DNA of 32,960 nt from Patescibacteria group bacterium (GTDB taxonomy: Bacteria; Patescibacteriota; Patescibacteriia; 2-12-FULL-60-25), in contig JAKLEH010000012.1 in assembly GCA_022703155.1 (NCBI GenBank), forward strand, positions 1-32,960. Direction: 5' to 3'. Both the position numbers and the translations under genes were made by a program. The notes beneath the pieces were generated by a model, which was given only the letters and a program-made list of their open reading frames with translations, had not been told where the DNA came from and searched no databases. Shown here piece by piece: positions 1 to 32,960 of this stretch (its first letter is position 1; each line of letters begins with the position of its first letter).

Positions 1-1535
1 CCGGCCGTGACCGTGCGCGTTTCGATGCGTTGCATGTCCAATGACAAAGGCGCGACGTTGATCCAAGCGGACAGCGTGGGGCCGTTGCTTTGGGGCGCTG
101 ACTGTACCATCTGCAAGTCCGATTCGGACGATTGGCCGAGTTTGTCCGTGGCCTTAACGTTTAGGTTGATGGTGTCGCTGATGTAGTCATTGCCCGTGAC
201 CGCCAGGTCGCAGGCTTGGACCGTGGTTTGTCCGTTGAACGCGCAGACGCGGCGCAAGTTGCCGTTGACCGCGACTTCCATTTTGGCCAAACCGTTTTTG
301 GCCATGGCTTGGGTGCGGATGGTTTTGCTGCGGTTGGCCATCAAATCCAAATCGTATTCGGCCCACAGCCAAGCGCTAACGCCGCTGTCGTTGATGACTG
401 GCGGGGTTGGGTTCAAATTGGCGGCGAAGGCTTTGTTCGTTGAGGTCGGGATTTGGTTGGCGGTTGAAATGGCGGTCTTGAAGCGGATGATTTGCGCCGG
501 CACGTAAGCTTTGCGTCCCAACGTGTCCGTAATAACGGCCGTGGCCAAGATGTTGGCATCGGCGGCGAAAGATTTGCCGTCCAGGTTGGCGGTGCAGGTT
601 TCGTTGGTTTTGCTGCCCGTGTAATCGCACGCGCCCACGAGTTTGCCGTCCGCCGACAATTCGATGCGTTTCAATCCCGCGTCCGATTGCGAACCGACGC
701 TGAATTTGGTGGCGATCGTCGGATCTTGCAACACCACGCTGGGTTCGGTCCATGACCAAAAATGCGTGCCGTTGGACGTGCCCACGATGGTTTGCAGCCT
801 GTCGGCGTCGAACGAAACTCCGTTGACCGCCAAGCGCACCAGTTTGGCCGTAAGCGGCAAGCCAGGCTGGTCGTTGTCAAAAGTCGAAACCGCTCCGCCC
901 AACCAAAAACTTCCGTCCAAGTCGACCGTGACTGTGGTGAAAAAATCGCGCGTCCGACCCAAGTCTTTGACGCCTTTGCCGTCGGTGGCGTAAATGTTCT
1001 TTCCGGTTACGATAAGCCACAGTTTCCCGTTGTAAGCGGCTTGTGATTTGTCCAAGATTTCTTTGGGCAGAATTCCGTTGTTTGTGATTTGCGGCACGCG
1101 ACCGAAACCCGCGCTCTTCTCGTTGGACGTTCCGACGCTAAGCGCGTTGCCGTAGAGCTCAACGTATTTGGTGGCCGTCTGGGCGCCTGGCGTATCCTGC
1201 ACGAAAACCACGTCCTTTACGTTGTTGACCACCCGATCCACGCGCGTCAATCCGGCGTCGCGTACGATACCCGTGATGTCGGTGGCTTTTCCCGATCCGA
1301 TTTTGCGCCAAACATGGCCGGTTTTGGTCAGGTCTTGGCCGTCGGTAAAGTAAAGCGTTCCGTTGACGTTGGCCATGGACCAAACCGGACGATTGGCGCG
1401 TAACGGCAATTGATACGACATGTCTTGCCAGACCGCGCTTGAGGCTTCAGCCGCGTTGGCCGCGGGCGCCACATACGCGAAAATGGCCAATAAGGCGAAA
1501 TATGCGACCATTAAGCGGAAAATGAATGAAAACAT
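1..1535 (-). CDS. Secreted propeller/Ig-repeat protein, C-terminus beyond window (paralogue of 6191-9943)
   Basis: The reading frame runs open from ATG at 1535 to the window edge (511 codons). It begins with a signal peptide: basic start, hydrophobic core, then an APAANA-A type cleavage site near residue 30. The following text (RPVWSMANVNGTLYFTDGQ, then GHVW) matches the same region of the 1250-residue protein at 6191-9943, so the two are paralogues. The N-terminal part is a run of WxV/GK-type strands, as in a beta-propeller. After it come at least two Ig-like repeats carrying the GLxRIEL...NG...C...C signature (Cys pairs in VGACDYTGSKTNETC and RRVCAFNGQTTVQAC). It probably acts outside the membrane in binding or adhesion; the ligand is unknown. 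No Shine-Dalgarno is visible, and the leader is about 50 nt from the promoter at 1593-1621. Certain as a gene; function is inferred. Confidence 0.85.
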   Translation of the reverse strand, partial: MFSFIFRLMVAYFALLAIFAYVAPAANAAEASSAVWQDMSYQLPLRANRPVWSMANVNGTLYFTDGQDLTKTGHVWRKIGSGKATDITGIVRDAGLTRVDRVVNNVKDVVFVQDTPGAQTATKYVELYGNALSVGTSNEKSAGFGRVPQITNNGILPKEILDKSQAAYNGKLWLIVTGKNIYATDGKGVKDLGRTRDFFTTVTVDLDGSFWLGGAVSTFDNDQPGLPLTAKLVRLAVNGVSFDADRLQTIVGTSNGTHFWSWTEPSVVLQDPTIATKFSVGSQSDAGLKRIELSADGKLVGACDYTGSKTNETCTANLDGKSFAADANILATAVITDTLGRKAYVPAQIIRFKTAISTANQIPTSTNKAFAANLNPTPPVINDSGVSAWLWAEYDLDLMANRSKTIRTQAMAKNGLAKMEVAVNGNLRRVCAFNGQTTVQACDLAVTGNDYISDTINLNVKATDKLGQSSESDLQMVQSAPQSNGPTLSAWINVAPLSLDMQRIETRTVTA

Positions 1536-1592
1536 ATTATTTGGCTAAATATAGGCTAATTTGATGGGTGGTTTTAGGGAATTGAATCGTCT

Positions 1593-1621
1593 GTTTTAGC
1601 AGAAAAATCGGTTTTGGTCAA
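1593..1621 (-). promoter_or_regulatory. Promoter of the 1-1535 secreted protein
   Basis: On the minus strand: TTGACC (1616-1621), a 17-nt spacer, then TAAAAC (1593-1598) with TGC directly before it (extended -10) and a T-rich stretch before that. The same layout precedes the paralogue at 9988-10016, the J-domain operon and rnpB. Confidence 0.6.
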
Positions 1622-1626
1622 GGGGC

Positions 1627-1694
1627 GGACTGGTCGACGGCCGACGGTCGAACCAAATCCCCCGTCTCCGACATCCGACCTCCGACATCCGACT
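1627..1694. repeat. Two 4 x 7-bp heptamer arrays
   Basis: 1667-1694 is exactly four units of TCCGACN. 1627-1654 is a looser set of four heptamers around a TCGACGG-like word. The arrays lie between the promoter of the 1-1535 gene and the terminator of the 1731-3833 gene and contain no gene. The same unit in reverse orientation recurs at 6104-6131. Confidence 0.75.
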
Positions 1695-1714
1695 GCTGTC
1701 TTTCAATTACAGGT

Positions 1715-1746
1715 AAAAAAAAACGGAAAGTCAGGGCGACTTCCGT
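1715..1746 (-). terminator. Rho-independent terminator of the J-domain operon
   Basis: On the minus strand, a stem CGGAAGTC / GACTTTCCG (one bulged T) with a 5-nt loop is followed by nine T. The stop codon of the 1731-3833 gene lies within the hairpin, so the terminator overlaps the end of the coding region. Confidence 0.8.
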
Positions 1747-3833
1747 TCGGACAGGGGAACGTCTTTGATGAGGTCGAAATACCGTTCGCGATTTTGGCGG
1801 TACTTGGCCAGCAGGTTACGGGGTTCGTCTTCCGCGGCGTGAAGCCACAGGAAGATTTTGTCTTCCGTGTACGGTCCGCGGAGCAGGCGTCGCGCTTCCT
1901 CGGGCGATGTGCCAAAGACTTCGGAAGGTTTGAAATCCACGTACTCGCAGTCTTCCAAATCTTCCCAGGGCGGCAAGTAGAGCTTGTCCTTGGAGATTTC
2001 CGGCAAAGTGGCCCGGTAAGTGGATTGCCGCAAGCTGAGTTCCGCGGCCAGCATGTAGCGTCGCCACAGGTCATTGCCGATTTTTCCCAGGAACCGGCGG
2101 AACTTCTTGTCGCTGACGCCGTGGTGGATGCGCGACGCGTCTTCGTAGAAGGCTTCGAGGATGATGGCGACCATGGTTTGCCGCAGTTCGGCCGCGCCCA
2201 ATATTTCGCGTACCTGCTTGCGCGGCAAACGGTTGGCCATACGCGCGATCAAACGCTCCAGGTCGAAACGTTTGCGGTTCGGGTCGTTCGGATCCACGCA
2301 GCGCGATACGATGTCCGGCAAGTGCTTGGCCAAGACCTCACGCGGCAGGCGCGACAAGTTGTTCCGGATGAAAATCGGGGTGATTTTCTTGAGCCGGTTT
2401 TCGACCAGCGTTTCCAGGGTCCGGGAATCGATTTTTTGATTGAACGAATCGATCAGCGCTTTGACGGCGGCGGGTTGTTCCTCGCGCGGCATGTGGGCAA
2501 TGCCCCGTGCTATCGCGTCGGACGGCACCACGCCGTTGCCGAGCATGGTGACGATGTCGCGCGTCTTGAGCAGGCGCCATTCGACCTTGCTGGCCCAATA
2601 ACGGCCCACGTCCTCGGTCTCGTCGATTGGCAGCTTTGGGCCTTCGCGAAGCAGCGCCAAAGCCAGGGCCATGTCCGAATCAATGTGCGGGTTCTTGGCG
2701 TCCAACCGATAAAGGATGGCCGGCGGAAAGTCCAGCGGAAAACGTTCGGGCAGCGAACGCAGGCTGGCGGCATACGTTCTCACCATCTCATTGAGGAGGC
2801 CGCGCTCTTCATCCGAGAGCCTGACGCCCGAAGCTTCGAGCCTGCCGAAGAAACGTTTGGCCAGCGTCGCGTCGCTTGTGCGGCGGATGGCCTTGACGCA
2901 TTTGCGGTATTCGGCAATCACGTCCACGTGCCCGCGATTGGGCAGATTGGCCGCGGCCAACAGCAGTTCGGTGTTGAGCCAGTGCGTCTGGACGGTCAAG
3001 GGGACCGGGTTTTCCATGCTCATGTGCAGTTGCGTGCCCGTGTGCCGGGCCGGCATCTTGAGCAGTATGCGTTGGATCTGGATTTTGGCCTTGAGCGAAT
3101 CCAGCTCGCGGGCCACAGTTTCCCAACTGCTGTCGAGTGTCAGGTCGGCGTTTTCCAGGCGCAAGCAATGGGTGTAGATTTGCGCGTTGCGCGCTTCGAT
3201 TTCGTCCAAGACCCTCAAGCCGCTCGGGTGCACGTTGCCCGCCTTGAGCATGCCTACGGCCGCGAGCATATGTTTGCGGTAAGATGTGGCTTGGCGGATC
3301 AGGTTGGCGAAAAACTGCGCGGTCGGCATCTGCAACAGGTCTTGCAGAAGCGTGACTTGCCCTTCGGGCATGGCCTTGGCCGCCGTGAACACGGGGCTGA
3401 CGACTTCGAGCTCAAAGGCTTCGGCGGCTTTTCGGCCGTCGCCGTAGACGAGCGCCATGCCCGCGTTGACCATACGGTCCACGCGCGGCGCCACGTTTTC
3501 CACCACATGGGACTTGGTGTCCAGCGGCAGGTTGAGCTTTTGCGCGGTTTTAAGGATGACGACCCACAAGCCGCTGGCCACGGCTTCTTGGATGGGGAAC
3601 GCGTACCATTGGGCGTGCCCGGCGTTTGTGACGGACGCGCGTCCGTACTTTGCCAACAAGGTCTGCAGGAATACGCGGAACGGCGAAACGTACACCGGTT
3701 TCCTATAGCCGGCGAACGGCAATTCTTTTTCGCGCAGAGCCGCTTCGGCCGCGCGTCGGAAACGGATTTCTTCCTCCATGATCTCCACCCGGTTGGGGTG
3801 GAGGATGATGGCGTCCGTGCTGGTGGCGCGCAT
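1731..3833 (-). CDS. Unrecognised 700-aa helical protein, last gene of J-domain operon
   Basis: I do not recognise the family. The protein is 700 residues with no signal peptide and no membrane segment. It is rich in Ala, Leu, Arg and Glu and looks all-helical, with many short helix-turn segments such as LPREVLAKHLPDIVSR and LPRKQVREILGAAEL, suggesting a helical-repeat scaffold in the cytoplasm. The open frame extends upstream to 3941. I choose ATG 3833 because AGGAAGGA sits at the right distance before it. It is the last gene after the DnaJ-like, 169-aa and 317-aa genes on the same strand. A 160-nt gap holding a strong hairpin (3935-3957) separates it from the gene before, so it may be expressed at a different level. 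The gene is certain from its length and codon use; the role is unknown. Confidence 0.8.
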   Translation of the reverse strand: MRATSTDAIILHPNRVEIMEEEIRFRRAAEAALREKELPFAGYRKPVYVSPFRVFLQTLLAKYGRASVTNAGHAQWYAFPIQEAVASGLWVVILKTAQKLNLPLDTKSHVVENVAPRVDRMVNAGMALVYGDGRKAAEAFELEVVSPVFTAAKAMPEGQVTLLQDLLQMPTAQFFANLIRQATSYRKHMLAAVGMLKAGNVHPSGLRVLDEIEARNAQIYTHCLRLENADLTLDSSWETVARELDSLKAKIQIQRILLKMPARHTGTQLHMSMENPVPLTVQTHWLNTELLLAAANLPNRGHVDVIAEYRKCVKAIRRTSDATLAKRFFGRLEASGVRLSDEERGLLNEMVRTYAASLRSLPERFPLDFPPAILYRLDAKNPHIDSDMALALALLREGPKLPIDETEDVGRYWASKVEWRLLKTRDIVTMLGNGVVPSDAIARGIAHMPREEQPAAVKALIDSFNQKIDSRTLETLVENRLKKITPIFIRNNLSRLPREVLAKHLPDIVSRCVDPNDPNRKRFDLERLIARMANRLPRKQVREILGAAELRQTMVAIILEAFYEDASRIHHGVSDKKFRRFLGKIGNDLWRRYMLAAELSLRQSTYRATLPEISKDKLYLPPWEDLEDCEYVDFKPSEVFGTSPEEARRLLRGPYTEDKIFLWLHAAEDEPRNLLAKYRQNRERYFDLIKDVPLSERKSP

Positions 3834-3934
3834 GGCTTTTTCCTTCCTCGAAATCTTCGGTTGTCCAAGTGGCGATCCGGTATGGAATCGGACCTGTTTC
3901 GCGTCCCCATGCGGCATGAGGGCCCGAAACAAAT

Positions 3935-3957
3935 CCGACACGGTTGGCCCGTGTCGG
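3935..3957 (-). promoter_or_regulatory. Perfect hairpin in the intra-operon gap
   Basis: CCGACACGG, a 5-nt loop and CCGTGTCGG form a perfect 9-bp stem between the 317-aa and 700-aa genes. On the minus strand it is followed by ATTTGTTT, a poor U-tract, so it is more likely an attenuator, processing site or mRNA stabiliser than a full terminator. Confidence 0.5.
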
Positions 3958-3993
3958 TAAAAAAAGAGTTTGCGATTCTCGGTCGGTTTTGGC

Positions 3994-4947
3994 TTAGAAG
4001 TCGACCTTGTCCGCGGCTTGGGCGGCCGCGTCGCGGGCAGCTTCGGCGGTCGCCTTTTCGGCGGTTTGCCGCTTGTCCTCGCGTTCGGCTTGGACCGCGG
4101 CGATTTCCTGCTGGCGGAAGCGCAACATGCGCTTGTTTTCCAACAGTTCGCGCAACCCGTCCATGGCCTCGTCCGGGTCCAGCCCCAAAGCCTCGAGGGC
4201 CTCGTCGGAAATGAGGTTTTCCTCTTCGGCCAGGCCGCCGAACATTGACTGGTCCATGGGCGCGTCGTGATGGTCCGGCGCGTCTTCGTCGAAGGCGTTG
4301 AGTTCGCGTAGCGCGTCGTTGGCCAGGCCGATGAGCAGGCATTCGAGAAACGTCATCTGCCCCACGAGCCGCGCCCCCAGGATTTCCTGGTAGTCGGCGC
4401 GATCGCGCAGCTTCCGCGCCCAAGAGCGGGCCACGTAAGTCGCGCGCAGGACTTTGGTCCGGTCGGCGACGCCCTCGTATTCGTCGTCTTCCTGTTTCAG
4501 TACACCGGCTTGCGACGGCGTGGGCGTTGAGTTGGGCTTGGTTTCCGTATCCTCGCCCTCGTATTCGTCGAATTCGATGTTTTCGCCCAAGTCCTTGCGC
4601 ATAGCCTGCAGGACGACGTCTAGGCTTACGATGTCTGCGGCCACCGAATCCAAATCCGAACGCGCGGCCAAAAGTTCCGCTTGGCGCGCCTTGGACAGGT
4701 GTTCGTCCACGAGCTTTGTCGCGGACGCGTTGTCCGGGGCGTTGGACACCACCTCTTCCAGGATCTTGGCCGCGCCTTGCGGCGAAAGCTCCGCGTCGAT
4801 GCTCTGGAGCGCGGCCAAGGCAGCCTGGGGCTGCGTGGCCACGATGGACATGGCTTCGCGATAGCCCGAACCTTGGTTGATGATGGTTTTGAACAGCGCG
4901 ATGGCGCTGCCCTTGTCTTCCAGACTCAATCTGATGATGTTGCCCAT
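3994..4947 (-). CDS. Unrecognised 317-aa acidic/coiled-coil protein of J-domain operon
   Basis: Family not recognised. It is 317 residues, cytoplasmic by sequence (no signal peptide or membrane helix). The first ~120 residues look helical (Ala-rich). A low-complexity acidic linker follows (FDEYEGEDTE at ~125-135, Pro/Thr-rich stretch, then DDEYEG), then a helical part with FLECLLIGLAND, a second acidic patch (EDAPDHHDAP) and a C-terminal charged Ala/Glu/Arg helix typical of a coiled coil. The repeated DEYEG motif on either side of the linker may be a short docking motif. ATG 4947 begins 1 nt after the TGA of the upstream 169-aa gene, with GAGGA just before it, so the two are translationally coupled. 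Presumably it works with the DnaJ-like protein; that is inference from the operon only. Confidence 0.8.
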   Translation of the reverse strand: MGNIIRLSLEDKGSAIALFKTIINQGSGYREAMSIVATQPQAALAALQSIDAELSPQGAAKILEEVVSNAPDNASATKLVDEHLSKARQAELLAARSDLDSVAADIVSLDVVLQAMRKDLGENIEFDEYEGEDTETKPNSTPTPSQAGVLKQEDDEYEGVADRTKVLRATYVARSWARKLRDRADYQEILGARLVGQMTFLECLLIGLANDALRELNAFDEDAPDHHDAPMDQSMFGGLAEEENLISDEALEALGLDPDEAMDGLRELLENKRMLRFRQQEIAAVQAEREDKRQTAEKATAEAARDAAAQAADKVDF

Positions 4948-4948
4948 G

Positions 4949-5458
4949 TCAGTCCTCGTCCTGACCGTCCACGCCCCCTGCGCCGTCGGATGCGGCTTCT
5001 GGGTCCATGGGCGCGGTGATAAGTTCGTTGTGCTTTGGCGCCTTGGCCGGCGTGTAGACGCCGGGCACGCCTTCCAGCTTGGCTTGCGCCAGATGCGACC
5101 AAACGGCCAAGTACGTCTTGATTCCGTCCTTGCACGAGAGCAGTTTGTCGAGCACCTGGTTGGCCGGATGCTGGGTTTTGGCCACGAGCGGCAAAGCGTC
5201 GCTCGCGCAAAGCTTTTTGGCGCTGGCCTTGAGCTTCTTGGCCGTTTCTGAACGCGCGGCCTTGAGGTCGCGTACGGCCACCGAACCCGAGAGCATGGCC
5301 GCCAAGTCCGTGGTTTTCATGAGGGTCAGGACTTCGACCGACACCTCAGGTTTGGCCAGCTCGGCCACGCGGTCGTCGCGCGTATCCGTGATCGTGCCGT
5401 CCTCCTCGTTCTGCCGGACGTAGACTCCGAGAGCTGCGATGAATTCGCTGAGACTCAT
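4949..5458 (-). CDS. Unrecognised 169-aa protein of J-domain operon
   Basis: Family not recognised. This small cytoplasmic protein starts MSLSEFIAALGVYVRQNEEDG. Its middle is lysine-rich and helical (KAARSETAKKLKASAKKLC) and its tail is acidic, glycine-rich and probably disordered (ending DGQDED). The start is supported by AAAGG about 8 nt before ATG 5458. It lies 42 nt downstream of the DnaJ-like gene, and its stop is 1 nt from the start of the 317-aa gene. Opposite charge of the core and tail is compatible with binding a partner. No enzyme motif is visible. Confidence 0.75.
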   Translation of the reverse strand: MSLSEFIAALGVYVRQNEEDGTITDTRDDRVAELAKPEVSVEVLTLMKTTDLAAMLSGSVAVRDLKAARSETAKKLKASAKKLCASDALPLVAKTQHPANQVLDKLLSCKDGIKTYLAVWSHLAQAKLEGVPGVYTPAKAPKHNELITAPMDPEAASDGAGGVDGQDED

Positions 5459-5500
5459 GTTGTCGCCTTTCTTTCATCCGTAGTGTCCCGATGAGCGTTT

Positions 5501-6019
5501 TCAGTCCTTCACGAAAAGCCAAAGTTCCCCGTTGTCCGCCCCGTTGCGTCCCAATCCCCCCAAGTTGGTCAAACGGCACCAGGGTTTTTGGGTTTCGGGC
5601 AGTTGCAAGCTGATGGTTAGCGGTTCGGCGTAACCGGGCCGTTCCAGTTTGGTTTGGAAAACCGCGGTCTTGGCCGGATGGCTGACGTTGGCCGTAAGCC
5701 AGACTCCGCGTTGGGGCGAAGCCGATGCAGTCGGCAACTGTACGTTCAGGAGGTGCAACGCCACTGGATTGGTGGCGAAGAATTCCTGGATCGAGTTGGG
5801 CGGCACGCGGTGGCGGTCATAGGCGCGACGCGTGTCCACGTCGCCCAATACCTTGTATGCGCGCGTCGCCGCACGGTACTTTTCGAGCGTTGCCGGGTCG
5901 TTGCCCGCAACGTCAGGGTGTGTTTGGGCCGCGAGACGTCGGAAAGCGTCGCGAATCTCCTCGGCCGTAGCGTCTTCGGGGACGCCCAAGACTTCGTACA
6001 GATTGGCCGGTATGTCCAC
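5501..6019 (-). CDS. Small DnaJ-like co-chaperone (J-domain plus one C-terminal beta domain)
   Basis: Residues 7-70 are a J-domain: LYEVLGVPEDATAEEIRDAF, HPD at 34-36, then a helix ending RRAYDRH. J-domains dock on DnaK/Hsp70 and stimulate its ATPase through HPD. There is no Gly/Phe linker and no CxxCxGxG zinc module. The remaining ~95 residues end in LQLPETQKPWCRLTNLGGLG then GELWLFV, which resembles the end of a DnaJ C-terminal substrate domain (LP..., RL.G.G, GDLYV). It is therefore probably a minimal 172-residue J protein with one client domain. The start is GTG at 6019, chosen because a perfect AAGGAG lies 8 nt upstream; that Shine-Dalgarno sits in a small AACTC/GAGTT hairpin. It is the first gene of a four-gene operon whose other members are unrecognised, suggesting a dedicated chaperone for that set rather than the housekeeping DnaJ. 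Confidence 0.88.
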   Translation of the reverse strand: MDIPANLYEVLGVPEDATAEEIRDAFRRLAAQTHPDVAGNDPATLEKYRAATRAYKVLGDVDTRRAYDRHRVPPNSIQEFFATNPVALHLLNVQLPTASASPQRGVWLTANVSHPAKTAVFQTKLERPGYAEPLTISLQLPETQKPWCRLTNLGGLGRNGADNGELWLFVKD

Positions 6020-6064
6020 GATGCAAACTCCTTGAGTTGTAGGGTGCTAAGGGTACGATGCCTG

Positions 6065-6093
6065 AAATTAGCAAAAAAATCCGCGTTTGTCAA
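6065..6093 (-). promoter_or_regulatory. Promoter of the J-domain operon
   Basis: Minus strand: TTGACA (6088-6093), 17-nt spacer, TAATTT (6065-6070) preceded by a T-run and TGC. The predicted leader to GTG 6019 is about 40 nt. Confidence 0.75.
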
Positions 6094-6103
6094 GGAGAAA
6101 AGA

Positions 6104-6131
6104 GTCGGAAGTCGGACGTCTGAGGTCGGAT
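6104..6131. repeat. 4 x 7-bp heptamer array
   Basis: Four units of GTCGGAN, the third degenerate (GTCTGAG). This is the reverse complement of the TCCGACN word at 1667-1694. It lies just upstream of the J-operon promoter and before the terminator at 6141-6172. Confidence 0.7.
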
Positions 6132-6140
6132 ATGGGGAAT

Positions 6141-6172
6141 AAAAACATCCCGCCGGAGGCGGGATGTTTTTT
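6141..6172 (-). terminator. Rho-independent terminator of the 1250-aa secreted protein
   Basis: ACATCCCGCC, loop GGA, GGCGGGATGT: a perfect 10-bp stem with A-run on one side and T-run on the other. It lies about 20 nt beyond the stop codon at 6191 on the minus strand. Confidence 0.9.
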
Positions 6173-6190
6173 GCTTTATTGAGCGCTTGT

Positions 6191-9100
6191 TTACCGTTTG
6201 TTGATGCTCTTGTAGCCGGTCCAAGTGCGGTTGCCGAGCTGGTCGTACAGGTTGGCGCCGTATGAGACGCTGTCGGACGAATACGGACCGCCGGTGAACG
6301 AGCACGTGCTCGCGCCGTAACAGGTCTTGGCCGACTGGGCGTTGACCAGGATTTCGATGCGTTCGATGCCGTTGCCGTCCGAACCGTTGGCCGTGAAGGT
6401 CACGTTGCGGTCGCTCGTATAGCCGCCGTCCGCATCGCTGTAAACGCTGAGCGTGCCTTGCTGGTCCGTGGTGTTGGACGAGCCGGCAACGGTGATGGCG
6501 CGCGTGCCGGTCCAGAAGGTGGCGCCGCTTTCGGTCACGGCCTTGCCTTGGAGCGAGACGTTTTGTCCGGCGTAACCGGAGGTCGCGAGCGCGGCCGTGC
6601 ACGACGGAGCGTAACCCGAGACATAGCAGGTTTGGACCAAGTTGTTGTTGGCGTAAATTTCCATGCGCGACACGTTGGTCACGGGCCAGCCAGCGGTTAC
6701 GCTAACGCTTTCGTTGGCAACGTAGGAAGTTTTGTCCGGGGACAAGGAGAGCGTGAATGCGCCGGCGGGTTGGTCGTTGGTCACGTTCAGGTATTTGGTG
6801 TTGGACCAAACCGCGTTCTCGTAGATGTCCGTGACTTTGGCTTGCACCGGAATCTGCGTGGCGCCGGCCAGGTAATTGTTCAGGTACACGTTGGCCGAGC
6901 AAGTGTAGCTCGTGTTCCAGGAGGGCGCGGTGCAGGTGTTGACGATCGAGCCGTTGGCGTATACGTCGATGCGCTTGATGGTGTCGTTGTCCGTGGCGCT
7001 GGCTGAGATTTGGACCGTGTCCGTGCGTAAGTACGTGGTTTTGTCCGGACTGGCCGTAAGCGTGACCGTACCGTTTTGGTTGCCGCCGTCGTTAGTCATC
7101 AGGAAATATTGCGAGCTGGACCAAGTGGTGTTGCCGTAACGGTCCGTGGCGCGCGCCGAAATCTCAACATTGCTGCCGGCCGTGTTGTCGTAACCGTTGA
7201 CCGTAACGCTGCAGGATTGAGTGCCGTACGCGTCGCCGAATTCGCACGATTTGTAGCTCACGCCGCGCATGAAGATTTCCAAGCGGCGCAAACCGTCGCT
7301 GTCCGATCCGTAAGCCGTAATGTAGCGGCTGGTGTTGCGGTTCCAGTTGTTGTCGCTGGGCGAGACGGTCGTGTAGACCGTGGCGTTGCCGCTGCCCGAG
7401 CCGTTGCCCGTGATGCGCACGTAGAGCGTGCCCGAGGTCCAAGCCACGTTGCCGTTCAGGTCCGTGGCGCGCGCTTTGAGGTACACGCTCGAGCCCTCGC
7501 TGTAATTGCTGCCGTAGAGCGTGGTCTGGCACGACTGCTGCGAGTTGGCCACGTTGCCGAACGTGCATTGCTGCACCAGGTTGTCGTTGGCGTAAATCTC
7601 CAGCTTGTTCAATCCGTTGGAGCTTTGGCCGTAGACCGTGACCACTTGGGTCAAGTCGCGGCGCAACTCTTGGTTGTTGGTCACGTCCGCGCCGAACCAG
7701 GCGCTCAAGTTGCCGTTGTAATTATTGACGTTGGTGCCGTTGCTCGTGTTGTTGCTGAAGTTGAGGTTCAGGGTGTTGGAATTGGCTTGGCGGCCGTTCG
7801 CGTCCGTGGCCACCACGTACAGCGGCACGGTGGTGGTGTAGGGGAAAGACGACGCCCAGACCGACACGGCGCACGTTTGCGAACCGTAAGCCTGGTTGAA
7901 CGTGCAGGTGCGGTAGAGCGAGCCGTTGGCGTAAAGGTCCAAGCGGTTCAAGCCGTAAGTCGACATGCCCAAGGCTTTGACGTACGCGCTGGAATTGCTG
8001 CCGTTGCCGCTCCAGCTGTCCACGCTCAAATTGACCGAGATGTCGGACGAGTTGTTGGTGTTGTTCGTGTAAGTGTTATAGCCGTAATCCGCGATGTCGT
8101 AAGCGCCGAGCCAGGTCCAGCCGTCGCGGCCGTTCACGTCCACGGCGCGCACGTTGAACGCGATGGTGCTACCGTTCGGATAGTTGGTGTCCAAAGTGAA
8201 ATTGCAGGTGTTGTAGGTGCCGGAAACGTTGCACGTGTTCTTGACCGAACCGTTCACGTACAAATCCATGCGGCTCAAACCGGCCGGCGCAGAAGCGTTG
8301 GCCGTGACCGTCACGTTGGCGCCGCGCGTCAGCGTGTGCGCCGAGTTCGAAACCGTCATGTTGGCCGTGACCGGGCCGTCGTTGCCCGTCGCGGTCGTCG
8401 AATGGTCGACCGTGCCGTTGTGGAATTGGATGTTGCGCACCGGAACCCAAGCTACCAAGCCTTTGGCGCTGGTGAGTTTGGCGTTCACGGCCACGTCCGC
8501 GTCGTAAGCGTAACCCGTGCTTTCGATGAACATGACGCAAGTCACGTTGCTCTTGCTGTTCTTGCCGTCGCACACCTTTTGGCGCACGCCGTTGATGTAC
8601 AGTTCGATGCGTGTCAAGCCGTCATACGACTGGCCCACGACCGTGTATTTGGGATCGCTGATATTGTCCTGCCATGCCCAATCCGGCGTGAAGAACGCGC
8701 GGTAGGCGATGTTGTTCTTTTTGCCCGCGGCCGTAGTCAATTTTTCGTCGCTCGAGACCGTGCTGCCATTGGAGGTCGTCACGGTCGTCGGCGCCACATA
8801 CCCAGTGCCTTCGTCCACGCGTACCAATTTGGCGGTCAGGGGAGAGGTCGGAGCGGAGTTTCCAGCCGTTGACAAAGCACCACCGAGTAGGAAAGTTCCG
8901 TTGCCGTTGCCGGCGAGTGACAAGAACAGATCGTTAGTCTGTCCATAGGTCTGGAAGTTCGTGCCGTCGAAGCGGAACAAGTTCTTACCGCTCACGATCA
9001 TCCAGGATTTGCCGTTATAGCTGGCCAGTGCTCGGCTCCAGTCTAAAGACGGACCGCCGCTGATGTTGGTGTAATAATTCTTTATACTGTTACCGTCGAT

Positions 9101-9943
9101 GGCATAGACGCCGTAATTGCCTGCCGTATAACCGCCAACCGCCGCGTTTCCCATTAGCAGTACCTGGTTGCCGTTGCTGGCTATGAAGTTCACGCCCGTG
9201 TACCCAGTTTGTGTCAATTCGTTAAAACTGCCGTTGTAAAAATATACGCGGACTTTTTGGTAGGACGCGGACTCTACGATGGCAAAGATCCAGCCGCCTG
9301 ACGTCGGAACGACTTGAGGTGCGGTAAATACGCTTTGGCCGTCAGCCGGCGAGACATGGCGGATTGAATATGATTGGTTATAGCCCGTGTACGGCGTTAC
9401 CGGCAGGCTGATTTGCGACAGGGTGTTGGAAACCATGTTCCAGCTGAACACGCGGTTTTGCGTGGTCACAATCATCCATATGCCGTTCTTGCCCGTGATG
9501 GACGTCAAACCTTCGTTGGAATTCAAATAGCCGCGCAATAAGCTCGTGCGGTTGGTGTAACTGCCGTTGTACGACACGGCTTCGAATTGGTTGTCCGTGC
9601 GCGTCACGTTTTTGAGGAACACGACGGTTTGGCCGTCGCTGACCATGTCGTCAACGCGCGAGAGGCCGGCGTTGCGCACGTCCACCGTGATGTCGGTCAC
9701 GATAGAGCCGTCGGTTTTCCAAACGTGGCCGCCGGACCAGAGTTCCTGGCCGTCGGTCATGTACCAGTACGGTTCGGCGCGGACCACGGACCACACGGGG
9801 CGGTTTTCGCGGACCGTCAGTTTGTCTGAAATGTCGGTCCATTGCCACGGTCCGGTAGCGGACTGGGCCAAGGCCGAAGAGCCGAGGGCCAAAGAGGCCA
9901 CGGCGAACACGGCGATCAGTGATCGCGAAACAATGCGGTTCAT
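6191..9943 (-). CDS. Large secreted protein: beta-propeller-like N-terminus plus eight Ig-like repeats with paired cysteines
   Basis: 1250 residues from ATG 9943. The frame extends to 9970, but 9943 gives a proper signal peptide (NR..SR, hydrophobic core, SALAQS) and a ~38-nt leader. Residues ~30-390 contain repeated strand motifs (GGHVWKTDG, GKNGIWMIVTTQNRVFSW, GKSWMIVSGKNLFRFDG) like a beta-propeller. Residues ~396-1250 are eight tandem units of ~95-110 residues, each with G[LI]xR[LIM][DE][LIV]YxNG, then a Cys, 5-11 residues, a second Cys, and later AxDxxG. Every unit keeps the Cys pair, so each likely forms a disulfide-clipped beta-hairpin. It is extracellular, Asn/Ser/Thr-rich, with no LPXTG or C-terminal membrane helix. 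An adhesin or cell-surface binding role is inferred. A close paralogue sits at 1-1535. Confidence 0.88.
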   Translation of the reverse strand: MNRIVSRSLIAVFAVASLALGSSALAQSATGPWQWTDISDKLTVRENRPVWSVVRAEPYWYMTDGQELWSGGHVWKTDGSIVTDITVDVRNAGLSRVDDMVSDGQTVVFLKNVTRTDNQFEAVSYNGSYTNRTSLLRGYLNSNEGLTSITGKNGIWMIVTTQNRVFSWNMVSNTLSQISLPVTPYTGYNQSYSIRHVSPADGQSVFTAPQVVPTSGGWIFAIVESASYQKVRVYFYNGSFNELTQTGYTGVNFIASNGNQVLLMGNAAVGGYTAGNYGVYAIDGNSIKNYYTNISGGPSLDWSRALASYNGKSWMIVSGKNLFRFDGTNFQTYGQTNDLFLSLAGNGNGTFLLGGALSTAGNSAPTSPLTAKLVRVDEGTGYVAPTTVTTSNGSTVSSDEKLTTAAGKKNNIAYRAFFTPDWAWQDNISDPKYTVVGQSYDGLTRIELYINGVRQKVCDGKNSKSNVTCVMFIESTGYAYDADVAVNAKLTSAKGLVAWVPVRNIQFHNGTVDHSTTATGNDGPVTANMTVSNSAHTLTRGANVTVTANASAPAGLSRMDLYVNGSVKNTCNVSGTYNTCNFTLDTNYPNGSTIAFNVRAVDVNGRDGWTWLGAYDIADYGYNTYTNNTNNSSDISVNLSVDSWSGNGSNSSAYVKALGMSTYGLNRLDLYANGSLYRTCTFNQAYGSQTCAVSVWASSFPYTTTVPLYVVATDANGRQANSNTLNLNFSNNTSNGTNVNNYNGNLSAWFGADVTNNQELRRDLTQVVTVYGQSSNGLNKLEIYANDNLVQQCTFGNVANSQQSCQTTLYGSNYSEGSSVYLKARATDLNGNVAWTSGTLYVRITGNGSGSGNATVYTTVSPSDNNWNRNTSRYITAYGSDSDGLRRLEIFMRGVSYKSCEFGDAYGTQSCSVTVNGYDNTAGSNVEISARATDRYGNTTWSSSQYFLMTNDGGNQNGTVTLTASPDKTTYLRTDTVQISASATDNDTIKRIDVYANGSIVNTCTAPSWNTSYTCSANVYLNNYLAGATQIPVQAKVTDIYENAVWSNTKYLNVTNDQPAGAFTLSLSPDKTSYVANESVSVTAGWPVTNVSRMEIYANNNLVQTCYVSGYAPSCTAALATSGYAGQNVSLQGKAVTESGATFWTGTRAITVAGSSNTTDQQGTLSVYSDADGGYTSDRNVTFTANGSDGNGIERIEILVNAQSAKTCYGASTCSFTGGPYSSDSVSYGANLYDQLGNRTWTGYKSINKR

Positions 9944-9987
9944 ATAATGGTTGGATTGGTTGTAGGGCATCGCTTAAATAATGCACT

Positions 9988-10016
9988 AACTTAGCAGAAA
10001 ATGACAATTTTGTCAA
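9988..10016 (-). promoter_or_regulatory. Promoter of the 1250-aa secreted protein
   Basis: Minus strand: TTGACA (10011-10016), 17-nt spacer, TAAGTT (9988-9993) preceded by TTTTC and TGC. The -35 lies only 2 nt from the stop codon of the upstream glycosyltransferase gene. Confidence 0.7.
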
Positions 10017-10018
10017 TC

Positions 10019-11113
10019 CTAAGCCCCGGCCTTGGCCACTGCTTCCAGGGCGGACAACCATTCGTGCGGCTTGGCCGGATGGCAAAAAATCGTCCCCTGT
10101 GGCGCGGTTTCAGGCAATGCCCCGGCCGTGGAACACAAGCATGGGGTATTGAAAAATTTGGCTTCATGTAGAGGTAAACCGAAGCCTTCATACCATGAAG
10201 GATACATAAAAACCGTAGCGTTCTTATATAGGTAGGCCAGTTCCGCGTCGGTTGCCTGGCCGGACGGCCGGATGCAGGCCGCGTGGTTTTTGGTCAGTTC
10301 GCCCAGGACTACGGGTACGATCCGCTGGTCCGGATGCCGCAAGTTGAAGGCGGTCAGGGCTTGGAGCGCGGTCCGGACGTTTTTGCGCGGATCGGCTCCG
10401 CCCAAGAGCAAGGCAAAACGGTTGGCCGAATCGGGCAACCAGACCGGACGCCGCGGTTGCTCGCGGATGGACGTCGGATCGAATTTAAAAAGCGCGCAGC
10501 GCGCAGGGTCTGCGCCGAACAAGCGGACCGTGTCGTTTAGGGTGCGTTCGGATACGCCATGCAACATTTCGGCGCCGCGCATGAGGTCGCGGATGGGCAA
10601 GAGCGCATGCCACAAACGCCGCCGCCAACCGAACCAGCGTGGCTCTATGGCGAACGACACGTCGTGCAACAGAAGTTCGTACGGAGTCGCGAGCCTGCCC
10701 ACGAAGCCAAGGTTGGGGAGCAGGACGCGATCAATTTTTCCGAGACGTCTTTCGGCCGCGCGGTCCAGGGCGAAAACTCCGAGCATACATCCCAGCGTCC
10801 AAATTTTGTTCGGGATTTTCAAATGCAAATAACCGATGCCCAAGTCGTCGCAGAATTTTTTCACCTCTTCAGACGGTTTGAGTCCGGTGGTGACGCATGC
10901 GAAAACAGTTTCTAGTTTCGAGTTTCGAGTTTCGAGATTTGGCTCGAGTTGTTTCGCGTCTCCGCTCGAAACTCGGAACTCGGAACTCGAAACCAGTCTG
11001 GATTGTTGTTTGAAATTTGTTGTTTGTTGTTTTATCCAAAGTCTGGCGACCCGCCCCACGCCTCCCGCGTTCGGGTCTGCGACGGCGCGCGCGTCAATCA
11101 AAATACGTGGCAT
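10019..11113 (-). CDS. GT4-family glycosyltransferase with heptamer-repeat insertion
   Basis: A 364-residue glycosyltransferase of the GT-B fold, likely moving a sugar from an NDP donor to a lipid-linked or surface glycan. The N-terminus has ILIDARAV then GGVGR, a typical acceptor-side start. The donor side has GADPRKNVRTALQAL and the EX7E motif in YEGFGLPLHEAK. Residues ~29-69 (Q/S/E/N/K-rich, with LETRNSKLET) interrupt the first Rossmann segment. They are encoded by the heptamer arrays at 10909-11032, which elsewhere are non-coding, yet the frame stays open. ATG 11113 overlaps the end of the upstream glycosyltransferase by 20 nt, so the two genes are coupled. Whether the insert is tolerated or inactivates the enzyme cannot be told. 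Confidence 0.88.
   Translation of the reverse strand: MPRILIDARAVADPNAGGVGRVARLWIKQQTTNFKQQSRLVSSSEFRVSSGDAKQLEPNLETRNSKLETVFACVTTGLKPSEEVKKFCDDLGIGYLHLKIPNKIWTLGCMLGVFALDRAAERRLGKIDRVLLPNLGFVGRLATPYELLLHDVSFAIEPRWFGWRRRLWHALLPIRDLMRGAEMLHGVSERTLNDTVRLFGADPARCALFKFDPTSIREQPRRPVWLPDSANRFALLLGGADPRKNVRTALQALTAFNLRHPDQRIVPVVLGELTKNHAACIRPSGQATDAELAYLYKNATVFMYPSWYEGFGLPLHEAKFFNTPCLCSTAGALPETAPQGTIFCHPAKPHEWLSALEAVAKAGA
10909..11032. repeat. Heptamer arrays inside a glycosyltransferase gene
   Basis: Three 28-bp blocks. 10909-10936 is four units of TTTCKAG. 10965-10992 is four units of CTCGRAA, the inverted form of the first. 11005-11032 is four units based on GTTGTTT. The gap between the first two is also 28 nt. 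Blocks one and two form an inverted repeat able to make a long imperfect hairpin. Confidence 0.8.
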
Positions 11114-12278
11114 AAGTCGGCGCCAAATCGTCTTCCTCGGCCTGTTCCTCCAGGTCGAGGACGCGGGCCAAGTGCGTCATCAAGTTATTTTGGAAATTGG
11201 CCATGGAGAATTTTTCAGCGTGTTGGCGGATGGCCAAGGGGTCGAAGTCTCCAGGATGGTGACGGATGACCGCGTCGCCGATGTCCTCCCAAGTTTGCGC
11301 TTCGATGAACGTGCCGGTCTTGCCTGGGACCACTGTTTCCGTAGCCCCGCCTTGGCCAAAGGCGATGATCGGACGGCCCGCGGCCATGGCTTCCACGGCC
11401 GTGATTCCGAAGTCCTCGACTTGCGGATAGATGAAACCGCGCGCGTAACGGTACAGGCGCGTCTTTTCTTCGTCGTCCACCAGGCCCACGAACTTGGTTT
11501 TAGGCCCGGCCATTTCCTTAAGTTTTTGCAGTTCAGGCCCGACGCCAAAAATCACAAGCGGCATGTTGAGCATGGAAAAGGCTTTGACGATCAGGTCGAA
11601 GCGTTTGTACGGGACAAGCCGGCCGCCGGCCAGCCAATAGTCGCCTTCGTGGCGCGACATGGGGATCTTTTCGATTTCCACGGGCGGATAGATGACCGAC
11701 GCGTCGCGTCCGTAATGCCGCTTGATGCGCGCGCGGCTGGTTTGCGAGTTGGTCAAAAACGCGTCCGGACGTTCGGCGGCCAAGCGGTCCCATTGGCGCA
11801 AGCGATGCAAGACCAGCGGCAAAAAGGTGCGGACCGCGTTCGGCACCTGCAGATCCGCCAGATAGTTGATGCGGTGTTCCCATAAAAAACGCGTGGTGGT
11901 ATGCAGGTAGCACACGTGTTTGGTGTGCGTGGGCACGATGATGCCTTTGGCGAACGAGCTGGACGAACTCAACACCAAATCGAATCCCGAAAAATCCAAA
12001 TGTTCGACCGCGACCGGGAGCAGCGGCAAATACCACGGCGTACGCGAACGGGCCATGGGCCATTTGTCCAAAAAAGACGTGCGGATGTCCTTGCCGCGGA
12101 AGTCCGGATGCGAGCGTTTGGGATTGTGCGCGATGACGAACGTGGGCGCTTTGGGGAACAGTTTTTGGAACGCCGACAAAACGCGTTCGGCACCGCCTTC
12201 CTGAACCAAATAATCGTGGGCCAACGCCACTTTCAAGCCCTCCAGTTTTTTCTTCAGGCCGTCCACATCTTGGGGCAT
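11094..12278 (-). CDS. GT4-family glycosyltransferase
   Basis: A 394-residue glycosyltransferase of the GT-B fold. N-terminal acceptor domain: KVALAHDYLVQEGGAERVL (~16-34), then FDLVLSSSSSFAKG. Donor domain: AGGRLVPYKRFDLIVKAFSM, VIFGVGPE and the GT4 EX7E signature in EDFGITAVEAMAAGRPII, followed by GQGGATETV, which holds the nucleotide sugar. It resembles mannosyl- or glucosyltransferases of surface-polysaccharide clusters; the sugar cannot be read from sequence. It has no signal peptide and probably works at the inner membrane face. Its end overlaps the next glycosyltransferase gene by 20 nt. It belongs with the sugar transferase at 13416-14840, from which it is separated by an AT-rich island. 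No clear Shine-Dalgarno precedes ATG 12278. Confidence 0.93.
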   Translation of the reverse strand: MPQDVDGLKKKLEGLKVALAHDYLVQEGGAERVLSAFQKLFPKAPTFVIAHNPKRSHPDFRGKDIRTSFLDKWPMARSRTPWYLPLLPVAVEHLDFSGFDLVLSSSSSFAKGIIVPTHTKHVCYLHTTTRFLWEHRINYLADLQVPNAVRTFLPLVLHRLRQWDRLAAERPDAFLTNSQTSRARIKRHYGRDASVIYPPVEIEKIPMSRHEGDYWLAGGRLVPYKRFDLIVKAFSMLNMPLVIFGVGPELQKLKEMAGPKTKFVGLVDDEEKTRLYRYARGFIYPQVEDFGITAVEAMAAGRPIIAFGQGGATETVVPGKTGTFIEAQTWEDIGDAVIRHHPGDFDPLAIRQHAEKFSMANFQNNLMTHLARVLDLEEQAEEDDLAPTYATYFD

Positions 12279-12350
12279 GGCCGTATTTTAAGCTGCGCAC
12301 CGCGTTTTGTCGGCGGCGTGTCAAGGCTTGCCATGGACGCCGGGATCGAA

Positions 12351-12599
12351 TTAAAAATCCCTATAAGTCGTATCCGTCCGACGCTGCAAATCGATTATGC
12401 GGATGTCGTACTTGTCCTTCATGTAAAAGATGACCCGGTAATCGCCTTTGCGGACGCGATACGTATGGTCGAATCCTTTTAGTTTTTTAAGATCCAGAGT
12501 AGCTATTCGGCCGGTCTTTATGCATTCCAATATAGATAAGATATGTTTGATCTCTTTGCCGGGGATTTTTGACAGTGCCTTGTCAATCCGATCGACCAT
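12351..12599 (-). CDS. RelE/ParE-family toxin
   Basis: 82 residues, the size of RelE-type toxins. The core LKKLKGFDHTYRVRKGDYRVIFYM followed by IRIIDLQRR is characteristic of the RelE/ParE fold: a basic strand carrying YRVRxGDYRVIF, then a strand with IDLQRR. RelE proteins cleave mRNA on the ribosome; ParE proteins act on gyrase. The C-terminus lacks a diagnostic residue set that would let me choose firmly, though RelE is favoured. ATG 12599 lies 1 nt after the antitoxin stop, so it is coupled to the antitoxin gene, the usual type II order (antitoxin first). It is probably neutralised by the 12601-12825 product. Confidence 0.85.
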   Translation of the reverse strand: MVDRIDKALSKIPGKEIKHILSILECIKTGRIATLDLKKLKGFDHTYRVRKGDYRVIFYMKDKYDIRIIDLQRRTDTTYRDF

Positions 12600-12600
12600 A

Positions 12601-12825
12601 TCAAGTCAAGCGCTTCAATCGCGCAATCAAGTCATCGATCGGCATACCGTCTTTGCGAAAAACGGTGAAATCGACGACGGTCTCCCAGCCATCGTGGTCG
12701 ATGGGATTGATGGTGAAGATGGGTTTGGAACGTTTCATGACGACGAATGAACGACCCGTTTTAATCATTTTCTCATAATCACCCAAGTTTTCTCGTAGTT
12801 CTTTTAAGCCGATGACGTTGTTCAT
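12601..12825 (-). CDS. Phd/YefM-family antitoxin
   Basis: 74 residues from ATG 12825. The frame extends to a TTG at 12849, but that codon lies inside the operator and gives an atypical start. The N-terminal half (NNVIGLKELRENLGDYEKMI, then GRSFVVMKRSKPIFTINP) is the Phd/YefM DNA-binding fold: a short helix that sets up the dimer, then two strands with KRSKP. The C-terminal half is the toxin-wrapping tail. In this family the antitoxin, alone and with its toxin, represses its own promoter. The perfect palindrome at 12832-12861 overlapping the -10 fits that exactly. Confidence 0.88.
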   Translation of the reverse strand: MNNVIGLKELRENLGDYEKMIKTGRSFVVMKRSKPIFTINPIDHDGWETVVDFTVFRKDGMPIDDLIARLKRLT

Positions 12826-12831
12826 AAATAA

Positions 12832-12861
12832 ACTTAAGATAATCTTCAAATTATCTTAAGT
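12832..12861 (-). promoter_or_regulatory. Toxin-antitoxin operator (perfect 12-bp palindrome)
   Basis: Half-site ACTTAAGATAAT, a 6-nt centre, then its exact reverse complement. It begins 6 nt upstream of the antitoxin ATG and overlaps the -10 box and predicted start of transcription, as expected for autorepression. Confidence 0.85.
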
Positions 12862-12887
12862 ATAGTCATCTTATCGATTGAAGTCAA
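12859..12887 (-). promoter_or_regulatory. Promoter of the toxin-antitoxin pair
   Basis: Minus strand: TTGACT (12882-12887), a 17-nt spacer, TATACT (12859-12864). The -10 overlaps the edge of the operator palindrome. Confidence 0.8.
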
Positions 12888-12894
12888 ATCGCTA

Positions 12895-13389
12895 CTATTT
12901 TAGTTTATCTTCAATCAATTTCCAATTGTTTAGATGCGGTGCGAGGTTCCAGCCATTTATATTTTTATAAGGCGGTACGGCAACTCCTCTAAATGTATTC
13001 TCTTTATTGTGAGCTTGGCCTTTTTTACCGGGCGTCTGGGCCCACATTTCAAAACCTTCTCGAACATTTTTGCTCATTTCTTTTGAGGAAATGATAAAAT
13101 ATTTAAAAGTCTGGTCGTTATCTTCAGGTTCCGGGATTCCGCACAAAATCCAAAAAAAATTCTCGCCATAATTTCTTTCCGCCTTTTGTCCAACGCTGCA
13201 GTCCTTATCGCGAGGACGAAATGTTTTGACTTGAATATGAACAAATTTAGTACCTTCTTTGTTACTACAGAGGACATCTGTGTTTGGACAGTTGCCCATC
13301 GTGACTACAGCGACAAGTCCTCTTCGACAGAGCTCCGCAGCAACAAAGAATTGACTGGCGTTCCCTCGATGCGATTTATCCGTTGACAT
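12895..13389 (-). CDS. PD-(D/E)XK nuclease-like protein
   Basis: 164 residues. The first third reads RGNASQFFVAAELCRRGLVAVV, then NTDVLCSNKEGTKFVHIQVKT. The helix with xxAAELxRRG, an Asp at ~38 and QVK at ~53-55 are the layout of PD-(D/E)XK-fold proteins of the IQVKT type (D...QxK, with Gln replacing the Glu). The rest, with FFWILCGIPEPEDND and FKYFIISS, fits the remaining strands of the fold. Such proteins are found among restriction and repair nucleases, and the precise role here is unknown. The gene is clearly AT-richer than its neighbours and sits next to a toxin-antitoxin pair between polysaccharide genes, so horizontal acquisition is likely. It lacks a recognisable methyltransferase partner in the window. 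Confidence 0.65.
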   Translation of the reverse strand: MSTDKSHRGNASQFFVAAELCRRGLVAVVTMGNCPNTDVLCSNKEGTKFVHIQVKTFRPRDKDCSVGQKAERNYGENFFWILCGIPEPEDNDQTFKYFIISSKEMSKNVREGFEMWAQTPGKKGQAHNKENTFRGVAVPPYKNINGWNLAPHLNNWKLIEDKLK

Positions 13390-13415
13390 AATGTATTGTG
13401 TAAAATACCGATATA

Positions 13416-14840
13416 TCAGTACGCCCCCTTCCTTTGGATGACCGCGAACGGCGTTTTCAGCAAGATGTAGAGGTCGAGCAGGGGAGACCAGTTTTCGATG
13501 TACCAGATGTCGAGCCGCGCCTCGTCTTCGAACGTCAGGTCGCTGCGGCCCGAGATTTGCGCCAAGCCGGTCACGCCGGGCTTGATGGCCAGCACGAAGC
13601 GCTGTTCGTCCGTGTATTTTTCCACTTCGCGCGGCTGGTGCGGCCGCGGGCCCACGATGGACATGTCGCCTTTAAGCACGCTGATGAAGTTGGGCAGTTC
13701 GTCTATGGACCAGCGGCGCAGGAATTTGCCGGTGCGCATGACGCGTGGGTCGTCCGCGATTTTGTACACCGGGCCTTTTTTGATGCTCTTTTCCTTGATG
13801 AGTTCCTTTTCGAGCTCCAAGTTCTTTTTGGCGTTGGAGAATTGCGGGCCGATGGAATATTTCTTGTACATGCTGCGCAGTTTGTAGGTCATGAATTCAT
13901 GGCCTTTTTCGCCCACGCGTACGTTCTTGAACAGGATTGGAAACCCGTCTTCGATGAGGATGATGAGCGCGCCCAATAACCACAGCGGCGAGGTCAGCAC
14001 GATGAGCATGACCGAAAAAATTATGTCTTCCGTGCGTTTGGCGATGCGGCCCCAACCGTCGAGCGGCGTGGGCTTGACCTCGATGAGCGGGATGCCGCCC
14101 GGGGTCGTGACTTCGATGTTGGTGAAGCGCGCGGCGAACAGGTCGGCCAAGTAGTGGAATTTGAGGTGGTATTTGTTGGCGAAGCCTATCAGGTGGAGCG
14201 CCCGGTTTTTGGGCAAATCCGAATCGGCTAGCATCACGCCGTCCACGGCGCCGCGTTCGGCCATGGAACGCAGGATTTCTTTTTGGTTGTCGTCCCAAGT
14301 GGCAAAGGTTTTGATGACGGTGATGCCGTGGATGGGATTGTTTTTGAAAGTTTTGACCAAAGCCATTGCCTGGTCTGCCGCGCCCACCACGACCACGCGC
14401 TCATGCCCCATGCCCATGCGCAACAACTGGTGTTGGATGGTGCGCAAAACCAAACGGCCGAAGTAGGTCAAAAAAATGGAGAGCAACCAGACCGCGATGA
14501 TGATGAAGCGCGACTGGGCCAATTCGCGTCGGAAGAAGATGGTGGTGATGAGCACCATGGTCGCGGCCGTGCAGGCCAGGATCACGCGGCCCAGTTCGTT
14601 CCAGGCGCGGCGCTGCCGGGTCGTGTACAGGCCGGCGATAGCGAACATCAAAATCCACACGCCCACGAACGTCAGCGAAGTTTGGATGTAGGTGGAATAT
14701 GGGATGTCCTGCAGGACCGGCCTTACGTCCGTGGCGAAGCGCGAATAGCGCAACAGGTAAGCCAAGGCCGAAGCGCAGGCCAAAGCCGCGATGTCCATGG
14801 GCAAGCGCAGGGCCGTGAAGGTGAGGTTGAAGCGATTCAT
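13416..14840 (-). CDS. Polyprenyl-phosphate sugar-1-phosphate transferase (exopolysaccharide initiating enzyme)
   Basis: 474 residues from ATG 14840. Upstream in-frame Met at 14867 lies inside a heptamer array and is not preferred. The N-terminal half has four to five membrane helices (MDIAALACASALAYLL, FVGVWILMFAIAGLY, VILACTAATMVLITTIFF, FIIIAVWLLSIFLTYFGRL) and a Rossmann-like part with ERVVVVGA. The C-terminal half is the bacterial sugar transferase domain: a re-entrant membrane helix (IIFSVMLIVLTSPLWLLGAL), KNVRVGEKGHEF, ADDPRVMRTGKFLRRWSIDELPN with the catalytic DE, and GDMSIVGPRP. It transfers a sugar phosphate to undecaprenyl phosphate, the first step of capsule or exopolysaccharide building. 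The glycosyltransferases at 10019-12278 would extend that glycan. Confidence 0.93.
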   Translation of the reverse strand: MNRFNLTFTALRLPMDIAALACASALAYLLRYSRFATDVRPVLQDIPYSTYIQTSLTFVGVWILMFAIAGLYTTRQRRAWNELGRVILACTAATMVLITTIFFRRELAQSRFIIIAVWLLSIFLTYFGRLVLRTIQHQLLRMGMGHERVVVVGAADQAMALVKTFKNNPIHGITVIKTFATWDDNQKEILRSMAERGAVDGVMLADSDLPKNRALHLIGFANKYHLKFHYLADLFAARFTNIEVTTPGGIPLIEVKPTPLDGWGRIAKRTEDIIFSVMLIVLTSPLWLLGALIILIEDGFPILFKNVRVGEKGHEFMTYKLRSMYKKYSIGPQFSNAKKNLELEKELIKEKSIKKGPVYKIADDPRVMRTGKFLRRWSIDELPNFISVLKGDMSIVGPRPHQPREVEKYTDEQRFVLAIKPGVTGLAQISGRSDLTFEDEARLDIWYIENWSPLLDLYILLKTPFAVIQRKGAY

Positions 14841-14843
14841 GGT

Positions 14844-14919
14844 CATGGAACATGTAGCATGTATCATGTAACAGGTGCGGTAGTTTTGTTGTTACATGAT
14901 ACATGTTACATGTTACGAG
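14844..14919. repeat. Inverted pair of 4 x 7-bp heptamer arrays
   Basis: 14844-14871 is four units of CATGKAN. 14892-14919 is four units of TTACATG-type, the reverse complement. The arms are 28 bp, separated by 20 nt, and can form a long imperfect hairpin directly upstream of the sugar transferase ATG. Confidence 0.8.
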
Positions 14920-14930
14920 TCCCAGTATAA

Positions 14931-14958
14931 CAAAAAATCCGCTTTAGGCGGAATTTTT
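14931..14958 (-). terminator. Terminator of rnpB
   Basis: Minus strand: TCCGC, 5-nt loop, GCGGA, then TTTTTTG. It directly follows the 3' end of the RNase P RNA and has A/T runs on both sides, so it may work in both directions. Confidence 0.75.
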
Positions 14959-14959
14959 G

Positions 14960-15422
14960 CTTGGGCTAAACTATAAGCCGAATTTTGTCCCCGTAAAATC
15001 GCTTTCGCGAACACGAGGGATGGCCATCTATCTAGCCCCACGGTTGCCCGTGGGATCGTGCGAGCGACCAGCCCCCGCGTCAGATGATGACGCAGGGCCT
15101 TGCTCTTGCACCGGAGAGGGTTTGCCGCCAAAACCGTGTCACCACGGTCGGAGGTCGGTGGCAGAACAGAGGTTTGGCTTGCGCTAAACGTATCCACGCC
15201 CGACCACTTTTCACCTTTCGCCACCCGAGGGTGGCTAGTATTGTCTCTGTGGCGCTGTCCCTGGGTTTATGAAGCGGAACGTCAGGCACGTGTCCTTTCG
15301 TTCGTTATCGGTATATCCCGGCCGCCGTTAACGGCTCTCCTTTGTCCCTCCATTGCTGGAGTTGCGGTGTTCGGACTTTCCTCCCCGACATTTCGTCGGG
15401 GCGGCCATCCGTTTTGCCCGAG
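14960..15422 (-). ncRNA. rnpB: RNase P RNA (bacterial type A-like)
   Basis: Catalytic RNA that removes tRNA 5' leaders. On the minus strand the universal cores are present: GAGGAAAGTCCG (P4 5' side, 15371-15383 region), ACAGAGAC and GGTGAAA in the middle, then AGATAGATGGCCATCC and TTCGGCTTATAG near the 3' end. P1 pairs GGGCAAA at the 5' end with TTTAGCCC at the 3' end. P2 pairs GGATGGCC with GGCCATCC. P3 is CCCCGAC / GTCGGGG. At about 460 nt it is longer than the usual 350-400 nt; the extra length is in the P12-side arm, which contains two GGTCGGN heptamers like those between genes elsewhere. Ends are approximate. Confidence 0.95.
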
Positions 15423-15428
15423 GGGGCA

Positions 15429-15457
15429 AATATAGCAAAAAAATGCCGTTTTGTCAA
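15429..15457 (-). promoter_or_regulatory. Promoter of rnpB
   Basis: Minus strand: TTGACA (15452-15457), a 17-nt spacer ending in seven T then GC, TATATT (15429-15434). Predicted transcription start is about 15422, exactly where the RNase P RNA should begin. Confidence 0.88.
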
Positions 15458-15527
15458 TCATTGGCGTATTCAACGTTAAACATGGCAAGGAGCCGTCATT
15501 CGCCTTTTGTTTAATCACGGTCCTTGC

Positions 15528-15533
15528 TATCAT
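15528..15533 (+). promoter_or_regulatory. Extended -10 of the FecR gene (leaderless)
   Basis: TATCAT preceded by TTGC, 8 nt before ATG 15542, so transcription would begin at or 1-2 nt before the start codon. The -35 is poor (TTTTGT). Confidence 0.5.
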
Positions 15534-15541
15534 ATCCGCAT

Positions 15542-17659
15542 ATGAAAAAAGCGCCCGTTGCCGTAGGCGTATCCATTGTCGTTTTGGCCTTGGTTGGTGG
15601 GTTGTGGTGGTTTTGGTCGTTGGGCAACTTGCCTGAAGAAACCGCGCCCAAAACGCGTTTGGCTATCGGCCAAGGATCGGTTTTCGTGACCAAAGCGGAG
15701 TCCGGCAATGAGGAACAAGGGGCGAGCGGCATGGAATTGGGGGCCGGGGACACGGTACGCACCGGGCCGTCGTCCGTGGCCAGCGTCGTGGCCGACGACC
15801 GCGCCGATATCCGATTGGACGAAAACACGACCGTGAAGTTGGAAAAAAACGATTATCCGTGGTCTTTGGGTTTGGCCATGCGCGTGCACCTGCAGGCCGG
15901 CCGAGTATGGTCGCGTTTGCTTAAGTTGGTGGATGCGGACCAAAACTTCGAGGCCGTGACCGACGACACGGTGGCTACGGTCCGGGGTACGGCTTTGGGT
16001 TTGGTCAGGCGGAACGGCAACGACCGGGTCGTGGTGGACCATGGAGGTTTGGTGGTGCGGCGCGACGACGGCGACCGCATCGTGGTCGGCGGGCAATGGC
16101 TAGACGCATCGGCCGAAGGCCGATTGACCAACGGCGACATGTCCAGTTCCACGTGGCGTGACGATCCGTGGGTGGCCAAGCAACGCGAGGCCGACGCCAA
16201 ATTCGAATTGGCCGCGTCCAAAATCATGGCCCAAAACGCGGCGGCCGGCGAAGGCTTATCGCCGGACGAATGGCTGTACACGTTGCAGTCTTGGTCGGAA
16301 TCCTGGCATCTGAAAACCGCGGGCAAAGACGCGCCGAATTTGTACGGTCGTTATTTTGGGCGCCGTTTGTACCAGGTCAGGGATTTGGTGTTGCGCGGCA
16401 AGTCGGGTTTGGCTTACCACGTTTTGACCGAAACCGAAGACGAATTCGGACGCTTGTCGTCCGGCCCCGACGGCCAGGCGTATCGCAAAGCGGCGCGTGC
16501 GTCCGTGGGACGGATGGTCTTGTCCATGTCGGACGTCAAACCCGAGGACGCTTTATACAAAATCAAAATGCGCCTGGAGGATCTGCAAGTCAAAGTGTGG
16601 TCCGACGACGCGTTGCAGGAATTGTACGCGCGCAGCTTGGGTACGGATTCGCGTTTGGACGAAGCCGAGCGATTGGAATGTAAAAACTCAGCCGACGCCG
16701 ATCGGTTGGGCTTGGCCAAGGACGCGGCGGAACAGAGCCTCAAGCGCGTGCAGTCCGATGCGGGCAAGGCCCAGCTCGATGCGCGACGCAAATCCGTTTT
16801 GGACGATAAGTGGGAGGTCGAACGCGCGCGCCTAACCGTCTTGGAACAACGCATCAAGGATTGCGTGGCGCCCGTAATCACGTCCACGACCACGCTGCCA
16901 ACGGCTACTTCCACGACCGCCACGACCACGGCCGATGTACCGCCAACGGCCACTTCGACGATTACGTCGCCGTCCGGCCAGACCTCTGATAAAACCGCGC
17001 CGCCCGCAACCAATGGCGCTACCGGACAGCAAACGGACGGCCAAACCATGGGCCAGACCCAACCTCCGGCCGGCACGCAAACCGCGTCGTTGGGTTTGAC
17101 GCGCATCGAACTCTTCGCCCAACCCAATCCGGCCAACGTGGGCAACAAGGTCACTTTATACGTAAAAGGATATCTGGCCGACGGTTCGACCCTGGACGTC
17201 ACGTCCAAAGCCACGTTCGCGGAAAGCGGCGGTTTAGGCGCCTTGAACGGCTCGACTTACTTGCCAAGCAAATCCGGTTCCGCGACTTTGATGGCCACGG
17301 TTTTAGACGGCACGCAAACGTTGCGCGCCAGCGTGTCGCTGCAGGTCGGGCAGGTTTTGAACGTTTTGAGCGGATTGCGCCTGTCCATGGCCAACGGCAC
17401 CACGGTTTACGTCGGCCAATCGCGGAGTTTGACGGCCACGGCCGTGTATTCGAGCGGCTATACGCAAAACGTGACCATGTCGGTCAAATTCACGGCTGAC
17501 GGAACGGCCGGCACGGTCTCCGGCTCCACCTTCACGGCAGACAAGCAAATCACGGGCCAGGTCACCGTGTCCGCCAGCTACACCGAAGGCGGCGTAACCA
17601 AAACCGCGGACTTGCCCATCAACGTGGTGTCGGGTTCGCTCATGCAAACCGTGCAATAG
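15542..17659 (+). CDS. FecR-domain envelope protein with Ig-like (Big) C-terminus
   Basis: 705 residues from ATG 15542. One N-terminal membrane helix (residues 5-27) anchors it, with the rest outside the membrane. Residues ~35-165 form a FecR domain: GQGSVFV, GDTVRTGPSSVASVV, RLDENTTVKL, GRVW and TVRGTALGL. Residues ~205-440 are helical and charged and could be a coiled coil or helical repeat. A Thr/Pro/Gln-rich linker follows (~445-520). Two Big-type Ig domains end the protein (TRIELFAQP...GNKVTL and GLRLSMANG...VGQSRSLTATAVY). FecR domains act as periplasmic sensors or partners of signalling proteins. Here the next gene is a CHASE2 adenylate cyclase with no terminator between, so it probably tunes or presents a signal to that cyclase. 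Ligand unknown. Confidence 0.88.
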   Translation: MKKAPVAVGVSIVVLALVGGLWWFWSLGNLPEETAPKTRLAIGQGSVFVTKAESGNEEQGASGMELGAGDTVRTGPSSVASVVADDRADIRLDENTTVKLEKNDYPWSLGLAMRVHLQAGRVWSRLLKLVDADQNFEAVTDDTVATVRGTALGLVRRNGNDRVVVDHGGLVVRRDDGDRIVVGGQWLDASAEGRLTNGDMSSSTWRDDPWVAKQREADAKFELAASKIMAQNAAAGEGLSPDEWLYTLQSWSESWHLKTAGKDAPNLYGRYFGRRLYQVRDLVLRGKSGLAYHVLTETEDEFGRLSSGPDGQAYRKAARASVGRMVLSMSDVKPEDALYKIKMRLEDLQVKVWSDDALQELYARSLGTDSRLDEAERLECKNSADADRLGLAKDAAEQSLKRVQSDAGKAQLDARRKSVLDDKWEVERARLTVLEQRIKDCVAPVITSTTTLPTATSTTATTTADVPPTATSTITSPSGQTSDKTAPPATNGATGQQTDGQTMGQTQPPAGTQTASLGLTRIELFAQPNPANVGNKVTLYVKGYLADGSTLDVTSKATFAESGGLGALNGSTYLPSKSGSATLMATVLDGTQTLRASVSLQVGQVLNVLSGLRLSMANGTTVYVGQSRSLTATAVYSSGYTQNVTMSVKFTADGTAGTVSGSTFTADKQITGQVTVSASYTEGGVTKTADLPINVVSGSLMQTVQ

Positions 17660-17674
17660 CAATTAACTCCAAAA

Positions 17675-17774
17675 TGTCATTTCGGTGAAATCGGAGCAGA
17701 GCCTGCCTTGAGCGAGCATCGAGTAGTTTGCGAGTCGAATGGGAGGTGTCTTCGAATCAGAACCGCTATCGAGA
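17675..17774. repeat. Dispersed repeat, copy 1 (upstream of adenylate cyclase)
   Basis: It begins TGTCAT..CG with ATCGGAGC and ends with a 32-nt tail (17743-17774) containing AGAACCGCTA. That tail matches 27 of 32 positions at 19843-19874 beyond the cyclase gene. Copy 1 has about 40 nt extra in the middle. It fills the whole gap between FecR and cyclase genes. Confidence 0.7.
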
Positions 17775-17776
17775 AT

Positions 17777-19786
17777 ATGTCCTACGAACTTAAAGGTTTG
17801 ACGCGCGGCAATGGCGATTGGCTTAAGCCGCTCGCCGTGGGCGGGGCCGTGGGCTTGGTCTGCGCCGTTTTCATGTGGGCCGGTCTCATGGAGTCGTGGA
17901 GCCATCGTGCCACAGACAAGATGTTTTTGCCGCGTCCGGCCGATGCGCGCATCGCGATCGTGGCCATCGACGACGCTTCCATCGCGCGTTTGGGGCGTTG
18001 GCCGTGGCCGCGCGGCACACACGCCAAAATCATCGACAACATCGCGGCCCAAAAACCGCGCGCCATCGGCTATGACGTGAATTTTCCAGAAACTTCGAAC
18101 CCGGCCGACGATGCGGCTTTGGCCCAGGCCGTAAAAAACGCGGGCAACGTGGTCATGCCCATTGAACTCGAGGTCAAGACCTCGTCCGACGCGGTGTATT
18201 TCGATTCCAGCAAAATGTTGCGGCCCATCCCGGAAATCTCGGGCGCAGCCGTGCGTTTGGGCCACGTCAACCAGCAGCCGGATAGCGACGGCGTGGTGCG
18301 GCGCGTGGCTTTGGCCGTAACGGCACCGGATAAATCGCGCATTCCGTCGTTCGCTTCGCAGGTCGCCGAAGTCGGGGGCACGAAAGTCGATCCCGCCGAA
18401 GGCACGGACGCGCAAAAACGTTTGATCATTTCCTATCCCGACGCGCCGGGCAAAGCGTTCGTGAATTGGTTTTCGGCCGCGGACGTGTTTGACGGGTCCG
18501 TGCGTTTGGACGCGCTCAAGGGCGCGTTCGTGCTGGTGGGGGCCACGGCTCCGGATTTGCACGATACGGTCATCACGCCCACTTCCAACGGCCGCAGCAT
18601 GCCGGGCGTGGAAGTGCATGCTTCGGTTTTGGACACGTTGTTGCAGCATCGTTTTTTGCGCGCGGTGCCGGCATGGTTCAATGCGCTGCTTTTGGCCGTC
18701 TTGGGCCTGTTGATGGGTTTGATCGTGCCGCGCATGCGCGCGCGCTGGTCCGTGCCCATGGCTTTAGCCATTTGGATAGGTTGGTTCGTGGCCGCGTTTT
18801 TACTGTTTGATCGCGGTTGGATTTTGGACGTGCTATGGGCCACCTTCACCCTGTTCATCGGATTCGCGGCCGTGGTCTTGGAGCGCCGCATAGCCTCCGA
18901 GCGCCAAAAACGCGAAATTCGCAACGCCTTTTCGCGTTATGTCTCGGGTTCGGTGGTCAAATCCATTTTGGATGATCCGTCGAAATTAAAACTAGGCGGC
19001 GAGCGCCGGCGCATGACCGTTCTGTTTTCAGACGTGCGCGGCTTCACCACCATCTCCGAAGGCCTGAAGCCTGAGCGTTTGGTGGAAATAATGAACACCT
19101 ACCTTTCGAGCATGACCGATGTGGTATTCGAAAACGGGGGAGTGCTGGACAAGTACATTGGCGACGCGGTCATGGCGTTTTGGAACGCGCCCTTCGACCA
19201 GCCGGACCACGCTGACCGGGCCGTCAAGACCGCACTCAATATGCTGGCCAAGCTCAAAGAGATGAACGCGGCGAACAAATTCGGCGATTTGCAGTTCAAG
19301 ATTGGTGTAGGCGTGAATACTGGGGATATGGTCGTGGGCAATATGGGGTCCGAAGACCGTTTCGATTACACGGTCATCGGCGACAGCGTCAACTTGGGTT
19401 CGCGCATGGAAAGCCTGACCAAAGAATACGGAGTGTCGTTGCTTGTTTCCGAGGCCACGCGCGAAGGGCTTAAGGAAAAATACCTGATGCGCGCCGTGGA
19501 CTTGGTGGCCGTCAAAGGCAAAAAAGAGCCGGTGCGCATGTACGAGGTCGTGAAACTTGAATCGGAAGCCTCGCCGGCCGACAACAAGCTGGTGGCGCGC
19601 TTCGGCGAAGCCATGCAAGCCTACAATGCCAAAGCCTTCGACAAGGCCGTGTCCATCACCGACGATCTGTTGTCCCAATTCCCGGACGACGGCCCGACCA
19701 AGGTGCTGAACGCGCGCGCCAAGCACTTCATGCAAGAACCCCCGCCCGCGGACTGGAACGGCGTGTGGGTGATGACGAAAAAGTGA
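17777..19786 (+). CDS. CHASE2-domain class III adenylate cyclase
   Basis: 669 residues; makes cAMP from ATP. One membrane helix at ~19-38. An extracytoplasmic CHASE2 domain at ~40-300 (IAIVAIDDASIARLGRWPWPR, AIGYDVNF, FVLVGATAPDLHDT, PGVEVHASVLDTLL). Three helices at ~300-368, then the catalytic domain. The metal-binding Asp are D419 in LFSDVRGFT and D463 in DKYIGDAV. K459 and T532 (in DYTVIGDSVN) are the ATP-selecting pair of the class IIIb type. N539 and R543 are the transition-state residues. All are present, so it should be active. The extension to 17708 is rejected because it lies in a repeat. No Shine-Dalgarno is seen. It is probably co-transcribed with the FecR gene. No cAMP receptor is visible in this window. 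Confidence 0.95.
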   Translation: MSYELKGLTRGNGDWLKPLAVGGAVGLVCAVFMWAGLMESWSHRATDKMFLPRPADARIAIVAIDDASIARLGRWPWPRGTHAKIIDNIAAQKPRAIGYDVNFPETSNPADDAALAQAVKNAGNVVMPIELEVKTSSDAVYFDSSKMLRPIPEISGAAVRLGHVNQQPDSDGVVRRVALAVTAPDKSRIPSFASQVAEVGGTKVDPAEGTDAQKRLIISYPDAPGKAFVNWFSAADVFDGSVRLDALKGAFVLVGATAPDLHDTVITPTSNGRSMPGVEVHASVLDTLLQHRFLRAVPAWFNALLLAVLGLLMGLIVPRMRARWSVPMALAIWIGWFVAAFLLFDRGWILDVLWATFTLFIGFAAVVLERRIASERQKREIRNAFSRYVSGSVVKSILDDPSKLKLGGERRRMTVLFSDVRGFTTISEGLKPERLVEIMNTYLSSMTDVVFENGGVLDKYIGDAVMAFWNAPFDQPDHADRAVKTALNMLAKLKEMNAANKFGDLQFKIGVGVNTGDMVVGNMGSEDRFDYTVIGDSVNLGSRMESLTKEYGVSLLVSEATREGLKEKYLMRAVDLVAVKGKKEPVRMYEVVKLESEASPADNKLVARFGEAMQAYNAKAFDKAVSITDDLLSQFPDDGPTKVLNARAKHFMQEPPPADWNGVWVMTKK

Positions 19787-19810
19787 AGAGTGCAGAATGC
19801 AGAATGAAAA
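19783..19810. repeat. 4 x 7-bp heptamer array
   Basis: Four units of RTGMARA (GTGAAGA, GTGCAGA and so on). It overlaps the stop codon of the adenylate cyclase gene. Confidence 0.65.
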
Positions 19811-19815
19811 GTAAT

Positions 19816-19874
19816 TGTCATCCCGAGGGAAGTCGGAGCGACGAGGTATCTTCAAAATAGAACCGCTAGCGAGA
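19816..19874. repeat. Dispersed repeat, copy 2 (downstream of adenylate cyclase)
   Basis: It starts TGTCAT, shares GTCGGAGC in the head and the 32-nt tail at 19843-19874 with the copy at 17675-17774, in the same orientation. It therefore forms direct repeats about 2.1 kb apart around the cyclase gene. Confidence 0.7.
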
Positions 19875-19881
19875 CGTAAAT

Positions 19882-19909
19882 AAAAATCCGGATTTTACTC
19901 CGGATTTTT
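19882..19909. terminator. Bidirectional terminator between adenylate cyclase and trpS
   Basis: AAAAATCCGGA, loop TTTTAC, TCCGGATTTTT: a perfect stem with A/T runs on both sides between two converging genes. Confidence 0.88.
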
Positions 19910-19932
19910 GAATTTTGCTCTTTGAATTTTGC
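19905..19932. repeat. 4 x 7-bp heptamer array next to the trpS stop
   Basis: Alternating units TTTTTGA/ATTTTGC and TCTTTGA/ATTTTGC, i.e. a 14-nt unit twice. It ends 1 nt before the trpS stop codon at 19934 and shares its first bases with the terminator. Confidence 0.55.
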
Positions 19933-19933
19933 T

Positions 19934-20926
19934 TTATCTTCCCAACCCCATCCGCTCCCTCACGACCTTCATCTTGGCCTCGGCGTTTTTGAGCGCCGTA
20001 TCGCGGCCCGCGTCCAGGATTTTTTTCAGTTCCGTCTTGTCCGTGAGGTAATGGTTGATCTTGTCGCGCAATGGGCCCATATGTTGGATGACTTGTTCGG
20101 CCAAATCCTTCTTGAAGTCGCCGTAGCCTTTGCCCGCGAATTTCTTTTCGATGTCCTTCATGGTCTCGCCGGTCATATGGTGGTAGATGGTCATGAGGTT
20201 GGAAACGGCCGGCTTCTTTTCCGGGTCGTAATGCACCAACGCCTCGCTGTCCGTGACCGAACGCATAATCTTTTTGCGGATGCTGTCGTCCGTGTCCGTC
20301 AAAAAGAGTGTGGCCGTTTCCGCCGTATCGCTCTTGGACATTTTTTTGGCCGGGTCCTGCAAGCTCATGATACGCGCGCCGACTTTTTGGATCAGGGGAT
20401 TGGGGACCACGAACGTCTCGCCAAAACGTTCGTTGAAGCGCCGGGCCAAAACGCGCGTGAGTTCCACGTGCTGCAGTTGGTCGTCGCCTACGGGCACCAA
20501 AGTGGTGTCGTAAATCAGGATGTCCGCGGCCATGAGCGCCGGATAACCGAACAGACCCACGCCCGCGCCTGCCGCGCCGCCTTTGCGCGATTTGTCCTTG
20601 AATTGGGTCATGCGTTCCAGTTCCCCGATCTTGGCGATGGTCATAAGCAGCCAGCCGAGCTCCGTGTGTTGCGGCACTTCGCTTTGGACGAATAAAGTCG
20701 TCTTTTCGGGAATGATGCCCACTGCCAAATACGTGGCCGCCGTGGTCAAAATGCGGTCGCGCAGCGCTTTGGGGTCTTGCGGCACGGTGATGGCGTGTTC
20801 GTCCACGATACAAAAATTGCAATGGTGTTCTTTTTGGATGTGGACCCATTGTTTTAGGGCGCCGATGTAATTGCCGATATGGAGCTGGTGCGTGGGCTGG
20901 ATGCCGGAAAATACGATGTCTTTCAT
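19934..20926 (-). CDS. trpS: Tryptophanyl-tRNA synthetase
   Basis: 330 residues, the normal length for bacterial TrpRS, from ATG 20926. The extension to 21022 lies in heptamer repeats and is rejected. It charges tRNA-Trp with tryptophan using ATP. The class I motifs are HIGN at 16-19 (LHIGNYIGA) and KMSKS at 195-199. Family landmarks GIQPTHQLHIGN, YPALMAADILIYD and VPVGDDQLQHVELTR are all present. The -10-like TACGAT lies 8 nt before ATG with TTGGAC upstream at 18 nt, inside the heptamer array, hinting at a leaderless message. Confidence 0.97.
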   Translation of the reverse strand: MKDIVFSGIQPTHQLHIGNYIGALKQWVHIQKEHHCNFCIVDEHAITVPQDPKALRDRILTTAATYLAVGIIPEKTTLFVQSEVPQHTELGWLLMTIAKIGELERMTQFKDKSRKGGAAGAGVGLFGYPALMAADILIYDTTLVPVGDDQLQHVELTRVLARRFNERFGETFVVPNPLIQKVGARIMSLQDPAKKMSKSDTAETATLFLTDTDDSIRKKIMRSVTDSEALVHYDPEKKPAVSNLMTIYHHMTGETMKDIEKKFAGKGYGDFKKDLAEQVIQHMGPLRDKINHYLTDKTELKKILDAGRDTALKNAEAKMKVVRERMGLGR

Positions 20927-20937
20927 ACCGAAACATC

Positions 20938-21015
20938 GTACAACGTCGAGCGTCGAACGTCCAACCGGGACGTCGGATGATTTACGTCGGAGAGTCGGAT
21001 GGTCGGACGTCGGAT
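20938..21015. repeat. Heptamer arrays upstream of trpS
   Basis: 20938-20965 is four heptamers of GTCGARC type. 20986-21015 is four GTCGGAN units with one extra base after the first two. The first block supplies the probable trpS promoter. Nothing else is seen in this gap apart from the terminator at 21021-21046. Confidence 0.7.
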
Positions 21016-21020
21016 AAACC

Positions 21021-21046
21021 AAAAAGCCCCGGGCGGGGCTTTTTTA
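21021..21046 (-). terminator. Terminator downstream of the RNase J gene
   Basis: AAAAAGCCCC, loop GGGC, GGGGCTTTTTT: a strong stem with A/T runs on both sides. It lies about 140 nt after the RNase J stop. The intervening 21047-21182 holds only degenerate TCCGACTT words. Confidence 0.82.
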
Positions 21047-21182
21047 GTTTTTGTCTTTTATCGGGTCGTTTCCATCGGTCGGCGCTCCTATTTTATTCAT
21101 TACATGAGGGACTGGATGGATTGTACGACTTTTCCGACTTTGACTTCCTGTTTACTGACCTCCGACTTTCCGACTCAATTCG

Positions 21183-23276
21183 TTACACTTCAACGATCAA
21201 CGTCAGCACCATGGGCCTGCGTCCGGTCTTATCGAACAGGAATTGGCCCAGGTCGTCGCGTACCTTGTCTTTGAGGTATTGGCCGTTGGCGCTGGAACGC
21301 GGGTCCGTGTCCTTGAGGATGGACGCCACCTTTTTGCGCGCCACGGGCAACAGCTCTTGGTGTTCTTTCATGAACACGAAGCCGCGCGTGAGGACTTCGG
21401 GCAGCTTCATGAGCTTGCCGGTTTGGGCCGAGACCACGGCCAGCACGATGGCCACGCCGTCTTTGGAAAGTTCCATGCGGTCGCGCAGCACGATGTGGTT
21501 GGTGTCGCCCACGCCCAAGCCGTCCACGAATACGTATTCGCTGGGGATTTTTTTGTTGGTCAGGATGCCGTTGCGTTGCGAGTCGAATTCCGCTATTTGG
21601 CCGTTGTCGGCGATGAAAATGTTTTTCGGATCGAACCCGCCTTCAACCGCAGCCTTGGCATGCAATCTCAGGAACGAATGGTGGCCCTCGATGGGCATCA
21701 GGTATTTGGGGCGCAGCAATTGGTGCATGTACTTGAGGTCCTCTTGGCGCGCGTGGCCGCCGGCGTGCACATCCATCATTTGGTAGTGCACGACTTCGGC
21801 GCCTTCGCGGAACAGGGTGTCCTTAAGGCGCTGCACGCTGCGTTCGTTGCCCGGAATGACTGACGACGAGAAGACCACGGTGTCGCCCTGTTCGATGCGC
21901 AGCATGGAATGTTCGCCGCTGGCGATGCGCATGAGAATGGCACGGTCCTCGCCCTGCGCGCCCGTGCAGATGATGACCACCTTGTCGTCCGGCAATTTGA
22001 GCGCCTGCTTGAGGTCCACCATGGTGCCTTTTTGGATCTTCATGTAACCCAGTTCTTGGGCGATGCCCACGTTGGATTTCATGGAAAAACCTTCGATGCA
22101 CACCCGGCGGCCCATGCGTTCGCAAGCCCAGATGATCTGTTGGATGCGGCCCAACATCGAGGAGAACGTGCCGATGATGATGCGGCCTTTGGCGTTGGCG
22201 ATGATGTCGTCGATGTTGTGTTGGATGTCGCCTTCGGTCAGCTGGCGGCCGGGCAGCGAGGCGTTGGTCGAGTCAGCCATGAGGCAGAGCACGCCCTGGT
22301 CGCCCAAGCGTTTGATTTTGTCGATTTCCGTGGGTTTGTCGCCCGACGGGTTGGGGTCGATTTTGAAGTCGCCGGTGTGCACGATGGTGCCGTTGGGCGT
22401 ATGGATGGCCACGCCGAACGAATCCGGGATGTTATGCGACACGCGGAAGAATTCGATTTTGAAGCAGCCGAGTTGCAATACGTCGTCCGTATTGACGATG
22501 TTGATTTTTAGCGGCGCTACGCCTTTGAATTCTTCCTGGCGCTTCTTGACGATGCCGGCCGTGAGCGCGCTCATGAAGAGCGGCGGATTGCCCAAGCGGG
22601 GCGCCAAGTAGGGGATGCCGCCGATGTGGTCCAAGTGGCCGTGCGTGATGATGCCGCCGCGGATGTTCTTGAGCTTGTCCTGCAGGTAGCTCAAATTCGG
22701 GATGATGAAGTCCACGCCCGGCATGTCGTCTTCCGGGAACTGCAGCCCCATGTCGATGAGGATGATGTCGTTTTTATATTCGATAAGCGACATGTTGCGG
22801 CCTACTTCCTCGTTGCCGCCCAAAACGACGACGCGCACGCGGTCGCCCGCGCCCAACGTGTCCTTGTCCGTGCCGGTCTTGAGGCGCGGCTTGTGCTTGT
22901 AGGTGTGCAAACGCGGTTGTCCGTCGCGCACGCCGCGGCGCATTTGGCCGCGCCGGTCGCGGTTTTTGCGGTTTTCGCCCGGTTGGCCCTGGCCTTCGCG
23001 GCGGCGGTCGTCCTCGCGGCGTTGCGGCTGTTGGTTTGGCTTGTCGAATTTGCCGAATTTCAAACGCTCCGGACTTTGCCCGGCCGCGCGCAGTTGCTCG
23101 GTTTTGAGCGCCGCTTGCTTGATGGCCTTGGCGATGATGTCCTTATTGTCGGTCTTTTTGTGCGGCGGGTTTTGGTTGGTTTGTCCAGCGCCCGGCGCGC
23201 GGTTTTTGCCCGAGAAGTGTCGGGGACCCTTGCCTGTCCGACCGAAAGACGGATGGATCTTGAAAAAGGGTTCCAT
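21183..23276 (-). CDS. rnj: Ribonuclease J with long basic N-terminal extension
   Basis: 697 residues. A metallo-beta-lactamase/beta-CASP ribonuclease with 5' exo- and endonuclease activity in RNA decay and maturation. The catalytic core begins about residue 145 (DRVRVVVLGGNEEVGRNM). The zinc motif HGHLDH is at 212-217, followed by SHNIPDSFGV, HTGDFK, LMADSTN and GFSMKSN. The C-terminal IEGHHSFLRLHAKAA and VFVDGLGVGD are typical RNase J text. The core length is normal (~550). The first ~143 residues are extra: Lys/Arg/Gln/Gly-rich, probably disordered, with one helical piece (NKDIIAKAIKQAALKTEQL). This likely binds RNA or a partner. It stands alone between trpS and an opposing gene. Confidence 0.97.
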   Translation of the reverse strand: MEPFFKIHPSFGRTGKGPRHFSGKNRAPGAGQTNQNPPHKKTDNKDIIAKAIKQAALKTEQLRAAGQSPERLKFGKFDKPNQQPQRREDDRRREGQGQPGENRKNRDRRGQMRRGVRDGQPRLHTYKHKPRLKTGTDKDTLGAGDRVRVVVLGGNEEVGRNMSLIEYKNDIILIDMGLQFPEDDMPGVDFIIPNLSYLQDKLKNIRGGIITHGHLDHIGGIPYLAPRLGNPPLFMSALTAGIVKKRQEEFKGVAPLKINIVNTDDVLQLGCFKIEFFRVSHNIPDSFGVAIHTPNGTIVHTGDFKIDPNPSGDKPTEIDKIKRLGDQGVLCLMADSTNASLPGRQLTEGDIQHNIDDIIANAKGRIIIGTFSSMLGRIQQIIWACERMGRRVCIEGFSMKSNVGIAQELGYMKIQKGTMVDLKQALKLPDDKVVIICTGAQGEDRAILMRIASGEHSMLRIEQGDTVVFSSSVIPGNERSVQRLKDTLFREGAEVVHYQMMDVHAGGHARQEDLKYMHQLLRPKYLMPIEGHHSFLRLHAKAAVEGGFDPKNIFIADNGQIAEFDSQRNGILTNKKIPSEYVFVDGLGVGDTNHIVLRDRMELSKDGVAIVLAVVSAQTGKLMKLPEVLTRGFVFMKEHQELLPVARKKVASILKDTDPRSSANGQYLKDKVRDDLGQFLFDKTGRRPMVLTLIVEV

Positions 23277-23566
23277 AGTTTTTGTGTATTCGCTAAAAAG
23301 CGATTGGTTTGCGTAATCAACAATCCGCCGTCCGCCATAGCGGGGTCGGTTATAATGTCTACGCTTGTTGGATGAAGTCGCCTGTAACGAGGCGGACTAA
23401 CATAAAAGAATGAATAATTGGGGAACAGAACGCGGAACAAAATTCAAAAATCAAGGTAAAAAATCTTCAATTTTTGAATCACGACTGTTGAAATTCGGCT
23501 TAACCTAGTCCAAATTGGCAACAGGCGTCATTCACGATATGCTTACTATACACCTTTTACGGTTAT
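23277..23566. other. Divergent intergenic region between RNase J and HEXXH genes
   Basis: No gene seen. It holds a 23-nt hairpin at 23376-23398 (AGTCGCCT / AGGCGGACT with one bulge) about 100 nt upstream of RNase J, a stray TATAAT on the plus strand at 23351-23356 without a convincing -35, and the promoter of the 23567 gene at 23515-23543. Confidence 0.4.
23515..23543 (+). promoter_or_regulatory. Promoter of the HEXXH protein gene
   Basis: TTGGCA (23515-23520), 17-nt spacer, TATGCT (23538-23543), about 16 nt of leader to ATG 23567. Confidence 0.5.
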
Positions 23567-24808
23567 ATGTCAATGTCCAACGCTTTTGAACAACGGAATC
23601 CGACCGAAGCACCGGGTCAAAAGAAAACGTCGGTTCGAGGCGGCGCCGAATTCGGAAACCGGAATTTCCGAGATGCTTCGGTTCGTATTTCGTCGCGCGT
23701 TTTTGCCGCCTGGCGCGGCGCCGAAGATTTGAAGCAGCGAGAAGCCAAGCGACGTCAAAAGATCGGGGATGATGCCGGATCGTTTTTGGAAAAAGCCCGT
23801 ACCATGCTGATGATTATTGGGGACGACGGCTCCAAGGGTCCCGAGGAATTGGCTCAAATTGAAATCGCGGATTCCATCGAGGCCAATCGTCGCTTGAGGG
23901 ATGGCGCAGACGAGAATTTTTTTCGGATGCGCATGAGCGAGTTTGAGGAATTGGCGCGCCTGTCACCGGGCGATTTGGACAAGGCTGAAAACGAACTCAT
24001 GTCACGCGACCTAACGGACGATGAAGCCGAGTTGGCGCGACACCGCTTTGAGATTTTGCGCCCCATGTTACATGAGGCGCGCCGTTTGATTCATGGGGCG
24101 TCTGACCATCAAAAAACTTTGGAGGCGTATCATGCCCTTCGCCAAAGCTTTTACCCGGTCATGGAACTCTTGGCCAGCGCGGAAACCAAGGAGTTGTCCC
24201 CGGTATTCGATGGCCTTAAACAAGATACGGTGGAGTTTTTATGCGCGGCCGTACCCGGTTTGGATCGCGGGTTGCTGGAGCGCAGGGCCGCGGCCATTGG
24301 TTTCGAGATCAGAACCGCGCTCGAATCATCCGTGAGATGGGAGCGCGTCAACGGTATTTACAACCGGCTAAAGGATGCGGTGTACGTAACCCGCGGCAAG
24401 AGGCGTAACGAAACGACCATGCGACACGAGATCCTTCATGGTTTGAATCGTAAAGAGAACGGAACGGATATGGATTTCAGCGATTCGGAACTGGATGCGG
24501 ATTCACGCAGATTTTTGGTCGAGGCTATAGTCGAGGAATTGTCGCAATTCATCGGCGAGGAAAATCTTAACGTCTATCAGGATGAAAGGTATTTTTTCGC
24601 CTCTATCCGTCGCGGATTGCCTGGACGCGATGAGATTCCATTGGCGGTTTTTGCCCAAGCCATGTTCGGTCCGGACAAAAGCTTGCGCCGTGCGTTAAGC
24701 GGATACGGCCTCAGCGATCAAGAGATCGATGGCGTTTTCGAAATGGCGCGCCACTACAGTTTCAATCTGTATTACGAGGAAAAGGAGCGGCAAGACGAGG
24801 GTGTTTGA
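23567..24808 (+). CDS. Putative HEXXH zinc-dependent peptidase, family not recognised
   Basis: 413 residues with no signal peptide or membrane helix, so probably cytoplasmic. Residues 1-40 look disordered (Gln/Arg/Gly-rich). A long charged helical region (~40-280) follows. RHEILHGL carries H287-E288-x-x-H291, the zinc-binding and catalytic motif of zincin peptidases. Thirty residues later comes FLVEAIVEELSQFI, whose E319 or E323 could be the third zinc ligand, as in gluzincins with an EA...E helix. The tail is helical. I do not recognise the family, and HEXXH alone can occur by chance, but position in a helix followed by a VEAxxEEL helix supports a real metallopeptidase. It is monocistronic: own promoter before, terminator after. 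Confidence 0.75.
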   Translation: MSMSNAFEQRNPTEAPGQKKTSVRGGAEFGNRNFRDASVRISSRVFAAWRGAEDLKQREAKRRQKIGDDAGSFLEKARTMLMIIGDDGSKGPEELAQIEIADSIEANRRLRDGADENFFRMRMSEFEELARLSPGDLDKAENELMSRDLTDDEAELARHRFEILRPMLHEARRLIHGASDHQKTLEAYHALRQSFYPVMELLASAETKELSPVFDGLKQDTVEFLCAAVPGLDRGLLERRAAAIGFEIRTALESSVRWERVNGIYNRLKDAVYVTRGKRRNETTMRHEILHGLNRKENGTDMDFSDSELDADSRRFLVEAIVEELSQFIGEENLNVYQDERYFFASIRRGLPGRDEIPLAVFAQAMFGPDKSLRRALSGYGLSDQEIDGVFEMARHYSFNLYYEEKERQDEGV

Positions 24809-24852
24809 AGGCGATTTTTTAGCTTGTTATCGTCGGTTGTAATGCCTCCCCA

Positions 24853-24880
24853 TTTGCTGTTTGAAGTTTGGGATTTGTTG
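24853..24880. repeat. 4 x 7-bp heptamer array
   Basis: Four units starting TTTG (TTTGCTG, TTTGAAG and so on), directly before the terminator stem. The word is close to the third block inside the glycosyltransferase gene (11005-11032). Confidence 0.7.
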
Positions 24881-24884
24881 TTTA

Positions 24885-24912
24885 CGAAAAAACCGCCGAT
24901 GCGGTTTTTTCG
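24885..24912. terminator. Bidirectional terminator between HEXXH gene and tRNA-Leu
   Basis: CGAAAAAACCGC, loop CGAT, GCGGTTTTTTCG: a perfect stem with A/T runs on both sides, serving the plus-strand HEXXH gene and the minus-strand tRNA. Confidence 0.9.
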
Positions 24913-24915
24913 TTG

Positions 24916-25002
24916 TGGTGGGCGAGGAGGGACTTGAACCCTCATGACCTTGCGATCGCTGGCTCCTGAAGCCAGTGCGTCTACCAGTTCCGCCACTCGC
25001 CC
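24916..25002 (-). tRNA. tRNA-Leu(CAG)
   Basis: 87-nt class II tRNA. The acceptor stem GGGCGAG pairs with CTCGCCC; the discriminator is A and the 3' CCA is encoded. The anticodon stem CTGGC / GCCAG holds loop TTCAGGA, giving anticodon CAG, which reads CUG leucine codons. It has the long variable arm of leucine tRNAs and a T-arm with GGTTCAAGTCC. Confidence 0.97.
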
Positions 25003-25016
25003 TAAAACAATTATGA

Positions 25017-25034
25017 ATTACGAGAATCCGTAAT
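25017..25034 (-). promoter_or_regulatory. Hairpin in the tRNA-Leu 5' leader
   Basis: ATTACG, 6-nt loop, CGTAAT: a perfect 6-bp stem within the ~34-nt precursor leader between the promoter and the mature tRNA. It may simply shape the RNase P substrate. Confidence 0.45.
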
Positions 25035-25042
25035 GCCGGCAA

Positions 25043-25071
25043 ATTATCTTTTAAAAACCAGTTATTGTCAA
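25043..25071 (-). promoter_or_regulatory. Promoter of tRNA-Leu
   Basis: Minus strand: TTGACA (25066-25071), 17-nt spacer, GATAAT (25043-25048). Predicted start is about 34 nt before the mature tRNA. Confidence 0.82.
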
Positions 25072-25076
25072 CCCGT

Positions 25077-25105
25077 TTGGTTATTGGTCTATTGGGTATT
25101 GGTTA
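25077..25105. repeat. 4 x 7-bp heptamer array
   Basis: Four units of TTGGKYW (TTGGTTA, TTGGTCT and so on) with one extra base in the middle. It lies between the tRNA promoter and the end of the peptide-binding protein gene; no terminator is visible for the latter. Confidence 0.65.
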
Positions 25106-25118
25106 TTCATGCGGCGGA

Positions 25119-26972
25119 CTACTTCCACACCCATCCCGTCTTCACGTACCAGTCGGCCATGCCGTTGAAGCGGTCCGAGGGTTGGGCGGCCACGATGGTC
25201 TGGGGCACGCCTTTGACCCGTTGCGAAACCACGTAGGCGTAAGACGGGCGCAGCAAGGGCGCTGCGGCAAAACGTTTGGCCAAAGCCTCCGAGAGTTTGG
25301 CACGGGCTACGTCCAGTGCCGCGGTTGAGCTGGCGGATTTGGCGGCGTTGATGAGCGTATCGATGTCCTTGTCCGCCAATCCCGAAAAGTTAGTGCCGCG
25401 GTCGCCGGCCTGCCCGCTCCACCACACGGGGAACAGGTCTTGGTCCGGGGTCAGCAACACGTTCCAAAGCATGACTTGGGCGTCGCGGTCGCGCGTGGAT
25501 TTTTTGAGTGCCGCCTTTTGGTCCATGACGGAAATTTCCACTTGGATGCCCAAGAGCGACCATTGGCGCTTGAGCGCGTCCGCCACTTTGGCCAAATCCT
25601 CCTGTTCCGGAGCCAGGATGTTGAGCGTCAGACGGGTGGAGGAGGCCGTGGCCACGACCGCGGTCCCCGGTTTGCGCTGTTCGGGCTTGAGGAAGATGCG
25701 CACGTTTTCGTTGTTGGGTAAAACCCAACCGGCTGCGTCCAAAAGCTTGCGTGCGCCTTCCAGGTCGCTCTGCGTGGCGGAAGCCGTAGCCACGAACGGA
25801 TAGGCCGTGTCGTTGGGCGCCGCGAATTTGTTCAATGATTCGACCAAATCGCCCCGGTCCACGGCCATGGTCAAAGCTTGGCGGATCCGGACGTCGGATA
25901 GGAGTTTGTCTTTTAAATTGAAGAAAGCGCTGGTTTGCTGGGGCAATTCAAGCTGCGCTTGGGACCAGCGTGCGGCCGAAGAAAAACGGGGCGTATCGAG
26001 CGGTTGCACGAAAGCCAAACCGTCCACCAGGTCGGATTTGACCGCGTCTTGGGCCGTATCCATGTCCGGAAAAAATTCCAAGGTCACGTTTTTGATGTGG
26101 GGTTTGACGCCGTAATAACCCTCGAAACTCTCGAGCGTATATGTTTTTATTTGTCCCAGGTTGTCGCGGGTAAAAGCTTTGACGCGGTACGGCCCGCTGC
26201 CCACGGGTTTGATGTTGGCGTTGGCCAGGCGCGCGGCTTGCGCGGTCACGTCTTCCCAGATCGAGCTGGGCACGATGCCCACGCACAACGCCGCGAGAAA
26301 AGTCGCGTCCGGTTGGTCCAGGGCGAACTGCACGGTGCGTTCGTCGAGCGCGCTCGCGGTCACGCCGCGGAACAACGGGGTGAGCAGGGAGTTGCGCGCC
26401 GGGTCCTGGATGGATTCGATGGTGAATTGCACGTCGTAGGCCGTCACGGGTCGGCCGTTGTGGAAGCGCGCGTCTTGGCGCAACGTCACGGTCAAAACTT
26501 TTCCGTCCTGGCTCCATTCGTATTTTTCGGCCAGATCGGGTACGGGTTGCATGCCTTGCATGCGGAACAATCCGGAGTAGATGAGCGCGACCAAGTCCGC
26601 GTCCGCGTCATTGGCCGGGCCGTCGATGGGATTGATGGCTTGGGGCGTGCCCACGATGGCTTCGGTGTATGTGCCCCCGGTTGCCGGCACGGGCGAGAGG
26701 TGGCGCGAGGCCAAAAGCGCGAAACCCGCCAGCGCAAAAACCGCGCCAGCCGCGGTCGTGGCCACGAACCAGCGCCGTTCGCTTAAATCCAAAACGCGCG
26801 TGGCGTAACGCAGTTGCCGCCAGCGCGGCACGGCCCGCGGTTGGGTGACGGACAAAACCAGCGCGTGGTCGCGCGAAGTGTCCGGACCTTGCTCTTCGGA
26901 CGCGTTCTGCTGCCGGTCGAGCCAAAAAAAGACCCGCCGGAACCAAGCTCGGAGGCGAGCCATGTCTGGCAT
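25119..26972 (-). CDS. Membrane-anchored peptide-binding protein (ABC family 5 solute-binding)
   Basis: 617 residues. Family 5 extracellular solute-binding proteins (DppA/OppA type) capture peptides for an ABC importer. The signature is GGTYTEAIVGTPQAINPI, then YSGLFR, DARFHNGRPVTAYDVQFTI, GSGPYRVK and, near the end, TNFSGLADKDID. Rather than a signal peptide it has a ~66-residue basic cytoplasmic N-terminus and one membrane helix at ~67-88, so it is N-in anchored with the binding domain outside. It starts 7 nt after secG and is probably co-transcribed. ATG 26963 is an alternative start. No permease or ATPase gene lies nearby, so it is an orphan here; partner transporter unknown. Confidence 0.92.
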   Translation of the reverse strand: MPDMARLRAWFRRVFFWLDRQQNASEEQGPDTSRDHALVLSVTQPRAVPRWRQLRYATRVLDLSERRWFVATTAAGAVFALAGFALLASRHLSPVPATGGTYTEAIVGTPQAINPIDGPANDADADLVALIYSGLFRMQGMQPVPDLAEKYEWSQDGKVLTVTLRQDARFHNGRPVTAYDVQFTIESIQDPARNSLLTPLFRGVTASALDERTVQFALDQPDATFLAALCVGIVPSSIWEDVTAQAARLANANIKPVGSGPYRVKAFTRDNLGQIKTYTLESFEGYYGVKPHIKNVTLEFFPDMDTAQDAVKSDLVDGLAFVQPLDTPRFSSAARWSQAQLELPQQTSAFFNLKDKLLSDVRIRQALTMAVDRGDLVESLNKFAAPNDTAYPFVATASATQSDLEGARKLLDAAGWVLPNNENVRIFLKPEQRKPGTAVVATASSTRLTLNILAPEQEDLAKVADALKRQWSLLGIQVEISVMDQKAALKKSTRDRDAQVMLWNVLLTPDQDLFPVWWSGQAGDRGTNFSGLADKDIDTLINAAKSASSTAALDVARAKLSEALAKRFAAAPLLRPSYAYVVSQRVKGVPQTIVAAQPSDRFNGMADWYVKTGWVWK

Positions 26973-26979
26973 ATTGGTT

Positions 26980-27201
26980 TTAGGCCAGGGCGATGTTCAG
27001 GATCGCGGTAGCGAAAAAGAGGATGGCTATGCCGATGGTCGCGTAGAACAAGCCTTTTTCGAGGCCGCGTTTTGTCCTGAAGACCGTACCTTCGCCCCCG
27101 AAGGTAGCGCCCAAGCCGGTGCCGCGCTGTTGCAACAAAATGGCCGTAACCAGCAAGGCGGAAAGCGCGAGTTGGATGATGGGTAGGAGGTATTGACGCA
27201 T
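26980..27201 (-). CDS. secG: Preprotein translocase subunit SecG
   Basis: 73 residues, the usual SecG size. It has two membrane helices (LLPIIQLALSALLVTAILLQ and FYATIGIAILFFATAILNIALA) joined by the conserved LQQRGTGLGATFGG and FRTKRGLEK loop. SecG assists protein export through SecYEG. The start is ATG 27201; the extension to 27249 crosses the promoter and is rejected. The promoter's -10 ends 7 nt before ATG, so the mRNA is predicted to be leaderless. It is followed by the peptide-binding protein gene. Confidence 0.95.
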   Translation of the reverse strand: MRQYLLPIIQLALSALLVTAILLQQRGTGLGATFGGEGTVFRTKRGLEKGLFYATIGIAILFFATAILNIALA

Positions 27202-27208
27202 GGGGGAC

Positions 27209-27237
27209 AGGTTAGTCCGACTCCGCGGGATAGTCAA
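27209..27237 (-). promoter_or_regulatory. secG promoter (leaderless)
   Basis: Minus strand: TTGACT (27232-27237), 17-nt spacer, TAACCT (27209-27214), then 7 nt to ATG 27201. Confidence 0.72.
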
Positions 27238-27269
27238 GTTGTATATCAAACCTAGATAAGGCCGCCGTT

Positions 27270-27341
27270 GTCATGCTGAACTCGTTTCAGCATCCGATTG
27301 TGCTGCTATCAAAACGGATCCCGAAACAAGTTCGGGATGAC
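27270..27341. repeat. Palindromic dispersed repeat (REP/MITE-like)
   Basis: Two 25-nt arms (27270-27294 and 27317-27341) are imperfect inverted repeats with ends GTCAT...ATGAC. Each arm is itself a hairpin (ATGCTGAA / TTTCAGCAT and ATCCCGAA / TTCGGGAT). It occupies the divergent gap between secG and the DsbA-like gene and has no coding content. The GTCAT end resembles the repeats flanking the adenylate cyclase. Confidence 0.75.
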
Positions 27342-27388
27342 GAATCGAATATTGAATACGAAAAAGTCATCGAGAGCGCCAAGTGTGC

Positions 27389-27394
27389 TATAAT
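27389..27394 (+). promoter_or_regulatory. Extended -10 of the DsbA-like gene (leaderless)
   Basis: TATAAT directly preceded by TGTGC (extended -10), 8 nt before ATG 27403. No convincing -35. Transcription should begin at or next to the start codon. Confidence 0.68.
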
Positions 27395-27402
27395 GCGCCC
27401 AC

Positions 27403-28116
27403 ATGGAGGAACGTCCTGGTTTTAGTAAAATTTGGACGGTTATAGGCATCGCCGTGGCGTTTGCCGTGTTGTTTGTAATCATCCTGTTCGTGCGACAAAC
27501 TTATTTTTATTATCGCGACATCAAACAAGGCAAAGGCGTGAACCCGGGCCAAATCAGCCGGACCAAAAAGTTGCATCCCAGCGTGGTGGCGGAAATCGCG
27601 CAGCTTAAACAGCTCGTATCCGGCACGGCCGACGTGCCGTTTTCCGGTCCGGCTTCGGCCACGCACGAAGTCGTGGAATTCGTTGATTTTGATTGCCCTA
27701 ATTGTTTGGCCATGGAATCCCAAGTGCGCGACCTGGCCAGCCAACGTCCCGACGTCAAAATCACCTATCGCGATTATCCGATTTTAGACCTGCATCCGGA
27801 CGCCATGGACGCGGCAAAAGCCGCGCGTTGCGTTTGGCGTCAAGGCGACGCGCGGACGTATTGGCGCTTCCGCGAAACCATGCTCGCCAACCAGGGCAAA
27901 TTGAACGCTGACAACCTTCGCGACTTCGCCGGCATGTTGAATTTGGATTTAGGCAGGTACGACGCGTGCGTTCGCGATCCGTCGGTTGAAGCGCAAGTCA
28001 ACCAATCCATTTCCGTGGGCGAGAACGCCGGCGTGGAGGGTACGCCCACCTTTTTCATCGACGGCATTAAAGTTGAAGGCGCCTTGCCGTTGGAATTGCT
28101 TGACCAACAGTTTTGA
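27403..28116 (+). CDS. Membrane-anchored DsbA-like thiol:disulfide oxidoreductase
   Basis: 237 residues. One membrane helix at ~10-31, then a thioredoxin-fold DsbA domain outside the membrane. The active site is C98-P-N-C101 in VDFDCPNCLAMES, and the cis-proline is in EGTPTFFIDG. The helical insert between them (DAAKAARCVWRQGDARTYWRF) is typical of DsbA. It would put disulfides into exported proteins. CPNC is a less common active-site dipeptide than CPHC. Its stop codon overlaps the start of the next gene (TGATG), and that gene encodes a 34-cysteine exported protein, its obvious substrate. The two Cys-paired Ig-repeat proteins at the left of the window are further candidate clients. No DsbB/VKOR partner is visible. 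Confidence 0.94.
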   Translation: MEERPGFSKIWTVIGIAVAFAVLFVIILFVRQTYFYYRDIKQGKGVNPGQISRTKKLHPSVVAEIAQLKQLVSGTADVPFSGPASATHEVVEFVDFDCPNCLAMESQVRDLASQRPDVKITYRDYPILDLHPDAMDAAKAARCVWRQGDARTYWRFRETMLANQGKLNADNLRDFAGMLNLDLGRYDACVRDPSVEAQVNQSISVGENAGVEGTPTFFIDGIKVEGALPLELLDQQF

Positions 28117-30248
28117 TGTTTATGCGCAATTTCGGAAAAAATATCGTAAAATTCCTGGTCGCCTGGCTGGCCGTACAGGCGCTCTTGTGGCCCGCCGCAC
28201 CGGCCTTGGCCGTGTGGGATAAAAACAATAATAACGATAGGCCTTTCGCCAACGACGTTCCTAACATCGGCAAATATTGCGGTTGGACGACCGTTTTAGC
28301 CGGAGGGGCCTCGGCAAACGACAGGTGGTATCAGTGCATGACCGCATGTAGGAACGTTGACCCGGAATATTTCAAAGAAGAGACCAAAGCCAAAGTTTGG
28401 GAAAGCGCCTGTTGCCATTTGTCCTCCGTGCCTCGTATTTTTTTCACTTCCCCCTTGGTGGCCTGGGCTTTGATTATAGACCAAGCGATAGCCGGTACGG
28501 ATGAGGCCGAATCTTTGAACAAAAAATGCAAAGAAGCGAAATTCCATACCGGAGGCGGAAAATGCATTTTACATGAAGATCGGCCTGACGGGGTCAAGGA
28601 TTGTTGTTATGACAATTCCGAAAGGGACATTACGGGAATGGGCGAGAAATGCAAAATCAAAACTTACACAGGTTCCGATAGCTGTAAGGCGGACGGAGTT
28701 TTTTCGTGCTGCGTGTGCATTGGTACGGACGGTAAACGCGCCATCGCTGCCGGAGGCGAGCCTAAAAACTGCAAGAGTTGCACTCAGTTATGTGAAGACG
28801 CCAAAAGCAACGGCGTGGGCGCTGGCGGCAAGGTGAGTTATCAGGACGTGGCGTTCACGGCCGGCGGATGCAACGAGACTGCGGGTTCGTTCACTGGCAT
28901 GACGTCCAAGCAATACGGGACTTACAAGGCGGGCCAAAGGAAACGCGGCGAGGACGTGAACGTATTTTGTTGGACGGCCAAGGAGTGCCAAGACGCCAAT
29001 GGGAAATTTCGCGCCGGCGAAGGTTGCAAGAACAAAGGCAAGGAGGCGCAGGGCAAATGCGAAGCGCCGGAGCCGGATTATGAGTTGCAGTATCCGGTCA
29101 TGGGCGTGACGTCCATCAAGGGTTTGCGCAGTTTTATAGGTTTGATGTTTACGGCCGGCATCGCCTTTGCGGTTATCGCCGCGGCCATAGCCTTCGTGTA
29201 CGGCGCGTTCAAATACATGGTTTCGGCCATCAGTTCGCAAATCAGCCGGGCCAAAGAGACCATGATCGACGCGCTCATCGGCATGGTTTTGGCGCTAGGG
29301 TCGTACGTGATTCTGGCCAACGTGGCGCCTAATACCTTAAAACTCAATGCGTTCAAAATCGACATGATCAACAGGATGTCGTTTTACAGCGTAGTTTACT
29401 GCAGCGACATTACGGCCGGCCCCAAAGAGGCCGCTATCACATTCCAAGATGCCGGTGACCCCGTCACGCCTAAATCCTTCGACATTACCCAAGGTTACAC
29501 CATTCCCTTGGATAAAACAGTCTGTGGCAACGAATACTTCATCAGCGGCGGAAACCAAGACAGCATTTGCATGGGCAAAACCTGCGAAAAAGGAGCGAAA
29601 TGTTTGAATTGCGCCTCGGCCTTGGCTTCGGGTTGCAAAACAAAATCACCGCACGAATTCAAATGCACCAACGCCCGCATGGGGGGCAACGTAACGTCTC
29701 CGGCCAAATGGAAGCCGGATAAGATTTGGTTGGAGTGGTACGGCGTCAGCAAACAAAGTTTGAAATTTTATAACTTCAGCATTGACGAATTTAACTTTGC
29801 CTCAGAACAGGTCGCTTCGGTGGGCGCGTCCAACGCGAGTGGGTTTGCGAGCTCATATCGTTTCACCAAAGCCAATCCTGAGTACATAAAGAAGTATTTT
29901 GAAGACAAGGAAAAAGAAGGCTATAGGAGCGGCGGCATGTTGCTTATATTGGCGATAATCAACACTGACATCGTCGGTGCGGACCAATATGTTGTGTTCG
30001 GCAAAAGTCCGGTTGACGGCAAATGCACGTGGGTGGACATGTATTTCGGCGGAGCCGTGAATTGTCTTACGCCCGGAGGCTTCCCGTGCACCTTGAGCGG
30101 CAACTTGGACGATATGTATAAAAACAACCGCAAAGATTACGATTGGGTGGTTTCGCATGCAATCCTCAAAGACGATTTGTCCGAGGAGAGCATCGACAAA
30201 ATCGGTGCTTGCGACATCAAAATCAATGAGCAGGGTCTAGGTAACTGA
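28116..30248 (+). CDS. Exported 34-cysteine protein with VirB2-like two-helix membrane segment
   Basis: 710 residues from ATG 28116, which overlaps the upstream stop; ATG 28122 is an alternative. A signal peptide ends about ALWPAAPALA. Residues ~50-320 contain 22 Cys in closely spaced pairs (CMTAC, SACC, DCC, SCCVC, CKSC). Two hydrophobic helices follow (~340-366 and ~383-403) separated by a short YMVSAISSQISRAKETMIDALIG loop, the pattern of TrbC/VirB2-like pilin segments that I associate with Patescibacteria. Residues ~410-710 are exposed again with 12 Cys. It is coupled to the DsbA-like gene, so its folding probably needs that enzyme. A role in a surface structure or pilus-like channel is inference; no VirB4 or other secretion ATPase is in the window. 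Confidence 0.85.
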   Translation: MFMRNFGKNIVKFLVAWLAVQALLWPAAPALAVWDKNNNNDRPFANDVPNIGKYCGWTTVLAGGASANDRWYQCMTACRNVDPEYFKEETKAKVWESACCHLSSVPRIFFTSPLVAWALIIDQAIAGTDEAESLNKKCKEAKFHTGGGKCILHEDRPDGVKDCCYDNSERDITGMGEKCKIKTYTGSDSCKADGVFSCCVCIGTDGKRAIAAGGEPKNCKSCTQLCEDAKSNGVGAGGKVSYQDVAFTAGGCNETAGSFTGMTSKQYGTYKAGQRKRGEDVNVFCWTAKECQDANGKFRAGEGCKNKGKEAQGKCEAPEPDYELQYPVMGVTSIKGLRSFIGLMFTAGIAFAVIAAAIAFVYGAFKYMVSAISSQISRAKETMIDALIGMVLALGSYVILANVAPNTLKLNAFKIDMINRMSFYSVVYCSDITAGPKEAAITFQDAGDPVTPKSFDITQGYTIPLDKTVCGNEYFISGGNQDSICMGKTCEKGAKCLNCASALASGCKTKSPHEFKCTNARMGGNVTSPAKWKPDKIWLEWYGVSKQSLKFYNFSIDEFNFASEQVASVGASNASGFASSYRFTKANPEYIKKYFEDKEKEGYRSGGMLLILAIINTDIVGADQYVVFGKSPVDGKCTWVDMYFGGAVNCLTPGGFPCTLSGNLDDMYKNNRKDYDWVVSHAILKDDLSEESIDKIGACDIKINEQGLGN

Positions 30249-30271
30249 TCGCGGTTGATTTTTGGCATTTT

Positions 30272-30303
30272 GGGGCAGTCGCCAGACTTGCCCCCTTTTT
30301 AGT
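30272..30303 (+). terminator. Terminator of the DsbA/Cys-rich operon
   Basis: GGGGCAGT, 6-nt loop, ACTTGCCCC (one bulged T) then TTTTT, about 25 nt after the stop at 30248. Confidence 0.82.
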
Positions 30304-30316
30304 TTTGTGGTAGTCT
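30288..30316 (+). promoter_or_regulatory. Possible uvrA promoter
   Basis: TTGCCC (30288-30293), 17-nt spacer, TAGTCT (30311-30316). The -35 would lie in the 3' arm of the terminator. It is a weak match to consensus. I see no SOS (LexA) box. Confidence 0.4.
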
Positions 30317-30349
30317 CGGACGAATACTGTTTCCGTAACCAAAACGCAC

Positions 30350-32960
<2,611 letters not shown>

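Follow-up and report, generated by a model that had tools for sequence, protein, structure and literature searches.

How Patescibacteria, a large group of tiny bacteria that are probably attached to hosts, build the surface machinery with which they touch these hosts is an open question. At the locus described here, the gene for a DsbA-like thiol enzyme abuts that for a protein with 34 cysteines, and a preliminary description of this DNA had read the two as an enzyme and its dedicated client. The window, that is, the whole stretch of 32,960 nucleotides that was analysed, is contig C4 of a 1.23-Mb genome that is 98% complete. The pair is flanked in the window by a gene resembling those for oligopeptide-binding proteins (SBP-like), by a divergent upstream secG-like gene outside the pair (26980..27201, minus strand), and by its conserved downstream neighbour uvrA (30350..32959, plus strand), which is cut by the window end. 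As had been described, no secretion ATPase adjoins the pair. Elsewhere, the window encodes two related secreted proteins with repeated GLxRIELYxNG-like units (6191-9970 and 3-1535 (-)), one of 1259 aa with 16 cysteines and the other of 511 or more aa and cut by the window. A membrane protein with a C-terminal part that by eye resembles adenylate/guanylate cyclases (VLFSDVRGFT; 17708-19786, plus strand) was also found in this reduced Patescibacterial genome.

The dsbA-like gene (27403..28116, plus strand), which has orthologues in the family, encodes a protein of 237 aa consisting of an N-terminal transmembrane anchor and a Thioredoxin_4/DSBA domain. The anchor (about aa 7-36; 27421..27510) is predicted from hydropathy, and the hydrophobic N-terminus is conserved in relatives. 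The protein has the hallmarks of the DsbA family, namely a Pfam domain above cut-off (Thioredoxin_4, 6.8e-22, 78.9 bits; DSBA, 1.2e-18, 68 bits), a CxxC active site (CPNC, aa 98-101; 27694..27705), and a proline at the cis-Pro column. Solved structures among its best matches by sequence profile are 3gyk_A, 4xvw_A (DsbA-like protein), 4gxz_A (suppression of copper sensitivity protein) and 3eu3_A (BdbD), with values from 1.8e-32 to 5.9e-19; we know of no pilin-module client for any of them. The stop codon of this gene (TGA, 28114-28116) overlaps the start codon of the next one (ATG, 28116-28118) in the sequence TGATG (28114..28118), as noted before for these two reading frames, and translational coupling is likely.

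The second gene (28116..30248, plus strand) encodes a protein of 710 aa. A signal-peptide-like N-terminus (aa 1-32, ending PALA|V; 28116..28211), recognized by sequence and hydropathy, is followed by two flanks on either side of a two-helix hairpin (aa 336-406; 29121..29333). Both flanks are predicted to be extracytoplasmic. The N-side flank (28212..29120) includes the invariant cysteines C285, C291, C304 and C315, and the C-side flank (29334..30245) the invariant C429, C470, C485, C490 and C496. Our count agrees with the earlier one: 22 cysteines precede the hairpin, 12 follow it and none lies within it. The cysteine content of 4.8%, versus 0.83% in the remaining genes of this stretch, is far above expectation, as a protein of 710 aa should have about 6 cysteines (Poisson p about 2e-15). 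The full-length model of this protein has a mean pLDDT of 62 and a pTM of 0.40, and a fold search with it returned nothing from the PDB at E <= 0.001. Neither this search nor one with a model of the hairpin was informative, so that the flanks matched no known fold, and sequence profiles of the client or its hairpin gave nothing significant against the PDB.

To define how far the two genes belong together, we examined their arrangement, hereafter locus A, in related genomes. All 41 family genomes examined have DsbA-like genes, and 23 of them a near-full-length Cys-rich orthologue, with dsbA directly upstream in 19 of these 23. A contig ends in or beside the pair in three of the 23 (G004, G027 and G032), and in G059 the client adjoins a second locus (locus B, see below) while dsbA remains before uvrA. 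The usual order in the family is a divergent SBP-like and secG-like gene, then dsbA, the Cys-rich protein and uvrA. Counted from the enzyme, a pilin-module match lies directly downstream of 29 of 36 locus-A dsbA genes in the family; in two further cases a contig end separates the pair, and five genes have no client match, four of these being located directly before uvrA. The arrangement extends to other families of the class, where a pilin-module protein is encoded directly behind dsbA at 16 of the 40 loci that were fetched (uvrA in view in 13 of the 16). A phylum-wide sample contained no DsbA of locus-A grade (E <= 1e-54) outside the class, where more distant forms may exist. Of 45 locus-A pairs, 37 have their genes spaced by −20 to +15 nt. 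The preliminary description had asked whether the Cys-rich protein is common in genomes lacking a DsbA-like gene; none of the genomes with a full-length client lacks one. Although the adjacency of the two genes does not by itself prove catalysis, the recurrence of the pairing across many genomes makes it very likely that the DsbA and the Cys-rich protein work as enzyme and client. The idea of a dedicated client finds good support in this class-wide adjacency, the close spacing, a second dsbA lineage and the parity of the cysteines.

Of the 1078 cysteines in 37 closed locus-A partners, the hairpin accounts for only 3. The number of cysteines is even in the C-side flank of 34 of 36 proteins, nearly all with between 8 and 38 (p 1e-8), and in the N-side flank of 31 of 34 (p 4e-7), these p-values being too small since the sequences are related. 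Control ORFs from the same loci showed 48 even and 34 odd counts. Since the counts vary widely yet are even on each flank separately, changing in steps of two as intra-flank pairing would predict, the client cysteines very probably form disulfides within their own flank. Two class-level partners (L196 and L202) have only 2 cysteines and still lie behind a CxxC DsbA. The L196 partner, a 320-aa ORF downstream of L196:3430-4236, ends in a stretch that by eye resembles a peptidoglycan peptidase.

The enzyme side of the pair is more variable. Across 132 DsbA relatives the nucleophilic cysteine, the cis-Pro and a second cysteine pair (C143 and C189) are kept, the exception for the nucleophile being L148. 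This locus-B relative (L148:2712-3437, minus strand) has neither active-site cysteine (SETS) and is still located 5' of a pilin-module gene. The second cysteine of the CxxC motif is replaced (CxxS/T) in 23 of 51 locus-A DsbAs, 4 of 57 others and none of the 14 locus-B DsbAs that keep the nucleophile. CxxC is thus not universal among locus-A orthologues; about half retain it, as does the window enzyme with its CPNC. Within locus A, the best DsbA tree requires 12 changes between the two states, and its well-supported branches hold eight independent pairs that differ in this residue. The enrichment of CxxS/T at locus A has a Fisher p-value of 5e-6, uncorrected for relatedness, and a phylogenetically paired test did not reach significance because the locus-A genes cluster on the tree. 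The repeated loss of the resolving cysteine, together with retention of the nucleophile, suggests that partner DsbAs act as isomerases or covalent chaperones.

The hairpin consists of two hydrophobic segments (aa 336-372 and 381-406). When the two-helix part was modelled alone, as the preliminary description had advised, it was predicted with high confidence as two long helices (mean pLDDT 80), and a fold search with this model matched only generic helical proteins. The resemblance to VirB2 that had been proposed holds at the level of the family but not for the window segment by itself. The latter scores 10.3 bits (hmmscan) or 14.1 bits (genome search) against T4SS_pilin (PF18895), below the gathering cut-off of 26.6 bits, whereas 75 of 79 aligned module relatives match PF18895 (best 4.6e-15). 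A paralogue on contig C15 matches the window protein at 1.4e-16 and itself passes the cut-off with 30.1 bits. Through this paralogue and the relatives, the window hairpin can be assigned by sequence homology to accepted T4SS_pilin members, and it is among the best-conserved parts of the client. With 710 aa and flanks of about 300 aa on both sides of the hairpin, the client is unlike the small VirB2/TrbC conjugative pilin subunits. It had been called larger than any pilin; this holds against the classical pilins, yet the present genome routinely encodes large proteins with a pilin module, of up to 1956 aa. The genome has at least 8 further ORFs with a T4SS_pilin module, including proteins of 400 aa with a C39-peptidase domain, 886 aa with 31 cysteines, 638 aa with a Big_5 domain, and 1956 aa with TIG repeats and 78 cysteines, the last read to the contig end. 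This 1956-aa ORF (G000:C33:2-5869; L018), open at the contig end, has four TIG/IPT stretches and adjoins the 638-aa Big_5 protein, apparently as part of a second family of giant surface proteins that carry the pilin module.

A second association of dsbA with pilin modules was found at locus B, where a PD40 propeller protein, a dsbA of a different clade and one to four pilin-module proteins are commonly followed by a radA-like gene. The locus-B dsbA genes form a separate, well-supported clade (SH-aLRT 96). The pilin-module proteins of this locus (G000:C15:1-5331, L015; L140-L154) carry C39-peptidase or other C-terminal domains. In the genome of the window, locus B begins at a contig start, and its dsbA is therefore missing or unassembled.

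Since VirB4- and VirB6-like genes had been suggested as targets elsewhere in the genome, we also searched the whole genome and read selected stretches of it. Contig C53 carries a PrgI above cut-off, a TrsD relative (1.5e-7) and a fragment of VirB4, truncated where the contig ends, which matches a VirB4-like model at 8.3e-32. No VirB4 exceeded the cut-off in a TIGR00929 search, and the gene was found instead through PrgI and other NCBIfam models. The same contig encodes a polytopic protein of 984 aa, a candidate VirB6; as it has no Pfam or NCBIfam match, this designation rests on topology and position. Two VirD4-like coupling ATPases are encoded on contigs C13 and C32. Judged by these homologies, a type IV secretion system (T4SS) is present in the genome, away from the dsbA-client pair; in this the client gene differs from VirB2/TrbC pilin genes, which would be expected beside virB4 or other T4SS genes. 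The genome has three other Thioredoxin_4 genes. One of these, on another contig, encodes a VKOR-DsbA fusion that is a likely reoxidant.

The client may serve the T4SS as a subunit or decorate it, since its hairpin is of the T4SS_pilin family and the genome encodes a T4SS core. That it joins or decorates this system or another contact organelle is the weakest step of our explanation, and we put it forward tentatively, at somewhat below even chances. Just as plausible is a hairpin that is a mere membrane anchor inherited from pilins, in a free-standing disulfide-rich adhesin or scaffold that is processed by the DsbA and has no connection to the T4SS. The position of the gene beside uvrA and away from the T4SS core on C53 fits such a protein, as do flanks of hundreds of residues that have no precedent in pilins and the finding that other proteins of this genome have the same hairpin fused to domains of the peptidase C39, Big_5 and TIG types. 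It fits less well with the hairpin matches to T4SS_pilin in 75 of 79 relatives, with the strong conservation of the hairpin, and with the presence in the phylum of a T4SS and pilin arrays that one species is reported to require for its epibiotic growth (PMC12102498).

Other alternatives concern the relation between the two proteins. The DsbA could be a general-purpose enzyme that stands before the Cys-rich gene through an old gene order, the secG-dsbA-uvrA neighbourhood, and the genomes that keep dsbA-uvrA without the client, as well as DsbA relatives of the same type beside other genes, are consistent with this. Nevertheless, it is improbable in view of the overlapping or nearly overlapping genes in 37 of 45 pairs, a genome that encodes further DsbAs and a VKOR-DsbA as well, and CxxS/T variants that are incapable of an ordinary oxidase role; a purely general function is further disfavoured because the arrangement recurs in a second dsbA lineage and locus. 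Slightly less probable still is a partner DsbA that is decaying or a non-redox structural partner, comparable to what is described for TraF in F plasmids, with the catalytic site of the window protein as a relic. The recurrent loss of the second cysteine at locus A and the locus-B copy L148 point in that direction, but about half of the locus-A enzymes are still CxxC and all examined copies at this locus keep the nucleophilic cysteine, the cis-Pro and the second cysteine pair, where decay predicts otherwise. Finally, the high density of cysteines and the presence of CxxC pairs in the client could indicate binding of metal or haem instead of disulfides. The CxxCH haem motif is absent from the window client and was found once, in a single partner; the flanks are predicted to be exported and the client is linked to a thiol enzyme. 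We rejected haem or metal binding on the missing CxxCH motifs and the mostly even cysteine counts per side, and regard it as very improbable.

The reading that we prefer, and consider probable from the sequence comparisons, is that a membrane-anchored DsbA-like thiol enzyme and its dedicated client, a Sec-exported, hairpin-bearing, disulfide-rich surface protein, are encoded by a two-gene unit that is conserved in one class of Patescibacteria. The client would be exported by Sec and anchored, or later assembled, through its T4SS_pilin-type hairpin, which would lie in the membrane with both large Cys-rich flanks outside. The neighbouring DsbA would form or, above all, correctly rearrange the disulfides of these flanks, up to 11 on the N-side and 6 on the C-side of the window client. 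Its oxidising power would probably come from the VKOR-DsbA fusion. In the CxxS/T lineages, the enzyme could do no more than shuffle disulfides or hold the client by a mixed disulfide, and net oxidation would have to come from other DsbAs. A bolder version, in which a giant disulfide-rich T4SS pilin has a dedicated monothiol (CxxS/T) DsbA as its isomerase or covalent chaperone and mixed-disulfide retention controls host-contact assembly, is unlikely but conceivable; to our knowledge, this mode of retention is so far known from eukaryotic AGR2/ERp44-like proteins.

The VirB2-like pilin arrays and T4SS core of Patescibacteria have been published, with essentiality reported in one species (PMC12102498). 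They resemble the present system in the two-helix hairpin of the same Pfam family (PF18895), multiple divergent copies per genome and a T4SS core of PrgI, TrsD and VirB4. Here, however, the hairpin is embedded between two Cys-rich flanks in a protein of 710 aa, whose gene is located directly behind dsbA on another contig than the virB4 fragment. A text search of that publication (PMC12102498) found no mention of thioredoxin, Dsb or disulfide, and a literature search, thin on subscription journals, yielded no work that connects the pilins of Patescibacteria to disulfide enzymes. By analogy, the best working precedent for the pair is the T4SS of the F plasmid with its TrbB and TraF, where the Cys-rich TraN, TraU and TraH are putative TrbB clients (PMC11315126). 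There too, the system itself encodes a disulfide isomerase of the thioredoxin fold for Cys-rich components of the envelope (TraN has 22 cysteines), and one thioredoxin-fold partner, TraF, lacks CxxC. The F system differs in that its enzyme is TrbB/TraF and its putative clients are not the pilin, whereas the enzyme of the present pair belongs to the Thioredoxin_4/DsbA type and its gene abuts that of the client. A parallel for the CxxS/T members only is AGR2, a CxxS protein disulfide isomerase that is needed for the Cys-rich secreted mucin MUC2 through mixed disulfides (PMC10183570). These are eukaryotic ER proteins that share no family with the present enzyme beyond the fold, and the window enzyme is CPNC.

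The even numbers of cysteines on each flank and the repeated loss of the resolving cysteine in the partner DsbA are the new elements here. The repeated conversion of DsbA to CxxS/T beside one type of client would represent a natural experiment in the change from oxidase to isomerase or covalent chaperone. For the biology of Patescibacteria, the pair, which possibly acts on machinery touching other cells, names a specific exported protein family and its probable maturing enzyme, and it makes a role of disulfide chemistry in the assembly of such machinery testable.
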